A DNA stretch of 64,000 nt from NCBI RefSeq assembly GCF_000148645.1, contig NC_014541.1, positions 2,689,139 through 2,753,138 on the forward strand, in the 5' to 3' direction. The position numbers were made by a program, and so were the translations under genes. Positions 1-64,000 of the stretch are shown piece by piece. Each line of letters opens with the position of its first letter. Position 1 is the first letter of the stretch. The stretch comes from Ferrimonas balearica DSM 9799. GTDB taxonomy: Bacteria; Pseudomonadota; Gammaproteobacteria; Enterobacterales; Shewanellaceae. The notes below the pieces were generated by a model. It worked only from the letters and a program-made list of their open reading frames with translations. It had not been told where the DNA came from and ran no database searches.

Positions 1-296
1 ACGGCAGGCTCAACCGGCTCAGGGATAGGGGCATCCTCCAGCAGGCTCGGCTGACGCGGCGGTACCGGCGCAGGCGCCGGCTTCGGCTCGCTGGCCTCGA
101 AACTGGGTTCGGTTTTGACTTCCGGTTCCGTCACTGACGGCTCGATCGCCTTTTCAAAGCGCTTTTTGGGTGCCGGGGTGCGGCGATTCTGGATCTTGGC
201 CGGGCTGTTGCGCCTTAACGCCCACAGTCCGTGTACCAACAAACCCAGGATGGCCAACAGGCCCACGACAATAAAGACTACGCGCATATCTTCCAT
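1..296 (-). CDS. zipA: Cell division protein ZipA, N-terminal part (cut by window edge)
   Basis: ZipA is an inner-membrane anchor that tethers and stabilises the FtsZ ring. Only the first 98 codons are visible; the FtsZ-binding C-terminal domain lies beyond the left edge. The start MEDMRVV is followed by one hydrophobic segment (about residues 5-25), a basic stretch (RRNSPAKIQNRR) and then a Pro/Glu/Ala-rich linker, which is the usual ZipA architecture. A second ATG lies three codons downstream. The gene follows smc on the same strand with a 22-bp gap, the usual smc-zipA pairing, so the two are probably co-transcribed. The family call rests on architecture and context because the diagnostic domain is missing. 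Confidence 0.82.
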   Translation of the reverse strand, partial: MEDMRVVFIVVGLLAILGLLVHGLWALRRNSPAKIQNRRTPAPKKRFEKAIEPSVTEPEVKTEPSFEASEPKPAPAPVPPRQPSLLEDAPIPEPVEPA

Positions 297-318
297 AGCG
301 AGTCGAACCTACACTTGT

Positions 319-3300
319 TTATCCCATTTGGGCCATTGCAGCGGCCTCTTCGATATCGACAGCAACGATTCGGGACACGCCCGGTTCGTGCATCGTTACC
401 CCGGTCAGTCGGTCGGCCATCTCCATGCTCACCTTGTTGTGGCTGATGAAGATAAACTGAACCGTCTCCGACATCTCTTTCACCAGACGGCAGAACCGCC
501 CGACGTTTGCGTCGTCAAGGGGCGCATCCACTTCATCCAGCATACAAAATGGCGCTGGATTCAGGCGGAAAATTGCGAACACCAATGATAATGCCGTCAG
601 GGCCTTTTCACCACCAGAGAGAAGGTGGATAGTGCTGTTCTTTTTGCCCGGCGGGCGCGCCATGATGGTCACCCCGGTATTGAGCAGGTCGTCGTCGGTG
701 AGTGCCAGATAGGCGCTGCCACCGCCGAACACCTTGGGGAACAGCAGTCCCAGATCGGCATTGACCTTATCAAAGGTATCCCGAAACATCTGCCGGGTTT
801 CCCGATCAATTTTGCGGATGGCCGCTTCGAGCACCTCAAGTGCCTCAGTCAGATCCGCGTCCTGCGCATCCAGATAGGCTTTTCGCTCGGACTGTTGTTC
901 ATACTCTTCGATGGCGGCCATATTGATGGCCCCCAATCGCTTGATGCGTTCGCGCACCCGCTCCAGATCGGCCTGCCACTGGTTCACCGCCGCTTCGGCA
1001 CTGAGGGATTCCAGGATCCCTTTCAGCTGCATCTCCGATTCCGCCAGCAGGTCCAGTTGTCCCTGGGCCTGCACCCGGAGTCCTTCGTATTCCAGCTGAT
1101 GACGGCTCAGGTCCGCCACCACCGCCTGCAGTTGCGCCTGTTGACCCCGTTGGCTGTCCGCCAGTCCGGCCAGGGTGAGGTTAACCTCCTCCAGCGCTTC
1201 GCGCCGTTCGGTCAACTCCGCTTCCAGCAGGGCGCGCTGCTCCAGTTCCAGCGCCAGCGACTCTTCAAACTCCATCAGCGGTTCGGTCAAGGCTTCCTGC
1301 TCTTCCCGGGCCAGTTCACAGCGCTCCTGCCACTGGGCCTGGGCCTCATTGGCCTGACTGCGCCGAGCCGCCAGCCCTTGCAATCGAGCCTGCTGGCCCT
1401 GCAACGTCAGTTGCAGCTGCTGTAGCCGTTGTTGGTGCTGGTCACGCTCCAATTGGCGCTGGCGCAGGGCACCTCGGGCCGTCTCAGAGCGCTGCTCCAC
1501 CTCGACCAGGGTCGCTTCGGCCTGAGCCTGCTGCTCGGCCAGCGCCTCCTGCTGAGACTCCAGCTCAAACTGCCGGGCTTCGAGCTCCTCCTGACGCAGA
1601 GCCAGCTCCTGTTGCTGCTCCTCCAACAAGGCCCGTTGCTGACGTTGCTGCTCCAGTCGCTGCTGCAGGTTCTCGACCTTGCCCTGCAGGGTGAGCAGGG
1701 TTTCACGGCTCTGCTGGGCAGCGCGCTGCCGTTGTGTTTCCGCGTCGCGGGCCTGGTTCAGTGCCGTAACAGCAACCTGTTCAGCCTGTTCCGCCTGGTG
1801 TTGTTCATCGCTCAGACCGAGTAAACGTTGCTCGGCCTCGGACAACTCGGACTGGATCTCGGTCAGCGGCCGCTCACTGCCCTGCCCCGGGGCGGCTTCA
1901 AAGCCCCGCGCCAGCCAGCGACCGTCCGCCAATACCACGGACACTTCCGGTCCGGCCTGCTGCAACCAGCTTTGGGCCTGGGCCTCGCTGTCGGCGCAGT
2001 AGATATGATTCAGCCAGGGCGCGAGATTGAAGGGGGATTGGATCTTATCCAGCAGACGGGGCCAGGGATGGGCCGCTTCCGGGACCCGCGCCGTTTCTGC
2101 CGTCATTCGCATGGCGCCCTGAGGCAGCTGGGCCTCATCCGCGCCCACTACGGCCTGCATCGGGCGGCTCAGTACCTGCTCCAGCGCACTGGCCCAGCCT
2201 TCGTCCACCTGCCACTGCTGCCAGGCACGCGGCAGGTGGTCAAAAGGCGCAGGCAAACGGGTTTCCCGCGCTTTGAGCAGGGTACCCAGAGACGCCATCT
2301 GCGCCTCCAGCCTAACCTGTTCGGCGTTCAGTTGCGCCAGCGTTTGGCGGCAGTTCTCACGCTGGGCCTCGGCCTGTTCCCGGGCCTGCTGAGCCTCATG
2401 CCACGCCAGCTCTGCCTGCTCAAGAGCCGTCTGCGCTTCGTCGTGCTGTTCCTGAACCTGCGCCAGCTCAGACTCCAGCAGCTGGGGATTCCATTGGGCC
2501 AGCTGTTCCGCCAGGCGCTGGGCGGAGGTGGCCATCTGCTGGCTTTCCCGTGCCAGACCCGCCAACTCGGTTTGCGCCACCTGAGCCGCACGCTGGGCCT
2601 GGGCCTGCGCATCACGGGCGGCGTCGCGCTGATCGCTCAAAGCGTCAAAGGCCTCCTGTGCCTCCTCCAGCGACAGCACCAACGTCTCCAGCGCTTCCGC
2701 CAGGGCTTCGCGCTCCGGCTCCAACAACTCGAGGCTTTGCTCCAGTTCCTGCTGTTCTTCCGCCAGACTGGCCAGGCTCTGCTCGGCGCTGCCCGCCTGC
2801 ACCTGATTGCGGCGCACCTCGTCTTCGAGTTGCTGACGACGCTGGCGGTTGTGCAGGATCTGCTGCTCCAGCCGGGTGATCTGGCTGCCCAGGGCGAACA
2901 GTCGCTGCTGGCAACGTTCCACCTCGGCGCCCAAGTCGGCACGCTGTTGCTCCAGCGTGGTGACGGTGGCACTGTCACCGGCGCTGGCGCTTTCATACTG
3001 TGTCTTCTTGGTTTCCAGCGCCTGAATCACCTGGTTCAGGTCATCCATGCGGCCGCTCAGCTCCCGCCAGCGCAGCGCCAGCAACTCCCCATGCAGGGTG
3101 CGCTCCTGGGCTTTCAGTTCGCGGTAACGGCGGGCCGCATCGGCCTGCCGGCGCAAACGCTCGATCTGGCTGCCCAGTTCGCTGCGGACATCGGTAAGAC
3201 GTTCCAGGTTTTCCCGGGTATGACGGATGCGATTTTCGGTTTCGCGACGGCGCTCTTTGTAACGGGAGATGCCTGCGGCTTCTTCGATAAAGACCCGCAG

Positions 3301-3777
3301 CTCATGCGGCTTGGATTCGATCAGCCGCGAAATCATCCCCTGTTCGATAATGGCGTAGCTGCGAGGCCCCAGGCCGGTGCCCATAAACAGGTCGGTGATG
3401 TCGCGACGACGGCATTTGTTGCCGTTGAGGAAGTAGTTGGATTGGCCATCCCGCGTGACCTGACGCTTCACCGCGATCTCGGCATAGCTGGCGTACTGAC
3501 CCTCCAGGCGCCCGGCCTGGTTATCAAACACCAGTTCAACGCTGGCCACGGAAACCGGCTTTCGCCCGCTGGACCCGTTGAAGATAACGTCGGTCATCGC
3601 GTCGCCACGCAGATTCTTGGCGCTGCTTTCACCCAGCACCCAGCGTACCGCATCGATAACGTTGGATTTGCCACAGCCATTGGGGCCGACGATGGCGGTC
3701 ATCTGATCCGGGAAAGGCACCTTAGTGGGATCGACGAAGGACTTGAAGCCGGCAAGCTTTATCTGTTTCAGCCGCAT
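319..3777 (-). CDS. smc: Chromosome segregation protein SMC
   Basis: This is the 1152-residue ATPase of the SMC-ScpAB condensin that organises the nucleoid. The N-terminal head begins MRLKQIKLAGFKSF with Walker A GPNGCGKSN at residues 31-39. Long Gln/Glu/Ala-rich coiled coils flank a hinge at about residues 500-660. The C-terminal head has the signature LLSGGEKALTAL and Walker B FCMLDEVDAPLDDANV. The frame opens 13 codons further upstream, but the family start is the internal ATG at 3777. Presence of SMC rather than MukB fits a Shewanella/Ferrimonas-type relative more than an enteric. It is divergent from cysZ across 148 bp and upstream of zipA. Confidence 0.97.
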   Translation of the reverse strand: MRLKQIKLAGFKSFVDPTKVPFPDQMTAIVGPNGCGKSNVIDAVRWVLGESSAKNLRGDAMTDVIFNGSSGRKPVSVASVELVFDNQAGRLEGQYASYAEIAVKRQVTRDGQSNYFLNGNKCRRRDITDLFMGTGLGPRSYAIIEQGMISRLIESKPHELRVFIEEAAGISRYKERRRETENRIRHTRENLERLTDVRSELGSQIERLRRQADAARRYRELKAQERTLHGELLALRWRELSGRMDDLNQVIQALETKKTQYESASAGDSATVTTLEQQRADLGAEVERCQQRLFALGSQITRLEQQILHNRQRRQQLEDEVRRNQVQAGSAEQSLASLAEEQQELEQSLELLEPEREALAEALETLVLSLEEAQEAFDALSDQRDAARDAQAQAQRAAQVAQTELAGLARESQQMATSAQRLAEQLAQWNPQLLESELAQVQEQHDEAQTALEQAELAWHEAQQAREQAEAQRENCRQTLAQLNAEQVRLEAQMASLGTLLKARETRLPAPFDHLPRAWQQWQVDEGWASALEQVLSRPMQAVVGADEAQLPQGAMRMTAETARVPEAAHPWPRLLDKIQSPFNLAPWLNHIYCADSEAQAQSWLQQAGPEVSVVLADGRWLARGFEAAPGQGSERPLTEIQSELSEAEQRLLGLSDEQHQAEQAEQVAVTALNQARDAETQRQRAAQQSRETLLTLQGKVENLQQRLEQQRQQRALLEEQQQELALRQEELEARQFELESQQEALAEQQAQAEATLVEVEQRSETARGALRQRQLERDQHQQRLQQLQLTLQGQQARLQGLAARRSQANEAQAQWQERCELAREEQEALTEPLMEFEESLALELEQRALLEAELTERREALEEVNLTLAGLADSQRGQQAQLQAVVADLSRHQLEYEGLRVQAQGQLDLLAESEMQLKGILESLSAEAAVNQWQADLERVRERIKRLGAINMAAIEEYEQQSERKAYLDAQDADLTEALEVLEAAIRKIDRETRQMFRDTFDKVNADLGLLFPKVFGGGSAYLALTDDDLLNTGVTIMARPPGKKNSTIHLLSGGEKALTALSLVFAIFRLNPAPFCMLDEVDAPLDDANVGRFCRLVKEMSETVQFIFISHNKVSMEMADRLTGVTMHEPGVSRIVAVDIEEAAAMAQMG

Positions 3778-3925
3778 GAGGCAGGCGCAGGGTTCCAATA
3801 GCTGAGATCCTGCCACTCTACCAAATGGCTGTGGAATTTGTAACAGCCTGAAATGCTATCGATGTTGACCAAACGCGCAGCTCGGCAACACAATGCACTT
3901 ACTGCATTAGCGTTAAGAGAACTCC

Positions 3926-4696
3926 GTGTTGCTAAACGACTCTCAATCCGTAAAAACCGTCCTGCCGGAAGGGGCCAGTGGTGTCAGCTACTTCCTTAAG
4001 GGTTTTGAACTGATCCGCCAGAAGGGTCTGCGCCGCTTCGTGGTGTTGCCGCTGGGCATCAACCTGGTGCTGTTCTCCGTGGCTTTCTACTTCCTGTTCC
4101 AGCAGATGGGCGTATGGATGGACCAACTGATGGCCGCCGTACCGGAATTTCTGCGTTGGTCGGAATGGCTGCTGTGGCCTCTGGTGGGACTCAGCGTCCT
4201 GGTCAGTGCCGCCTTTACCTTTACCGCCATCATGAACTTTATCGCCGCGCCCTTTAACGGCCTGCTGGCTGAACAGGTGGAGAAACGTCTGACCGGACAG
4301 GCGCTGGATACCGGCGGCATGCTGGACCTGCTGAAGGACACCCCACGTCTGGTGGGACGGGAGTGGACCAAGCTGTGCTACTACCTGCCCCGCGCTCTGG
4401 TGTTCCTGCTGGTGCTGTTCTTTATCCCCGGCATCGGTCCGATTCTGTGGTTCTGCTTTACCGCCTGGATGCTGGCCATCCAGTACCTGGATTACCCCTT
4501 CGACAACCACAAAGTGCCCTTTGCCCGGATGCGCAGCGCCCTGGCCATGCAGCGCTGGCGCAGTTTCTCCTTCGGCGCCACCGCGGCACTGATGGCGATG
4601 ATTCCGCTGGTTAACCTGATCCTGATGCCGGTGGCAATCTGTGGTGCCACGGCACTGTGGGTCGACCAATACCGCGAAGTGCACCGCACCCTGTAA
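3926..4696 (+). CDS. cysZ: Sulfate transporter CysZ
   Basis: CysZ is an inner-membrane sulfate permease that feeds cysteine synthesis. The 256-residue product has several hydrophobic segments (about residues 35-55, 75-100, 145-175 and 210-240) and the family's GVSYFLKGFELI start and DYPFDNHKVPFARMR region. The start is GTG at 3926, preceded by aagaga; no better ATG lies close by. The gene is divergent from smc. cysK lies about 4.5 kb downstream, so the two are near each other but not in one operon. Confidence 0.94.
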   Translation: MLLNDSQSVKTVLPEGASGVSYFLKGFELIRQKGLRRFVVLPLGINLVLFSVAFYFLFQQMGVWMDQLMAAVPEFLRWSEWLLWPLVGLSVLVSAAFTFTAIMNFIAAPFNGLLAEQVEKRLTGQALDTGGMLDLLKDTPRLVGREWTKLCYYLPRALVFLLVLFFIPGIGPILWFCFTAWMLAIQYLDYPFDNHKVPFARMRSALAMQRWRSFSFGATAALMAMIPLVNLILMPVAICGATALWVDQYREVHRTL

Positions 4697-4787
4697 ACAC
4701 TCGTTACAAAACGTTTACCTCAGGCGCTGGCCCCCCCCGGCGCCTGTGGCACAATGGCGCAAAAAACGATAACGAGTGTTTAACAGG

Positions 4788-7112
4788 ATGTTGAAGCGCC
4801 TTCTTCCCCTGGCAGCGCTGCTGCTCGCCCCCACCGTGTCAGCCGAATCCCGGCTGCAGGTTACCATCCCCACTACTGAACAACCCCCAACCATTGACGG
4901 CATCTTGTCGGAAGCGGCTTGGCACGACGCCACCCGGGTGCCCTTAACGCTGCAAACCCGCCCGGCGGAAAACACCCCGGCTCCGGTGCCCACCGAGGCC
5001 CGCCTGATCGCCACCCGCGACACCCTCTATGTGGCCTTTATCGCGGAAGACCCGGACCCGGAGCGGATCCGCGCCCACCTCACCGACCGCGACAAAAGCT
5101 GGGGCGACGATATGGTGGGGATCAAGCTGGACACCTGGAACCAGGCCCGTCTGGCCTATCAGTTCTTTGTTAACCCGATGGGGGTACAGCACGACAGCAT
5201 CGAAAACGAGCTGACCGGGCGGGAAAGCGACGCCTGGGACGGCATCTGGCAAAGTGCCGGGGTGCTGACCGAAAACGGCTATCAGGTCGAGATGGCCCTG
5301 CCGCTTCGCCTGTTCAACTTTGACGGCAATCTGGATGAGCAGGCCTGGGGCATCGAGCTGGTGCGCTTCTACCCCCGGGACAACAACTACCGGCTGGCCG
5401 CCACCCCGGTAGACCGGGACATCGCCTGCCGCCTCTGCCAGATGGGCGTGGCCACCGGTTTTGCTGAAGCGGAGCCGGGCAATCAGCTACAGATCACCCC
5501 CTCCTTCACCGCCAATCGCATCGAAACCCGCGACAATGGCGACAGCCCCTGGGACAAAGAGGACAACATGGAGCCGGGGCTGGATGTGCGCTGGGGCATC
5601 ACCCCGGACACCCTGCTCAACCTCACCATCAATCCGGACTTCTCCCAGGTCGAGGCCGATGCCGGCCAGTTGGATGTGAACACCACTTTCGCCCTGTTCT
5701 ACCCGGAGAAGCGCCCCTTCTATCTGGACAATGCCGATAACTTCGCCACCCAGCTCAACCTGATCAACACCCGTAATCTGGCGGAGCCGGAGTTTGGCAC
5801 CAAGATCACCGGCCAGCGTGGCAACCACGTCTACGGCCTGCTGCAGACCCGCGATGATCAGACCAACTTCCTGATCCCCGGCAACCTCGGCTCCAGCATC
5901 GCCGAACTGGGAGAAACCAGCGATAACTTTGCCGGCCGCTACCTGTACGACAGTGGCAATGGTTGGCAGGCCGGCGTTATCGGTACCTTCCGGGAGAGTG
6001 AGCACTACCGTAATGCCATGAGCGGTGTCGACCTGCGCTGGGAGATCACCGACCAACATCGCATCGACGCCATGTGGCTCTACAGTGACACCCGCTACCC
6101 CGAAGACCTGTCTGAGCAGTTCTGCGACGGCGACGACTGCTCCATGCCCGAGGACGCCAGCTGCGAATTTGGCCAGTGTGACTACAACGAGCAGGTGCTT
6201 CGTACCCTGAAAGACGGGCCGTTCCAGGGCCAGTTGGTGCGTCTTAACTACAACTATGAGTCCCGCCACTGGTTTGCCTACGCCAACCTCTACCACGCCG
6301 ACGAAGATTTCCGCGCCGATCTGGGCTTTATCGACCGCATCGACTATGCCAAGGCGGTCGCCGGCGGTGGCCGAGTCTGGTATCCGGAGCAGGGCTTCTT
6401 CCACGAGGCCGAGCTCTCCGGCGATGTGGATCGCAGTGAAAACATGGATGGTGACCTGCTGGAGCAGGAGGCAGAGGCGAAATTCTCGCTGTCCGGCAAG
6501 TACGAAACCTATGTTGAGTGGTACGCGGTAACCCGCGAGCGCGTGGGTCAACGCAACGATGGCAGCAACCTGAGCGTGACCGGCAACGCCCCGATGTTCG
6601 ATGAAACCTTTGGCGGTTTCTACGGAGAGGTGCGCCCGGTTAAGCCGTTCAAATTCGGCGTCGGTGCACGCCACGGCGATGAGATCGATTTTGCCAATAA
6701 CCAACTGGGCACCATCACCCAGCTCAACGGCTGGATGAACTGGAAGCCCACCCGCTCCATCACCGCCCACCTTCGCCACCACTGGCGTGAGCTGGATGTG
6801 GACGGCGGCACCCTGTTTACCGCTAACCTGTCGGATCTGCGCCTGACCTGGCAGTTCAACGTGCGCAGCTTCCTGCGACTCTCCACCATCTACACCCACA
6901 TCGACCGTGACCCCAGTCTGTATCAGTACAACGACGCGGATGAGAACGACCAGCGCCTCTCCAGTGAAGTACTGTACGGTTACAAGCTCAACCCGCAGAC
7001 GGTGTTCTATGCCGGTTATTCCGATGGCCGCTACGCCGACGACACCGAAACCGACCTGGTGCAGGACAGCCGTACCTACTTTATGAAGGTCAGCTACGCC
7101 TGGTTGATCTGA
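4788..7112 (+). CDS. Secreted CBM9-like / DUF5916 outer-membrane protein
   Basis: The 774-residue product starts with a clear signal peptide (MLKRLLPLAALLLAPTVSA). Residues about 25-210 resemble the carbohydrate-binding family 9 fold found at the N-terminus of DUF5916 proteins (PPTIDGILSEAAW motif). The remainder alternates aromatic and polar residues and ends VSYAWLI, as expected of an outer-membrane beta-barrel. An in-frame GTG four codons upstream is possible, but the ATG at 4788 gives a cleaner signal peptide. The ligand is unknown; the domain suggests binding of a polysaccharide or glycan at the cell surface. The gene appears monocistronic, closed by a strong hairpin just after the stop. 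Confidence 0.82.
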   Translation: MLKRLLPLAALLLAPTVSAESRLQVTIPTTEQPPTIDGILSEAAWHDATRVPLTLQTRPAENTPAPVPTEARLIATRDTLYVAFIAEDPDPERIRAHLTDRDKSWGDDMVGIKLDTWNQARLAYQFFVNPMGVQHDSIENELTGRESDAWDGIWQSAGVLTENGYQVEMALPLRLFNFDGNLDEQAWGIELVRFYPRDNNYRLAATPVDRDIACRLCQMGVATGFAEAEPGNQLQITPSFTANRIETRDNGDSPWDKEDNMEPGLDVRWGITPDTLLNLTINPDFSQVEADAGQLDVNTTFALFYPEKRPFYLDNADNFATQLNLINTRNLAEPEFGTKITGQRGNHVYGLLQTRDDQTNFLIPGNLGSSIAELGETSDNFAGRYLYDSGNGWQAGVIGTFRESEHYRNAMSGVDLRWEITDQHRIDAMWLYSDTRYPEDLSEQFCDGDDCSMPEDASCEFGQCDYNEQVLRTLKDGPFQGQLVRLNYNYESRHWFAYANLYHADEDFRADLGFIDRIDYAKAVAGGGRVWYPEQGFFHEAELSGDVDRSENMDGDLLEQEAEAKFSLSGKYETYVEWYAVTRERVGQRNDGSNLSVTGNAPMFDETFGGFYGEVRPVKPFKFGVGARHGDEIDFANNQLGTITQLNGWMNWKPTRSITAHLRHHWRELDVDGGTLFTANLSDLRLTWQFNVRSFLRLSTIYTHIDRDPSLYQYNDADENDQRLSSEVLYGYKLNPQTVFYAGYSDGRYADDTETDLVQDSRTYFMKVSYAWLI

Positions 7113-7125
7113 GCCGGAACCTAGG

Positions 7126-7157
7126 TAAAAAGGGACGCCCAATGGCGTCCCTTTTTT
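7126..7157. terminator. Bidirectional intrinsic terminator
   Basis: An 8-bp stem GGGACGCC / GGCGTCCC (7132-7139 with 7144-7151) has a caat loop. A run of A precedes it and a run of T follows it, so it can stop both the DUF5916 gene from the left and the minus-strand cyclotransferase gene from the right. Confidence 0.9.
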
Positions 7158-7159
7158 GA

Positions 7160-7690
7160 TCATGCCCGGCGGGTTGCGTCCACTCGGGTGAGTTCCGATG
7201 GCCGGTAGATGCTCCGCTCCCGCTGGCTTCGCAATGGGTCCGGATCCTCCACCGACATCACCTGTTGCAGGCTGGAGAGGTAGCCCGGTGGCAAGCCGCT
7301 CTCCCGGGCACCAATCAGGACGTGTTCCAGATACCAGTGATAGGGCTGAAGCGTGGGGTCCAGTTGCAGTGCCACATAGGTAAACGCCCGGTGCCAATGC
7401 CCCTGCTGACACTCTACCTGAACGATTTTTTGCCGGTATCCCACGCCCAGTCCTTCAGCCAGATCCAACTGCGGTTTGTGTTGCGGGTCCAGCTGGAACA
7501 GGGCGCCAAACAGGGGGGCGTTAACCGGCTCGGTCGCAAAGGCATCGCACTTGGCTGAGCCATCCCGGCCGCGCTTATGAAACCGCATCTGGTGGCCGGG
7601 AAGCGTCGCCTGGGCCAGACGCCGGGCACTGGGCACCCGTTGCTGCAAGCGCCGCAACGACATATTGGAGCCATAGGCAAAGTACTTCAT
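7160..7690 (-). CDS. Gamma-glutamylcyclotransferase-fold (AIG2-like) protein
   Basis: The 176-residue product starts MKYFAYGSNMSLRRLQQRVPS, the YGSN substrate-binding loop of the gamma-glutamylcyclotransferase/AIG2 superfamily. The glutamate in DLAEGLGVGYR is a plausible catalytic acid. Members release 5-oxoproline from gamma-glutamyl peptides or act on gamma-glutamylamines; the substrate cannot be read from sequence. Shine-Dalgarno gggagggg precedes the ATG. The gene is convergent with the DUF5916 gene and shares its terminator. Confidence 0.87.
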   Translation of the reverse strand: MKYFAYGSNMSLRRLQQRVPSARRLAQATLPGHQMRFHKRGRDGSAKCDAFATEPVNAPLFGALFQLDPQHKPQLDLAEGLGVGYRQKIVQVECQQGHWHRAFTYVALQLDPTLQPYHWYLEHVLIGARESGLPPGYLSSLQQVMSVEDPDPLRSQRERSIYRPSELTRVDATRRA

Positions 7691-7821
7691 GCTGCCCCTC
7701 CCTGGCAGTCTGATATCGGTGTCCAGCTTGCCCTATCGACGGTGTCAGAGCCAGTAACCGCCCGCTGCCCGCTTTGCCGTCACAGTAAAGTCATGGCAAC
7801 AGCGGTCGTTTGCCTGTCGTC

Positions 7822-8925
7822 TTACGCGGTCTGAGCCGTGGTTCGCACCTTGACGGTTTTGCGGGCGCTCAGCCGTGCCTGGGGCCGGACATCCTCGACT
7901 ACGGTGGCGGAGATCTTGTCGTGAATCGCCTGTCGGTTCGGGTCCCAGAACACCTGGATAAAGCCCAGCAGGCCGGTGGCAATGCCCGCACTGTAACCGC
8001 CATAGCGGCCAAAGGCGTCCCACAGTGAGATGGGAGTACCATCCAGTTGCCTTACCCGGCACCGGGTCAGCTTTTTCCCCACCGTCTGGCCATCAAACCA
8101 GGCCACGAATACGGTGAAGTAGAACGCCGCCAGACCAAAACCCAGGCCCAGATCTTTGGCCGCGCCCTGCAACCACGCCAATGGGCTGGTGCCGACCTCC
8201 TCCAGCGCCTGAACCTGTTTCGACAGCTTGGCCCGACGCGCCTTCTCTTTGGCCAGCGCCGCTTCCAGTTCTGCCACCGGGTCTGGCTCGGCAGGCACCG
8301 CCTCATCCCCACTCCCGACCGGCTCGGACCGATCCGGCGCCGCTTTGGCAGTGAGGTTCAGGGCGGCTCTCAGTTCGACGCCAAGTTGCTCACGCTGCTC
8401 GGCGGGGATCTGGCTCAAAATCTCCTCGCTCCAGGTCTGCCGCTCCGCTTCCGACATCACCGGTACCAGCTTCTCCAGCGGCACCAGATGTTGACGCACG
8501 CAGGCCGCATCGTCACACAGTTCAATCTGCACCAGTGACATCGCAGCACCACTGACCATCAGGGCTTCCGCTGTGGTCAGGTCTTTGTGGCTCTCCCCAC
8601 TGACCACTTCGGTGACGGGCTCCTGTCCCAGCCCCTTTATCCAGCTGACCAGAGGCGGCACCAACGACGCCGCCAGCAGAAAATAGAGCAGGTAGAGCGC
8701 CCAGGTGCCCGCCTTCCATTGCCGTCGGCGCAAGCGCCAGGTGGCCAGCACCAGAATCACAAACAAGACACCATCCGATTCGGTCACCATCGCCACCACC
8801 ATCAGATCGATCAACATGGCGATGCCCCGGCGCCACGGCGACGCCAGAGGGCGGTTTAACAGAACGGGATGAATCTGGAATGCATCGGGGGTGATGATGT
8901 CCTTGGGATCTTGGGCGGTGGTCAC
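7822..8925 (-). CDS. RDD-family membrane protein with central coiled-coil insert
   Basis: The 367-residue product carries the RDD signature in two halves: RRGIAMLIDLMVV near the N-terminus, then AWFDGQTVGKKLTRCRV and NRQAIHDKISATVVED near the C-terminus. Hydrophobic segments fit RDD topology. Between the first membrane pair and the last half lies an unusually long hydrophilic region (about residues 100-245) ending in an Ala/Lys/Glu-rich coiled coil. The GTG start at 8925 was chosen because aaggag sits just upstream; the frame itself opens 51 codons earlier without such a site. RDD proteins have been linked to ion transport, but the function here is unknown. Confidence 0.8.
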   Translation of the reverse strand: MTTAQDPKDIITPDAFQIHPVLLNRPLASPWRRGIAMLIDLMVVAMVTESDGVLFVILVLATWRLRRRQWKAGTWALYLLYFLLAASLVPPLVSWIKGLGQEPVTEVVSGESHKDLTTAEALMVSGAAMSLVQIELCDDAACVRQHLVPLEKLVPVMSEAERQTWSEEILSQIPAEQREQLGVELRAALNLTAKAAPDRSEPVGSGDEAVPAEPDPVAELEAALAKEKARRAKLSKQVQALEEVGTSPLAWLQGAAKDLGLGFGLAAFYFTVFVAWFDGQTVGKKLTRCRVRQLDGTPISLWDAFGRYGGYSAGIATGLLGFIQVFWDPNRQAIHDKISATVVEDVRPQARLSARKTVKVRTTAQTA

Positions 8926-9150
8926 GTCAGGCTCCTTCCTGTAGCACTGGCCCAAGGTAACACAGTGAAAATGTGACCACACCCAGTCGCGGACGCGTTC
9001 AAGTCGCTGTATATAAAAAGACTTAAGGTAATTACCTTCGGGAATAAGGCATAACGAACAAACACTTCCTCGCGTCATTTCAACGATTAAGCTAAGCCTA
9101 TCTGCGCGGTGTTTTTCCGCGCCCCCACTCCTTTTGGCAGGAACGCAATC

Positions 9151-10122
9151 ATGGCAAAGATTTACGACGACAACTCCCTCTCCATCGGTAACACTCCGCT
9201 GGTGCGCCTGAGCCGCGTCACCGACGGCAACGTATTGGCGAAGATTGAGGCCCGTAACCCCTCCTTCAGCGTAAAGTGCCGCCTCGGTGCCAACATGGTG
9301 TGGGATGCTGAGAAGAAAGGCCTGCTGGGCCCGGGCAAAGAGATCATTGAGCCCACCTCCGGCAACACCGGTATTGCTCTGGCCTTTGTCGCCGCCTCCC
9401 GCGGCTACCCGCTGACCCTGACCATGCCCAACACCATGAGCCTTGAGCGCCGTAAGCTGCTCAAAGCCCTGGGCGCCAATCTGGTGCTAACCGAAGGCGC
9501 CAAAGGGATGAAGGGCGCCGTCGCCAAGGCCGAAGAGATCCGCGACAGCGATCCGAATCGCTACGTTCTGCTGCAGCAGTTTGAAAACCCGGCCAACCCG
9601 GAGATCCACGAAAAGACCACCGGCCCCGAAGTGTGGGACGACACCGACGGCGAAGTGGACGTGTTTGTGGCTGGCGTCGGCACCGGCGGCACCCTGACCG
9701 GTGTGAGCCGCTACATCAAGCTGCAGAAGGGCAAATCGATCCTGACCGTGGCGGTTGAGCCGGAAGACTCCCCGGTGATCAGCCAGGCCCTGTGCGGCGA
9801 AGAGCTGACTCCCGGACCGCACAAAATCCAGGGCATCGGCGCGGGCTTTATCCCCGGCAACCTGGACCTGGAGATGGTGGACGCCGCCGTCACCGTTTCC
9901 AATGACGAAGCCATCGCCATGGCACACCGCCTGATGAAGGAAGAGGGCATTCTGGCCGGCATCAGCTCCGGCGCTGCCGTTGCCGCCGTCAACAAGCTGA
10001 TCGCCGATGACCCGTCGCTGAAGGACAAGACCATCGTGGTGGTGCTGCCCTCCTCCGCCGAACGCTACCTCTCCTCGGCGCTGTTTGCCGGCATCTTTAC
10101 CGAAGCCGAAAACGAACAGTAA
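9151..10122 (+). CDS. cysK: Cysteine synthase A (O-acetylserine sulfhydrylase)
   Basis: This PLP enzyme makes cysteine from O-acetylserine and sulfide in the cytoplasm. The 323-residue product has the OASS motifs [12 protein letters not shown], the PLP lysine context SFSVKCRL, the substrate loop [10 protein letters not shown] and the glycine-rich phosphate loop [11 protein letters not shown]. The ATG at 9151 (MAKIYDDN) matches family length; the frame opens 14 codons earlier. The gene is followed at once by an intrinsic terminator, so it is likely a single-gene unit. Confidence 0.97.
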
Positions 10123-10145
10123 CACCCCGTTTCGCTTGTGCATTT

Positions 10146-10171
10146 GGGCGGTCTCAGACCGCCCTTTTTTT
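10146..10171 (+). terminator. Intrinsic terminator after cysK
   Basis: GGGCGGTC / GACCGCCC stem (10146-10164) with a tca loop, followed by seven T. Confidence 0.92.
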
Positions 10172-10285
10172 ATGTTTTTTTGTAATTCCTTTAGGAATTT
10201 AGAAATTTTTGATCCATACGCTATCCCCGGGTCGGTACAGTTTCGTTTAATGGGGCCGACGCATAACAACCATCAAGGGATAGAG

Positions 10286-11839
10286 ATGATCGCGCTGTTA
10301 CGACGCCTCACCATCTCGCTGCGCCTGTTGGCGCTGCTGGGACTGGCAGCCGGGGGAACCCTGGTTTACACCTACCTTGGCCTGACGGAGCAACGGGCCC
10401 AACTCAGTAACGACCGTGAACACCAGGTCATCGAGATGGCCGATACCCTGGCCGCCACCCTGCAACACGCCGATATGGCCACCCTGCCCTGGGACACCCT
10501 GACCAAACCCGATGCCCCCTTATGGCTGTACCGCCTGGATGGTCAGGCAGTACGCGGAGAAGGTGCCCCGAAGCAGGCGGAACAGTGGCGTGACCGTGCC
10601 GGCAATCTGCCGCTGCAGCAAGCCCTCGCCCGGGTCAAACTGGGCAACAGCTACGATGGTCAATTCCAGCTTGATGGCAAAACGGTATGGCTCAGCGCCC
10701 GGCCCCTGAATGGCCAGATGCTGGTGCTGTCCGGCGATGACCGCAGCGTCGACGCACAGATGTGGGTGGTGATCAAAACCTACGCCGTGTTCCTGTTCTT
10801 CCTGGCGCTGCCGCTGCTCTCCCTGTTTATTCTTCTCAACTACTCCATCACCCGCCCGCTCAATGACGCCATCAACGCGATGGAAGCGATCGCCAACGGC
10901 GACGGTGACCTGACCCGACGCCTCGACACCTCCGGGCACGATGAGATCACCCGCTTCGCCACCAGCTTCAACCAGTTCACCGGCAAGATTGCCGAGATGG
11001 TGAGAAACCTGCAGCCACTGTCCCAAAGCGTCAATGACAGCGCCCACCGCCTGACCACCGTGGCGGGTGAATCCCAGGCCACCGGCGAACAGGTGCATAG
11101 CCAAACCCAATCCGTCGCCAGCGCCATGACCGAGATGCTGGCCAGCACCGAAGAGGTGGCCCGCTCCGCCCAGCAGGCCGCCGATGCCGCCGACGGTGCC
11201 CATAAGCAGGTCGGCAACTGCCGCACCGCCGTCCAGGGCACCCACCAGTTGGTGAACTCCCTGGCGGATGATCTCAACCAAACCGCCCGCACCGCCGACG
11301 AGTTGGCCCAGCACAGCGCTCAGGTTGGCCAGATCCTTGAGGTGATCCGCACCATCGCCGATCAAACCAACCTGCTGGCCCTGAACGCGGCCATTGAAGC
11401 CGCCCGCGCCGGTGAGCATGGCCGCGGCTTTGCGGTGGTGGCCGACGAAGTGCGGGCCCTGGCCAACCGCACCCAGGACTCCACCAACGAGATTGGCGCC
11501 ATCGTCGACAACATCCAGACCGGCGTGGGTCAGGTGACCGATGCCGCCGGCAGCTCACTCAATCAGTTCCAGGCACTGTCTGCCCAGGCCCAGGAAGCCA
11601 ATGACGCGCTCGATGCCATTGTTCAGGCGGTGGTGGCGATCCAGGACCGCAACAGCCAGATTGCCACGGCCACCGAGCAGCAGAGTCAGGTCAGCGCGGA
11701 GGTCAACGGCAATGTCCACACCATTGCCGAGTTGACCGAAGCGGCCGCCAAGGCCGGGCAGAGCCATCTGGGCGCCGCCGACGAACTGATGGCCATGGGG
11801 GGCCAGCTCAAGCAACAACTGGCTCAGTTCAAGGCCTGA
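10286..11839 (+). CDS. Methyl-accepting chemotaxis protein
   Basis: The 517-residue product is an inner-membrane chemoreceptor. TM1 is at about residues 10-30 and a small periplasmic sensor of about 120 residues follows. TM2 is at about 155-175, then a HAMP domain ([24 protein letters not shown]) and a cytoplasmic signalling domain with the hairpin tip [21 protein letters not shown]. No C-terminal CheR-docking pentapeptide is present. The ATG at 10286 with aaggga upstream is preferred over the frame opening 67 codons earlier, which would overlap cysK. The ligand is unknown. Confidence 0.93.
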
Positions 11840-11917
11840 GCTCAACATTTGACCCCATCCGGTGGCGCCAGTATCCTTGGCGCCACCACGCCCCAATCAC
11901 CCGGCCCGGCCACCTTT

Positions 11918-12175
11918 ATGCATCGTAAAACCGTCACCGTAACCGCTCCCCATGGCATCCATACCCGTCCTGCTGCACTGCTGGTAAAAGCCGCGCAGGG
12001 GTACGAGTGTGACATTCTGGTGGAGTGTGGCGGCCGCCGGGCCAGCGCCAAGAGTCTGTTCCGGCTGCAAACCCTGGCTTTGAGCCAGGGCGCCGAAGTG
12101 ACCGTGAGCGCCCAGGGCGACGGTGCACAACAAGCGGTTGAAGCCATCGCCACTCTGCTGCAAGAATTGAACTGA
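11918..12175 (+). CDS. ptsH: Phosphocarrier protein HPr
   Basis: HPr passes phosphate from Enzyme I to sugar-specific EIIA proteins. The 85-residue product has the active-site histidine at residue 15 in PHGIHTRPA and the regulatory serine at residue 46 in AKSLFRLQTL. The frame opens 23 codons earlier, but the ATG at 11918 gives the family length. It is the first gene of ptsH-ptsI-crr, with ptsI starting 31 bp downstream. The ribosome-binding site is weak. Confidence 0.95.
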   Translation: MHRKTVTVTAPHGIHTRPAALLVKAAQGYECDILVECGGRRASAKSLFRLQTLALSQGAEVTVSAQGDGAQQAVEAIATLLQELN

Positions 12176-12206
12176 ACCGCAGCCATCGCCACAGGAGGGC
12201 CAGGCC

Positions 12207-13883
12207 GTGTCAAAAGTCTTTACCGCATTTGCCATCAGCCCCGGTCTCGCCCTTGGCACCCTTTACCTGTGCCGCCCCACCCATCAGGAGCGCAGCAACG
12301 CGCCCGAGCCCGATCCCAAACGCCGACTCACCCAACAGCTGCGCAAAGAGTGCGACGCCCTGGCGCAACTGGCCCAGCGCCCTGACCTGAGTGACAGCCA
12401 GCGCGCCCTGCTGGACGCCGACCGGCTGTTGCTGGAAGACCCGGAGCTGCACCAGGCCATTTTTGAGGTGATCGACACCGGCCAGGACGCCGACGATGCC
12501 TGCCTGCAGGTGTTTACCGAATACGCCAAGCAGTTCGAACAACTGGATGATCTGCATCTGGCCCATCGCGGCCGGGATATCCTCTGCCTGGGTGAACGAC
12601 TGGCCCGGCGCCTCAGTGGTCTGAGCCACGGCCTGCCGGAGCAACTCGATGAGGACAGCCTGCTGGTGGTGCATGACCTGACTGCGGCCGAATTTATCCA
12701 CCTGCCCAAACAGCACCTGTGTGGCGTGGTGCTGGAGCGCGGCAACGTCGATGACCACCTTGCCATCCTGCTGCGCAGTGCCGGCATCCCCACCCTGGTG
12801 ATGACCGATGCCCTCAGTCGCCTGTCGGAACTGTCCGGCCTGCTGGATGCCGATAAGGGGCAGTTGACCCTGGCCACCAATGACACCGATCTCGAACTGT
12901 TTGCCGCCACCCTGGCGCAGTGGCAACAGCGCCGGCAGAAGCATCTGGCCTGCCTGGCGGACAACGCCGCCACCGGCGACGGTGAGCGGGTCTGGCTGGG
13001 GGCCAATATCGGTTCGGTCGAAGAGGCCGATAAAGTGGCCCAGTACCACCTCGATGGCATCGGCCTGCTGCGCAGCGAATTTCTCTATATGGCGGAGGGG
13101 CACTGGCCCGATGAAGCGCGCCAGCTCAGCCTCTACCGCGCCATCGCCCGTCAGTTGGACGGCGCACCTCTGATCATCCGCACCTTCGATTTTGGTGCCG
13201 ACAAAGCGTTGCCGGGCTTAAATCTGGTGGAGGCCAATCCGGCCCTGGGCCAACGCGCCATCCGCCTGGGCCTGGCCCAGCCGGAACGCCTGAAAACCCA
13301 GCTGGCCGCCATTGTCCGGTTGGCGATGGAGTACCCGGTCAAACTGCTGCTGCCGATGATCAGCCTGCCGGAAGAGTTGGAAGGCGTGTTAGCACAGCTG
13401 GAACAGGTGAAAGCGGAGTTGGCGATGAATCCGCCCCTGCCGGTGGGCATTATGGTGGAAACCCCGGCGGCGGTGCTGATGCTCGACGCCATGGCCGACA
13501 AGCTGGATTTTGCCAGTGTCGGCACCAATGACCTGGCCCAATACTGCTACGCCGCCGACCGCAACAACGCCAATGTCAGCCCGCACTATCCGCAACTCAG
13601 TCCCGCCCTGATCCGCCTGCTGCACCAACTCAGTCGCCAAGCCAAAGCGCTGGAACTGCCGCTCTCCCTGTGTGGGGAACTGGCCTCCGAACCGCGGGCT
13701 CTGCCTTTGTTGCTGGCGATGGGATTACGCAGCTTCAGCATCACGCCGGTTCGCAGCGCTGAGATCAAATATCAGCTGCAACAGTATCGTCAGGCAGAGG
13801 GCAAAGCGCTGCTGGCCAAGGCCCTGGCCTGCACCCACAAGCGAGAATTGTTGGCACTGTTAAACGATTGTGTGAACAGGTGA
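12207..13883 (+). CDS. ptsI: PTS Enzyme I with atypical phospho-histidine loop
   Basis: Enzyme I transfers phosphate from PEP to HPr. At 558 residues it is slightly shorter than the E. coli protein (575). The PEP-binding half is well conserved (GLLRSEFLYM, FDFGADKALPGL, GTNDLAQYCYAADRNN, LCGELASEPRALPLLLAMG). The phosphorylation loop, normally GGxTSHTSI, reads ERGNVDDHLAILLR. The histidine (residue 184) is kept, but the flanking Thr/Ser are replaced by Asp and Leu. The GTG start at 12207 has a strong aggaggg upstream. The gene sits between ptsH and crr, so it is the main Enzyme I of this locus. Confidence 0.93.
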   Translation: MSKVFTAFAISPGLALGTLYLCRPTHQERSNAPEPDPKRRLTQQLRKECDALAQLAQRPDLSDSQRALLDADRLLLEDPELHQAIFEVIDTGQDADDACLQVFTEYAKQFEQLDDLHLAHRGRDILCLGERLARRLSGLSHGLPEQLDEDSLLVVHDLTAAEFIHLPKQHLCGVVLERGNVDDHLAILLRSAGIPTLVMTDALSRLSELSGLLDADKGQLTLATNDTDLELFAATLAQWQQRRQKHLACLADNAATGDGERVWLGANIGSVEEADKVAQYHLDGIGLLRSEFLYMAEGHWPDEARQLSLYRAIARQLDGAPLIIRTFDFGADKALPGLNLVEANPALGQRAIRLGLAQPERLKTQLAAIVRLAMEYPVKLLLPMISLPEELEGVLAQLEQVKAELAMNPPLPVGIMVETPAAVLMLDAMADKLDFASVGTNDLAQYCYAADRNNANVSPHYPQLSPALIRLLHQLSRQAKALELPLSLCGELASEPRALPLLLAMGLRSFSITPVRSAEIKYQLQQYRQAEGKALLAKALACTHKRELLALLNDCVNR

Positions 13884-13941
13884 TTTTCGGCTAACATTGG
13901 GACTCAGATCCCTCCCTACAGACGTCAGAAGGTCAACATCC

Positions 13942-14451
13942 ATGGGATTTTTCAGTCGACTACGCCGCATGATGGCCAACCGCGAGGTCCCCGCCGATGG
14001 GGTCGCCATCATGGCTCCCGTTTCCGGGCGCCTGGTGCCTATTGAGCAGGTACCCGACGTGGTGTTCTCGGAGAAGATCGTCGGTGACGGCCTGGCCATC
14101 GATCCCACCGGAAACCAGGTACTGGCCCCCATCGACGGCACCATTGGCCAGATTTTTGATGCCAACCACGCCTTCTCGCTGGAGTCACCGCTGGGGCTGG
14201 AGCTGTTTGTTCACTTTGGTATCGATACCGTCGAACTGCGCGGCGCAGGCTTCACCCGGCTGGCCGAAGCGGGTCAGCAGGTCAGCGCCGGAGACCCCAT
14301 CCTCGAGTTCGATCTGGATTACCTGAAGGCGCACGCCAAAAGCGTGCTGACGCCAGTGGTGATCGCCAATATGGAAGACGTCAAAGCGCTGGAGAAACAG
14401 GACGGCGAAGTGGTGGCCGGGCAAACCCCGATGCTGCGCGCCTACCTCTGA
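13942..14451 (+). CDS. crr: PTS glucose-specific EIIA component
   Basis: EIIA-Glc accepts phosphate from HPr, passes it to sugar permeases and regulates adenylate cyclase and non-PTS permeases in related bacteria. The 169-residue product carries both active-site histidines: NHAFSLESPLG and the phosphorylated one in ELFVHFGIDTVEL. It begins MGFFSRLRRMM, the amphipathic membrane-binding helix of the family; this ATG (13942) is preferred over the frame opening at 13897. It is the last gene of the pts operon, followed by a strong terminator. Confidence 0.96.
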   Translation: MGFFSRLRRMMANREVPADGVAIMAPVSGRLVPIEQVPDVVFSEKIVGDGLAIDPTGNQVLAPIDGTIGQIFDANHAFSLESPLGLELFVHFGIDTVELRGAGFTRLAEAGQQVSAGDPILEFDLDYLKAHAKSVLTPVVIANMEDVKALEKQDGEVVAGQTPMLRAYL

Positions 14452-14476
14452 ATGATGTGATTCTGCGCCGTTAGCG

Positions 14477-14506
14477 AAAAAGCCAGCCTCCGGGGCTGGC
14501 TTTTTT
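14477..14506 (+). terminator. Intrinsic terminator of ptsHI-crr
   Basis: AGCCAGCC / GGCTGGCT stem (14481-14488 with 14494-14501), flanked by a run of A on the left and six T on the right. Confidence 0.9.
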
Positions 14507-14598
14507 GTGGAGGCAACTCACAGTTTCAACACGTTATTCCCGCCGTTTTTCAGCCTTAACCCCTGCTTTTTGTGAGCCTTATCACCAAACCCCCGCCC

Positions 14599-14659
14599 CC
14601 GTTCATTTTTTTTCATAACTTGTCTTAAGCCGTTCAAAACCATTCCCAACACATTCACA
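14599..14659 (+). promoter_or_regulatory. Array of TorR-box-like decamers upstream of dmsA
   Basis: Six near-decameric units follow one another with about 10-bp periodicity: CCGTTCATTT (14599), TTTTTCATAA (14609), CTTGTCTTAA (14619), CCGTTCAAAA (14630), CCATTCCCAA (14640) and CACATTCACA (14650). The best unit matches the E. coli tor box CTGTTCATAT at 8 of 10 positions. Direct repeats of this decamer are how TorR binds at torCAD. The genes torR, torS and torT lie 4-8 kb downstream, which supports the assignment. The match is by eye; the weaker units could be chance. Confidence 0.5.
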
Positions 14660-14690
14660 CCATCAGCCTATTCTGACAGCCAATCCCAGA

Positions 14691-14777
14691 CCGCCAGATG
14701 GCGGCGATGCGCCGAAGGGGAAACCCGGCGGGACAGACACCAAATAAAAACCTTACTGTATGTAATGTTACTGTCCC
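14691..14777 (+). promoter_or_regulatory. Highly structured region upstream of dmsA
   Basis: Three hairpins follow one another. First, CCGCC-agat-GGCGG (14691-14704). Second, CGCC and GGG closed by a GAAA tetraloop and paired to CCC and GGCG (14710-14730). Third, GGGACAG (14730-14736) pairs with CTGTCCC (14771-14777) across an A-rich loop containing TTAC-tgtat-GTAA. The second and third share bases near 14730, so alternative folds are possible. It directly precedes the leader-ORF ribosome-binding site. I do not recognise a riboswitch class, and it does not show the molybdenum-cofactor motif as I know it. The transcription start is unknown, so part of it may lie upstream of the transcript. Confidence 0.45.
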
Positions 14778-14790
14778 AAAGGAGCGACCC

Positions 14791-14835
14791 ATGAGCCGCA
14801 CACCTTCGGCACGGATGCAAAGCATCTGCGTGTGA
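14791..14835 (+). CDS. Putative 14-codon leader peptide before dmsA
   Basis: The ORF reads MSRTPSARMQSICV and then TGA. It has a strong ribosome-binding site (aaggag, 7-nt spacing), better than that of dmsA itself. The ORF overlaps a stem-loop (gatgc-aaa-gcatc inside CACAC/GTGTG). A 6-bp all-GC hairpin (14840-14855) lies between its stop and the dmsA ribosome-binding site. This layout suits translational coupling or attenuation. No function is claimed; conservation in relatives would be the key evidence. Confidence 0.45.
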   Translation: MSRTPSARMQSICV

Positions 14836-14874
14836 GCGAGGGCGGTGGCCCGCCCAAACCAAGAGGTATCATCC

Positions 14875-17325
14875 ATGCAATTGGAACGCCGTGATTTTCT
14901 TAAGATGAGCGCCGCCCTCGGCGCCGCCGCAGCCGTCACCGGCTGCAGCCCTGAAGTGGCCAAGCCGGTCGCCCCGCTGAAGCCCACCGGCCCGGAGACT
15001 CTGAACTGGAGCTCCTGCCTGGTTAACTGCGGCTCCAACTGCCCGGTTCGCGTGTTCAGCCGCGACGGCATCATCACCCGCATCGAAACCGACTTCTACC
15101 AGAAGGACGAATACGGTCATCATCAGGTGCGTGCCTGTCTGCGTGGCCGCTCCCTGCGCCAGCGCGTTTACGCGCCGGACCGTCTCAAGTACCCCATGCG
15201 CCGCGTTGGCCCTCGGGGCAGTGGTCAGTTTGAGCGCATCAGCTGGGAAGAAGCTTTGGACCTGGTGGCCGGTGAGCTTGGCCGCCTGCGCGAAACCTAT
15301 GGCCCTGAGTCCACCCACTTCACCTACAACTCCGGTGCCGGTTACAGCTTCTCCGGTAAGCAGTGTCTGTACCGCCTGATGAACCTGACCGGTGGCTACC
15401 TGGGCACCTATGGCGATTACAGCTGGGCACAGCTGTACAAAGCCGCTCACTACACCTGGGGTGACGCCAACCTGGGCTGGCGCGGTTCCTCCAACTCCGA
15501 GATGAAAAACTCGGATCTGGTGCTGCTGGTGGGTCACAACCCGTCCGAGATCCGCATGAGCGGCTCCGGTGAGTCCTACGACTACCTGAACATCATCCAG
15601 GCCAAGCAGAAAGAGCGCGCCGAGAAAGGCACCACGTTCAAGACCATCATCATCGACCCGCGCTACACCGACTCTGCGCTGGGTAAAGAGGACCAATGGG
15701 TTCCGATCCGTCCCGGCACCGACGCCGCGCTGATGGAGGCCCTGGCCTACGAATTCATCACCAATGGCTGGCACAACCAGGCGTTCCTGGACAAGTACAC
15801 CGTGGGCTTCGACGAGAAGACCATGCCGGAAGGCGTGGGCTACGAAGAGTCCTACAAGGCGCACATCCTGGGCGATGGCCCGGACGGTCTGAAGAAGACC
15901 CCGGAGTGGGCTGCACCGATCACCGGTATCGATGCGGCCACCATTCGCCAGCTGGCCAAAGACCTAGCGTCTGCCAAGGCGCCCTTTATCCATGTGGCCG
16001 CCTCCCTGAGCCGTCAGGCCGCCGGTGAAAACAACCTGCGTGCCGCGCACATGCTGCCGATTATCCTCGGTCAGGTGGGCCTGCCGGGCACCAACAACGG
16101 CGGCCTGTGCACCGGCGCGTCCCTGTTCGCCCCGAGCATGCCCACCGGCAACAACCCGGTGCAGAAGAAGATCTCCTTCTTCACCTTCACCCAGGCCATT
16201 CAGGACGGTAAGAACATGACCGTACTGAAAGATGGCGTGGTGCTGCCTGAAAGCGAGCTGGACAGCAACGGTGACGGCAAACTGGGTACCGACATCAAGG
16301 CGATCATCAACTACGCCGGTAACGCGCTGATCAACCAGCACGCCGAAACCAAGAAGACCGAACAGATCCTGGCTGACACCAGCAAGTGTGAGTTCATTCT
16401 GGTGATCGACAACTGGATGACCCCGTCCGCCCAGTTCGCCGACATCGTGCTGCCGGACGTCAGCTGGCTGGAATCCGAGGACCTGGTGAACCAGGCCTAC
16501 GCCGCCGGTGACACCGGCACCCTGATCCAGATGAGCACTGCGGTTGGGCCGATGTTTGAGTGCCGTCCGGTGTACGAAATGTGTGTCGAACTGGCCAAGC
16601 GCTGGGGCGTTGAAGAGCAGTTCACCGAAGGCAAAACCGCCGACCAGTGGCGCGCAGAGTTCTACGCCAAGGCGCAGGAAGCCACTCCGGAACTGCCTAA
16701 CAAAGACGTGATGCTGAAGCAGGGCATCTTCCGCAAGTACCTGCCCAACGGCAGCTACATCGTGCTGGAAGACTTCCGTAAAGACCCGGAAGCCAACCCG
16801 CTGAAGACGCCGTCCGGCAAGATCGAGATCTACTCCAGTCAGCTGGCCCACAAAGCCGCGACCTGGGTACTGAAAGACGGCGACGTGATCTCCGCACTGC
16901 CCAAGTACGTGCCGACCTGGGACGGGTACCAGGACCTGGAAAACAAACAGGCCGAGTTCCCGCTGCAGCTGACCGGTTACCACACCAAAGGCCGCGCCCA
17001 CTCCAGCTACCACAACGTACCGTGGCTGCGTGAGGCGGTTGAGGATGCGGTATGGATGAACCCCATCGACGCCGAGTCCCGTGGCATCAAGGCTGGCGAT
17101 ATGGTGATTGTGTACAACAAACGCGGCCAGATTGAAGTGCCTGCCAAGGTCACTCCGCGCATCATGCCCGGCGTTACCGCACTGGGCCAGGGCGCCTGGT
17201 ACAAGGGCTTTGGCCACAAAGTGGACAAAGGTGGCTGTTTGAACACCCTGACGTCACAGCGGACAACCCCGCTGTCCAAGGGCAACGGCCAGCACACTAA
17301 CCGCGTTGAAATTAAAAAGGCTTGA
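14875..17325 (+). CDS. dmsA: DMSO reductase-family molybdopterin oxidoreductase, catalytic subunit
   Basis: This is an 816-residue periplasmic or surface molybdoenzyme that reduces S- or N-oxides in anaerobic respiration. The N-terminus has a twin-arginine signal (RRDFLK, residues 5-10) and a possible lipobox ending at Cys24. Four cysteines at 48, 52, 56 and 88 would bind the [4Fe-4S] cluster. The motifs YNSGAGYSFSGKQ and GTYGDYSWAQ match DmsA. The ATG at 14875 follows an aagaggt site; the frame opens 10 codons earlier. It forms an operon with dmsB and a chaperone, but no DmsC membrane anchor or DmsEF is encoded nearby, so the electron donor must be elsewhere. The true substrate (DMSO, TMAO or another oxide) is not readable. 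Confidence 0.92.
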   Translation: MQLERRDFLKMSAALGAAAAVTGCSPEVAKPVAPLKPTGPETLNWSSCLVNCGSNCPVRVFSRDGIITRIETDFYQKDEYGHHQVRACLRGRSLRQRVYAPDRLKYPMRRVGPRGSGQFERISWEEALDLVAGELGRLRETYGPESTHFTYNSGAGYSFSGKQCLYRLMNLTGGYLGTYGDYSWAQLYKAAHYTWGDANLGWRGSSNSEMKNSDLVLLVGHNPSEIRMSGSGESYDYLNIIQAKQKERAEKGTTFKTIIIDPRYTDSALGKEDQWVPIRPGTDAALMEALAYEFITNGWHNQAFLDKYTVGFDEKTMPEGVGYEESYKAHILGDGPDGLKKTPEWAAPITGIDAATIRQLAKDLASAKAPFIHVAASLSRQAAGENNLRAAHMLPIILGQVGLPGTNNGGLCTGASLFAPSMPTGNNPVQKKISFFTFTQAIQDGKNMTVLKDGVVLPESELDSNGDGKLGTDIKAIINYAGNALINQHAETKKTEQILADTSKCEFILVIDNWMTPSAQFADIVLPDVSWLESEDLVNQAYAAGDTGTLIQMSTAVGPMFECRPVYEMCVELAKRWGVEEQFTEGKTADQWRAEFYAKAQEATPELPNKDVMLKQGIFRKYLPNGSYIVLEDFRKDPEANPLKTPSGKIEIYSSQLAHKAATWVLKDGDVISALPKYVPTWDGYQDLENKQAEFPLQLTGYHTKGRAHSSYHNVPWLREAVEDAVWMNPIDAESRGIKAGDMVIVYNKRGQIEVPAKVTPRIMPGVTALGQGAWYKGFGHKVDKGGCLNTLTSQRTTPLSKGNGQHTNRVEIKKA

Positions 17326-17337
17326 TAGGGGGCAACC

Positions 17338-17973
17338 ATGCAAGTGAAACAGCAGTACGGCTTTTACGTCGATGCCAGCAAATGCACTGGCTGCAAAACC
17401 TGTCACGTCAGCTGCAAGGACAAGAACGATCTGCCGGTGGGCGTGATCTGGCGTCGTGTGTACGAATACGGCGGCGGTGACTGGGCGCCCCAGGCGGACG
17501 GCACCATGAAGCAGAACGTGTTCGCCTACTACATGTCCATCGGCTGCAACCACTGCAGCAAGCCGCCCTGTGTCGAGATCTGCCCGACCGGTGCCATGCA
17601 CAAGCGGGCAAAAGATGGCATCGTACGGGTCGATACCGAGCAGTGCATCGGTTGTGAAATGTGTGCCGAGATGTGCCCTTATGACGCGCCTCAGTACGAC
17701 AAGGCCAAAGGCCACATGACCAAGTGCGACGGCTGTTTTGAGCGCATCGACATGGGCCTCAAGCCGATCTGCGTAGAGTCCTGCCCGATGCGTGCCCTCG
17801 ACTTCGGTCCGATGGACGAGCTGAAAGCCAAATACCCCAATGCGGTTAAGCCGGACATCGCGCCGCTGCCGAGCAGCGACATCACCCAGCCGAGCCTGAT
17901 CGTGGCACCCAACCGCCACAGCCGCCCGTGCGGCTCTGAGCAGGGCAAAGTGCTGAACTGGGCGGAAGTCTAA
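17338..17973 (+). CDS. dmsB: DmsB-type four-cluster ferredoxin subunit
   Basis: The 211-residue electron-transfer subunit carries four cysteine groups for [4Fe-4S] clusters. The first is C16-C19-C22-C26 (CTGCKTCHVSC); the others are in CNHCSKPPCVEICP, CIGCEMCAEMCP and CDGC/CVESCP. It would relay electrons from a quinol or cytochrome donor to DmsA. It starts 12 bp after dmsA with a ggggg-type ribosome-binding site. It has no signal peptide, so it presumably travels with DmsA through the Tat system. Confidence 0.94.
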   Translation: MQVKQQYGFYVDASKCTGCKTCHVSCKDKNDLPVGVIWRRVYEYGGGDWAPQADGTMKQNVFAYYMSIGCNHCSKPPCVEICPTGAMHKRAKDGIVRVDTEQCIGCEMCAEMCPYDAPQYDKAKGHMTKCDGCFERIDMGLKPICVESCPMRALDFGPMDELKAKYPNAVKPDIAPLPSSDITQPSLIVAPNRHSRPCGSEQGKVLNWAEV

Positions 17974-18023
17974 GCCTATTACTGAGGGGGAGCCCCGCTC
18001 CCCCGTTGCGACGGAGAGACCCG

Positions 18024-18674
18024 ATGCTGAATCAGGACCAGCTGAGCCAATACCAGGCCCAGTGCAACGTGCTCTACCATGCCATCTACTTCGAACCCAG
18101 CGACGTCATGCCGGACCGCTTACGCGCCGTCGACGTGGTTCACAGCTGGCCGCAAACCGGTGCCGCCGACGCCCGTGCCGCGGGCCTGGCCCTGCTGGGC
18201 GAGGCGCTGGCCGAGGACAACGACACCCTGCTGCCGAGACTGAAGCGGGATTTTACCGAGCTGTTTATTGGCCCGGTGGAGCTTAAGGTGATCCCCTGGG
18301 GCAGCCCCTACCTGCACGAAAAGCGTTTGCTGTGCGGGCCATCCACCCAGGCATTGGTTCAGTTTTACCAGCATTACGGCATCCTGGTGACCACCCAGCT
18401 TAACGAGCCGGTGGACCATATCGGCCTGATGCTGTCGGTGCTGTCCAGCCTGCTGGAACAGGAGGTCGACAAGCAGGATGGTGCCGCCCTTGAGGTGTTG
18501 CGCGTGCTGCTGGCTGAGCACCTGCTGCCCTGGTCTCCCCGTTTTTGCGACAAACTGGCCAACGCGGCCCAAACCCCCTACTACCGGGGTCTGGCCCTGT
18601 TGATTACCAGTGTATTGGAAGGACTGAAGCAGGATCTCGGCGTTCAGCCGCTGTCGCTGCAGTTGTTCCAGTAA
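18024..18674 (+). CDS. TorD/DmsD-family molybdoenzyme chaperone
   Basis: The 216-residue, mostly helical product belongs to the family of cytoplasmic chaperones that hold the twin-arginine leader and assist cofactor insertion. The family core is recognisable in FTELFIGPVELKVIPWGSPYLHEKRLLCG. The ATG at 18024 has ggagag upstream; the frame opens six codons earlier. It is the last gene of the dmsAB operon, 50 bp after dmsB, so its client is very likely DmsA. Confidence 0.88.
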   Translation: MLNQDQLSQYQAQCNVLYHAIYFEPSDVMPDRLRAVDVVHSWPQTGAADARAAGLALLGEALAEDNDTLLPRLKRDFTELFIGPVELKVIPWGSPYLHEKRLLCGPSTQALVQFYQHYGILVTTQLNEPVDHIGLMLSVLSSLLEQEVDKQDGAALEVLRVLLAEHLLPWSPRFCDKLANAAQTPYYRGLALLITSVLEGLKQDLGVQPLSLQLFQ

Positions 18675-18745
18675 CCGTTTTCATCATCCCACACCTGCAA
18701 AGGTCCGAATTCGGCGTTCGCCGACATTCGATTCGGCTGGCCGAA

Positions 18746-21565
18746 CTACCCTTTCTCGGCCAGCCATTTTTTTACCTGCTCGACGTCACTTTCCAACTGT
18801 TGTGCCAGTTGCCTGGCCTGCTCCTGCGACCAGGTTGCCGCCCGCTCAATCTGCTGACACTGCTGCGCCAGTGCCGCCAGCCCCAGTGCGCCTGCACCGC
18901 CCTTAAGCTTGTGCGCCAGCCTGGCCAACGCGGTCCCTTCGCCCTCCTGCTGCATCGCCTCCAGCGTGGCCCGGGCATCGCTTTCAAACTGATTCAGCAT
19001 GGTCTGCATCATCTCGCTGCCCAGCACCGACTGGTCCTGCGCCAGCTGGCCCCAATTGATCGCCTGTTGCGGCGATGGCGTCGGTTCCACCATCCCGGCC
19101 TCCGGTTCACGACTCCCCAGTTGCGCCGCCAGCGCTTCCGCCAGCACATTCATCCGCACCGGCTTGGCCACAAAACCATCAAACCCCGCCGCCAGATAAT
19201 CCCGCACCTGCTCCTCAAACACCTGCGCGGACACCGCAATACAGGGCAGTGGCCGGGCAAAGTGTTGCTGCTGCAACGCCTTAAGCTGTTGCTGCAACTC
19301 GGTGCCGTCGCCATCCGGCAGATGGATGTCCACCAGGGCCAGATCAAACCGACGTGAAGCGGCTTCCACCCGCGCCGCCTCGGCATTGGCCGCCATCACC
19401 ACCCGCTGTCCCAACTTGGCCAGAAAGCCCGCCATCACCATGCGGTTGACCGGATTGTCCTCCACCACCAACAAGCTTGCGGCAGGCAGGGACAAGGCCG
19501 GGCGCTCCGGCTCACTCTGAGGTTCGGTCTCCGGCCAGGGCAACGTCAGGGTAAACACACTTCCGTGACCTGGGGTGCTGGCCAGACTGAGATCGCCTCC
19601 CATCGCCTCGCACAGGCGCCGGCTGATGGGCAGGCCCAAACCGGTGCCGCCCCACTGTTCGCCACTGCGGCTTTGCTGGAAAGGCTCAAACACCGAACGC
19701 TGGCGCTCCAGTTCGATGCCCATGCCGGTGTCCTCCACCGCCAGTCGCAGTGTCCCGCCGTCGGCGCTGAGCGCCACCCTCACCTCTCCCTGGGCGGTGA
19801 ATTTGATGGCGTTGCCCACCAGGTTCAGCAGCACCTGGCGCAGCTTGGCGTGGTCACCCAGATAGGCGGGCGCCAGCGTACCGCGTACCGCCATCCGCAG
19901 GCTGAGCCCCTTCTGGGCCGCGCGGGAAGCGAGGGTATCCAGCACCGACTGCACCAGCGCCTCCACCACCACCGGCTCTTCAACCACGCTGAGGTGGCCC
20001 GCTTCAATTTTGGAGTAGTCCAACACGTCATTGAGCACGTCCAGCAACGCTTCACCGGAGCGGTGAATCACATCAAGGTAGTGGCGCTGTTGCGGGGTCA
20101 GGTCGGCATCGGCCATCAGCTCGGCGGTGCCGAGGATGCCGTTCATCGGGGTGCGGATCTCGTGGCTCATGGTCGCGAGGAAGGTGGTTTTGGCCCGGCT
20201 GGCTGCCTCCGCCTGCTGTTTGGCTTCCGCTGATACCGCCAGCTCCTGCGCCAGCAGCGCATTGGCCTGGTTCAGCTCTTCGGTGCGACTGGCCACGGCT
20301 TGCTCCAACTGCTGGTGTTGCGCCCGCAGCGCGTCTTCCGCCTCTTTACGGGCGATGGCGGTCGCTTTAAAGGTGCCGATGGCGTCCGCCAGCCGGCTCA
20401 GTTCATCACTGCCGCCCTTCACCACAGTGACCGAATGGTCCCCCTCCGCCAGCTTCAGCAGCGCTCCGGTGGTGCCATTGAGGCGCACCACCACTTCTCG
20501 GTACACCACCCGCCACAGCACAAACGCCGCCACCAGAGCCGCCACCAGCCCCAGCGCCAGCAACCCCCACAGCGCCTGCTGATAGCGCGAATCGATCTGG
20601 CTTTGGGCATTGGTCAGGCCCTGGTTGGCGCGACGCACCAGCACGGTCACCGCCGCATTCATCGCCTTAAACCGGGCATCAAGGTGAGTCAGTGCGTCCC
20701 GGATCTCCAGTTCATGGGCCATCTGCTGACGTTTAAGCGGGTACAGCTCGGCACCCTCACTCAGTCGCTGCCACTGGGCCAGGATGGCGTCCCGTCGCTC
20801 AGGGTCGGGCACTTCGGCCATCTGCAGCGGCAGGTAATCCGCCAGCTCGGCAAACTGGCTGGCCCGACGGGCCATCAAATCCGGGTCCTCCATGTAGGGC
20901 AACAGCACCAGATGTCGACGCAGCTTAAGCAGGTTGTTCTTCAGTTCGTTCATGCGCCGGATCTGCATCAGGTCCTGCTCAATCAACGCATCCACCTTGC
21001 TGTCCATGTCGCCGCTGCCATAGAGCCCGACACTGCGCGCCACCATGGCCGTTTCGGCGTTGGCCAGCTGGCCATCTGCCAGGTCCGCCAGTCGGTTGGC
21101 CGCCTCGTTGACCCGGGTAAAGCGGTCGTCAAACTCCCGGTGCAGGCTGATCTGGGTACGGGCCAGCTGGTAGACGTTCTCCAGTGTCGTCACCACCTCA
21201 TTGTGCAGGTGCTGCAGGGTACTGCGCTGGCCCGGTTCAATCGCCACCAGCTCCTGCAGGCGCCGGTCCAACGCATCGTTGGTGTGGCCCAGCTCGCGCC
21301 AGGTTTGCTCCAGCACACCGTCGTCGCGCAGCTCCGCCATAAGGCGTCCGCTGCTGAGGATTCGGCCGGACAGGTCCGCCACCACCCGGGCCTGGTTCAG
21401 GGCCGGCACGGCGTCCTTAACCAGTTGCTGGTGGGAACTGCGCAGCTGCCCCAGGCTGACCAGACCAAGGCTGGCCGCCAACACCGACAGGGCGGCGAGG
21501 ATGACAAAGGCGATCAACAGTTTTCCGGCCACCGAACGCCAGGGGGAAAAGGATAACGACAACAA
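18746..21565 (-). CDS. torS: TorS-type hybrid sensor histidine kinase
   Basis: This is a membrane sensor kinase of about 939 residues. In order it has TM1 (about 10-35), a long helical periplasmic sensor, TM2 (about 330-350), a HAMP region and a coiled coil. Then come a kinase core with phospho-His in [17 protein letters not shown] and ATP-binding NLVGNAIKF, a receiver ([13 protein letters not shown], Asp in [13 protein letters not shown]) and an HPt domain ([16 protein letters not shown]). This is the tripartite TorS layout. The start is uncertain: the frame opens with TTG at 21619, but TTG at 21565 has a better-placed ggaag. It is divergent from torT, its periplasmic partner. Confidence 0.9.
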
Positions 21566-21624
21566 GGGACAAGGCTTCCGCTCTGGTACACTAGCCCAGT
21601 GTACCCAACTTTGAGTCAACTGCC

Positions 21625-22584
21625 GTGGGACGATTTGCCCTATCTGCCTGGATCTTGTCTGTAAGTTTGATGTCGCTCGCCCACGGCGCCGAGCCCACCC
21701 GGCTTTGCGCCCTCTACCCGCACCTGAAAGATTCCTACTGGCTGAGCGTGAACGCCGGCATGGTGGAGCAGGCCCGGGCCCGGGGCATCGAACTGAAGGC
21801 GTTCGAGGCTGGTGGCTATGAGCATCAGGCCACCCAAATCGAACAGTTCCAGCGCTGTCGCGACTGGGGCGCCGATGCCGTCCTGCTGGGCAGCGTCACC
21901 TACGAGCTGCCCAACCTGATCCGCGATGCGCTGGTCAGCGTGCCGACGCTGGCGGTGGTGAACGAGGTGGAGCCGGACACCGTGGCCAGTACCATCGGGG
22001 TGGATTGGTACCAGATGGGGGAAGCCGTGGCGGAGTACGTCAATACCCACTTCGCCGATGACACCCATGCGCTGCTGATGTTTGGCCCCAAGGGCCAGGG
22101 CGGCAACCAGTTTCTCAGCCAGGGGCTGCTGGAGCACCTGACCCCCGGCAAACTGATGGTGGACGCCACCCTCAACGGCGCCAACAGCGTGGCGGAGCAA
22201 CGCCAGTTACTGAACGAATACCTGGCCGCTCATCCGGCGCCGCAGCTGATCATCGCCGGGGCGATTCCTGCGGAAGTGGCGGTCAATGAGTTGCGCGCCC
22301 GCGGGCTGGAAACCCGGGTGATCAGCACCTACCTGAGCCACGGCGTCTACCGGGGCTTGCTGCGGGGTAAGGTTGAGATGGCCAACAGCGATCGGATGCG
22401 GCTGCAGGGGCGAATGGCGGTGGACGCGGCGTTGGATCTGCTGGCGGGAAAAGCACTGCCCGAGCGACTTGACCCGGGCATAGAGGTGTTAGTGCCCCCC
22501 AAAGCTCTGGGCCGGTTTGAGGACAGCTTGTCCGACCCGGACTTCCGGGCGGTTTATGACGTTACGGTGGTGCCGAACAGGTAA
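21625..22584 (+). CDS. torT: TorT periplasmic TMAO-sensing protein
   Basis: The 319-residue product has a signal peptide ([21 protein letters not shown]) and a periplasmic-binding-protein fold similar to Tor[20 protein letters not shown] near the N-terminus and [13 protein letters not shown]. TorT binds TMAO and changes TorS signalling. The start is GTG at 21625. The gene is divergent from torS, and its last 31 bp overlap the 3' end of torR on the other strand, giving a compact torS-torT-torR arrangement. Confidence 0.9.
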
Positions 22585-23273
22585 CCTTCACCGTGGACGG
22601 TGACAAACAACTTCGGCAGGCCCTCCCCCTTCTCCATCTTGCCCCGCAGGCGCCGCACCAGCACATCGATGGTGCGGTCATCCGGGGCGTCCACCCGATG
22701 TGATACCAGATTGAGCAGACGCTCCCGCGCCAGCACCTGTTGGGGGTAACGGGCAAATGCCGCCAGCAGTTCAAACTCCGCCGTCGTCAGGCGCACATCC
22801 ACGCCCTCGCGGCACAGGTGGCGGTTGCCCAGGTTCAAGGTCCAGCCGGCAAAGTACAGCTCATTGCCCATGGGCATTTCATTGGCCGGACGCTGCGCCA
22901 GGCTGATGCGCCACAGCAGGTTTTTGACCCGCACCAGCAACTCCCGCATCTCCACCGGCTTGGTGACGTAGTCGTCGGCCCCCATCTCGAGTCCGACAAT
23001 CTTGTCGACGGAGTCGCTGCGGCCGGTAACCAGAATGATCCCCACCGCCGATTCACTGCGCAGTTCGCGGGTGAGTTGCAAGCCATCTTCGTCCGGCAGA
23101 TTGACGTCCAACAGCACCAGGTCGAACTCCTGCTCTGCCATCGCCGCCCGCATCTGCGCGCCATTGGATACCGCAGTCACCTGATAACCGGCCTGCTGAA
23201 AATACCCCTGGTGACGCATCTGGGTGACGCTGTCGTCTTCCACCACCAAAATGCGGCTGCCTGTCAGAGCCAT
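22554..23273 (-). CDS. torR: TorR response regulator (OmpR/PhoB family)
   Basis: The 239-residue product has an N-terminal receiver (ILVVEDDSVTQMRHQGYF, phospho-Asp in LVLLDVNLPDEDG, Lys in YVTKPVEMREL) and a C-terminal winged helix (LTTAEFELLAAFARYPQQVLARERLL). It is expected to receive phosphate from TorS and to activate reductase operons; decamers resembling its site lie upstream of dmsA. The 3' end overlaps torT convergently. Confidence 0.92.
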   Translation of the reverse strand: MALTGSRILVVEDDSVTQMRHQGYFQQAGYQVTAVSNGAQMRAAMAEQEFDLVLLDVNLPDEDGLQLTRELRSESAVGIILVTGRSDSVDKIVGLEMGADDYVTKPVEMRELLVRVKNLLWRISLAQRPANEMPMGNELYFAGWTLNLGNRHLCREGVDVRLTTAEFELLAAFARYPQQVLARERLLNLVSHRVDAPDDRTIDVLVRRLRGKMEKGEGLPKLFVTVHGEGYLFGTTVTS

Positions 23274-23520
23274 TGCTTCGCCTTATCTGCCTGAGATTGG
23301 CCCCCGATCTTGGAAAGCTTTGCCGTCAGTTGCAACATCAATATAAGCTCAGAAGTGATCATCAGCACAAAACGGCACCACCTTATCGGGCCGGGGCGGC
23401 GCCATAGGCCTGCGCGGTCAGGCCCGCGGGGCGGCCCACCTAAGCGCCTATGCTCACTATACTTAATGCAATCTGAGTCGCCGGGCACCGGCTGTTGACT
23501 CTCCAGTTCAGGAGACAAGG

Positions 23521-24360
23521 ATGTTACCCACCACCATTATTCTCCGTGCATTGAAGGGAGACCCGGCACTGATTCAGGCCAAATTGCGGGTGCTGCTCGC
23601 CGAGGCCAGCACGCCCAGCCGGGTGATTATTGATGCCGAGTCGCCCCCGCTCCAGCGCTTCTATCTGTTTGAAGATGATGCGCTAAGCGCCGCCGCGAAG
23701 GCCTATCGCATTGACGTAGAGATGTGGGCAGAAACGTTGTTTGCGCCACTTAACGCCAAGGGGGAAAGGTTCTCTCTGGAGTACATCTGGAACAAAAGTT
23801 CGCTGGTGGAACGCCTGGCGCAAGCGCCCGAGGCAGGCCAACTTATCCTCTTTTGTCTGGAGGCTTCGCTGCCTTCACGCTACCGCCGTGCGATTGAGCA
23901 GAGCCAATCTCCGGTTCTGGTCCTTGGCGAGAACCGGTGGCATCACCCCCCGAATCTGGTGGTCGGTATCGACCCTTTTCACAAAAGCGACCGCCCCGCC
24001 GACATCGATGCCAAGGTAGTACGCACGGCGATGACACTGAGTAAACGCCTTAAGGGCCAACTCACTCTGGTGCACAGCTGCTACACCCCCTCTTTCATGA
24101 TCAAGTACCGCGCCATGATTCAGTCCACCCACCAGAGGGTGATCCACGACTTTCTGGCCAAGCACCATCTGCAGCGACTGAACTGGCACCTGCTGTTGGG
24201 GGAGCCCGCCGATACGCTCTCAGATTACTGCCGGACGCATCAGAGCGACCTGCTGGTGATGGGGTTGGTGGCCCGGGGCCTGATCAAAAAGCGGATCACC
24301 GGCAGCACCACGGACCAGCTGATGTCCGAACGTGCTTGCGACCTCTATCTGATCCCCTGA
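23521..24360 (+). CDS. Tandem universal stress protein
   Basis: The 279-residue cytoplasmic product looks like two Usp domains. The second is clear: NLVVGIDPF at its start, and LLLGEPADTLSDYCRTHQSDLLVMG with a GLIKKRITGSTTDQLM tail that resembles the nucleotide-binding G-2x-G-9x-G(S/T) loop. The first half is degenerate, as in UspE-type proteins. It starts with ATG after a strong aggagac. The 247 bp upstream contain its promoter and that of torR; no other gene is visible there. Confidence 0.82.
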   Translation: MLPTTIILRALKGDPALIQAKLRVLLAEASTPSRVIIDAESPPLQRFYLFEDDALSAAAKAYRIDVEMWAETLFAPLNAKGERFSLEYIWNKSSLVERLAQAPEAGQLILFCLEASLPSRYRRAIEQSQSPVLVLGENRWHHPPNLVVGIDPFHKSDRPADIDAKVVRTAMTLSKRLKGQLTLVHSCYTPSFMIKYRAMIQSTHQRVIHDFLAKHHLQRLNWHLLLGEPADTLSDYCRTHQSDLLVMGLVARGLIKKRITGSTTDQLMSERACDLYLIP

Positions 24361-24373
24361 ACCCAGCTGCATC

Positions 24374-24411
24374 AGCCGCTTTGGCGACTTGCGCCAGTCA
24401 AGCGGGCTTTT
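24374..24411 (+). terminator. Intrinsic terminator after the Usp gene
   Basis: Outer arms AGCCGCTT and AAGCGGGCT (one bulged G) enclose TGGCG-acttg-CGCCA, followed by four T. Confidence 0.65.
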
Positions 24412-24504
24412 GTTAATGCTGGCAAAACCGGCCAGGCCACCACCTTGTCGGCCCGGTCCGTGGGTGTCACAATGCCCGCACAATAACTGACTGGAGCAAA
24501 AAGG

Positions 24505-24582
24505 ATGATCCTGTACGGCATCAAAAGCTGTGAGCACTTTTTGTCAGTTATGCCGTCACCTTTCCTGAAGCATCTCAATTGA
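24505..24582 (+). pseudogene. yffB: Displaced native 5' end of yffB
   Basis: Nine codons (ATG ATC CTG TAC GGC ATC AAA AGC TGT) encode MILYGIKSC, exactly the first nine residues of the intact yffB 1.4 kb downstream. A ggagcaaaaagg ribosome-binding region precedes them. After codon 9 the frame runs into unrelated sequence and stops after 25 residues. Codon choice (ATC, CTG, TAC, GGC) is the high-GC style of the surrounding core genome, so this looks like the original gene start, separated from its body by an insertion. Confidence 0.8.
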
Positions 24583-24757
24583 CAGTTAAGTGCTTCCTCA
24601 GTAGCGTAAAGGAAGGTGCCCACCTTACTTGTGTGCGAGTAAAAACAGGCTTTTAAATACACACACCAGTTCTCATAAATGTTTCGACGCTGTCTGGCGA
24701 ATTCGACGACTTAAACGCACACCTGATTCAATTGCCAGCCAGCGGAAGGAGATATTT

Positions 24758-25801
24758 ATGTTCCGCAAAGAATTGGCTTTCACTCTGCACCAAGCTGTCC
24801 GAAATGAGCTCCCCTCTATCAAGCGTTCCCATTGCCACGAACTGATTGCCGCCGCATTTGGTTTCAACAGCCGTGCCTCCATGGATGCCCAGGGAATGCT
24901 TACCCAATCCGCTCTACTGAATGATGGCGAATGGGATGAGTATGACTCTTGGGACGATACTTTCGATGAAGAAGAACCCGCTCAAGAGTACTCAGAGGTT
25001 GATGTTAACCAGCTCTCAACTCGCCTAGATGCCTTGGGGCTCAGAACTGAGCACGCTACTCGAATTGCCGACGTGATTTCCAACCTGTTACGTGAGCCAC
25101 AAATCGTATTCGCCGATTACGGCTCCCTCTGGCATGAAGATGCCAGGGAGCACATCATCGAAAGGGCAAAAACACATCCCAATGCAGCCTATGCGCTAGC
25201 GTGCTTCAACGAGTGCAGCATGCCTCCCTCCTCAGAAGCCTATTGGTACAACCAACGCCGGCAGGGCATTGAACTCAACACCACCCAAATCGAGTTTGCT
25301 GACGAGTACGGCGAAGCATTCGAGCAAGCCAATTTGTACCAAAGCTTACTTAAAAAAGCTGCCCAACTTGGTCACGCAGATGCGGCCTATGTCATGGCTG
25401 ATGTGGTCGAATCCGAAGAAGAACACGAGAGTTGGTTACGTAAGGCGGCAAACCTCGGAAGCGTTCAGGCTCAGTCACATTTGGCGATTCATTACGAGGA
25501 GTCCAAATGGCTAGAATGTGCAGCCAACCAGGGGGATTTCTCCTGCTTAGATACCCTCGCTCGGCAGGCATTTGAGCAACCAAACTCAGAATCTCTTATC
25601 GAGGGCTACAAGTGGGTAAAGCTGGCTAAGCTTTACGGCCATGATTTGACCCGAAGCATTGCCGATAATGACGAAGACTACGGCCCGGTCTTTGTACTGC
25701 ATGAAGGGATCCACCTTCCTAAAGCCACGAAAGCCCAAATAGATCAAGCTGCACGAGATGCCACTGAGACATATAAACAGTACAGCACTGACCTTGACTA
25801 A
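24758..25801 (+). CDS. Island cargo: Sel1-like repeat protein
   Basis: The 347-residue soluble product has no signal peptide or membrane segment. The N-terminal 45 residues are helical (KRSHCHELIAAAFGFNSRAS) and resemble the short helical module found in some bacterial glyoxalase-related proteins; that likeness is weak. An acidic stretch follows (about residues 50-85). The second half has Sel1/TPR-type helices (LLKKAAQLGHADAAYVMAD, WLRKAANLGSVQAQSHLA). The ATG at 24758 has an ideal aaggag at 8-nt spacing. Codon use is much less GC-rich than in neighbours. Function unknown; as sole cargo it may be a defence, regulatory or partner-binding protein. Confidence 0.75.
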   Translation: MFRKELAFTLHQAVRNELPSIKRSHCHELIAAAFGFNSRASMDAQGMLTQSALLNDGEWDEYDSWDDTFDEEEPAQEYSEVDVNQLSTRLDALGLRTEHATRIADVISNLLREPQIVFADYGSLWHEDAREHIIERAKTHPNAAYALACFNECSMPPSSEAYWYNQRRQGIELNTTQIEFADEYGEAFEQANLYQSLLKKAAQLGHADAAYVMADVVESEEEHESWLRKAANLGSVQAQSHLAIHYEESKWLECAANQGDFSCLDTLARQAFEQPNSESLIEGYKWVKLAKLYGHDLTRSIADNDEDYGPVFVLHEGIHLPKATKAQIDQAARDATETYKQYSTDLD

Positions 25802-25822
25802 CCCTAAGCTAAGCATGTGATG

Positions 25823-25860
25823 CGTAGCAGGTTACCGCCGCTTTTTGGTAACCTGCTACG
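25823..25860. terminator. 14-bp perfect hairpin at the right end of the island
   Basis: CGTAGCAGGTTACC (25823-25836) and GGTAACCTGCTACG (25847-25860) are perfect inverted arms around a loop containing five T. It may terminate the cargo gene. The absence of a T run after the stem also allows a recombination or protein-binding role. Confidence 0.6.
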
Positions 25861-25895
25861 AAGCCTCAAAAACTGCAACTGGAAGCAATTTAGAA

Positions 25896-26246
25896 ATGAT
25901 TCTCTATGGAATAAAGTCCTGCGATACCGTTCGCAAGGCCCGCAAGCACCTGGACGCTAAGGGCTGCACTCACACCTTCCACGATTTTCGCGAAGCCGGA
26001 CTGGATGACGCCACCCTGACCCGCTGGCTGGCGCAGGTGCCCTACACCACCCTGCTCAACACCCGTTCCACCAGTTGGCGTGCGCTCGATGACGCCGCCA
26101 AGCAGGACCTGGATGCCGATAAGGCCAAGCAGCTGATGCTGGACAACCCCACCCTGGTCAAGCGTCCGGTGCTGGAAGCCGGCGATGCCCTGATGGTGGG
26201 TTTCAAAGCCGCTGACTACGACCAGTGGGTTGCCCAGCATGGCTGA
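25896..26246 (+). CDS. yffB: ArsC/Spx-family protein YffB with recoded 5' end
   Basis: The 116-residue thioredoxin-fold protein is of the arsenate-reductase/Spx family, with its single N-terminal cysteine in [19 protein letters not shown] and the family features [10 protein letters not shown] and LVKRPVLE. As in E. coli it is directly upstream of dapE; the two overlap by 8 bp. Its first nine codons (ATT CTC TAT GGA ATA AAG TCC TGC after ATG) are AT-rich synonyms of the stranded copy at 24505. From codon 10 on, codon use returns to the host's high-GC style. The frame opens 17 codons earlier in island sequence. Biochemical role unknown. Confidence 0.92.
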
Positions 26247-27372
26247 TTCCGCCGTACTGACCCTGGCCAAAGACCTGATCGCCCGCCCCTCGGTAACGCC
26301 GGAAGACGCGGGTTGTCAGGCGATGATGGCCGCACACCTGGAACGCCTCGGCTTCACCATCGAATCGATGGTGTTTGAAGACACCACCAACCTGTGGGCC
26401 CGCCGTGGCAGCGAAGGTCCGGTGTTCTGCTTTGCCGGCCACACCGATGTGGTGCCGCCCGGCGACCTCAGCCAATGGCACACCCCGCCATTTGAACCCA
26501 CGGTCATCGACGGCATCCTGCACGGGCGCGGCGCGGCCGATATGAAGGGCTCTCTGGCAGCGATGCTGGTGGCGGTGGAGCGGTTCGTTACCGAGCACCC
26601 GGACCATCAGGGCTCCATCGCCTTCCTGATCACCTCCGATGAAGAGGGGCCGTTTATCAACGGCACCACCCGGGTGATCGACACGCTGGAAGCGCGCAAT
26701 GAGAAGATCACCTGGTGCATCGTTGGTGAGCCCTCCAGCACCCATAAGCTGGGCGACATCATCAAGAACGGCCGCCGTGGCAGCCTGACTGCCGAAGTCA
26801 CCGTTAAGGGGATTCAGGGCCACGTGGCCTACCCCCATCTGGCGGACAATCCGGTGCACAAAGCGGCCCCGGCGCTGGCCGAACTGGCGGCGATGGAGTG
26901 GGACAAAGGCAACGCGTTCTTCCCGCCCACCAGCTTCCAGATCGCCAACATCCACGCTGGTACTGGTGCGCCTAACGTGGTGCCCGGCGCCCTCAATGTG
27001 CAGTTCAATTTCCGCTACAGCACCGAAGTGACGGCGCAGGATCTGGAGTCCCGGGTGCACAATATCTTTGACCGCTACGGTCTGGATTACGACATCAAGT
27101 GGACCTACAACGGCCAGCCGTTCCTGACCGGCGGCGGTGCCCTGCTGGACGCCACCTGTGCCGCCATCCGGGAGGTCACCGGTTACGACACCGAACCCTC
27201 CACCAGCGGCGGCACCTCCGATGGGCGCTTTATCGCCCCCACCGGTGCTCAGGTGATTGAACTGGGCCCCTGCAACGCCACCATTCACAAGATCAACGAG
27301 TGCGTCAGCGTGCGGGATCTGGAACTGCTGGCCGAGTGCTACGAGAAGGTGCTGGAGAAGCTGCTGTGCTGA
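26239..27372 (+). CDS. dapE: Succinyl-diaminopimelate desuccinylase
   Basis: DapE hydrolyses N-succinyl-LL-diaminopimelate in lysine and peptidoglycan-precursor synthesis. The 377-residue M20 metallohydrolase shows the metal-binding motifs [29 protein letters not shown] and the C-terminal His in [12 protein letters not shown]. The ATG at 26239 overlaps yffB; translation is probably coupled. The next gene starts inside its 3' end. Confidence 0.97.
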
Positions 27373-28034
27373 GCCAGGCCCAACTGCTGGGCGTGGATGA
27401 CAGCCACCTGGTGGCCGTCGGTCCACAGCGGCTGGAGGCCCGCACCGCTGAGGCGTGGCAGGCGTTGGTGGCGGATGCCGCCAGCGCCGGTTTCCAGCTG
27501 GGGCTGTGTTCCGGCTGGCGCAGCTTCGAGCGGCAGATGGCGATATTCAACGGTAAAGCGGAGGGCAACCGCCCCCTGCAGAATCGCCGGGGCGAACGCT
27601 GTGACGTCCGGGTGATGAGCGATGCGGATATTCTGGATGCCATCCTCGCCTGGTCGGCCCTGCCCGGCATGTCCCGCCACCACTGGGGAACGGATCTGGA
27701 CTGGTTTGATGCCGGTGCCCTGCCCGCCTCGGAGCTGAAACTGGAGCCGTGGGAGTATCAGGAGGGAGGCCCCTGTCATGCCCTGGCCCGGTGGTTGGAG
27801 CCGAGGCTAACCAGTTACGGCTTCTTCCGTCCCTACCGCGAAGCGTTGGGTGGGGTGTCACCGGAACCCTGGCACCTGAGTTTTGCCCCGGTTTCCGTAC
27901 CGGCTCTGCACGCTTTTGATGCCAACGAGCTGGCGATGCAACTCGATGGTGCCGATCTGGCCCTGAAGGAGAGCATACTGGCCCAGCTTCCGGGCCTGGT
28001 TGAACGCTACTGCTACCGCATCAGCCCCGCCTGA
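27366..28034 (+). CDS. M15-family D-alanyl-D-alanine carboxypeptidase-like peptidase
   Basis: The 222-residue product has the VanY/M15 zinc-site motifs [21 protein letters not shown] and PWHLSF. Family members trim D-Ala from peptidoglycan stems. No signal peptide is visible from the GTG start at 27366 (ggagaag upstream, 7-bp overlap with dapE), so it may be cytoplasmic, acting on soluble muropeptides, or exported in another way. The third gene of a yffB-dapE unit, linking it to diaminopimelate and cell-wall metabolism. Confidence 0.85.
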
Positions 28035-28120
28035 ATCCCGCCGGGCAAGCGCTTGTCGCTTGCCCCGTGCCAGCGCCCCTGTTAGCTTGCAACCTCCTGA
28101 TAACAACAGCGAGGCCATGG

Positions 28121-28975
28121 ATGCGCCCCTCCACCTACACGCTTCCCCTGCTAGTCACCCTGTCGACCCTGCCGCTGATGGCCGGAGCCACGCAACTGCA
28201 CCTGTTCAGCCTGAAGGACGGGAAGGTCATGTCACACCAGACGGTGACGGACGCCGGGGGCTACAACAACCAACCGGCCTTTACCGCCGACAGTCAGGGG
28301 CTGCTGTTCAGCTCCGACCGGGCCGGCGGTCAGATGGACATCTTCCGCTTCGACATCGCCAGCGCCACCCTGAGCAACCTCACCAACACCCCGGAGCAAA
28401 GCGAGTTCTCGCCCCAGCCGGGTCAGCAAGGGGATGAGATCACCTACGTGGTGGAACAGGGGGTGCCACACCAGAGTGTGTGGCGTCAGCGCCAGGGTCA
28501 ACCGCCTGAGCGGGCGGTGAACAGCTACATTCCGGCTGGCTATTACGCCCAACGTTACGGCCAGGGCACACTGCTGTGGGCCCGCTACGGCTACCACCTC
28601 TACTTTGAGCCCTGGGGCGAACAGGCGGACGAGCGCCACTTTGTCAGTGCCAGCGTCGGCCGCAGCCTGCATCCCATCCCCAACAGCGCGGAGTTCAGCT
28701 TCCTGCATAAACAGGTGGATGGCGACTGGGTGATCAAGGGCTTTCACCCCGACACTGGGGCCATCCGCCCCATTACCGCCATTGATAAAGCCAGTGAGGA
28801 CTACAGCTGGGACCAGCAGGGTCGGATCTGGATGGGCAGCGGCAGCGAGTTGCGCCGCTGGGATGCGGAAGGTCAGTGGCAGTCGGTGGCTGACCTGTCA
28901 GAACAGGGTGTGACCACCATTGGCCGCCTGGCGATCAGCCCGGATGGCCGCTATCTGGCCATCGTCGGGCTGTAA
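28121..28975 (+). CDS. Exported TolB/PD40-like beta-propeller protein
   Basis: The 284-residue product begins with a signal peptide (MRPSTYTLPLLVTLSTLPLMAGA). It contains PD40/WD40-like blades typical of TolB-type propellers: NQPAFTADSQGLLFSSDRAGGQMDIFRFD, and ISPDGRYLAIVGL at the end. It is probably periplasmic, perhaps a binding or sensor protein. No catalytic motif is seen. The ATG at 28121 is chosen for its signal peptide; the frame opens 18 codons earlier. Confidence 0.68.
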   Translation: MRPSTYTLPLLVTLSTLPLMAGATQLHLFSLKDGKVMSHQTVTDAGGYNNQPAFTADSQGLLFSSDRAGGQMDIFRFDIASATLSNLTNTPEQSEFSPQPGQQGDEITYVVEQGVPHQSVWRQRQGQPPERAVNSYIPAGYYAQRYGQGTLLWARYGYHLYFEPWGEQADERHFVSASVGRSLHPIPNSAEFSFLHKQVDGDWVIKGFHPDTGAIRPITAIDKASEDYSWDQQGRIWMGSGSELRRWDAEGQWQSVADLSEQGVTTIGRLAISPDGRYLAIVGL

Positions 28976-28981
28976 TTCGGC

Positions 28982-29596
28982 TCAGAAGCGCTGGATGTCG
29001 AACACCACGTCGTCCGCCACCAGCGCTTCCATCTCATCAAAGCCAAAATGGAAGGTGGTGTCCTCGGAGAAGCCACTTTCGGCATTTTGCTCAGAGAGGG
29101 CATTGCGGATGCCAGCACGCTGATCAAACTGGTATTCGGACACCACCACCTTGATCCCCTTACTGTTCACCGCCACCACTTTCAGCGCGCCGTAGGGAAA
29201 TGCCGGGTCTTCCAGATCAAAGGCGCTGCTCAGGTCCATCAGGTAGATGTCTTCGACCCTGGGCTCGGCCAGATAAGCGGCCATCTTGTCTTCCCGCTCA
29301 CCCTCAAAGTAGCTGCCGAGTCCCACCAGAAGAGGGATAAGCAGCGCCCAGTACTGAATGGGAATAAAAAACAACGCGTGCTGCGGTGGGTGCGGCCCCT
29401 CCCCTTCACGATGGTTGGCCGCCACACCGAAGAACCCCACTACCAGAGCGATGAGAAAAACGCTCAGCCAGAGGCTCCAGCCCTCCCCCTGATAGGTGCC
29501 CTTACCAAACAGGCCATCCAAGGCCAGTTGCATTAATAACATCACGCCAATGGCGATAACCGGCACCAGCCAGCCCAACCCGCGCCAAATGATCAT
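28982..29596 (-). CDS. Hypothetical inner-membrane protein
   Basis: The 204-residue product has three hydrophobic segments (about residues 8-30, 42-60 and 75-97) and then a soluble C-terminal domain of about 100 residues with no motif I recognise. A ribosome-binding site aggagcaggga precedes the ATG. It is convergent with the propeller gene, only 6 bp from its stop. Function unknown. Confidence 0.7.
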   Translation of the reverse strand: MIIWRGLGWLVPVIAIGVMLLMQLALDGLFGKGTYQGEGWSLWLSVFLIALVVGFFGVAANHREGEGPHPPQHALFFIPIQYWALLIPLLVGLGSYFEGEREDKMAAYLAEPRVEDIYLMDLSSAFDLEDPAFPYGALKVVAVNSKGIKVVVSEYQFDQRAGIRNALSEQNAESGFSEDTTFHFGFDEMEALVADDVVFDIQRF

Positions 29597-29667
29597 TCCC
29601 TGCTCCTATGACGTAGCGGTTCACTCGGAATGGCAAGTTAACAGTTTGTTGCGCCAACAGCCATGGT

Positions 29668-30207
29668 TCACTTTACCAACTTCAACAGGGTCTTGAATTC
29701 TGGGTGATCGCAGCGTCCCATCAACTCAAACAGTGCCATCTCAACCCCGGTTACCTCGGCACCCAGAGCCGCCATTCGTTGCAGCCCCAATTGGTGGTTG
29801 GCGGGGGTCCGGGCACTGACGGCATCGGCAACAACCTGCACCTCAAAACCCTGAGCCAGCCACTGTGCGGCCGACTGGTAAACGCAGACGTGGCTCTCTA
29901 TCCCGCACAGCAGCAGTTGGCGACAGCCAAGACGCTCAATCTCGGCCATCACCTCGGCGCTGGCACCGCAGCCAAAACTGAGCTTGGCGATGGGGCTTTG
30001 CTGGCCAAGCAGTTCAGCCAGCTCAGGGACTGTGGGGCCCAGCCCTTCGGGATACTGTTCCACCCAGACAATGGGCAATGAAAGCGCTTGCGCCCCTTTT
30101 ATCAGGCACTGCAGGCGAGCAATAAGAGCATCACTGTCGTGCATGGCGCGGGCCAGGCGGCCCTGAACGTCCACCAGCACCAGCGCGGTGTGTTTAGCAT
30201 CGAGCAT
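29668..30207 (-). CDS. Isochorismatase-like cysteine hydrolase
   Basis: The 179-residue product has the catalytic layout of the isochorismatase/nicotinamidase superfamily: Asp in LVLVDVQGRLA, a Lys in IAKLSFGCGAS and the nucleophile Cys in LLLCGIESHVCVYQSA. It resembles the YcaC-type subgroup. The substrate is unknown. ggag precedes the ATG. Confidence 0.85.
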   Translation of the reverse strand: MLDAKHTALVLVDVQGRLARAMHDSDALIARLQCLIKGAQALSLPIVWVEQYPEGLGPTVPELAELLGQQSPIAKLSFGCGASAEVMAEIERLGCRQLLLCGIESHVCVYQSAAQWLAQGFEVQVVADAVSARTPANHQLGLQRMAALGAEVTGVEMALFELMGRCDHPEFKTLLKLVK

Positions 30208-30293
30208 AACGAAACTCTCCGTGGCATCAGCCTCATCACTGTGCCACGAAGGTCAGGGTCGCAGGATGCGACTTTGGTCAAGCGCGGGGGAGA

Positions 30294-30536
30294 TTAACGC
30301 TCAGCGGAATAGTGTTGGGGCGCCAGAGTGCGGGCGGACAGAGAGCTCGATGGTTGTCGCTCGGCGTGGCGCTGACGCTCCGCCCAAATCAGTCCAACCA
30401 CCAGGGCCAGGCACATCAGAGCCAGGGCGCGGGGTGCGCTGAAGGTGCCCAGGGCAGTACGAAGATAAAACAGCAGTCCGGACGTGGATAACAGCGGCAG
30501 CATCGCCCGGCTGAGCCAAATTGCAGTGTGTTTCAT
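30294..30536 (-). CDS. Small hypothetical membrane protein (80 residues)
   Basis: Two hydrophobic segments (about residues 8-28 and 34-52) are followed by a hydrophilic, Ser/Arg/Gln-rich tail. No family is recognised and the ribosome-binding site is weak. Position between two same-strand genes supports it being real. Confidence 0.5.
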   Translation of the reverse strand: MKHTAIWLSRAMLPLLSTSGLLFYLRTALGTFSAPRALALMCLALVVGLIWAERQRHAERQPSSSLSARTLAPQHYSAER

Positions 30537-30649
30537 GGTTTCGATCTATCGGTCAATCACAAATGCGAGTGATACGCCATTCGACTTTGATCCAGATCAA
30601 ACCACAGGCGCATCCGACCATCAAGTGATCGGGCGCTTCACATCTCAAT

Positions 30650-31099
30650 TCAGTGAGATTGCGCAGATTCTCGGGTCAATATGCGCTCAATTTGCTGGTG
30701 GTAACCGTTCAGTCGGTTGCGATCCGCCTGCAGCTGCTCCCGGCGAACCTCTTCGGACGTCCCCGGCATGTTCTCGATGGTGACCAAGGCATCCTCGAGG
30801 GCCTGGGGCAGAGTGTGAAAATCCTCATCCACCTCCTCAAAGGACACCACCACCAGCAGCAGGTCTTTGAGCCGTTGCTCAACCGCAAAGATCGTCGCGT
30901 CAGTCGGCTCGCCGATCGCCTTATCATAGGCCGCAAGCAAACGGGCCAGTGCGGAGTCCACGGCCGCGTCGGAGCGCAGCTGCTCACCTTTGTCGTGAGC
31001 GCGGTCTCGCCGCAGCACCACAAACACCCACAACAGCACCACCAACGCCAGGGCGCCAGCGCCAATCAAACCGTAAGTGTGCCAGGAAGCGTCGTTCAT
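30650..31099 (-). CDS. Hypothetical single-pass membrane protein
   Basis: The 149-residue product has one N-terminal membrane helix (about residues 10-30), a basic stop-transfer stretch (LRRDRAHDKG) and a helical cytoplasmic domain. A good ribosome-binding site (ggagaattct) precedes the ATG. No recognised domain. Confidence 0.65.
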   Translation of the reverse strand: MNDASWHTYGLIGAGALALVVLLWVFVVLRRDRAHDKGEQLRSDAAVDSALARLLAAYDKAIGEPTDATIFAVEQRLKDLLLVVVSFEEVDEDFHTLPQALEDALVTIENMPGTSEEVRREQLQADRNRLNGYHQQIERILTRESAQSH

Positions 31100-31228
31100 A
31101 GAATTCTCCGGGACGGGTCGGTGTCATCTGGGAGTATAGATGGCATTTCAGGTCAAGGCCTTAGCCCCACTGTCATCAAAACGCCACCGCTCTGTCACCC
31201 GCACATCACGTTCCACACTGAAGATGTC

Positions 31229-31251
31229 TGCACTGCCGGGATTCGAACCTG
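31229..31251 (-). tRNA. tRNA 3'-end remnant (T-arm like fragment)
   Basis: Read on the minus strand the segment is caggTTCGAATCCcggcagtgca, a T-loop with flanking stem and part of an acceptor arm. The preceding bases do not form anticodon or D arms, so this is a fragment, not a functional tRNA. Such 3' fragments are common scars of tRNA-targeted integration, or it may be part of an RNA. Confidence 0.35.
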
Positions 31252-31296
31252 AGCAGTTGGCAACCGAGTCGCTTGCTTGCATTGACAACCCTTTTG

Positions 31297-31321
31297 GCCC
31301 CATCACCCTGGGGCTTTTTTT
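31297..31321 (+). terminator. Plus-strand intrinsic terminator with no gene before it
   Basis: GCCCC-atcaccct-GGGGC stem (31297-31314) followed by seven T. No plus-strand coding gene ends upstream, so an unannotated short transcript is possible. The 382-bp gap 31100-31481 otherwise holds the tRNA-like fragment and the promoter region of the next chemoreceptor. Confidence 0.7.
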
Positions 31322-31481
31322 GTACCTGAGCGATACCAGGAGCGATCACTCCGCCCCGTTGAACACTTGTTAACCACCCCAACATCGCACTCACATCAAC
31401 CCGCTTCAGGCACCTTTTTTTTACCCACCATTCACTCCATAATGCCGTCGAAGTCCCCCATCGGAAGGAACCGAGACACCG

Positions 31482-32873
31482 ATGAAAGAAGTCGCATTTC
31501 GCTGGATAGACCGGCTGTTGATCCACCTCACGCTGCGGGAGAAGTTCCTGTTGGTGTTCGTTGTTCCCCTGTTGGTTTTGGGTCTTTTGGCACTGGTGCT
31601 GGGCTATCAGGCTCACAGCCAGACTCTGGCGCAACTGTACAGCCAGCAGCAATGGCTGGCCCAGACGCTGACTCAGCATCCAGAGCTGGATGCACAAGCC
31701 CTGCTGGCCGGTTCCAATTTCCGTCTCGGTGAGGGTCCTCACGCGATGGTACTGACCTCTGGGCAGACCCTGTCCGTGATCAGCGAACCCAGCTGGCTCG
31801 ACCTCTTCACGCCCATGGTTCTGACCTTTAGCGCCGTTGCCGTGCTGCTGTGCGCCATGGTGTCCTACTACACCATGACCTTTATTGGCGGTGCGATGTT
31901 CACCATGAACAAAGCCCTCAACCAGCTGGCAGAGGGCGACCTGACCGCCCGTCTCAACTTCTTCCCGGTGCGGGACGAGTTCAGCCAGATCGCCATCACC
32001 ATCGATAAGGTGGCAGAGCGGGAACAGAATCTGGTGAAGGAGATGAAACAGGCCGCGGGCCTGATGCAGCAGTTCAGTACCGAGCTGACCGAGATGAGCC
32101 GCACCTCCCACAATCTGGCCAATGAGCAGACCCTGCAGATGGACAGCCTGGTCAGCGCCTCGGAGGAGATGGAGTACTCCATCCGTGAAGTGGCCAGCCA
32201 CGCCCTGACCTCGTCACAGAACACTCAGGCCGCCGCCGAAGCCACCCAAGCCGGACAGGGGCAGTTGGCGCAAACCCAACAAAGCCTCGACACCCTACAG
32301 GGCGAGGTGACAGAGGCGGCTCAGGCGGTGACGCTGCTGGAACAGAACATCACCCAGATCAATCAGGTGCTGACCAGCATCAACGCCATCTCCGAGCAAA
32401 CCAACCTGCTGGCGCTGAACGCCGCCATTGAAGCGGCTCGTGCCGGTGAGCAGGGACGCGGCTTTGCCGTGGTGGCCGATGAGGTGCGGACCCTGGCAGG
32501 CCGGACCCAGGACGCCACTGTGGCAATTCAGGGCATGATGGACACCCTGCAAAGTGGCCGTACCCAGCTGGTCAGTGTGATGGAGCGTACCGTCGATAAC
32601 GCCGCCCAAAGCGGAGAGTTAATGGGACTGGTGGCGGAGCAGATCCGTCAAATCAGCGAACGCAATCAGGACCTGGCGCTGCGCAGTACTGAGATCGCCA
32701 CCGCCGCCGAGCAGCAAAGCAGTGTGGCCACCACGCTGGTCACCAACATCGACCAGATCCGCCAGCACGGCAATGCCATTGGTGAGCAGATCCAACAGGC
32801 AGTCAGCCAGATTGCCGAGCTGACCCGGCAGGCGGAACAGCTTGATGCGCTGGTACATCACCTGAAAAGCTGA
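31482..32873 (+). CDS. Methyl-accepting chemotaxis protein, short periplasmic domain
   Basis: The 463-residue chemoreceptor has TM1 at about residues 21-42, a periplasmic loop of only about 60 residues, TM2 at about 107-130, a HAMP region and a full signalling domain with the tip [21 protein letters not shown]. So small a sensor region suggests indirect or membrane-state sensing. ggaagg precedes the ATG. It is monocistronic, closed by a strong terminator. Confidence 0.92.
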
Positions 32874-32900
32874 CCCGGGTCAGCGGACGTCAGTCACAAC

Positions 32901-32930
32901 AAAAAAGGGCGCCATAACGGCGCCCTTTTT
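32901..32930. terminator. Bidirectional terminator between chemoreceptor and rlmJ
   Basis: GGGCGCC-ataac-GGCGCCC (32907-32925) with six A before and five T after; it serves both convergent genes. Confidence 0.92.
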
Positions 32931-32948
32931 GCGTGGCTGAGCCCCGGC

Positions 32949-33788
32949 TTATTCGCCGACCAGCCACTCCAGAGTGAAACCGGCCTGCGGAGACTGGCCC
33001 AGTTTTTCCGTCAGGTACGGCAACAGTTCGGCCATCTGCTGCTCCAGCTTCCAGGGCGGGTTAATGACGATCATGCCGGAACCGGTCATACCGCGCTCGA
33101 CGTTGTCCTGCTTCACCCGCAGCTCAATCTTCAGGATCTTACGGATGCCGGAGGCTTTAAGGCGACGCTCAACAAACTCAATGTCCTGACGGAACACCAC
33201 CGGGTACCACAGCGCGTAGGTGCCGGTGGCCCAGCGCTTCGCCCCTTCCTGTACCCCGGCCACCAGGTCGCGGTACTCATCTTTCAGTTCGTAGGGCGGG
33301 TCAATCAACACCATGCCCCGACGCTCTTTCGGCGGCAGGTTGGCTTTCAGGCACTGGTAACCGTCTTCGCGCGCAATGCGCACCTGACGGTCACCTTCAA
33401 ACTCCTGTGCCAGACGCGGATAGTCACTGGGGTGCAGTTCCGTCAGCATCATGCGGTCCTGGGGGCGGATCAAAGCCGACGCCAGCAGCGGGCTGCCCGG
33501 GTAGTAGCGCAGGTTGCCATTGGGGTTCAGTGCCTTGACGGCTCTCAGGTAAGGGTGCAGCAACTGCGGGCAATCCTCGCCCCACAGGCGGCCGATGCCA
33601 TCCACGTACTCACCGGTCTTCTCGGCGTGGTCGTCCTTCAGATCGTAACGACCGGCACCGGAGTGGGTGTCATGGTAAACAAAGGCTTTGTCCTTGCCTT
33701 TAAGCGCTTCCAGGATCAGGGACTGGACGCAGTGCTTCAATACGTCAGCATGGTTGCCGGCGTGGTAACTGTGGCGATAGGAAAGCAT
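32949..33788 (-). CDS. rlmJ: 23S rRNA (adenine-N6)-methyltransferase RlmJ
   Basis: RlmJ methylates A2030 of 23S rRNA. The 279-residue product begins MLSYRHSYHAGNHADVLKH and has the N6-adenine methyltransferase motif DPPYEL (in VLIDPPYELKDEY), both diagnostic for the family. The ribosome-binding site is weak. Confidence 0.96.
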   Translation of the reverse strand: MLSYRHSYHAGNHADVLKHCVQSLILEALKGKDKAFVYHDTHSGAGRYDLKDDHAEKTGEYVDGIGRLWGEDCPQLLHPYLRAVKALNPNGNLRYYPGSPLLASALIRPQDRMMLTELHPSDYPRLAQEFEGDRQVRIAREDGYQCLKANLPPKERRGMVLIDPPYELKDEYRDLVAGVQEGAKRWATGTYALWYPVVFRQDIEFVERRLKASGIRKILKIELRVKQDNVERGMTGSGMIVINPPWKLEQQMAELLPYLTEKLGQSPQAGFTLEWLVGE

Positions 33789-33925
33789 GGGGGAATCACT
33801 TCAACTCGTTGCAAGAGGGCCATTATCGCCGAAGCGAGCTCAACGCGCCGAACTTTTTGCCGGGGAGCCGGATTTTTACCAGAAAAAAGTGATCGGCTTA
33901 CCCCACGCTCCCGTTAACCGATTGT

Positions 33926-34013
33926 CCTGGCGACGAAAGGATCGCTTCTCCTGCCAACGCCAGGCTCCTTGATATCACACCCATTCGCCGCCTCCTCCGG
34001 GCGGCTTTTTTTT
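33926..34013 (+). ncRNA. Candidate small RNA with intrinsic terminator
   Basis: CCTGGCG (33926-33932) pairs with CGCCAGG (33958-33964), enclosing a second small stem (GCGA/TCGC). It is followed by GCCGCC-tcctccg-GGCGGC (33987-34005) and a run of eight T, a textbook terminator. No coding gene lies upstream on this strand, and the segment is divergent from rlmJ. No known RNA family is recognised; the promoter is not clear. Confidence 0.4.
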
Positions 34014-34055
34014 GCCTGGGCCAAACCATTAGCCCCATTGCCCCGTAGGCATTGA

Positions 34056-34132
34056 GGGGCCGGGTTGTTGCGCACAACTCTCTCCGGTGTGCGTCAGCCG
34101 CACGGAGGTGGCCTGCCCGGCCCCACCTTTTT
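34056..34132 (+). ncRNA. Candidate structured RNA: three-way junction plus T run
   Basis: Outer stem GGGGCCGGG (34056-34064) with CCCGGCCCC (34116-34124) encloses GTTG-cgca-CAAC and a long hairpin CTCC..GTGCG-tcagc-CGCAC-GGAG. ACC and five T follow. The T run places it on the plus strand, where no coding gene exists. The acceptor-like end (CGGCCCC-ACC) recalls a tRNA, but there is no T-loop. It could also be a stable 3' structure of the convergent minus-strand gene. Confidence 0.4.
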
Positions 34133-34143
34133 AGCAACCGAAC

Positions 34144-34680
34144 TCAGCGTTGGATGTAGTGGTAGCTGTCGTCACTGCGGTCGCGCTGGCCACGGTATTT
34201 GTCGCTGAAGCTCTCCGCCCAGATGGCGCTGGCCGGCTGGTTTTGGTTCCAGTCAAACACGGTCGAGCGATGCAGGATCCGCCACTCTCCCGCCCGGCGC
34301 TGGAAGCGGAAATGGTGTCGCCCACCCAGGATCCCTTCCCGGTCGACGCCCTCCTCCTCATGGACGTGATACGCCCACACATAGCACTCCGCACGGGCCT
34401 CATCCCCATCCACCTCGATCAGTGGATTGCTGATGCGGTGCTGGGTGGCCTTAAGGGCTTTGAAACCCGCCATGGCCGGGTCAACAAAGTCATGGGCATT
34501 ACCGTTGTAGTAGAACAGCTCAGGGAAAATGGGGTCCTGGTGCTCCTCTACCGCGTCTGGCCAGTAAGTCGACTTCATCAACTCGCCATCAACCCGGTCC
34601 AGGGCACGGGCAAATTTGTACATCAATTCGGTCAGTGCCTGCTTATCCAGTAAAACTTGCAGTTGTTGTTCCAGTGTCAT
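34144..34680 (-). CDS. SnoaL-like (NTF2-fold) protein
   Basis: The 178-residue product has the SnoaL_4 pattern: an N-terminal helix ending LTELMYKFARALDRVDGELM, then W/F-rich strands (YWPDAVEEH, GRHHFRFQRRAGEWRI). Such proteins are small cone-shaped enzymes or binding proteins. It is divergent from the LysR gene over 156 bp, so it is the likely target of that regulator. Substrate unknown. Confidence 0.82.
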   Translation of the reverse strand: MTLEQQLQVLLDKQALTELMYKFARALDRVDGELMKSTYWPDAVEEHQDPIFPELFYYNGNAHDFVDPAMAGFKALKATQHRISNPLIEVDGDEARAECYVWAYHVHEEEGVDREGILGGRHHFRFQRRAGEWRILHRSTVFDWNQNQPASAIWAESFSDKYRGQRDRSDDSYHYIQR

Positions 34681-34836
34681 GGTGTTCGCCTCACATCAGT
34701 CAAAAGGGTGCTTCGCCAGCGGGCCAGCTTTCAGAACTGGCCGCCGGTGACCTGATGACGTCACGATAGAGCACTCAGTTTTTGAATAGAACCATGGTAA
34801 ATTGAATTCCATCTATTCACTTTTGTTGGAGATGTA

Positions 34837-35748
34837 ATGGATCAGCTCGGCGCGATGCGCGTCTTTGTCCGGGTGGTGCAATCCGGCAGCTTCTCAGCGG
34901 CGGCCCGTGAACTGCTTACCAGCCAGGCTTCGGTCAGCAAGAAGGTGGCAACGCTGGAAGCGGAGCTGGGTGTGAAGTTACTGCGCCGAACCAGCCGCGA
35001 TCACGCATTAACTCCGGAAGGGGCAGACTACTACCACCATTGCGTCAACTGGCTGGCAGAGCTGGATGAAGTAGAGGGGCGGATCCGCGCACAGGGGGTC
35101 CAGCCAAAGGGAAACTTGCGCATCACCGCACCCTACCCCTTTGCCCGCCAGATATTGGCGCCGGTGATGACCGAGTTTCTTGAGCGTTATCCGGATATCC
35201 AGCTGGATTTTCTGGTCAGCGATCGGCGCTCCGACCTCCAGGCCGAAGGCATCGACATCGCAATACGTGCCGGCCACCTGGAGGATTCCTCACTGATCGT
35301 GCGCCATCTGTTCGACAATCCGATGTTACTGGTGGCGTCACCCGATTACCTGTCCCGTCAGGGTGTGCCTGAGACACCCGACGCGTTAAGCCAACACCAG
35401 TGCATCGTCTATTCTCCGGTCCGGGCCGTGCACAGCTGGCGCTTCCAATACCAGGGCAACACGATTGTGGTGCCGGTTCGTGGACCGTTTCAAAGTGACA
35501 GCGGTGACATGAACCTGGAAGCCGCGATCGCCGGCATGGGCATCACCGAACTGCCGGTCTGGATGGTGGAGCAAGCCTTGTCTGACGGGCGTTTGGTGCA
35601 GGTTCTCGCCAGCTATCAGGCCGACAATGTGCCCTTTAACGCGCTCTATCCCCAGAGCCGACACGTGCCATTAAAGGTCCGGTGCTTTATCGACTTTCTG
35701 AAAGAGAAACTGGCTCAGCACCCGCATATTTCCCCGAATTCCGGCTAG
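34837..35748 (+). CDS. LysR-family transcriptional regulator
   Basis: The 303-residue product has an N-terminal winged helix (MRVFVRVVQSGSFSAAARELLTSQASVSKKV) and a periplasmic-binding-like effector domain (about residues 90-295). It is divergent from the SnoaL-like gene, the usual LysR-target arrangement. Its 3' end overlaps nhaA by 4 bp on the opposite strand. Confidence 0.93.
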   Translation: MDQLGAMRVFVRVVQSGSFSAAARELLTSQASVSKKVATLEAELGVKLLRRTSRDHALTPEGADYYHHCVNWLAELDEVEGRIRAQGVQPKGNLRITAPYPFARQILAPVMTEFLERYPDIQLDFLVSDRRSDLQAEGIDIAIRAGHLEDSSLIVRHLFDNPMLLVASPDYLSRQGVPETPDALSQHQCIVYSPVRAVHSWRFQYQGNTIVVPVRGPFQSDSGDMNLEAAIAGMGITELPVWMVEQALSDGRLVQVLASYQADNVPFNALYPQSRHVPLKVRCFIDFLKEKLAQHPHISPNSG

Positions 35749-36932
35749 GGTTCAGGCGGCGTTTTGCGCTGTTCGGGCAGGGTCTTGCTAAGCAGCACGT
35801 ATCCAGCCACCGCCGCCAGCCCGGAGCCAATCAGGATGCCCAACCGGGCCAGGTCACCGTAGTTCAGCATGCCCGGGTCAAACGACAGGGAGGCCACAAA
35901 CATCGCCATGGTAAAGCCAATGCCACAGAGCAGTGATACCCCCAGCAGGTGAACCCAGCCCAAGCCTTCCGGCAGGCGGGCAAGCCGCACCATCACCGCA
36001 ATAATGCTGAACAGCATGATGCCGAGGGGTTTGCCGAGAAGCAGGCCCAGAGCAATCCCCATCGGCAGCGGAGAGGTCAGGTCGGCCAGCCCCAGCCCCT
36101 CTAGGCTGACGCCGGCATTGGCAAACGCGAATACCGGCAGGATCAGAAACGCGCTCCATGGGTGTAACCGGTGCTCCAGAGTTTCACTGGGACAGTAACC
36201 GCTCTCGTCCCGATCCAACGGCAGGGTAAAGGCCAACACCACACCGGCGAGCGTAGCGTGTACCCCGGACTTCAGCACCGCCACCCACAGAACCACCCCG
36301 ATCAACAGGTAGGGCGCCAGCTTGCGCACACCGGCGCGGTTGAGCGTCACCAACCCCAGCGTGGCCACTGCAGCAACAGTGAGACTGAGCATCGACAAGC
36401 TGTCGCTGTAGAACAGCGCGATGATCAGGATCACCAGCAAATCATCGATGATCGCCAACGCCAGCAGAAACACTTTGAGCGCCGCCGGCACCCGGCTGCC
36501 AAGCAAAGCCAGAACCCCCAGAGCAAAGGCAATATCCGTAGCCGCCGGGATGGCCCAACCCACCCGACCCAGCTCATCCTGGTGATTAAAAGCGAGGAAG
36601 ATCAACGCCGGCACCAGCAAGCCGCCAATGGCGGCAAAGGTGGGCAAAGCGGCCTTGCTGGGGCTGGATAAGGCGCCCTGCAACAGTTCACGCTTCACCT
36701 CGAGGCCAATCAAGGTGAAGAACATCGCCATCAGGCCATCGTTGATCCACAACAACATCGGCTTATCGATGTCCAGCGGACCGAAGCGCACCCGCACCGG
36801 CGTATTCAGAAACGCGTGATAGGCACCGTCGAGCGGCGAGTTGGCCAGCACCATAGCGATAACCACCACCACCATCAGTACGATGCCGCCGGACGATTCC
36901 TGTGAGAAAAAATCCTGGAATGACTGCTTCAT
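35745..36932 (-). CDS. nhaA: Na+/H+ antiporter NhaA
   Basis: NhaA exchanges sodium or lithium for protons and maintains pH and sodium balance. The 395-residue product has the ion-binding aspartate pair in LALAIIDDLLVILIIAL, the early GLEVKRELLQG loop and twelve hydrophobic segments. The ATG at 36932 has ctgggggatgtt upstream; the frame opens 11 codons earlier. Its long upstream region is strongly structured on this strand (see the leader feature). Confidence 0.96.
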   Translation of the reverse strand: MKQSFQDFFSQESSGGIVLMVVVVIAMVLANSPLDGAYHAFLNTPVRVRFGPLDIDKPMLLWINDGLMAMFFTLIGLEVKRELLQGALSSPSKAALPTFAAIGGLLVPALIFLAFNHQDELGRVGWAIPAATDIAFALGVLALLGSRVPAALKVFLLALAIIDDLLVILIIALFYSDSLSMLSLTVAAVATLGLVTLNRAGVRKLAPYLLIGVVLWVAVLKSGVHATLAGVVLAFTLPLDRDESGYCPSETLEHRLHPWSAFLILPVFAFANAGVSLEGLGLADLTSPLPMGIALGLLLGKPLGIMLFSIIAVMVRLARLPEGLGWVHLLGVSLLCGIGFTMAMFVASLSFDPGMLNYGDLARLGILIGSGLAAVAGYVLLSKTLPEQRKTPPEP

Positions 36933-36969
36933 AACATCCCCCAGATAAGGCATAGCACAGCGCAAAAAG

Positions 36970-37080
36970 AACAGGAGGTTAGCAAGGGCGTGCGAGCGCG
37001 CTCAGGGACGATGCCTTCGGGCGATGACAGCGGGCCACCACGCCCTCAGTCACGGTGCTGACGTAAGCCATGCGTATCCC
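36970..37080 (-). promoter_or_regulatory. Structured nhaA leader, possible ion riboswitch
   Basis: On the nhaA strand an 8-bp perfect stem AGGGCGTG (37046-37039) with CACGCCCT (36992-36985) encloses a GCC/GGC mini-hairpin, and GTCA-gcaccg-TGAC lies just upstream. GAGCGCGCTC is self-complementary, and a CCTCC stretch between the stem and the start codon could mask the ribosome-binding site. Riboswitch classes nhaA-I and nhaA-II are known upstream of nhaA in proteobacteria; I cannot verify the consensus from memory. Confidence 0.45.
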
Positions 37081-37207
37081 CAACACGCGATTACGGCGGC
37101 ACGGATGGGAACCGCCAGATAACTCTGGCAAGGTGTCCCGACCCACCGCACGCCAAAGTAACACCGGCATTGGTGACAGCGGCGGTGAAGGAGAAAGGAG
37201 ACACAGA

Positions 37208-38068
37208 ATGAAGCAAGGACAGAGTTGGCCACTTCCGCTATTCAGCCTGCTGCTGGTGTTCGCCGGGGGGCTGGCCGACGCCGGCCAGAGCGAGGTTACC
37301 GACGCGCAGATCGCCAGTCAGCGGGCTGCACTGCAGGCCAATACGGCTATGAAGGGTTTCGGGCCACAGTCGCCCCGAAATATTGATGCAGCAACGGGGC
37401 TGAACCGTGCCCGGTTTTCCCCCGCCCCACCCTATCAGCAGATGAATTTGTGCAATATCCACTTCCACAGTGGTGCTGAACATTCGGGGGGCGAGTTCAC
37501 CCAATACGCTGGCAACGGCGATGGCAAAGGCCATCACAGCGGATACCTGTACTCAGGCAAGTTGAACGCGGCCGAGCGTCGTCCTATCGCACAGTCAGTA
37601 TGCTCAGGCAAACAGGGCGCCCTGCAGTCCGGTGACACCATTGAGGTGCACTTTGTCCACACCACCGCTGCGGTGCAACCGGGCCCAACCCTTGGCGCCT
37701 GCCTCAGCGACGCCAACAACAACCCTCAATTGAGGGTGGAGGCTCAGGTCTACGTGCTGGTTAACGACGCCGATGCCCTCGACTTTGGCCATCTGGCTCA
37801 GGTTCAACAGGTCGGCGATTACTATCAGGCGGTGAACCTGCCGGACAACCTCGGTAAACCGGTGGCCTACGCCGGTTCCACCACCGGGCCCGGTTTCAAT
37901 GAGCAGGGCTCCCCTTTCCAGGTGAGCTGGCGCGTCTACCCCGAGGTCGCTAAGGTCGACGTGCGCAGCTTGGGGCGCTGGTGCCAGGCTAACCGCTTTA
38001 ATGAAGACCACGGTCATGGCGTGCGAAACCTGGTCATCAATCCGGCGCTGCTCGCTCCAATCCACTGA
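37208..38068 (+). CDS. Delta-class-like carbonic anhydrase, exported
   Basis: The 286-residue product has a signal peptide (SWPLPLFSLLLVFAGGLADAG). It carries a conserved histidine cluster in NLCNIHFHSGAEHSGGEF, plus VHFVHTTA and paired cysteines, the pattern of bacterial proteins related to diatom delta/zeta carbonic anhydrases. It would interconvert CO2 and bicarbonate in the periplasm or outside. The ATG at 37208 follows aaggagacacaga. The call rests on recalled family features. Confidence 0.75.
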   Translation: MKQGQSWPLPLFSLLLVFAGGLADAGQSEVTDAQIASQRAALQANTAMKGFGPQSPRNIDAATGLNRARFSPAPPYQQMNLCNIHFHSGAEHSGGEFTQYAGNGDGKGHHSGYLYSGKLNAAERRPIAQSVCSGKQGALQSGDTIEVHFVHTTAAVQPGPTLGACLSDANNNPQLRVEAQVYVLVNDADALDFGHLAQVQQVGDYYQAVNLPDNLGKPVAYAGSTTGPGFNEQGSPFQVSWRVYPEVAKVDVRSLGRWCQANRFNEDHGHGVRNLVINPALLAPIH

Positions 38069-38097
38069 CCAACGACCAAGCTGCCGCTAATCGGCAC

Positions 38098-38126
38098 AAA
38101 AAAGCCCGGCACTGGCCGGGCTTTTT
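38098..38126. terminator. Bidirectional terminator between carbonic anhydrase and yeiP
   Basis: AGCCCGGC-actg-GCCGGGCT (38103-38122) with A run before and T run after. Confidence 0.92.
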
Positions 38127-38152
38127 CGCGACAGCGTCGCACTTATTGGTCG

Positions 38153-38728
38153 TTACTTGCTGTCGGCACGACTAATAAACTTACGCTCTTCAACATGCAC
38201 CTTAATCTTTTCACCGGTGGCAATGTACTCCGGTACCTGCACGGTTACGCCGCTGGAGAGTACCGCAGGCTTGGTGCGGGAGGTGGCGGAGGCGCCTTTG
38301 ATGGACGGGTCGGTCTCAACCACAACCAGCTCAACGGTGGTCGGCATATCGATACCAACAGGGGTGTCATTAACGATAACCACCTGCATCCCCTCGGTGG
38401 ATTCGTCCAGGAAGGGGATCTGGTCTTCGATGGAGGAACGGTTCAGGTGATAGCTGGAGTAGTCCTCAGAATCCATGAAGACATATTCATCACCGTCGAT
38501 GTAGGACAGGGTAACAGGAGAACGACGCAGATCACCCAAGTCGAGCATGTCGCTGTCTTTAAAGGTTTCGTCAATCTTCTGGCCGGTCACCACTTCATAC
38601 ATACGCATCCGGTAAAGGCTTCCGCCAGCACGTCCCTGCGGTACAGAACGCTCGATATCGCGAACCACGTAAGTTTTACCATTGAAGACAATGGCGGTGT
38701 TCTTTTTGATTTCACTGGCCTTCGGCAT
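38153..38728 (-). CDS. yeiP: Elongation factor P-like protein YeiP (EfpL)
   Basis: YeiP/EfpL is an EF-P paralogue that helps ribosomes through difficult peptide motifs. The 191-residue product follows E. coli YeiP closely: [45 protein letters not shown] and [13 protein letters not shown]. The tip loop reads [11 protein letters not shown], without the lysine that EF-P modifies, as expected for YeiP. The ATG at 38728 is used; a GTG two codons earlier is less likely. Confidence 0.94.
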
Positions 38729-38883
38729 GATCACTCAATCTCAGTTAACGCTACAGCAGGCAAACTACCACTTACGGGATTTTAGACAAGCTTTTGTGGG
38801 CGTAAACCACGCCGAATGCGCGCTTGTGCGCCCATTCCGGGGAGAGAGGTAGAGGGTAGGAAGAAAAGAGGAACGAGAAAAAC

Positions 38884-38910
38884 AAAAAGGGCGTGGTCAA
38901 TGCCACGCCC
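38884..38910 (-). terminator. Intrinsic terminator after the 41-residue protein gene
   Basis: GGGCGTGG and CCACGCCC arms (38889-38896, 38903-38910) with a run of T on the minus strand side (38884-38888). Confidence 0.9.
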
Positions 38911-38920
38911 CCGGGGAGGC

Positions 38921-39046
38921 TTATTCGTCGCCGTGACGCTGGTTGTCGGCCATCCGCTCTGCCAGTTTATCAATGGTACGGTCCACCACCGGACGCACCA
39001 CTGGCACCATCAATGCCGACACCACCAGACACACTGTTGTTACCAT
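38921..39046 (-). CDS. Small protein, 41 residues, membrane-associated
   Basis: ATG at 39046 is preceded by an excellent ribosome-binding site (gggaggcgat), and the gene ends 11 bp before a strong terminator. The product starts MVTTVCLVVSALMVPVV (a short hydrophobic segment) and ends with a charged tail (DRTIDKLAERMADNQRHGDE). No family recognised. Signals at both ends make this a real gene despite its size. Confidence 0.72.
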   Translation of the reverse strand: MVTTVCLVVSALMVPVVRPVVDRTIDKLAERMADNQRHGDE

Positions 39047-39159
39047 ATCGCCTCCCACTGCTGTGCGAAAAGTCTACGACTTTAGTCTAAAGCGTAGCCT
39101 CGCTGCAGAGAGGCCGCTCACAATACTTCCACTTGTGCCTGGATGGGTTCTGGCCCGTT

Positions 39160-39291
39160 TCAGTCGTCGATTTTGTGACTGAACTTGCGCTCCAGGTAAT
39201 CGATGAAAAACGCCCAAATCAAACTCAACACAGGTCGAAAGAGCACCACCAGCACGGCCGCCAAGGCCAGGATCAGGCCGGTTTCTAACAT
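39160..39291 (-). CDS. Small membrane protein, 43 residues
   Basis: ATG at 39291 has gaaggagtcttc upstream. The product MLETGLILALAAVLVVLF... carries a hydrophobic segment over about residues 5-31, then a basic and acidic tail ending HKIDD. It lies 113 bp upstream of the 41-residue gene on the same strand; the two may be co-transcribed. No family recognised. Confidence 0.68.
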   Translation of the reverse strand: MLETGLILALAAVLVVLFRPVLSLIWAFFIDYLERKFSHKIDD

Positions 39292-39577
39292 GAAGACTCC
39301 TTCGGAGAATACCGGCACGAATCCGGTTCAGAGCAAAAAGTGGGGGCATCATAGCAGTGAGGAGGGCGGTTAAAAAGGCCGCAAAATGGCGGAGGTAGAC
39401 CAATACCACGGGGTTTGCCAGCGGATTGGAACCAGAACAGTCACTTGGCTAAGACAATTTTTTTATAAAAAAATTACCCACCAAATTGACACCGCTGTCA
39501 GATCCGACCAGACTCAAACTTAACATTGCGTTCACCGGGACCACACCCTCCCGACCGGAACTGGCAATGCTCCCAAT

Positions 39578-39604
39578 AAGGCCGGACCCCCACACTCCGG
39601 CCTT
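39578..39604. terminator. 9-bp hairpin after the cupin gene
   Basis: AAGGCCGGA and TCCGGCCTT arms lie 20 bp past the cupin stop on its downstream side. There is no real T run, so termination is uncertain. The rest of the 332-bp gap 39292-39623 shows an AT-rich stretch near 39460 (ttttttataaaaaaat) but no gene. Confidence 0.5.
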
Positions 39605-39623
39605 GTCTTATCTGAATCCCGGC

Positions 39624-39962
39624 TCAGGTGCGCAGATGCAGGGCCAGCCACAGGCTAGGCTGGTTCGGGTCGGTCCAGACCACCCGGTGGCGACAGTGGG
39701 CCGGAAGCAGCAGCCAATCCCCCGCCGCCAGCTGTCGGGGTTGAGACTCTCCCTCAATCTGTAACTGTGCCGCCCCCTCAATCAACACCACAAACTCGTC
39801 TTCGGCCTGATCGCACCATTGCCCTTGAGGCGTCACCTGGCCGTGACTGAGGATCCGCTCTATCCGCGCATTGGGCGTCTGCACTAAGCCATCAAACCAC
39901 TCAGAGTCGCTCTGCCCCAACCCGGGCAGCCCCGCCCTCAGATTGCCACTGACGACACTCAT
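39624..39962 (-). CDS. Cupin-domain protein
   Basis: The 112-residue beta-barrel protein has the conserved cupin strands: ERILSHGQVTPQGQWCDQAEDEFVVLIEGAAQL and AGDWLLLPAHCRHRVVW. The metal ligands are partly unusual (Gln/Trp where the first His pair is common). Its ATG overlaps the stop of the AraC gene (ATGA), so translation is coupled; it may be a sensor or accessory of that regulator. Confidence 0.82.
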   Translation of the reverse strand: MSVVSGNLRAGLPGLGQSDSEWFDGLVQTPNARIERILSHGQVTPQGQWCDQAEDEFVVLIEGAAQLQIEGESQPRQLAAGDWLLLPAHCRHRVVWTDPNQPSLWLALHLRT

Positions 39963-40981
39963 GCCTGCACCCGCCGAGCCTGACGGTAGGCGCCCGGCCC
40001 CTGTCCGGTCCACTGCTTAAAACGGCGTTGGAACGAGCGCACGTCACTGAATCCCAATCTGAGTGCCAGCTCTGCGACCGGTTGTTCGGTCTCCTCCAGT
40101 GCCCGCTGGGCCAGGCTCAATCGAACACGATCCAGCTCAGTCTGGTATTGGGTCTGACACTGGGCCAGGCGGCGTTGCAGGGTCTTTTCGCTAAGCCCCA
40201 AGGCATCGGCAATCTGATCCCGACGCACCGGCCCACGCTGTAATGCGGCTTCAATCTGAACCCGCACCCGCATCGGCAGGTCGTCCTGTTGTTCCAACGC
40301 CTGCAAACGCCGCTTGGCATGCTGCTCCAGTACCGGCAACAGCTGTGGGTCGGGCCGCACCACCGGTTGCGATAACAGCGAAGCGGGGATGCCGATGGCG
40401 TCCTGTTCCGCACCGAATTGCACCGGTGCGCCGAACCATTGCTGATGGGCACGTCCCCCGTCCGCCGGCACCGCACGACGCAAACTGACCCAACTCGGGC
40501 TGGCCCCGGGCTGGCCCAACAGCGCTCGGGCAAAACCGGTCCAGCTGGCCAGCACGTTATCCACCATCTGCGGCACCACCTGCGGGTGAGAGTACTGGCA
40601 GTGCCAACGCAACACCGCCTCTTTGGGCCCGAACCGCCAGTCGGAGCGGCCCATATCCCCCACCAGCTTTTCGTAAGGCATGGCGCGCTCCAGCGCCTGG
40701 CCGAGGTTATCGCTGTTCATAGCGATGTAGCCCAATACCGAGTAGGAGCCCGGCTGAACATGCTGCGCCGACTGCAGCCCAAAGGTGTCCTCCTGGCTGA
40801 CCCGGGCCAAGGCCAGCAAGAACTGCTGAAACTGCTCGCCGCCCAACCGCGCCTCGGGCTGCGCCAATAAAGCCGGGTCTATCCCGGCCTGGTCTAACAG
40901 TGGGGCAGGATCCACCCCATGCTGCCGGGCCCAGTCAAGGTACTGCAGTAACGCCGGCATGGCACAACTACCCAGCGTCAT
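39959..40981 (-). CDS. AraC-family regulator with Arabinose_bd-type N-domain
   Basis: The 340-residue product has an N-terminal ligand domain of the kind seen in OruR/ArgR-like AraC regulators and a C-terminal double helix-turn-helix (IADALGLSEKTLQRRLAQ, VAELALRLGFSDVRSFQRRFKQWTGQGPGAYR). The ATG at 40981 has gggagg at 8-nt spacing; a GTG three codons earlier is also in frame. It is divergent from the glycerol/ether-lipid-like operon and is its likely regulator. Confidence 0.88.
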   Translation of the reverse strand: MTLGSCAMPALLQYLDWARQHGVDPAPLLDQAGIDPALLAQPEARLGGEQFQQFLLALARVSQEDTFGLQSAQHVQPGSYSVLGYIAMNSDNLGQALERAMPYEKLVGDMGRSDWRFGPKEAVLRWHCQYSHPQVVPQMVDNVLASWTGFARALLGQPGASPSWVSLRRAVPADGGRAHQQWFGAPVQFGAEQDAIGIPASLLSQPVVRPDPQLLPVLEQHAKRRLQALEQQDDLPMRVRVQIEAALQRGPVRRDQIADALGLSEKTLQRRLAQCQTQYQTELDRVRLSLAQRALEETEQPVAELALRLGFSDVRSFQRRFKQWTGQGPGAYRQARRVQA

Positions 40982-41017
40982 GATGGCCACCTCCCGGCTG
41001 TGCTGTTTGCTTCATTC

Positions 41018-41032
41018 TGTCACTCCGTGACA
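41018..41032. promoter_or_regulatory. Palindrome TGTCA-N5-TGACA between araC-like gene and its divergent operon
   Basis: TGTCACTCCGTGACA lies 37 bp upstream of the AraC-family start and about 165 bp upstream of the flavoprotein start. It could be an operator for the shared promoter region. AraC proteins usually bind direct repeats, so the factor is unsure. Confidence 0.35.
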
Positions 41033-41195
41033 ACCGCCTGATGGGCACCAAGTTACCGATTCAGTCGACTCAGTCCAAGAGGTGAAGCCATGCCACTGTC
41101 TGAAAAATCCACCCAAGCTGTCCTTATCCACCGCTGCACTTCCCGTGTGCGGACGTTACCCTCTATCTTTAGAAAAACGATTCAGGGACAACGAG

Positions 41196-42785
41196 ATGGA
41201 AAGACGATGGAACGGATGGGGCCGAACGGATATCGCCCCGACACTGCCCGAGGCCGCCAGCACCATGCTGGCAGAACGATTGGGCCCGGGCGTGCCGTTG
41301 GGGGAGGTCAGCCTTGAGGAGGCGATAAGCCTGGTGCCCCCTTCCCGTCTGTCGGAGTCTGAGCTTTGGTCCACCTCGCCGGAGCTGCGCCTGCGCCATG
41401 CCCGTGGCCAGAGTCTGCCGGACTGGCTGGCCCTGAAATCCGGAAAAATGGGCCACTACCCCGATGCCGTCGCCCTGCCCGACAACGACGATCAATTGCG
41501 CGCCCTGCTCGACCTGGCCCGTGAGGACAATCTGGTGGTGATCCCCTACGGTGGCGGCACCAGCGTGGCAGGCCACATCAATGTGCCCGACTCGGACCGA
41601 CCGGTGATCACGCTGTCGCTGGCGCGGATGAACCGACTGCTCGCCCTCGACCCCATCAGCCAACTGGCCACCTTTGGGGCAGGCGTATCCGGGCCCGATC
41701 TGGAAGCCGCCCTGAACGCTCAGAACTTTACCCTGGGTCACTTCCCACAATCGTTTGAACTCTCCACCCTTGGTGGCTGGGTCGCCAGCCGTTCCAGTGG
41801 CCAGCAATCCCTGACCTATGGCCGCATCGAGCAACTGTTTGCTGGCGCGGTGCTGCACACCCTGAACGAGCGCTGGGTGCTGCCCACCGTACCCGCCTCT
41901 GCAGCCGGCCCGGACTGGCGCGAGGCGGTGCTGGGCAGCGAAGGTCGGCTTGGGGTGCTGTCTCAGGTGACGGTACGGATCCGCCCTCTGCCGGAAAAAG
42001 AGCGTTTCTACACCAGTGTCCTCAAGGATTATGACCAGGCGGTCGAGGCGGTACGCAGCCTGATCCAGGCGGGCCTGCCGGCGGGGATGCTGCGCCTGAG
42101 CCACCCGGAGGAGACCCGCACCCAGCTGGCGCTGGCCCTGTCCGGCTCAAAGAAACAGTGGCTCGACCGCTACCTGGCCCTGCGCGGCGCCGAACAACCG
42201 GCCATGCTGGTGTGGGAAGGGGGCGAGCAGCACCGGGCCATCCGCCGCCACCTCAACCGCTATGGCGCGGTGATGCACAGCCAGACACTGGGTCAGCACT
42301 GGCAGCGCAAACGCTTCGCCGCCCCCTATCTGCGCGAGGCCCTGTGGCAAAAAGGCTACTGCGTCGACACCCTGGAAACCGCCACCGACTGGGCCAACAT
42401 TGAGTCGCTGCGGCTCGCCATTGAGCACACCCTGCGCCACGCTCTGGCCAGCGAAGACCAGCCGGTACTGGTGTTTACCCACATCAGCCATGTCTATCGC
42501 CAGGGCGCCAGCCTCTACACCACCTACCTGTTCCCCTGTGGCCAGGATTTTGACCACAGCCTGTTGCGCTGGCGCCGACTCAAGCACGCCACCTCCGCCG
42601 TCATCGTTGAGCATGGTGGCACCATCAGTCACCAGCATGGGGTGGGCCGGGACCACGCCCCCTACCTCAACACCGAGAAGGGTCCGGTGGCCCAGGCGGC
42701 GCTGCGCCAACTGCTGACCCACTTTGATCCCAAGGCTCAACTCAATCCCGGCGCCCTGTTGGAGGAGGATGAATGCGGAGTCTGA
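41196..42785 (+). CDS. FAD-binding oxidase related to alkyl-DHAP synthase
   Basis: The 529-residue VAO-family flavoprotein resembles alkyldihydroxyacetonephosphate synthase. It has an RRWNGWGRTD start like the AGPS WNGWGY motif, the FAD loop VIPYGGGTSVAGH, LGGWVASRSSGQQSLTYGRIE and the C-terminal active-site motif EHGGTISHQHGVGRDHAPYL. AGPS makes the ether bond of ether lipids; bacterial relatives may act on other substrates. The ATG at 41196 fits that N-terminal motif; the frame opens 38 codons earlier. It overlaps the next gene by 13 bp. Confidence 0.85.
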   Translation: MERRWNGWGRTDIAPTLPEAASTMLAERLGPGVPLGEVSLEEAISLVPPSRLSESELWSTSPELRLRHARGQSLPDWLALKSGKMGHYPDAVALPDNDDQLRALLDLAREDNLVVIPYGGGTSVAGHINVPDSDRPVITLSLARMNRLLALDPISQLATFGAGVSGPDLEAALNAQNFTLGHFPQSFELSTLGGWVASRSSGQQSLTYGRIEQLFAGAVLHTLNERWVLPTVPASAAGPDWREAVLGSEGRLGVLSQVTVRIRPLPEKERFYTSVLKDYDQAVEAVRSLIQAGLPAGMLRLSHPEETRTQLALALSGSKKQWLDRYLALRGAEQPAMLVWEGGEQHRAIRRHLNRYGAVMHSQTLGQHWQRKRFAAPYLREALWQKGYCVDTLETATDWANIESLRLAIEHTLRHALASEDQPVLVFTHISHVYRQGASLYTTYLFPCGQDFDHSLLRWRRLKHATSAVIVEHGGTISHQHGVGRDHAPYLNTEKGPVAQAALRQLLTHFDPKAQLNPGALLEEDECGV

Positions 42786-44260
42786 CCGACGCGGTCTGCC
42801 AAACCCGGGCCCAGCTGGAAGCCGGCGCCGACTGGGACATTATCGTGATTGGGGCAGGCATCACCGGGGCGGGCATTGCCCGCGTCGCGGCCCAACGGGG
42901 CTATCGCACCCTGCTGCTGGACCGTGGCGATCTGGCCGGTGGCACCTCTAATTTCAGCTCCAAGATGGTGCACGGTGGCCTGCGCTACCTCGGCCAGGGC
43001 CACTTCCGCCTGACCCGACAGGCCGCCCGCGCCCGCGAACGACTGCGCCAGCGCTGGCCCGACATCATCACCCCCCTGCCCTACTACCTGATGCACCACC
43101 GGGGCCGTGGCCCCGGCCCGCTGGCGATGCGACTGGTGCTGTGGATCTACTACCGGATCTCCGGGGCCAAACCCTTCCACCGACCGCGCTGGCTCACTCC
43201 CGAGCAGCTGGCTGCGCGTCTTCCGGGCCTGAACCTGGCGGACAACCTCGGGGCCAATCACTACTTTGATGCGGTGTGCGATGACAGCCACCTGGTGCTG
43301 CGAACCCTGGAGGAAGCGGTGGCGCAAGGGGCCGACCTCAGCCACTACACCGAGGTGACGGCGTTGCGCCGCAACGAACAGGGGCAGATTAACGGCGTCG
43401 ACATCGCCTGCGGCGAACGCCGCTGCCAACTGACTGCTCCGATGGTGATCAACGCCACCGGGGTATGGGCCGATGGCCTGACCCCGCTGCCGGAGGGGCT
43501 GATGATGCGCCCGCTGCGCGGCTCACACCTGGTGTTTGATCAGCGTGACCTGCCCCTCACCGCGTCACTGACCCTGTTTCACCCCCGGGATAAACGGGTG
43601 GTGTTCTGCTACCCCTGGGCTGGCACCAGCGTGCTCGGCACCACCGACCTTGACCACCTGGCCGATAAGAACGCGCCGGCCCGGTGCAGCGCCGAAGAGC
43701 GGGAATACCTGCTGGAACTGCTGCCACTGCTGGGGCTAAACCACACCCCACCGATCCTCAGCAGTTGGTCGGGCCTGCGCCCCATTGTGACGCCACAGCC
43801 CAAAGCGGGGGAGAAACAGGCGCCCTCCGACGCCAGCCGCGAACACCTGATCTGGGATGAGCCGGGACTGGTCAACGTCACCGGCGGCAAACTCACCACC
43901 TTTGTTGAGATGGCCGAAGAGGTGATGGCCAGCGCCGAATCCCAGGGCCGCCTGCCTGAGCCTCAGCCACAACCGGACATCATCCTGACTCAGCGCCCCC
44001 ACCTGGATGGCAGCGCCATCGGCAACAGCCTGACCCCGCGCCACGAGCTGGTGCACTGGGCCCGCCACGGCGCCATCCACCAACTGTCCGACCTGCTGCT
44101 GCGCCGCACCCGCTTAGGCTGGGTGCTGGGCGAGGGGCTGCGGGCCTATCAGGACGAGATCCAGCAGCTGTGCCAGCCCGCCCTGCCCTGGGACGATTCG
44201 CGCTGGCAGCAGGAGTGGCAGCATTATTGGCACCACTTCCAGCAGTATCATCAGGAGTAA
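42773..44260 (+). CDS. Glycerol-3-phosphate dehydrogenase/oxidase family protein
   Basis: The 495-residue product starts with the FAD dinucleotide fold IIVIGAGITGAGIARVAAQRGY, then the GlpD/GlpA signature GGTSNFSSKMVHGGLRYL. Further motifs are GTTDLDHLADKNAP-like and NVTGGKLTTFVEMAEEV. It would oxidise sn-glycerol 3-phosphate (or a substituted analogue) to the DHAP form, passing electrons to quinone. It sits between the AGPS-like gene and the FGGY kinase with overlapping or 4-bp junctions, so all three act in one pathway. Confidence 0.88.
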   Translation: MRSLTDAVCQTRAQLEAGADWDIIVIGAGITGAGIARVAAQRGYRTLLLDRGDLAGGTSNFSSKMVHGGLRYLGQGHFRLTRQAARARERLRQRWPDIITPLPYYLMHHRGRGPGPLAMRLVLWIYYRISGAKPFHRPRWLTPEQLAARLPGLNLADNLGANHYFDAVCDDSHLVLRTLEEAVAQGADLSHYTEVTALRRNEQGQINGVDIACGERRCQLTAPMVINATGVWADGLTPLPEGLMMRPLRGSHLVFDQRDLPLTASLTLFHPRDKRVVFCYPWAGTSVLGTTDLDHLADKNAPARCSAEEREYLLELLPLLGLNHTPPILSSWSGLRPIVTPQPKAGEKQAPSDASREHLIWDEPGLVNVTGGKLTTFVEMAEEVMASAESQGRLPEPQPQPDIILTQRPHLDGSAIGNSLTPRHELVHWARHGAIHQLSDLLLRRTRLGWVLGEGLRAYQDEIQQLCQPALPWDDSRWQQEWQHYWHHFQQYHQE

Positions 44261-44264
44261 CACG

Positions 44265-45815
44265 TTGGCTGATTTGATCCTTGCCATCGACAATGGCACC
44301 CAAAGCCTGCGCGCGCTGCTGTTCGATGTCCGGGGCCAGCTGGTGGGCAAAAGCCAGCTCGCCTTTGACCCGCCCTACCACAGCCCCGAACCCGGTGCCG
44401 CCGAACAAGCCGTCAGTCGCTACTGGGACGCGTTGGTGCAGTGCTGCCAGTCGCTGTGGCAACAGGGCCATGACCCCGCCCGGGTGGCGGGCCTGAGCCT
44501 GACTTGTCAGCGCACCTCGGTGGTGGCACTGGATGCCGACCACCAACCCCTCGGCCCCGCCATCCTCTGGCTCGACCAACGCCGCGCCACCGAACTGCCG
44601 ACGCTGCCCCAGCCCTGGCGTACCCTGTTGGCGCTGCCCAAGGTTGGTCCGCTGCTTACCAAAGTGCGGCAGCGGGCACCGGCCAACCGGCTGGCTCAGC
44701 TGCATCCTGAACGATGGCAGCAGTGCCGCAAGTTGGTGTCCCTGTCCGCCTACCTGACCCACCGCCTGACCGGCCAGTTGGCGGACAGCACCGCCGCCCA
44801 GGTGGGCTACCTGCCGTTCGATTACCGTAAACACCGCTGGCACTCTCCCCGCAACTGGCGTTGGCGTGCCCTGGGCGTCCGGCCGGAGCAGATGGCCCAG
44901 TTGCAGGCCCCCGGCGAGACGCTGGGCCAGCTGACCGACAGCGCCGCCAACGCGCTGGGGCTGGCTCCGGACCTGCCACTGTTTGCCGCCGGCGGCGACA
45001 AAACCTGCGAAGTGCTGGGCAGCGGCGGCCACCAGAGCGGCATCGCCAGCCTCAGCTTTGGCACCACCGCCACCGTCAATCTGCCGTCTCGGCGCTATCG
45101 TGAAGTGGTGCCACTGATGCCCGCTTATCCCGCCTGCGAGCCGGGGCTGTACCTGAACGAGAAGATGCTGTTCCGCGGCTTCTGGATGGTGTCCTGGTTT
45201 AAAGAGCAGTTTGGCCATCTGGAGAAACTGCTGGCGCGGGAGAGCGGTGAACCGGTGGAAGCGCTGTTTGACCCGCTGGTCAGCGCCGTGCCGCCGGGGG
45301 CCATGGGGCTGATGTTGCAACCCTACTGGGGCGCCGACCTGTCCAGTCCGGAAGCCAAGGGCTGTGTGATCGGTTTCGGCGATGTCCACACCCGGGCCCA
45401 CCTCTACCGCGCCATTCTCGAAGGGCTGGCGTTTGGCCTGAAAGAGGGGCTGGACCAGATTGAACGCGCCACCGGCGCGCGCTCAACCCGGCTGCGCATC
45501 TCCGGTGGCGGCGCCCAATCCGATGCCGCCATGCAGCTGACCGCCGACCTGTTTGGCCTGCCCGCCGAACGGGTGCATACCATTGAAACCTCGGGACTGG
45601 GCGCGGCCATCTGTGCCGCCGTGGGATTGGGCTGGCACCCGGATTTTGCTGCCGCACAGGGGGCGATGGTGCACACCGGGCAACGGTTCGAGCCCAACCC
45701 GGAGCACCACCACCTCTACCAGCAGTTGTATCAACAGGTGTACCTCAAGCTGTACCCGCAACTGGCGCCGCTTTACCAGGCTATCCGCACCATCACCGGC
45801 TATCCGAAAGGGTAG
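44265..45815 (+). CDS. FGGY-family carbohydrate kinase
   Basis: The 516-residue product has the FGGY ATPase-fold phosphate loop LILAIDNGTQSLRALLFD and the C-terminal LRISGGGAQSDAAMQLTADLFGLP signature. The family includes glycerol kinase, but the sequence is divergent, so the substrate may be glycerol or another polyol. TTG start at 44265 with caggagtaac upstream, 4 bp after the preceding stop. It is the last gene of the operon. Confidence 0.87.
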   Translation: MADLILAIDNGTQSLRALLFDVRGQLVGKSQLAFDPPYHSPEPGAAEQAVSRYWDALVQCCQSLWQQGHDPARVAGLSLTCQRTSVVALDADHQPLGPAILWLDQRRATELPTLPQPWRTLLALPKVGPLLTKVRQRAPANRLAQLHPERWQQCRKLVSLSAYLTHRLTGQLADSTAAQVGYLPFDYRKHRWHSPRNWRWRALGVRPEQMAQLQAPGETLGQLTDSAANALGLAPDLPLFAAGGDKTCEVLGSGGHQSGIASLSFGTTATVNLPSRRYREVVPLMPAYPACEPGLYLNEKMLFRGFWMVSWFKEQFGHLEKLLARESGEPVEALFDPLVSAVPPGAMGLMLQPYWGADLSSPEAKGCVIGFGDVHTRAHLYRAILEGLAFGLKEGLDQIERATGARSTRLRISGGGAQSDAAMQLTADLFGLPAERVHTIETSGLGAAICAAVGLGWHPDFAAAQGAMVHTGQRFEPNPEHHHLYQQLYQQVYLKLYPQLAPLYQAIRTITGYPKG

Positions 45816-45878
45816 CGCCTTTACTCTGTCACAGCGGGCTGGCAGAGTGAGCACTTCGATGGACTGGGATGGATTTCA

Positions 45879-46817
45879 ATGAGCGCAATCAGTTGGTTAG
45901 TGCTGGCCGCCGCGGCCAGCAACCCCTGCCTTGAAGAGCAACTGCGAAGTGGCCACGGCGACACCACACTGGAGGAGCTGCGCGCCCTGTGCCAACTGGA
46001 GAGTGACCCAACCACCAGCTCCGCCGAAGAGCGGATCGAATCCGAGATCAGTACCAGTGATGAGCGCTTTGCGCTCAATGCCCACTACAACAACTACATC
46101 CTGCCCGCCAGCTACAACCGCACCCCGAATGAGGACGGCTGGCGCTACCACCCGGAGTCGATGGACAACTGGGAGGTGAAGTTCCAGCTCAGTGTGAAGG
46201 TGCCGGTGACCCCCTCCTGGTTTGGCGGCAAGGGGCGGGTGTTTGTGGCCTACACCAACCAAAGCTGGTGGCAGGCTTACAACAAGGACGCCTCCTCGCC
46301 GTTCCGGGAAACCAACCATATGCCGGAGATCATCTACTTCCACCGTCCTGGCTGGGAGTGGGGAGGCTGGCAAGTGGACTCCCTCAGTCTCGCCTTTAAC
46401 CACCAGTCCAACGGCCAGTCCGGCAGCCAATCCCGCAGCTGGAACCGGCTGATTGGTGGCATGGCGGTCAGTAAGGGCGACTGGGCACTCGGCGCCCAGA
46501 CCTGGTACCGGCTTAAAGAGGACCCGAAAGCCTACCCCGACGACCCGCGTGGCGACGATAACCCGGACATCACCGATTACATGGGTTACAGCGAGTTTCT
46601 GGTGGTGCACAAGCGCGAACAGCGCAATCTCAGTCTGCGGGTACGGGGCAACTTCAACACCGGCAAGGGTGGCATGGAAGCGGGCTGGAGCTTTCCCATC
46701 TGGGCCAAGCTGAGAGGGTTTGTGCAGGTGTATTACGGCTATGGCGAAAGCCTGATCGACTACAACGTCAAAAGCGAACGGGTCAGCCTTGGGTTTGAAT
46801 TTACTCCCTGGCTGTAA
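45879..46817 (+). CDS. pldA: Outer-membrane phospholipase A
   Basis: OMPLA hydrolyses acyl ester bonds of phospholipids at the outer membrane. The 312-residue product has a signal peptide and the catalytic motif FNHQSNGQSG with active His and Ser, then beta strands ending in FEFTPWL. It lies 63 bp after the kinase gene, which hints that lysophospholipid or glycerophosphodiester products feed the preceding operon. Its 3' end overlaps blc by 17 bp on the opposite strand. Confidence 0.93.
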   Translation: MSAISWLVLAAAASNPCLEEQLRSGHGDTTLEELRALCQLESDPTTSSAEERIESEISTSDERFALNAHYNNYILPASYNRTPNEDGWRYHPESMDNWEVKFQLSVKVPVTPSWFGGKGRVFVAYTNQSWWQAYNKDASSPFRETNHMPEIIYFHRPGWEWGGWQVDSLSLAFNHQSNGQSGSQSRSWNRLIGGMAVSKGDWALGAQTWYRLKEDPKAYPDDPRGDDNPDITDYMGYSEFLVVHKREQRNLSLRVRGNFNTGKGGMEAGWSFPIWAKLRGFVQVYYGYGESLIDYNVKSERVSLGFEFTPWL

Positions 46818-47367
46818 GTGGAGGCATCAGCCACTCGAGCTGGTCCATCGCGAAGCCCAGCTGTTCCGCCACCGCCAGCGGCGCTTCCAGTCGCGCCTGC
46901 GGCAGACTGGGCTCCCGTGCCAGTAACCACAGGTACTGGTGGTCATCCCCGGCCACCAGTGCCAGGTCGTAATCGTCGCTGAGCCACAGCACGTTATAGG
47001 CGCCGTAGAAGGGGCCAAAGAACGACACCTTCAGCTTGGCCGCGTCAGGGTCGAGCCGGTAGGCCTTACCCTCAGCCTCCTCCCAGTCGCGGGTGCGGGT
47101 GTTAAACCCCCGGTTGATCACCTTAACGCCGCCATCGTCCCGCATGCTGTATTGGGCGGTGACGTTGACCAGGTCGGTCTCAAACCGGTTCGGCAGCCGG
47201 GCCAGCTCGTGCCAGGTGCCGAGATACCGCTCCAAGTCAAACGGGGAGACCGCTTCGCCGCCATGCGGCGTGCCACTGCAGCCCGCCAGCACCAGCGCTG
47301 CCGCCACCAGCACGCCCCGAAATCCCTGCGTTGCCACCAGCATTAACCTTTGCATTACCCCTACCAT
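46801..47367 (-). CDS. blc: Outer-membrane lipocalin Blc
   Basis: The 188-residue lipoprotein has a signal with lipobox LVLAGC and the bacterial lipocalin motifs LERYLGTWHELARLPNRFE, SFFGPFYGAYNVLWLSDDY and YLWLLAREP. Blc binds lysophospholipids and fatty acids, which matches its convergent neighbour pldA. The ATG at 47367 follows aggaag; the frame opens 16 codons earlier. Confidence 0.93.
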   Translation of the reverse strand: MVGVMQRLMLVATQGFRGVLVAAALVLAGCSGTPHGGEAVSPFDLERYLGTWHELARLPNRFETDLVNVTAQYSMRDDGGVKVINRGFNTRTRDWEEAEGKAYRLDPDAAKLKVSFFGPFYGAYNVLWLSDDYDLALVAGDDHQYLWLLAREPSLPQARLEAPLAVAEQLGFAMDQLEWLMPPLTARE

Positions 47368-47502
47368 TCTCGGACTTCCTGTTGTTTGAGCCTCAGCCGC
47401 ATTAAACGTCAGCACGGCACCGGAAGATCACCGACGGTAGTCGCCGCGCAAACCCCCGAAGCCTTTGCCACACTGACAGCATATCCTTTAAGGACGACCC
47501 GG

Positions 47503-48405
47503 ATGAAGGCTTCTGTACTGGCACTCCTGATGTTGCCATTGGGGCTGAACGCCTCCCCCCTCGCCATTGAGTTTCGTGGCGACCTCAGCGCCAGTGAACA
47601 GGACAAACTCCGGCACTGGCTGGAACAAAGCGCCGATACCCTGAGCCTGGTCAGCGGCCGCTTTCCCCTCGAGCAGGCCCGCATTACCGTCACCCCCACC
47701 CAGCGCGGTTACGGCCCGGTACCCTGGGCACGGGTGATCCGCAGTCAACCGGAGGGGATCCATTTTTACGTGGACCCCAGCTACCCGGCCCGCGCCTTCC
47801 ACAACGACTGGACCGCCCTGCACGAATTCAGCCACCTGTTGATCCCCTACCCCGGTGACGACGACATCTGGTTCAGTGAAGGGCTCGCCAGCTACTACCA
47901 GAACCTGCTCAGGGGACGGGCTGGCGTGGTGTCGGTCGAGCAGGCCCTGCTCGACCTCGATGCCGGATTCCAGCGGGGTGAGCGCGACGCCAACCGCAAG
48001 GGTCGCAGCCTGCGCCAGCTGAGCCCGGCGATGTGGCGCACCGGCAGCTACATGCGGGTGTACTGGAGTGGCGCGGCGTACTTTATGCGGGTGGATATGG
48101 CGCTTCGCGAGCAACACAACGTCAGCCTCGATACCGTGCTGGCCCGATTTATTGAGTGCTGCCGCCAGCAGCGCCGGAGCTGGACAGCCCGGTCCCTCAT
48201 CGCGACCTTTGACCAACTGGCCGACACCACGTTGTTCGCCGACCACTACCGCCAGGTGATTGATGACACCGCCTTTCCCGAACTGGCATCGGTGTACCAA
48301 AACCTGGGGCTGGAGCGGCGCAATGGTCGACTGAAATTCAATCCGGCCGAGGAGTTTGACCAGCGTCGCCAGTCACTGTTTCGTGCTCCAACCTCCAGCC
48401 CGTGA
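47503..48405 (+). CDS. Exported gluzincin-type metalloprotease
   Basis: The 300-residue product has a signal peptide (MKASVLALLMLPLGLNA) and the zinc site HEFSH followed 20 residues on by the glutamate in WFSEGLASYYQ. That is the HExxH...E layout of M1/M61-like gluzincins without the aminopeptidase domains. Likely periplasmic. aagga precedes the ATG. Substrate unknown. Confidence 0.78.
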   Translation: MKASVLALLMLPLGLNASPLAIEFRGDLSASEQDKLRHWLEQSADTLSLVSGRFPLEQARITVTPTQRGYGPVPWARVIRSQPEGIHFYVDPSYPARAFHNDWTALHEFSHLLIPYPGDDDIWFSEGLASYYQNLLRGRAGVVSVEQALLDLDAGFQRGERDANRKGRSLRQLSPAMWRTGSYMRVYWSGAAYFMRVDMALREQHNVSLDTVLARFIECCRQQRRSWTARSLIATFDQLADTTLFADHYRQVIDDTAFPELASVYQNLGLERRNGRLKFNPAEEFDQRRQSLFRAPTSSP

Positions 48406-48516
48406 ACATTTCGGCTGTCGTAGCGGCGCTTTTGGGCTATCCTACGCGCCTTTCGCCCTTCGCCCCCGCTTCCCCGGGGTGTCGCTGGGCCTCCCCACCC
48501 ACAAGAGTCGAAGTCT

Positions 48517-50016
48517 ATGCCTTTTGCTTCCCTGGGCTTGTCCCCGGAACTGGCCCGTGCCGTTGCCGACAAAGGTTACCGTGAACCCTCCCCCATCCAG
48601 GCTCAGGCGATCCCCGCCATCCTGGCTGGCAAGGATGTGATGGCCGCCGCCCAAACCGGTACCGGTAAAACCGCCGGGTTCACCCTGCCGATGCTGCAAA
48701 ACCTCAGCCGCGGCACCCGCGCCCGCAGCAACCGCGTGCGCGCCCTGGTACTGACCCCGACCCGTGAGCTGGCAGCCCAGGTGGCCGAGTCCGTACAGAC
48801 TTACGGCCAAAACCTGCCGCTGCGCTCCGTCGTGGTGTTTGGCGGCGTCAGCATCAACCCGCAGATGCAGGCCCTGCGTCGTGGCGCCGATGTGCTGGTG
48901 GCCACCCCAGGCCGCCTGCTGGACCTGTTCAGCCAGAACGCCGTCAAGTTCGAAGACCTCGAGCTGCTGGTACTGGATGAAGCCGACCGCATGCTCGACA
49001 TGGGCTTTATCCGCGACATCCGCAAAATTCTGGCCCTGCTGCCCAAGCGTCGTCAGAACCTGCTGTTCTCCGCAACCTTCTCCGGCGAGATCCGTGAACT
49101 GGCCCGTGGCCTGCTGAACCAGCCGGTGGAAGTGGACGTCAGCCCGCGCAACAGCACCGCCCGCACCGTGGTACAGCGTCTGCACCCGGTAGACAAAGGC
49201 CGCAAGCCGGCGCTGATCTCCAAGCTGATCCGCGAGCACAACTGGCACCAGGTGCTGATCTTCACCCGCACCAAGCACGGCGCCAACCGCCTGGCTCAGA
49301 AGCTGGAGCGCGATGGCATTCAGGCCGCTGCCATCCACGGCAACAAGAGTCAGGGTGCCCGTACCCGTGCACTGGCCGGCTTTAAAGACGGCACCGTGCA
49401 GGCGCTGGTGGCCACCGACATCGCCGCCCGCGGTCTCGACATCCATCAGCTGCCTCAAGTCGTGAACTTCGACCTGCCGCAAGTGGCGGAAGACTACGTG
49501 CACCGCATTGGCCGTACCGGCCGTGCCGGCGCCGAAGGCCAGGCCATCTCTCTGGTGTGTGCGGAAGAGTTCAAACTGCTGCAGGCCATCGAAAAGCTGA
49601 TTCAGAAGCCGATTGAACGGGTTGAGCTGGCTGGCTTTGAGCCGCAGGAACCGCTGCCGGTACCGCGCCAACACGGCAATCAACCCAAGCGCACTGACGC
49701 CGCTGCCGCGCCTAAGCGCGATAACCGCAGCAAGCCGCGCAAAGAGGGTGATAAGCCGGCTGGCAACGACGAGCAGCCCCGCAGCCGTCGTCGTCCCCAG
49801 GGTGGCAAACCCGGTGGCAACGGCAAACCCGGTAACAAGCCGGGCGGCAACGGCAAACCCGGTAACAAGCCGGGCGGCAACGGTAAGCCCGGCAACAAAC
49901 CGGCCGATGGCAAATCCCGCGCTCCCCGCAAACCGGGTGAGCAAAGCGAGGGCCAACGAGCCCGACGCCGTCGTCCCAGCCGCCAGGGTGCAGCCCGAAG
50001 CGGTGACAAAAACTGA
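48517..50016 (+). CDS. rhlE: DEAD-box RNA helicase RhlE
   Basis: The 499-residue ATP-dependent RNA helicase carries all core motifs: Q motif [49 protein letters not shown] and [10 protein letters not shown]. After residue about 385 comes a basic low-complexity tail with a near-perfect repeat unit [10 protein letters not shown], present about three times; it probably binds RNA. Such tails vary quickly between relatives. Confidence 0.95.
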
Positions 50017-50017
50017 T

Positions 50018-50046
50018 AAAAACGCCAGGCACTGCCTGGCGTTTTT
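50018..50046 (+). terminator. Intrinsic terminator after rhlE
   Basis: AACGCCAGGC-act-GCCTGGCGTT (50021-50043), T run after. Confidence 0.93.
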
Positions 50047-50135
50047 ATCGTCTTGTTTTTGTAAGTACAGGTTGGCATGCTGGGTTCGCCAAACACACAG
50101 CGCCGGATCGCGCTTGAGCCAAATGGGAGGGCAAT

Positions 50136-50870
50136 GTGTTGGACCCGTGGACGCTGGCGCTGTCGCCAGTGCTGTTTGTGCAGGGCAAATGGGTAAGGCT
50201 GCGCACCCCAAAGCTGCCGGAAGCGCCCGGTCCCCGCAGCGGTGAGCAGGGCCAGGGCCCGCCGTTGTCGCTGATGATCATCGGTGACTCAGCCGCGGCT
50301 GGCGTTGGCATTGAGCATCAGCATCGTGCCCTCACCGGGAAACTGGCCGAACAACTGCAGTCACACTGCCGACTCAGCTGGCAACTGCACGCCCGCAGTG
50401 GCCTCAATACCGGACAAGCCCTCCACCTTATCGACGCCATCAATGCAGAAGCCATCGACGTGGTGCTGGTGTCGCTGGGCGTCAACGACGCCCTCTCCCC
50501 GGTATCCCGCCAGCGTTGGCTCAACCAGACCGCCGCCCTGACCCACACCCTGCGCCGGCGCTTTCAGCCCAGCCTGATCCTGCTGACCGCGCTGCCCCCG
50601 CTGGGTGCCTTTCCCGGCCTGCCCTGGCCCCTGAGCGCCCACCTTGGCCATCGTGCCAACCGCTTTAACCGGGCCCTCAGCCAATGGGCAGCCCCCCAGC
50701 AGGATATCGGGATCCTCGACCTCACCACCGGCGCCACGCTGTTGACCGAACACCTGGCACCGGACCGCTTTCACCCCGGCGAACCGGTGCATCAGCACTG
50801 GGCGGAGTTGGCCACAGCACACATCCGACCGTTGGTGCCCAGCCCCGCCCCGGACCAAACCGCGCCGTAA
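50136..50870 (+). CDS. SGNH/GDSL-family hydrolase
   Basis: The 244-residue product has block I MIIGDSAAAGVG with the nucleophilic Ser, block III SLGVNDA with Asn and block V DRFHPGEPVH with the Asp-His pair. It is a probable esterase or lipase. The GTG start at 50136 has gggaggg upstream; no clear signal peptide. Confidence 0.85.
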   Translation: MLDPWTLALSPVLFVQGKWVRLRTPKLPEAPGPRSGEQGQGPPLSLMIIGDSAAAGVGIEHQHRALTGKLAEQLQSHCRLSWQLHARSGLNTGQALHLIDAINAEAIDVVLVSLGVNDALSPVSRQRWLNQTAALTHTLRRRFQPSLILLTALPPLGAFPGLPWPLSAHLGHRANRFNRALSQWAAPQQDIGILDLTTGATLLTEHLAPDRFHPGEPVHQHWAELATAHIRPLVPSPAPDQTAP

Positions 50871-50995
50871 CACCATTGTGCCGCCCGGCCGCCACACCGC
50901 CCGTCGGTGCTCGCCGTCGATGAACCAAAAGAAAGCCACCGGAATGGCGTACCATCCGGTGGCTGCTTTACGTCAGAAACCGTGCCGAGCGTCGG

Positions 50996-51877
50996 TCAGC
51001 GGGCTGGCACGTTCAGCGTGACCCGTTCGGCCAGCGAGAACGCGGCGTGGCTGTCGTAGTAGGCGGCTTCGTTAATGAAGTGGGGATGGAGGGGTCGATC
51101 ACCGTCGAACACCCCAATCCGGCCATCGAAGTACTGGTAAGCCGGGTCACCAGGCTTCAGTTCGCAGAAGTCATTTTGCTCCAGAGACTTATGCACCATC
51201 GCCAGCGGTTCACCCTGTTCATCCATCGGCAGGTAGTGGGTGTCGATAAAGCGGTACGCCTCCACCTCGCCGGGGAGTTCTGGCAGGTCACCGGCCTGCT
51301 CCAGACTGGCGAAATCCAGGATCAGCCCGGTCATGGTCGCCATCTGCTCGAGAATGTCATGACGCAGTACCGACTGGGATTGTGGCCCCACTTCCACCAT
51401 CACCCCGCGTTTGCCCACGGTGCACAGGTAGCCCCATTCAGCGGCAGGCTTGGCGTCCTCCACCAGAATCACCGCCTCCGGCATGTGGTGCTTGACGTAA
51501 GCCGCCAGCTGGTAATCCCAGGGGGTAGTGTCCACCAGGATCAGGGTGGGGCCCATATTGCTGGTGGTGTTGTGCAGGTCGATCACCAGATCGATCTGGC
51601 TGGCGCCCTTCGGGCCAATCTGGGCATTGATCACCTTGGCGCGGGACTGCTCGATATTGGCCAACGAGTCATCTGCCAACAGCTCCGGTAAAAACTGGCG
51701 GTTGAGGTCCACATCCAGATAGCGGCGATTGGCGCGGTAAGCCGAGGGGTTGCCCATCAGCGTCGACACCGACAGACCCGGGCGGGCCAGTTGCTGCGGC
51801 GACGCCTGCCAGTTCTTCAGCAATTGGATGCCGGAGAGTTCATTACCATGGGTGCCACCAACCACAACCACTTTCAT
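50996..51877 (-). CDS. Aspartoacylase / succinylglutamate desuccinylase-family zinc hydrolase
   Basis: The 293-residue M14-like zinc hydrolase has GGTHGNELSG (His and Glu ligands), YLDVDLNRQF and VIDLHNTTSNMGPT (second His), as in aspartoacylase. It would hydrolyse an N-acyl amino acid such as N-acetylaspartate. It is alone, not in an arginine-catabolic (ast) cluster, which favours the aspartoacylase branch. Confidence 0.85.
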   Translation of the reverse strand: MKVVVVGGTHGNELSGIQLLKNWQASPQQLARPGLSVSTLMGNPSAYRANRRYLDVDLNRQFLPELLADDSLANIEQSRAKVINAQIGPKGASQIDLVIDLHNTTSNMGPTLILVDTTPWDYQLAAYVKHHMPEAVILVEDAKPAAEWGYLCTVGKRGVMVEVGPQSQSVLRHDILEQMATMTGLILDFASLEQAGDLPELPGEVEAYRFIDTHYLPMDEQGEPLAMVHKSLEQNDFCELKPGDPAYQYFDGRIGVFDGDRPLHPHFINEAAYYDSHAAFSLAERVTLNVPAR

Positions 51878-52262
51878 TCTTTTGCCTTCCTAGTGATGCA
51901 TAGATCTGCACGAATAGTGCCTATTAATTCACGGACTGTACAGTCTGAATTCGCCGCTTTTCCAAACCCGTTTTCCCGGACAAAGGGCTATGTTACCCCT
52001 CGAATTCCGTACTTTTCTCTGGGCAGAACCGTTAAAGAATCCGTCACTTAGTCCTGAATATCCACAAAATCTGGGACTAACTCTGTGGGTAACTGTGGAA
52101 ACTCCCATTAGCTCAGGCGTTGCGGGGTGGTTATTTTTTCACCATGACGATTCGATGAATGCTGGCTGGCGCGTAGCGGATCTGACTGGCCCTGCCATTG
52201 CCGGGATGTCTGCCCTGTGCGACCATCCCAGTTAACTCAAATATCTGCCAACGGAATGTGAG
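51878..52262. promoter_or_regulatory. Intergenic region with palindrome and DnaA-box-like 9-mers
   Basis: No gene is visible in these 385 bp between divergent genes. A perfect 12-bp palindrome GACTGTACAGTC sits at 51934-51945, 57 bp upstream of the aspartoacylase start, and may be an operator. Three 9-mers close to the DnaA box TTATCCACA lie within 45 bp: ATATCCACA (52058), TGTGGGTAA (52084) and TGTGGAAAC (52094), each one or two mismatches away. Confidence 0.35.
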
Positions 52263-53957
52263 ATGACGCCGTACCAGCAGCTCAATGCCGCCTACCTGGC
52301 CATGATTGCCCACTGCCCCAACGCCTGCGTGGAACTGGGCCTGGACGAGCAGTTGAATCGCCTGCCCAGCCCCGCCCCCACCGACCGCGAACAATTGCTG
52401 GCCAAAGCCGATGCGGTACTCGCCGCAGCCGAACAATGCGTTGATCTGGACTTCGACCAACAACAGGATGTCACCCTGATGCGACTCAGCGCAGAGCGGG
52501 TCCACTTTATGCACAAGCTGGAGCGGGAGGGACGCCGACGGGACCACGCCCTGCCCCGGGCCGGGGAGCAGATCAGCGGCGGCATCTTCCTCTTGATGAG
52601 CCGGGATCCCCGCCAGGCTGAACAACGGCTGGACAATATCCGACAGCGTTTGGCCGCCGTCCCAGCCCTGCTGGAAGGCACGCTGGCCCAACTGGACCGT
52701 CCCATCGCACGCTGGGTGCAGATCGAACACGATACCCTGGAGGAGCTGCCCAGCCTGTTCCAATCGATTCAGCAGTGGGCAGAGCAGGTGACCTACTCTG
52801 ACCAACCCGCGTTGCAGCACAACATCACCAGCGCGCTGGACGCCATCGCTGCCTATCGCCAGGGGCTGGACGCCCTGCCCACCGCCACCGATTTCACCCT
52901 AGGTGAGGAGAATGCCCGCACTCTGGTGGCCCTGAACGGCATCGAACTGAGCCTGGAGCAGATCCACCAGCACACCCGCGACTTTGTTGCCGACACCCTG
53001 GCCAACCTGGAGCAGCTGCGCCAGACTCTGGTCGCCCGCTACCAGTTGCCCGAGGACACTGACGCCGACGGCGTACACCAGTTTCTCAACCAACGCTTTG
53101 CCGTGGCCGTGCCCGATGGCCGCCTGCAAGCGGTGATTGAGCGATACCAGGCGGAGGCCGAGCGCATCGGGGAATTTATCCAGGCCCGCCAACTGTTCGA
53201 TGAGCCCGACGACCACGCCATGACCATCATGCGCACTCCGGAGTTTATGGCGCCCATGATCCCGGCTGGGGCAATGATGCAGCCCGCCGCCCTGGCGGAC
53301 GGCACCAAGACCAGTCAGATCTACCTGACGCTGTCAGAAGCGCTGCTGGATGAACACACCGAACTGGGCATCCCGGTGATGATGATCCATGAAGGGATCC
53401 CCGGTCATCACCTGCAGCTGGCGACGGCGTCCGGCAATGACAGCCTGGTACGACGGGTGTTCCCGGCCATGGAATTGGCCGAAGGCTGGACCACCATGCT
53501 GGAAGATTACATGCTCGACATCGGCTACATGGGTGAGCTGACCGACGAAGCCCGCTTTATTGCCAAGCGCGACATCAGCCGACTCAGCGCCCGGGTGGCG
53601 ATTGATCTCTACTTTATGACCGGCCAACGCCACTACCTCGATATCGGCTATCCGGTCGACACCAGCAGCGACGACCCCTTTGTGAACGCCGGACGGTTGC
53701 TCAAGGTGGTCACCGGGTTTACCGATGGCCGGGTACAGGGCGAACTCAACTGGTACTCCCAGGAGCCGGGCTACCCCATGAGTTATCTGGTGGGCAACGT
53801 CCTGATGTGGCAACTGAAACGGGACTTTGTCCACGATGGCAATGCGCTGGCCCGTGACCGCGCCTTCCACCGGGAAGTGCTGGCCTGCGGTAACCTGCCC
53901 ATGGCGATGGTGCGGGCCAGACTGGCCCAGCGCGGCCGGCTGCGGGCCGCCAACTGA
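52263..53957 (+). CDS. DUF885-family protein (putative zinc peptidase)
   Basis: The 564-residue product is helical, with the DUF885 motif HEGIPGHHLQLA and downstream ELAEGWTTMLEDYM, a probable HExxH-like metal site. No signal peptide is visible, unlike many exported members. Peptidase activity is presumed from the motif. The stop overlaps the next start (TGATG). Confidence 0.85.
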   Translation: MTPYQQLNAAYLAMIAHCPNACVELGLDEQLNRLPSPAPTDREQLLAKADAVLAAAEQCVDLDFDQQQDVTLMRLSAERVHFMHKLEREGRRRDHALPRAGEQISGGIFLLMSRDPRQAEQRLDNIRQRLAAVPALLEGTLAQLDRPIARWVQIEHDTLEELPSLFQSIQQWAEQVTYSDQPALQHNITSALDAIAAYRQGLDALPTATDFTLGEENARTLVALNGIELSLEQIHQHTRDFVADTLANLEQLRQTLVARYQLPEDTDADGVHQFLNQRFAVAVPDGRLQAVIERYQAEAERIGEFIQARQLFDEPDDHAMTIMRTPEFMAPMIPAGAMMQPAALADGTKTSQIYLTLSEALLDEHTELGIPVMMIHEGIPGHHLQLATASGNDSLVRRVFPAMELAEGWTTMLEDYMLDIGYMGELTDEARFIAKRDISRLSARVAIDLYFMTGQRHYLDIGYPVDTSSDDPFVNAGRLLKVVTGFTDGRVQGELNWYSQEPGYPMSYLVGNVLMWQLKRDFVHDGNALARDRAFHREVLACGNLPMAMVRARLAQRGRLRAAN

Positions 53958-55105
53958 TGAGCGACGCACTGCGGGCCGAATTCGTTTCCGACCTCAGTGC
54001 CGTCGACCCGGCCGAGTGGGACCGCCTGCTCGGCCACCACCTCTTTACCCGCTACCACTACCTCGCTGCGCTGGAGCAAAGCCACTGCGTTGGCGAGGCC
54101 AGCGGCTGGCTGCCCCACCACCTGTTGGTGTATCGCGGCACCACACTGGTGGCCGCCATGCCGCTCTACATCAAGCTGCACTCTTACGGTGAATATCTGT
54201 TCGACTGGAGCTGGGCCCGGGCCTACGAACAACGTGGACTGGACTACTACCCCAAGCTGGTCAGCGCCATCCCTTTTACCGCCATCACCGGCCCCCGACT
54301 CGGCATCGATAGGACACAGGCTCCGGCGGACATTCACGCGCTGGTAGGCCACTGCCTGACGCAGCGGGCCGAGTCTCTGGATGCCTCCGGCGTTCAGTTG
54401 CTGTTCCCCGACGGCAACGAGCTTAAGCAATGGACCCTGCCGGATTGGTACCGACGCCGGGACATCCGATTCCAGTGGCACCACCGGGGCGAAGCCAACT
54501 TCAGTGAGTTTCTCGGCCGCTTTAAATCCCGTAAACGCAAGATGGTGAACAAGGAGCGGCAGCGCCTGGCCGATACCGGCATAAGCTTTGAAACCCTGTC
54601 CGGCCACGACCTTACCGACGCCCACTGGCACGCCTTTATCCAGTGCTACCAAACCACCTACCTCAAGCGCTCCGGCCACCCCGGCTATCTCTCCCCCACC
54701 TTCTTCCGCCTGCTGGCCCAACACTTTGCCGAACACGTGGTGCTGATGGTGGCACGCCAACAAGGCACCATCATCGCCTGCGCGCTCTACCTGAAAGAGG
54801 GCGACACCTTATATGGGCGTTATTGGGGGGCGCTGCAGGCGGTAGAGGGGCTGCACTTCGAACTGTGCTACTACCGGGGCATCGAATACTGCCTGCAACA
54901 AGGACTGAACCGGTTTGACCCGGGCGTACAGGGGGAACACAAACTGGCCCGCGGATTCGAGCCGGTTTTCAGCTATGGCACCGGAATGATACGCCACCCC
55001 GACTTCGCCCCCGCCATCGCCCACTTCTGCCAGGAAGAGTGGCTGGCCGTCGGCCAAGCCGAGGAGCAAGCCCGCCAAGCGCTGCCGTTTCGGGAGGGGG
55101 AGTAG
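53957..55105 (+). CDS. FemAB/GNAT-like acyltransferase (DUF482 family)
   Basis: The 382-residue product belongs to the peptidogalycan/FemAB-type group of the GNAT superfamily: SDWARLLGH-like start (EWDRLLGHHLFTRYHYL), RKRKMVNKERQRL, and the C-terminal GLNRFDPGVQGEHKLARGFEP signature. It may transfer an amino acid or acyl group; substrate unknown. It overlaps the DUF885 gene by one base, so the two are translationally coupled. Confidence 0.85.
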   Translation: MSDALRAEFVSDLSAVDPAEWDRLLGHHLFTRYHYLAALEQSHCVGEASGWLPHHLLVYRGTTLVAAMPLYIKLHSYGEYLFDWSWARAYEQRGLDYYPKLVSAIPFTAITGPRLGIDRTQAPADIHALVGHCLTQRAESLDASGVQLLFPDGNELKQWTLPDWYRRRDIRFQWHHRGEANFSEFLGRFKSRKRKMVNKERQRLADTGISFETLSGHDLTDAHWHAFIQCYQTTYLKRSGHPGYLSPTFFRLLAQHFAEHVVLMVARQQGTIIACALYLKEGDTLYGRYWGALQAVEGLHFELCYYRGIEYCLQQGLNRFDPGVQGEHKLARGFEPVFSYGTGMIRHPDFAPAIAHFCQEEWLAVGQAEEQARQALPFREGE

Positions 55106-55120
55106 CGGCGCTGGCGATTG

Positions 55121-55154
55121 CCGACCAGCCTGCTGGAACAGGCTGGTCGGTTCT
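55121..55154 (+). terminator. 12-bp hairpin after the acyltransferase gene
   Basis: CCGACCAGCCTG and CAGGCTGGTCGG arms around ctggaa; only a weak T run follows. It marks the boundary between core genome and the accessory patch. Confidence 0.65.
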
Positions 55155-55254
55155 ACTGGTGCTGGACGCTAGCCACCCAGAAGCACCGAAGCTATGGCCT
55201 TCCAACTCATCTTAAATGCCGTAAATAAAGCTCATTAGTCCTTCCCCTTACTGC

Positions 55255-55773
55255 CTACCGTAGCAAGGTCATAGGATACTTAATGATCACGCTAATTAAT
55301 GAAAATGACTCTACACTCTTATACAGAAACACAGTAAACAAAACAGCTAGAACGATAGAGAAAATCATCCCAACTGTTGCAATTGATGCCTCAGCTCCGT
55401 GAAACTTACCATCATTAGGAACAAAAAAGTCTGAGTACCAGAGCATCAAGTAGCCATAAAACCAAATAATAAAGAACAAGACGTCTATAGAAATACTATT
55501 TCCAAAGGACAAAGCTACATATACATATGTTGCAGAGTAAGCCATACGGAACGCTGAGTGCATATACCTCGCACTAAATGTAGACAACGTTGATCTTGAA
55601 ATTAAATGTTCTCCATCATTAGGTACAGGAAACAAGTATTTTGCAACTAAGCCTGCGCATATAAAAAACGCCAGAGCCGTAACGTTGGTGACCACAAACA
55701 TTGAAAAAGCAAACGCAACAAATACAAATGATACATTTTGCCATTTATTATCAATACTAATGCAGCTAATCAT
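55255..55773 (-). CDS. Low-GC hypothetical membrane protein
   Basis: The 172-residue product has about four hydrophobic segments (near residues 18-45, 75-95, 98-115 and 130-155). Base composition is far more AT-rich than the flanks, a sign of transfer. The ATG at 55773 has ggag upstream; the longer frame has none. No family recognised; as cargo beside repeats and an Rhs tip it could be an accessory or immunity-type membrane protein. Confidence 0.6.
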   Translation of the reverse strand: MISCISIDNKWQNVSFVFVAFAFSMFVVTNVTALAFFICAGLVAKYLFPVPNDGEHLISRSTLSTFSARYMHSAFRMAYSATYVYVALSFGNSISIDVLFFIIWFYGYLMLWYSDFFVPNDGKFHGAEASIATVGMIFSIVLAVLFTVFLYKSVESFSLISVIIKYPMTLLR

Positions 55774-55800
55774 CTTGTTACTCCAGACCCTTGGAGATTG

Positions 55801-56530
55801 TTCTAATTGGACACCCACTTTTTCATCAGCATCGCGAACACAAACCTTTCCTTACCCTTACCATCGAAATCTCCGCCCGATTAGTGACACCCAGTCGGAC
55901 CATTGACCCCTGTTGGTCCACAACCTCGCACATCTGCCGCTTGATAGACATAGCCACGCCTACACGGTTTCTAATTGGACACCCACTTTTTCATCAGCAT
56001 CGCGAACACAAACCTTTCCTTACCCTTGCCATCGAAATCTCCGCCCGATTAGTGATACCCAGTCGGACCTTCTAATTGGACACCCACTTTTTCATCAGCA
56101 TCGCGAACACAAACCTTTCCTTACCCTTACCATCGAAATCTCCGCCCGATTAGTGACACCCAGTCGGACCATTGACCCCTGTTGGTCCACAACCTCGCAC
56201 ATCTGCCGCTTGATAGACATAGCCACGCCTACACGGTTTCTAATTGGACACCCACTTTTTCATCAGCATCGCGAACACAAACCTTTCCTTACCCTTGCCA
56301 TCGAAATCTCCGCCCGATTAGTGATACCCAGTCGGACCATTGACCCCTTTCGGCCTGTTTCTAATTGGACACCCACTTTTTCATCAGCATCGCGAACACA
56401 AACCTTTCCTTACCCTTGCCATCGAAATCTCCGCCCGATTAGTGATACCCAGTCGGACCATTGACCCCTTTCGGCCCACAACCTCGCACATCTTCCGCCA
56501 GATAGACATAGCCACCCCTACACTGGCGTG
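55801..56530. repeat. Five-copy tandem array of a ~100-bp repeat
   Basis: A near-identical unit starting TTCTAATTGGACACCCAC begins at 55801, 55969, 56070, 56238 and 56359 and runs about 100 bp to CCCAGTCGGACC. Copies 1 and 3 are followed by an identical 67-bp spacer (giving 168-bp periods), copy 2 by none (101 bp), copy 4 by a 20-bp spacer (121 bp), and copy 5 by a diverged spacer. Units differ by one or two bases. All point the same way. Reading frames through the array are by-products of the repetition. Confidence 0.92.
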
Positions 56531-56563
56531 CATTACGGTCGAGGTTGGAGTTAATCGATGTCT

Positions 56564-57550
56564 CTACGCGGCAAACAAGCGCCTAGCGTTACCCGAACCA
56601 CGTATTCGAGCCGCCTCATGATGATTTTGGCAACGCCGCAAACTGGTTAATGTGCCGGCGCGACAGCCGAATTGGTACTCAAAGCCCTGGGTCAGGGTGA
56701 GCCAGTTGCTAAGAGAAATGCCCAGACGGGTGGTTAAGTCGGGTGTGATTTCGGCTATGTGCCCGGGTTTATCCAACCGTTGAGCACGCCCGGTAAACTC
56801 CACCACCTCCAGATAGTCATTCAGATGACAGGGCAGCGTTTCTTCGTCGGCATCGTCTTCGCCTGTACGAAACCGCTTTAGTGGTTGCGGCTGCAGGCCG
56901 TTAAGCGCCGCTTTGATGCGCAACTGAATACTGGTGTGGTCTGAGCTTTCTGGTGTGCGGGCGATATTGGCCCGAATCGGGTTAAGGTCGACATAGGCCA
57001 TACAGGACAGTAGGGCTTGTTCATCCAACAGGGCTTGAGATTTAAACCGCCCCTCCCAGAAACGGCCTGTGCAACCATCTTCTCGATTCGCCATCCGGGC
57101 AATGGGTTCGTTCAGTGCCCGCATAAACCAACTGATGTCCATCAGGCGTTGCCGATAGGTCTCTGCCAACAACTCAACCCTAAGACGCTCTGCCTTTGGC
57201 ATAAGGTCGTACTCTTCAGGCTGACAATATCGTTGAGTGAGAAGCGTACCGTTATAGAGCGTGTGCCAGCGTTCTAATACGGTGTGAGTATCCCAATCAT
57301 CCGCTTGCTGACTCTCCACGCATAACACCACGTGGGTGTGGTTGCTCATCACCGCAAAGGCGCACACGCTGATGGCAAAGATATCCGTCAGCGTGAGTAA
57401 CCTCTTTTCTACCCATCCCCGACGGTGTTCATAGCTCTTGCCGGTATAGGGGTCCTGGCCACACAAAAAGCTTCGGCGCACACAGCGACTGACGCAGTGG
57501 TAATAGCAGGTGTCCTGCAAGCTGACTTGGTTTCGACGGGGTTGGGGCAT
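56564..57550 (-). CDS. REP-associated tyrosine transposase (RAYT, Y1/HUH family)
   Basis: The 328-residue single-strand transposase resembles IS200/IS605 Y1 enzymes of the RAYT group: N-terminal YYHCVSRCVRRSFLC, the HUH histidine pair in MSNHTHVVL, CTGRFWEGRFKSQALLDE and YVDLNPIRANIA. RAYTs are linked to the spread of REP-type repeats. It reads away from the repeat-bearing right flank and toward the five-copy array. ggag precedes the ATG. Codon use is less GC-rich than core genes. Confidence 0.9.
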   Translation of the reverse strand: MPQPRRNQVSLQDTCYYHCVSRCVRRSFLCGQDPYTGKSYEHRRGWVEKRLLTLTDIFAISVCAFAVMSNHTHVVLCVESQQADDWDTHTVLERWHTLYNGTLLTQRYCQPEEYDLMPKAERLRVELLAETYRQRLMDISWFMRALNEPIARMANREDGCTGRFWEGRFKSQALLDEQALLSCMAYVDLNPIRANIARTPESSDHTSIQLRIKAALNGLQPQPLKRFRTGEDDADEETLPCHLNDYLEVVEFTGRAQRLDKPGHIAEITPDLTTRLGISLSNWLTLTQGFEYQFGCRAGTLTSLRRCQNHHEAARIRGSGNARRLFAA

Positions 57551-57638
57551 GGGACACTCCAGGGTCGGCGGTGGTCACTAACCAACAACCTACCCGTGCC
57601 CTAACCTGAAATGGCGTAACTTCGAGTTAAATCAGATT

Positions 57639-57651
57639 AAAAGTGGGTGTC
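57639..57651 (-). repeat. Inverted partial copy of the array repeat on the far side of the RAYT gene
   Basis: AAAAGTGGGTGTC is the exact reverse complement of GACACCCACTTTT, found in every array unit (for example 56368-56380). The transposase gene is thus bracketed by 13-bp inverted sequences about 1.28 kb apart, possible element ends. Confidence 0.6.
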
Positions 57652-57732
57652 TTCCTAGACTGCATTCCAACACTCGCCATTATTTTCACACTATCAATTT
57701 TCAGGATGGAATAATCTTTCGACAACGCACAA

Positions 57733-57760
57733 ACAAGCCCGCTATGGCGGGCTTGTTTTA
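57733..57760. terminator. Terminator after the immunity-like gene
   Basis: ACAAGCCCGC-tatg-GCGGGCTTGT (57733-57756), 10-bp perfect stem, T-rich on the plus strand side and 12 bp past the minus-strand stop. Confidence 0.75.
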
Positions 57761-57767
57761 TATTTAA

Positions 57768-58130
57768 TCAATGCTGTCTAAGTAGCTTTGCTGCTTCCTT
57801 TACTTCAAGCCAGATAGAACTGCATAGAATTTTATCTGGTCTATCACTTAACCTATTGTCGTTAACGAAATCTTCAAGCTCTCTGAGCTTAGCCAAAAAC
57901 TTAGATATTCTTTCTTTCTGGGAAGCATCCAATTCAAGCCTAAATCCATCTGACTCTTCAAAACGATCTGAATCAAGACCTTCAAATATCTGCTCAAATA
58001 ACTCATCAGGTTCTGTTATGGACGTCACTGACTTATCCCCCTGCAACCAAACCTTCTCAAAAAGCCCATCTTCAGCAATAAGTTCTGCGGTACTATAAAT
58101 TCCATCAATCCATACTTCTAACTTGATCAT
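57768..58130 (-). CDS. Putative immunity protein for the Rhs tip
   Basis: The 120-residue acidic product has no signal or membrane segment and begins MIKLEVWIDGIYSTAELIAEDG. It starts 5 bp after the Rhs-tip stop with ggaggt upstream. Position and size are typical of immunity proteins that neutralise the C-terminal toxin just upstream. The family is not recognised, so the role rests on context. Confidence 0.65.
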   Translation of the reverse strand: MIKLEVWIDGIYSTAELIAEDGLFEKVWLQGDKSVTSITEPDELFEQIFEGLDSDRFEESDGFRLELDASQKERISKFLAKLRELEDFVNDNRLSDRPDKILCSSIWLEVKEAAKLLRQH

Positions 58131-58135
58131 AGATA

Positions 58136-59032
58136 CTACCTCCTGAACTTAAAGTCTTTTAGCTGTATTCCGTGAGCCTCAGGAGAGTTCATTCTCACCT
58201 CATTTCCGTCTTTATCAAGAGCCCGGCCGTTTCTAACTTGTGTTACCTCACCATTGCGCTTTACTCGAACATAGCTATGCGGATTTCTCGGATCAACCCA
58301 CTTAACGTCTTTTCCGTTTCTGGAAGGTTTCTTAATCCAATCTTTAGGGACACCTTCAGGCCTACCATCATCCTCAGGGTCTTCTTCATTGGGGTCTCGC
58401 CCAGAGGATTCAGATGCACCTCTCATATTCGAAAGGTCGTTTCCTGGTGAGGAAGTATCACCCGGCAAAGATAATAAGCCTAGACCTACCAAAAGTGCTA
58501 CCGCATCCATTGGACCTGGTTGGGGCCCATCTGAAAAAGCCACCAATACTAGACTACCGACTCCTAACCCAGATTGAGCAAAGCTATGATCATTTTGAGC
58601 GTCTTCTTGACACTGTCTATCGCAAGTTACTTGGATTCTCTCTATCGGATCCTCATTCTCATGTCCTCCATTCTGGCTCTCGCTATTCTGCGAACGGCTA
58701 CTTTGGCTACCGATATCAGCCGCTTCTCCAGTACTGCTTTGCATCCCGGAGTCATGCCCGTTATTCGCTTCATTGCTCGAGTCACTTGAATCCTCTGTGC
58801 TAGGGCCACCATTCTCGCAACTTCCCTCAGCAAGGCATCTCGACTCCGCCCCCCCTGCTATTCCAACCGATGTATACCCAGTTGGGTCGGTACCAGCCAA
58901 CGGGTTGTTCATCACATAGCTATAGGGGTTGATCGACTGAGTGCTGGTAGGAGCCTGAATATAAGGGTCAACACTCATGAATCGGCCCAGGTTGTAATCG
59001 TAAACCCGACCATTCATATGAATAAGATCCAA
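58136..59032 (-). CDS. Truncated Rhs protein: core end plus C-terminal toxin domain
   Basis: The first 55 residues are the very end of an Rhs core (LIHMNGRVYDYNLGRFMSVDP, NPYSYVMNNPLAGTDPTGY). A Ser/Glu/Asn-rich linker and a hydrophobic stretch (about residues 150-195) follow, then a unique C-terminal domain of about 75 residues (GVPKDWIKKPSRNGKDVKW to IQLKDFKFRR), the expected toxin. The open frame reaches 59059 with a stop just above; the start would be TTG at 59032. The several-hundred-codon Rhs barrel is missing, so this is an orphan tip, silent unless recombined onto a full rhs gene. Confidence 0.8.
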   Translation of the reverse strand: MDLIHMNGRVYDYNLGRFMSVDPYIQAPTSTQSINPYSYVMNNPLAGTDPTGYTSVGIAGGAESRCLAEGSCENGGPSTEDSSDSSNEANNGHDSGMQSSTGEAADIGSQSSRSQNSESQNGGHENEDPIERIQVTCDRQCQEDAQNDHSFAQSGLGVGSLVLVAFSDGPQPGPMDAVALLVGLGLLSLPGDTSSPGNDLSNMRGASESSGRDPNEEDPEDDGRPEGVPKDWIKKPSRNGKDVKWVDPRNPHSYVRVKRNGEVTQVRNGRALDKDGNEVRMNSPEAHGIQLKDFKFRR

Positions 59033-59091
59033 CAGCCCTCGCCAGTAACCAGATAATACTTAAGTAACGCTCCTGCTTCGGTGACGCCCCC

Positions 59092-59685
59092 CTACCCCCT
59101 CACCAGCACCAACAGCCGATTATTCGCTGGCATGGTGTGATCAGCGGTCAGGTGTAAACCATGCTCTGCGGCCACTTCACACACCGCTTCAAAATCCCGG
59201 ATCCCCATCTGGTCGTCCTGTGCGCGGAGGAAGGCGTCGAAGCGGGCGTTGCTGGCGCTGGTGGGTTGGCCGCCGTAGTGGAAGGGGCCATAAAGGCAGA
59301 AGCGGCCGCCGCTGCTGAGCAGTTGCCCTGCCCCTTCCAGCATCCGTTCCACCACGGGCCAGGGCATGATGTGGGCGGTGTTGGCGCTGAACAGGCCATC
59401 GAACGGGCCGTCAGGCCACTGCCGGGTGACGTCCAGCTCAATGGGGGCGGCCAAATTGGGGGCGGCGGCGCTGTTCCGCCATAGACGGATGCCGGGGAGG
59501 TTTTCCGCGCGGTCGCTGGGTTGCCACAGCAGATGGGGCAGGTTGGGGGCAAAGTGGGCGCCGTGTTGGCCGGTGCCACTGCCAATCTCCAACACCCGCC
59601 GGGTGGTTCTGAACTCGCTGGCGAGAATGGCCAGTATGGCGTCCTTATTATTCTCGCAGGCCTGAGAAAAGGGTTTGTTCATCAT
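59092..59685 (-). CDS. DUF938-family SAM-dependent methyltransferase-like protein
   Basis: The 197-residue product begins MMNKPFSQACENNKDAILAIL, the DUF938 signature, and has the SAM-binding loop RRVLEIGSGTGQHGAHFA. Substrate unknown. It returns to high-GC core composition, so it marks the right border of the accessory patch. Confidence 0.88.
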   Translation of the reverse strand: MMNKPFSQACENNKDAILAILASEFRTTRRVLEIGSGTGQHGAHFAPNLPHLLWQPSDRAENLPGIRLWRNSAAAPNLAAPIELDVTRQWPDGPFDGLFSANTAHIMPWPVVERMLEGAGQLLSSGGRFCLYGPFHYGGQPTSASNARFDAFLRAQDDQMGIRDFEAVCEVAAEHGLHLTADHTMPANNRLLVLVRG

Positions 59686-59818
59686 TGGCTTATTTTGCGT
59701 CGGGACTCTCAGACTACGTCAATTCCCACATTGTGCCCAGAGGGCTTGATCTGGATCGCCCTCTGACCGGGTCACTGCGTTACACTGAGTTAAGCCAATG
59801 GGATCAAGGAGTCCAGTC

Positions 59819-60316
59819 ATGAACGCGCACTTTCTGATGACCGTGGTCGGTCCCGACCGTCCCGGAATGCTCAACCAGTTGGCCTCAACCACCCACCACC
59901 ATCAGGGTAAGTGGCTCAACACCCGCACCATCAACCTTGAGGGGCAGTTTGCCGCCATCATCAAGGTGGAAGCCCCGCAATCCGAAATGCAGCAGCTGCA
60001 GGAAGCGCTGTGCGAAGCGCCGCGCATGCTGGTGCAGATCCACGAATGCCATCCCGAACAAGCGGTACCGGCCAAGCCGTTCCATTTGCAGATTGATGCG
60101 GCAGACCGTCCCGGCCTGGTGAATGACATCACCGCCGCGTTGGATGGCCACGGCATTGCCGTGGAGAAACTGGAATGCCACCGGGTCGGCAGTGCCGATG
60201 GCGGCACCCTGTTTACCGCCGAGTTGGCGGTGCACATGCCCGCCGAGCTGGACCCGGATATCGTGATGATGGAGTTAGAAGGGCTTGGCGAGCGGATGAT
60301 TGTTCAGCGAATTTGA
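59819..60316 (+). CDS. ACT-domain protein, GcvR family
   Basis: The 165-residue product consists of two ACT domains (VVGPDRPGMLNQLASTTHHHQG and IDAADRPGLVNDITAALDGHGI), as in the glycine cleavage repressor GcvR. It may sense an amino acid and act through protein contacts. It differs enough from GcvR that regulation of glycine cleavage is only a guess. The ATG at 59819 follows aaggagtccagtc. Confidence 0.83.
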   Translation: MNAHFLMTVVGPDRPGMLNQLASTTHHHQGKWLNTRTINLEGQFAAIIKVEAPQSEMQQLQEALCEAPRMLVQIHECHPEQAVPAKPFHLQIDAADRPGLVNDITAALDGHGIAVEKLECHRVGSADGGTLFTAELAVHMPAELDPDIVMMELEGLGERMIVQRI

Positions 60317-60461
60317 ACGCGGAGTGCTACCCCGCTCACAGTTCCAGATTGTGAGGCCACCAGAGTGTGAGCACGCTTACGGTGTGCTGCAGTTAAAACA
60401 CGTAGCGTGAAGAGGTACCGGGGTCACGGTGGCCCCCACAAAGTCTGAACAGGAAATTAGG

Positions 60462-60755
60462 ATGTCTGACAGCAACAACGCCTTTTTCAACCGTGCCAAT
60501 GATCTGATCCAGCTGGCCAACAAGCAGAACCAGGACAAAGAAGTGAAAACCGGCGAAGTCAGCGCGTCCTTTATGTACGCCCTGGCGCGTTACAACGCGT
60601 GGTTCGGTTCCACCAGTTTCCAGAGTCAGGAGCAGATGCAGTCCAAGAAGCAGGAGATGCTGGACTACTACGTCGAAGAGTACAAAAAGATGCTCGAGAA
60701 CAACCTCGACGATTACATCGAGCACTTCGACCACTACCGCTCCACTCAGAAGTAA
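60462..60755 (+). CDS. DUF3144-family protein
   Basis: The 97-residue helical product matches the DUF3144 pattern: NAFFNRANDLIQLANKQ, VSASFMYALARYNAW and MLENNLDDYIEHFDHYR. It is soluble and of unknown function. The ATG at 60462 has aggaaattagg upstream. It is closed by a strong terminator. Confidence 0.88.
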   Translation: MSDSNNAFFNRANDLIQLANKQNQDKEVKTGEVSASFMYALARYNAWFGSTSFQSQEQMQSKKQEMLDYYVEEYKKMLENNLDDYIEHFDHYRSTQK

Positions 60756-60761
60756 TCATTG

Positions 60762-60788
60762 ACGCCCGGCCCCACGCCGGGCGTTTTT
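60762..60788 (+). terminator. Intrinsic terminator after the DUF3144 gene
   Basis: ACGCCCGGC / GCCGGGCGT stem (60762-60784) followed by five T. Confidence 0.92.
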
Positions 60789-60862
60789 GTGTGCCCAACC
60801 AGTGAGCCAAAAGCGTACCCGGCGGTGCGCTTTTCTTTTGCCTGTCATCCGACGGCAGGCAC

Positions 60863-60893
60863 AAAAAAAGCGTGCCGATGGGCACGCTTTTTT
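60863..60893. terminator. Terminator after the DUF3360 gene
   Basis: AGCGTGCC-gatg-GGCACGCT (60869-60888) with A run on one side and T run on the other; reads in both directions. Confidence 0.92.
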
Positions 60894-60909
60894 GTTGGGG
60901 TTCCGATGA

Positions 60910-62415
60910 TTACATCAGGGCCGGGATGCCGTATTGCGGCTCCAGCATACCCACTGCCAGCATGGCAGCCAGACAGATCAGCAGTACCGCGGCCGGGATA
61001 ACGATGCGGTCCATTTTGGACAGACGCTTCGGACGCTCTTTGTCGCCGATCAGGCCGTTGTTGTCCAACAGCATGGTCAGGGCCCAGGCCAGAACCGGGT
61101 TGGTTACCGCAGCAGCGAACACACAGATACCAGCAGACTGAGAGTCTTTGGTGTCTTTGATCATCTGCATACCGGCTTCCAGCAGCGGCAGGAATACACC
61201 CACCAGCAGCGCGATGCGCATCACCGGCGGCCAAACCGCTACGTCCATCGGGAAGCCCAGGTAGGCCACGATGATACACAGGGTACCCAGCAGAATCGCA
61301 CCGGCCGGGATAGGACGCTTGGCGATGGCAGCCGGGATCATGTAAGTGCCCCAGGAGGAGGTGATGTTACAGCCACCCAGAGAGGTACCTACCATTTGGC
61401 GAACGGAGCAGGTGGTCATGGTGTCATCCACGTCCATCAGCACTTTCTCGGTGCCTTTCGGGTAGTTCAGCTCCTGGAAGATACGGTGGCCCAGGAAGTC
61501 CGGAGACCACATGGCAACCGCCAGGATGGCGAACGGCAGAGAAGCAATAAAGTGCTGCAGGTTCGGCAGACCCAGCATCCAGCCCTGCTCGGTGGAACCC
61601 CACCAGTACACCGGGTTCAGGTTTGGCAGACCGGTTTCAGTGGTGAAGGTCAGGTCAAAACCGGCACCCAGCAACAGCGCGGTGATCAGGCCGGTGAAGG
61701 CACAAGCCGGGATCGCCAGCCAACGTTTGCCGACTTTGGCCAGGAAGGCGTACAGCACGATGGTCACCGCCAGCACAACAAGGCCAACGTGACCCATGCC
61801 GATGCCGGTAGACCAGGACTGAATGTCGCTGATCTGGCTCATCGCACCGGTAAAGCCAAGGAACACAAGCAAACCGCCCGCCACGCCTTCACCGGTAAGG
61901 TTCACCAGACGAGAGCCACCTTTAAAGGCACTCAGCAGCAGACCGAACACACCCAGCAGCAGCGCCAGAGCCAGCGGGTGAGCACCAGCCAGCGCGATGG
62001 CACCGATCAGGGGGATCATCGGACCGTGGTTACCCGCCAGGTTGGAGCGCGGGTTGAGGAAGCCAGGGGCAATGATGCAGAACAGCAGCGCCGGGATCAG
62101 CATCTCTACGCGCGCCACTTCGATGGCGAAGTCGCGGCCCAGTTCGATGTGGTCCCAGGCCTGAGACAGACCGTCGGCCCAGGACATGGCCACGGCGGAG
62201 TACATGGCAATAATGCCGATGGTGCCTGCCAGAGCCGGTACCAGGTCTTCCCACTCGAAGCGATAATCGCGACCGGGCAGGTTCAGACGCCAGCGGCGCG
62301 GCTTCATGATTTGCAGTTCGTGCTCCAGGTACTCAGACCGGGAGTTGAACTCGCTGGCCGGGCGGTGTGCTTCCCGGTAGGACTTCTCTTCGGGTTTTGT
62401 TGTCTGCTCTTGCAT
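60910..62415 (-). CDS. DUF3360-family membrane transporter (SulP-like)
   Basis: The 501-residue inner-membrane protein has a conserved cytoplasmic N-terminus (SYREAHRPASEFNSRSEYLEHELQ, MKPRRWRLNLPGRDYRFEWEDL) and about twelve hydrophobic segments. The family is found in Vibrio/Shewanella-type bacteria and looks like a secondary transporter of the SulP type; the substrate is unknown. The ATG at 62415 is used; a GTG four codons earlier is possible. A PdhR/LldR-type operator-like sequence lies about 355 bp upstream. Confidence 0.87.
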   Translation of the reverse strand: MQEQTTKPEEKSYREAHRPASEFNSRSEYLEHELQIMKPRRWRLNLPGRDYRFEWEDLVPALAGTIGIIAMYSAVAMSWADGLSQAWDHIELGRDFAIEVARVEMLIPALLFCIIAPGFLNPRSNLAGNHGPMIPLIGAIALAGAHPLALALLLGVFGLLLSAFKGGSRLVNLTGEGVAGGLLVFLGFTGAMSQISDIQSWSTGIGMGHVGLVVLAVTIVLYAFLAKVGKRWLAIPACAFTGLITALLLGAGFDLTFTTETGLPNLNPVYWWGSTEQGWMLGLPNLQHFIASLPFAILAVAMWSPDFLGHRIFQELNYPKGTEKVLMDVDDTMTTCSVRQMVGTSLGGCNITSSWGTYMIPAAIAKRPIPAGAILLGTLCIIVAYLGFPMDVAVWPPVMRIALLVGVFLPLLEAGMQMIKDTKDSQSAGICVFAAAVTNPVLAWALTMLLDNNGLIGDKERPKRLSKMDRIVIPAAVLLICLAAMLAVGMLEPQYGIPALM

Positions 62416-62769
62416 GGCAACAACCACTCCTCAACACAAGGGGTATCAATGACAACAGATGGGCTTCGGCTCATTAGCTGATAACCAAAACCCATCACAG
62501 TATAGCGTTGCGCGATATTCTGAACGCATTTGAGCCAGATACCGTGATCCACCTCCGAAGTCTTACCAATTTACCAATGGCTTTTTCGCTTCTGCGCTCT
62601 TTTTGCCCAGCGGCAGCATGATTGTGATCTAGCTTCCTTGACGCACATCAATTTGGACAGTGAATGTGCGCATCAACAAGCGCTTTTTTCGGATTTCGTC
62701 AAAAACGCGTCACAGACCCTTCCTTAGCCCACTTTTCCTCGCTGACGATTTTTCGCGACAACTCACAGC

Positions 62770-62785
62770 AATTGGTAAGACCAAA
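62770..62785. promoter_or_regulatory. PdhR/LldR-type operator-like site in the DUF3360 upstream region
   Basis: AATTGGTAAGACCAAA fits the FadR-subfamily GntR operator AATTGGTnnnACCAATT at all but the last positions. An 11-bp piece of it recurs inverted at 62561-62571 (TCTTACCAATT), next to another ACCAAT half-site. The 531-bp gap 62416-62946 otherwise has an inverted repeat CGCACAT/ATGTGCG (62642-62672) and no gene. Binding by a pyruvate- or lactate-type regulator is inferred. Confidence 0.45.
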
Positions 62786-62896
62786 AGCCAAGGCAGGCAA
62801 AATGCCATCTTTTGCCCCTGAGCAACAAGCGCTTAGGGTAACAACTTGGTGAAAGCGTGAAGCCCATCAGATCCACTTTGGTTAATCTCTTGGCAC

Positions 62897-62920
62897 AAAA
62901 AAAGCCGGTCAATGACCGGC
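62897..62920 (-). terminator. Terminator of the second dms-type operon
   Basis: GCCGGTC-aat-GACCGGC (62904-62920) with a seven-T run on the minus-strand side. Confidence 0.88.
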
Positions 62921-62946
62921 TTTTCTCTTCGATGCGCCTCTGTGCC

Positions 62947-63552
62947 TTAGCGATAGAGGGGCATCGCCGTGACGCTGAGTGACCACTGAGCCATCAGTGC
63001 CTGCAGGGTCCCTTCCAGCATCTGTCCTACCGCTTGGTAAAAGCGGCTGACGGATTGCGCTTCGAGGCCAGCGATAAAGCGCGGCACCCAAGGCATCAGG
63101 TGGTCGCACAGCAACTCTCTGCTGACCTCGACATTGTCTTGCTCCAACAGCAGGGCCAGCAACAACAGTTGCTCCGACAGATGGTCCGGAGCGGCACACT
63201 CCAGCACCGGCTGCCATTGCTGCGCGGAAGCAAAGCGTTGCCACGCCCGCGCGGTATCGCCCCAGGTCAGGTTGTCCTTATCGGTATACACCGAACCAAA
63301 CGGCGACAGGCGCTGAGACCCGGGCACCCAAAAAAGCTGCTCATTGGCCAGCAGCAGAGCTTCCGGCTGCGCCAGTCCCTCCTGCCAGGCCTGACGCTGA
63401 GCAGGCGTCAGTGGGTCAGGCCAACTCTCGACACACTCAGCCAGTGCAGCCAGTGCGTCCTGTCCCGGCGCACGGTAGATCAGCCCCGCCAATACCCGCA
63501 GCTGGGCTGCGCGCTCGGCCAGGCTGACACCAACAGGCACCTCAGCACCCAC
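62947..63552 (-). CDS. Second TorD/DmsD-family chaperone
   Basis: The 201-residue helical product shows the weak family pattern LLANEQLFWVPGSQRLSPFGSVYTDKDNL followed by DHLMPWVPRFIAGLEAQSVSRFY, typical of TorD-like chaperones. The GTG at 63552 follows gggagg and lies 1 bp after the stop of the adjacent dmsB-like gene; the longer frame would overlap that gene. Its client is probably the molybdoenzyme encoded beyond the right edge. Confidence 0.8.
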   Translation of the reverse strand: MGAEVPVGVSLAERAAQLRVLAGLIYRAPGQDALAALAECVESWPDPLTPAQRQAWQEGLAQPEALLLANEQLFWVPGSQRLSPFGSVYTDKDNLTWGDTARAWQRFASAQQWQPVLECAAPDHLSEQLLLLALLLEQDNVEVSRELLCDHLMPWVPRFIAGLEAQSVSRFYQAVGQMLEGTLQALMAQWSLSVTAMPLYR

Positions 63553-63553
63553 C

Positions 63554-64000
63554 TTACACCTCCCGCTCGTTGGTGACCCGGCCCAGGGTGGAGCCACTGG
63601 GCTGCGCATTGGCATTGGCGCCAATCAGCAAGTTGGGTGAGGTGATGCCCGGGTCCGGCAGCGGTGCAACCGCCGCAATGCTGGCGTGTGGGTAGCGCTG
63701 TTTCAGCTCATCCATCGGGCCAAAATCCAGCGCTCGCATCGGACACGCTGCCACACAGATTGGCGCTTTTCCCTCGGCCAGGCGGTCAGCACAGCCATCG
63801 CACTTCATCATGGTGCCGGTGGCCTGATTCAGTTGTGGCGCATCATAGGGACAAGCGCGGGCGCAGCTGGCACAGCCGATGCACACGCCTCGGTCGATGC
63901 TTACCAACCCGGTGCTGCGACTCTTATGACAAGCGCCGGTAGGGCAGGCTTTTACGCACACCGGGTGAGAGCAGTGGTTGCAGCCCACGGAGGTATAGTA
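63554..64000 (-). CDS. dmsB: Second DmsB-type ferredoxin subunit (5' part outside window)
   Basis: The visible C-terminal 148 residues hold three cysteine groups (CNHCSHPVCVKACP, CIGCASCARACP, CDGC with CVAACP) and share RALDFGPMDEL with the dmsB at 17338. The frame is open to the window edge; the in-frame ATG at 63988 is internal. The first cluster motif and presumably a catalytic dmsA-like gene lie to the right. This is therefore a second, separate DMSO-reductase-type operon, 46 kb from the first. Confidence 0.9.
   Translation of the reverse strand, partial: YYTSVGCNHCSHPVCVKACPTGACHKSRSTGLVSIDRGVCIGCASCARACPYDAPQLNQATGTMMKCDGCADRLAEGKAPICVAACPMRALDFGPMDELKQRYPHASIAAVAPLPDPGITSPNLLIGANANAQPSGSTLGRVTNEREV

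Follow-up and report, generated by a model that had tools for sequence, protein, structure and literature searches.

A recombinase-less island in the 5' end of yffB of Ferrimonas balearica, probably a reduced relative of large serine recombinase elements

The yffB locus of Ferrimonas balearica DSM 9799 raises the question of how a gene can carry two starts that encode the same peptide with different codons. In the window, i.e. the whole stretch of 64,000 nucleotides analysed here (NC_014541.1, positions 2,689,139 to 2,753,138 of the forward strand), the peptide MILYGIKSC is encoded twice by starts that lie 1391 bp apart (Table 1). The left one begins with the nine codons ATGATCCTGTACGGCATCAAAAGCTGT, after which the frame enters island DNA, and the right one, ATGATTCTCTATGGAATAAAGTCCTGC, continues as a full ArsC-family protein. 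All eight codons after the ATG differ between the two copies (9 nt) and every change is synonymous. The original prediction that an island splits yffB after codon 9 and brings a replacement 5' end, recoded at eight of eight codons for the same peptide, was borne out by an alignment of the yffB locus from close relatives: the empty sites of the three nearest ones (G003, G007 and G004, with YffB proteins 87-91% identical) begin exactly with the upstream copy. An empty site starting with AT-rich codons, which would have spoken against this reading, was looked for and none was seen; in one congener, G006 (81%), four of the eight recoded codons of the right copy are found.

Native yffB starts within the genus differ from one another at no more than five of these eight codons (45 pairs formed by nine of the 13 genus relatives and the left copy of the window; the four relatives left out have a differently built start, one of them being an island). 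Codons 10-17 of the window differ from those of the three nearest relatives at one or two of eight positions, which places the switch to host sequence at codon 9/10, in the GA of codon 10. Third-position GC amounts to 0.50 in the right copy, 0.75 in the left copy, 0.79 in the rest of yffB and 0.53 in the cargo gene. "AT-rich", as applied to the right copy, is accordingly a relative term.

Table 1. Features of the yffB island and its junctions (positions in the window)
Feature	Position	Strand	Basis
Native yffB start, codons 1-9 (MILYGIKSC), putative left attB half-site (B)	24505..24531	+	identical to empty sites of the three nearest relatives
GA core dinucleotide, left junction	24532..24533	+	same position in 12 islands aligned
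Element left end (putative P' half-site), GCACTTTTTGTCAGTTATGCCGTCAC	24534..24559	+	alignment of 12 islands and offset scan
Cargo gene, 347 aa from ATG at 24758 (alternative TTG start at 24629)	24758..25801	+	ORF list
Inverted repeat, GTAGCAGGTTACC-(10)-GGTAACCTGCTAC	25824..25859	.	read from sequence, 3' of cargo gene
Replacement yffB start, codons 1-9, recoded, attB-type spacing (TATGGAAT 10 nt from core)	25896..25922	+	
GA core dinucleotide, right junction	25923..25924	+	sequence and alignment
Restored yffB (ArsC family)	25896..26246	+	Pfam ArsC, E=3.1e-20

Eleven further yffB islands with a GA junction were found in the family of the window strain and in Aeromonas, Enterobacter, Photobacterium, Colwellia and E. 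coli. The 12 islands that were aligned are those of the window, G012, G027, G332, A. eucrenophila, A. australiensis, Aeromonas RU39B, Enterobacter, Photobacterium, Colwellia, E. coli ET82 and A. caviae KAM479. Their junctions fall at the same GA, an agreement that is partly imposed by the search: seven islands were found by patterns requiring TGYGA or TGYGAG, and such patterns cannot alone prove that the junction is common to the islands. The same GA junction is present in four that were noticed without any junction pattern, namely G012 (odd yffB start), G332 (recombinase gene beside yffB), ET82 (yffB search) and A. caviae KAM479 (recombinase search). The record NZ_AP026896.1 (L154; 4.9 Mb), filed as plasmid pKAM479_3, holds yffB and a dapE-like frame and is therefore probably a chromosome.

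A search for the yffB start motif in 394 genomes of the order returned nine with two pattern matches. Those of the window, G203 and G231 correspond to islands, a count that excludes G030, whose second match is known by pattern alone, and the second matches in G275, G351, G343 and G315 lie in unrelated DNA. In G375 (contig C109, 1-7000; L064), a tandem duplication extends from upstream of yffB into the gene; its boundary lies far inside the coding sequence and bears no relation to the GA junction. The two islands of this search other than the window's, each with two close starts at the window's junction, are those of A. eucrenophila (L063) and A. australiensis (L062), and the third Aeromonas island, RU39B, came from 37 genomes of that genus. 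The left yffB fragment reads TGYGAG in islands and TGYGAY in intact genes. Scanning GTDB contigs for the former signature yielded 47 stretches, 12 of them viewed individually and 35 by tblastn within the fetched DNA, among which large islands could be missed; six are yffB islands (the three known in Aeromonas plus Enterobacter, Photobacterium and a Colwellia MAG), and seven are uninterrupted yffB genes with Glu for Asp (four judged by translation, three by position). In the window's family the signature occurs in four of 152 genomes, all four being islands (window, G012, G027 and G332). No match was obtained in a left-junction scan of viral contigs, and pattern matches in four of 343 Vibrionaceae genomes are due to chance, as judged by their translations. 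In E. coli, DNA close to the recombinase end of ET82 was detected in one of 5426 genomes by a search that finds only close DNA relatives of this enzyme, and the 561-bp yffB start region is not covered to 80% in 13 of 5375 genomes, ET82 being the one inspected.

A search for a linked integrase in larger versions of the island had been suggested, and a gene for a large serine recombinase (LSR) indeed adjoins the restored yffB, pointing away from it, in five of the 12 islands (G012, G332, Photobacterium, ET82 and A. caviae), with about 330 bp between the two genes in Photobacterium. Six LSR proteins are 33-65% identical in local alignments, and Resolvase, Recombinase and zinc-ribbon domains were detected in those of G012, Photobacterium and Colwellia (three of six LSRs scanned). 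Relatives of the G012 LSR in phages amount to 13 records, with at most 33% identity among the ten matches listed, and no yffB was found within the fetched flanks of other LSR relatives (L130-L138). In L134 and L135 the LSR relatives adjoin, by eye, a Mg-chelatase/ComM-like frame, which may be a further target of LSRs within this bacterial order.

With GA taken as the core, which is followed by G in all 12 islands, the left ends are similar to each other. Read toward the core, a TAYGGNAT motif is located 16 nt out in these left ends versus 10 nt out in yffB. Comparing the B motif with the reverse-complemented P' arms gives an identity of 0.60 at an offset of +6 bp and of 0.11-0.40 at other offsets; shuffles, which ignore the common ancestry of the elements, reached a maximum of 0.49 (0 of 2000 as high). 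In the window, ACGGCAT occurs in the reverse complement of the P' half-site at a distance of 16 nt from the core, which exceeds that in yffB by 6 bp; the P' arm matches seven of the eight motif bases at +6, and the right arm lacks the shift (offset 0). The same division runs through the set, since right arms have the +6 spacing wherever an LSR adjoins (six of six, i.e. five islands and the internal attP of Colwellia) and attB spacing (offset 0) away from an LSR (seven of seven, window included). The replacement ends at LSR-adjacent sites contain two extra codons, Ser-Pro/Ala (YGISPNKC, YGISAKRC, YGLSPRVC, YGLSPKVC, YGISPKNC and, inside the Colwellia array, YGTSANRC, versus YGIKNC); 6 bp being two codons, the reading frame is kept. 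P arms match the reverse-complemented P' arms at 80 of 156 positions (shuffles 39.8 +/- 5.5; six sites, shared descent ignored), with 10-17 of 26 per site, Photobacterium and Colwellia being lowest with 10. The core may be wider than GA because TGY precedes it on both sides. Of the hallmarks of an LSR element, a short core outside which attB and attP have little in common is represented by the GA at both junctions in the 12 aligned islands (seven found by patterns requiring it), the outward shift of the attP motif is seen in the P' arm of the window and in the set, and an encoded LSR is present in the three relatives scanned and absent from the window island.

With its 1391 bp, the window island is the smallest of the 12, which range up to 26 kb in Colwellia, and it contains one long ORF. 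Searches with residues 2-347 of the cargo protein gave no Pfam match above cut-off and no PADLOC match, no relative in the 13 other genomes of the genus or in a scan of GTDB contigs, and one 24% identical relative in a Pseudomonas fluorescens SBW25 plasmid record of the plasmid collection; an AlphaFold model made from the single sequence is poor (mean pLDDT 55.6) and all-helical. The inverted repeat, perfect over 13 bp with a 10-nt loop, lies between the cargo gene and the replacement yffB start. No LSR occurs among the ORFs of the island, a search of the strain's genome with the G012 LSR gave no match at E<=1e-50 (three of seven candidates scored), and no remnants of the A. caviae resolvase or LSR were found in the island. 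The A. caviae island is the most compact of those bearing an LSR (5117 bp), in the order left end, cargo, small resolvase, two ORFs, LSR and restored yffB. Its resolvase matches remnants in A. australiensis (90%, truncated), RU39B (93%, truncated) and A. eucrenophila (61%, short), so that the small Aeromonas islands look like right-end deletions of such an element.

These data indicate that the window island is probably a reduced, LSR-less relative of a family of LSR elements inserting at the GA of codon 9/10 of yffB, a reading that draws on the common junction, the similar P' ends, the 6-bp shift, the LSR adjacency and the empty sites, all of them sequence evidence. Empty yffB would serve as attB (B.GA.B') and the element circle as attP (P.GA.P'), and integration would produce B.P' on the left and P.B' on the right, whereby the P arm would become the new 5' end of yffB and would be shaped to encode its N-terminus. 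Since the outer motif of attP lies 6 bp further from the core than that of attB, such a P arm would be longer by two codons (YGI-SP-KNC). The window island would have lost its LSR and backbone, keeping the left end and one cargo gene, and the attB spacing of the right arm means that the island would now be flanked by attL and attB. By LSR rules it would be unable to excise, and the repaired gene could be a landing site: we infer that the island is probably locked and possibly offers a fresh target, just as we infer strand exchange by an LSR and a derivation of the right arm from a P arm by loss of two codons. The recoding itself is best explained by a separate history of the arm, as DNA travelling with the element or coming from a relative and still encoding YffB. 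That the replacement end is unlike its target had been proposed as protection against re-targeting. The dissimilarity stands as an LSR feature, LSR-bearing arms differing from attB by the 6-bp spacing and by their codons, but protection does not fit the window, whose right arm has attB spacing and should therefore look like a target. Nor is recoding, which had also been suggested as a block to excision by homologous recombination, needed for persistence: direct repeats have been retained by two islands and measure 377 bp (93% identical) in A. eucrenophila and 149 bp (97%) in A. australiensis.

The main alternative concerns the origin of the right arm. Rather than deriving from a P arm, it could be the genuine 5' end of yffB from a related species that became attached, by homologous or illegitimate recombination, once the right part of the element had been lost, a serious contender that we consider somewhat short of probable. 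A. eucrenophila and A. australiensis do seem to have taken such a route, since in their islands a truncated resolvase gene is followed, at the right end, by a second copy of the upstream region and yffB start of the host itself, and the window's right arm has four of its eight recoded codons in common with G006. Its upstream DNA has no LSR-end ancestry either: it bears no similarity to the right ends of five LSR elements (z -1.3 to 0.1), as is the case for DNA upstream of the G027 right arm (z up to 0.6), and in these two islands the sequence consequently gives no support to a P-to-B conversion. Two observations speak against a captured start: a recombination tract would be expected to end elsewhere than at the GA core, where the switch in the window falls, and the DNA upstream of the window arm is, by eye, unlike the upstream region of G006.

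In three other islands, right arms with attB spacing point to descent from an LSR element. The DNA upstream of the RU39B arm is similar to that of ET82 (z 12), the right end of Colwellia keeps 45 nt of the LSR start, and the N-terminal extension EPTLIMYG of Enterobacter is also readable in ET82, with weak DNA similarity (z 1.9); the arm lacks the 6 bp in these alignments. These three starts thus appear to retain LSR-element ancestry, the signal being weakest in Enterobacter. Once TCCCCC is taken out of the A. caviae P arm, CTCTACGGCATTTCCCCCAAAAACTGC, a hand count leaves a single mismatch in 21 nt to the arm of RU39B, so that loss of two codons can turn attR into attB. The Colwellia island contains in a row B.P', an LSR unit, P.GA.P', a second, LSR-free unit and an attB-type right end. 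LSR-start remnants are present upstream of both outer yffB starts, that of the left flank keeping 33 nt, and this stacking suggests that the yffB site has been used repeatedly.

The Colwellia arrangement, in which P.GA.P' separates an LSR unit from an adjacent LSR-free one, could also be read in favour of cargo-only islands being live cassettes moved in trans by the LSR of another element through a B.P' circle junction, as could the two window junctions, which both lie at GA and have host DNA on their outer and foreign DNA on their inner side. We regard such cassettes as improbable since LSRs are described as acting on attP x attB with other pairings blocked (PMC3783163), and since the three small cassettes of Aeromonas, with only a remnant of a resolvase, have a decayed appearance. 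Insertion by another integrase of the tyrosine family, SXT-like, with the LSRs as passengers, would accommodate a tyrosine recombinase-like ORF seen by eye in the Colwellia island and is very unlikely given that five of the 12 restored starts have an LSR next to them and that an outward displacement of attP arms is a feature of LSRs. A gene duplication or assembly artefact, for which the G375 tandem duplication is a precedent with a different boundary, can practically be dismissed in view of the one junction and similar left ends across twelve islands and of the existence of empty sites.

The SXT/R391 ICEs target prfC, encode a tyrosine integrase and conjugation genes, and supply a new 5' end, and tyrosine integrases keep an identical core repeat. 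Like dusA islands, they share with the yffB islands the targeting of a gene 5' end, but the integrase is of the tyrosine type in both, versus an LSR in the latter; furthermore, the target here is yffB and the window island has one long ORF. SXT at prfC, put forward as the nearest analogy, is a weaker one, its integrase being of the tyrosine family. SCC elements target the 3' end of rlmH, which they rebuild, by means of ccr genes encoding serine recombinases, and they include stacked cassettes and recombinase-less relatives. The window island differs from them in target and content, and LSR-bearing yffB islands have a 5' coding arm with a codon insertion, which SCC is not known to have.

Elements with A118/Bxb1/phiC31-type serine integrases likewise combine a short core, nearly unlike attP and attB, a shifted outer motif and an LSR gene near the att site. 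For a Listeria integrase, the outer motif of attB is described as sitting nearer to the core than that of attP, by 5 bp, a difference said to account for the preference for attP x attB (PMC3783163); in yffB islands the shift is 6 bp, so the reading frame is maintained, the target gene has its beginning encoded by the P arm, and no LSR is present in the window copy. In streptococcal ICEs with a serine integrase in rumA, the 3' parts of rumA and of the integrase gene are reported to be exchanged (PMC4701971), and LSR insertion into a cellular gene thus alters a protein end there too, whereas the 5' end of yffB is rebuilt in frame with nearly the same peptide. A position in the 5' end of the gene is also reported for dusA islands (PMC4482086). 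Literature searches on yffB with recombinase, integrase or island terms found no published account of yffB LSR islands among the records listed, and the main text of a survey of 6,207 LSRs contains neither "arsC" nor "reductase", although its supplementary tables may list some of the yffB-island enzymes (PMC10083194).

Regarding the cargo of the family, PADLOC identified AbiE and type I restriction genes in the G012 island and an AriA/AriB-like pair just inside the left end of the Colwellia island (L124 4719-6975), and the ET82 island is annotated with type I restriction and DUF262 genes. Of eight proteins run through PADLOC, the seven that come from the islands of the window, A. australiensis, A. 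eucrenophila, G332 and G027 were without a match. By eye, the island of Enterobacter sp. CC120223-11 (L086, L127) contains what is probably a bacteriocin cluster, with CPBP-like proteins, an HlyD-like protein, double-glycine leader peptides and an ABC transporter with a peptidase domain. The presence of type I restriction-modification, AbiE or AriA/AriB genes in three large islands makes yffB a candidate locus in which to look for defence cargo.

Finally, we tentatively propose that the loss of two codons turns attR into attB, restoring the wild-type length of YffB and re-opening the site to the next LSR element; the island itself would be trapped, attL and attB not being partners for recombination. 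On this proposal, to which we give slightly less than even credence, yffB would act as a ratchet for cargo, anti-phage systems included, and the window would represent one trapped step. For the family as a whole, a serine integrase would be able to target the 5' end of a coding sequence without gene loss, as the attP arm is coding sequence too, and the attP/attB spacing rule would be written into YffB as two extra residues just before the conserved Cys. The LSR-adjacent yffB starts would thereby constitute a natural test of the spacing model of LSR directionality, and the family also suggests a way for islands to become permanent and for their sites to re-open.
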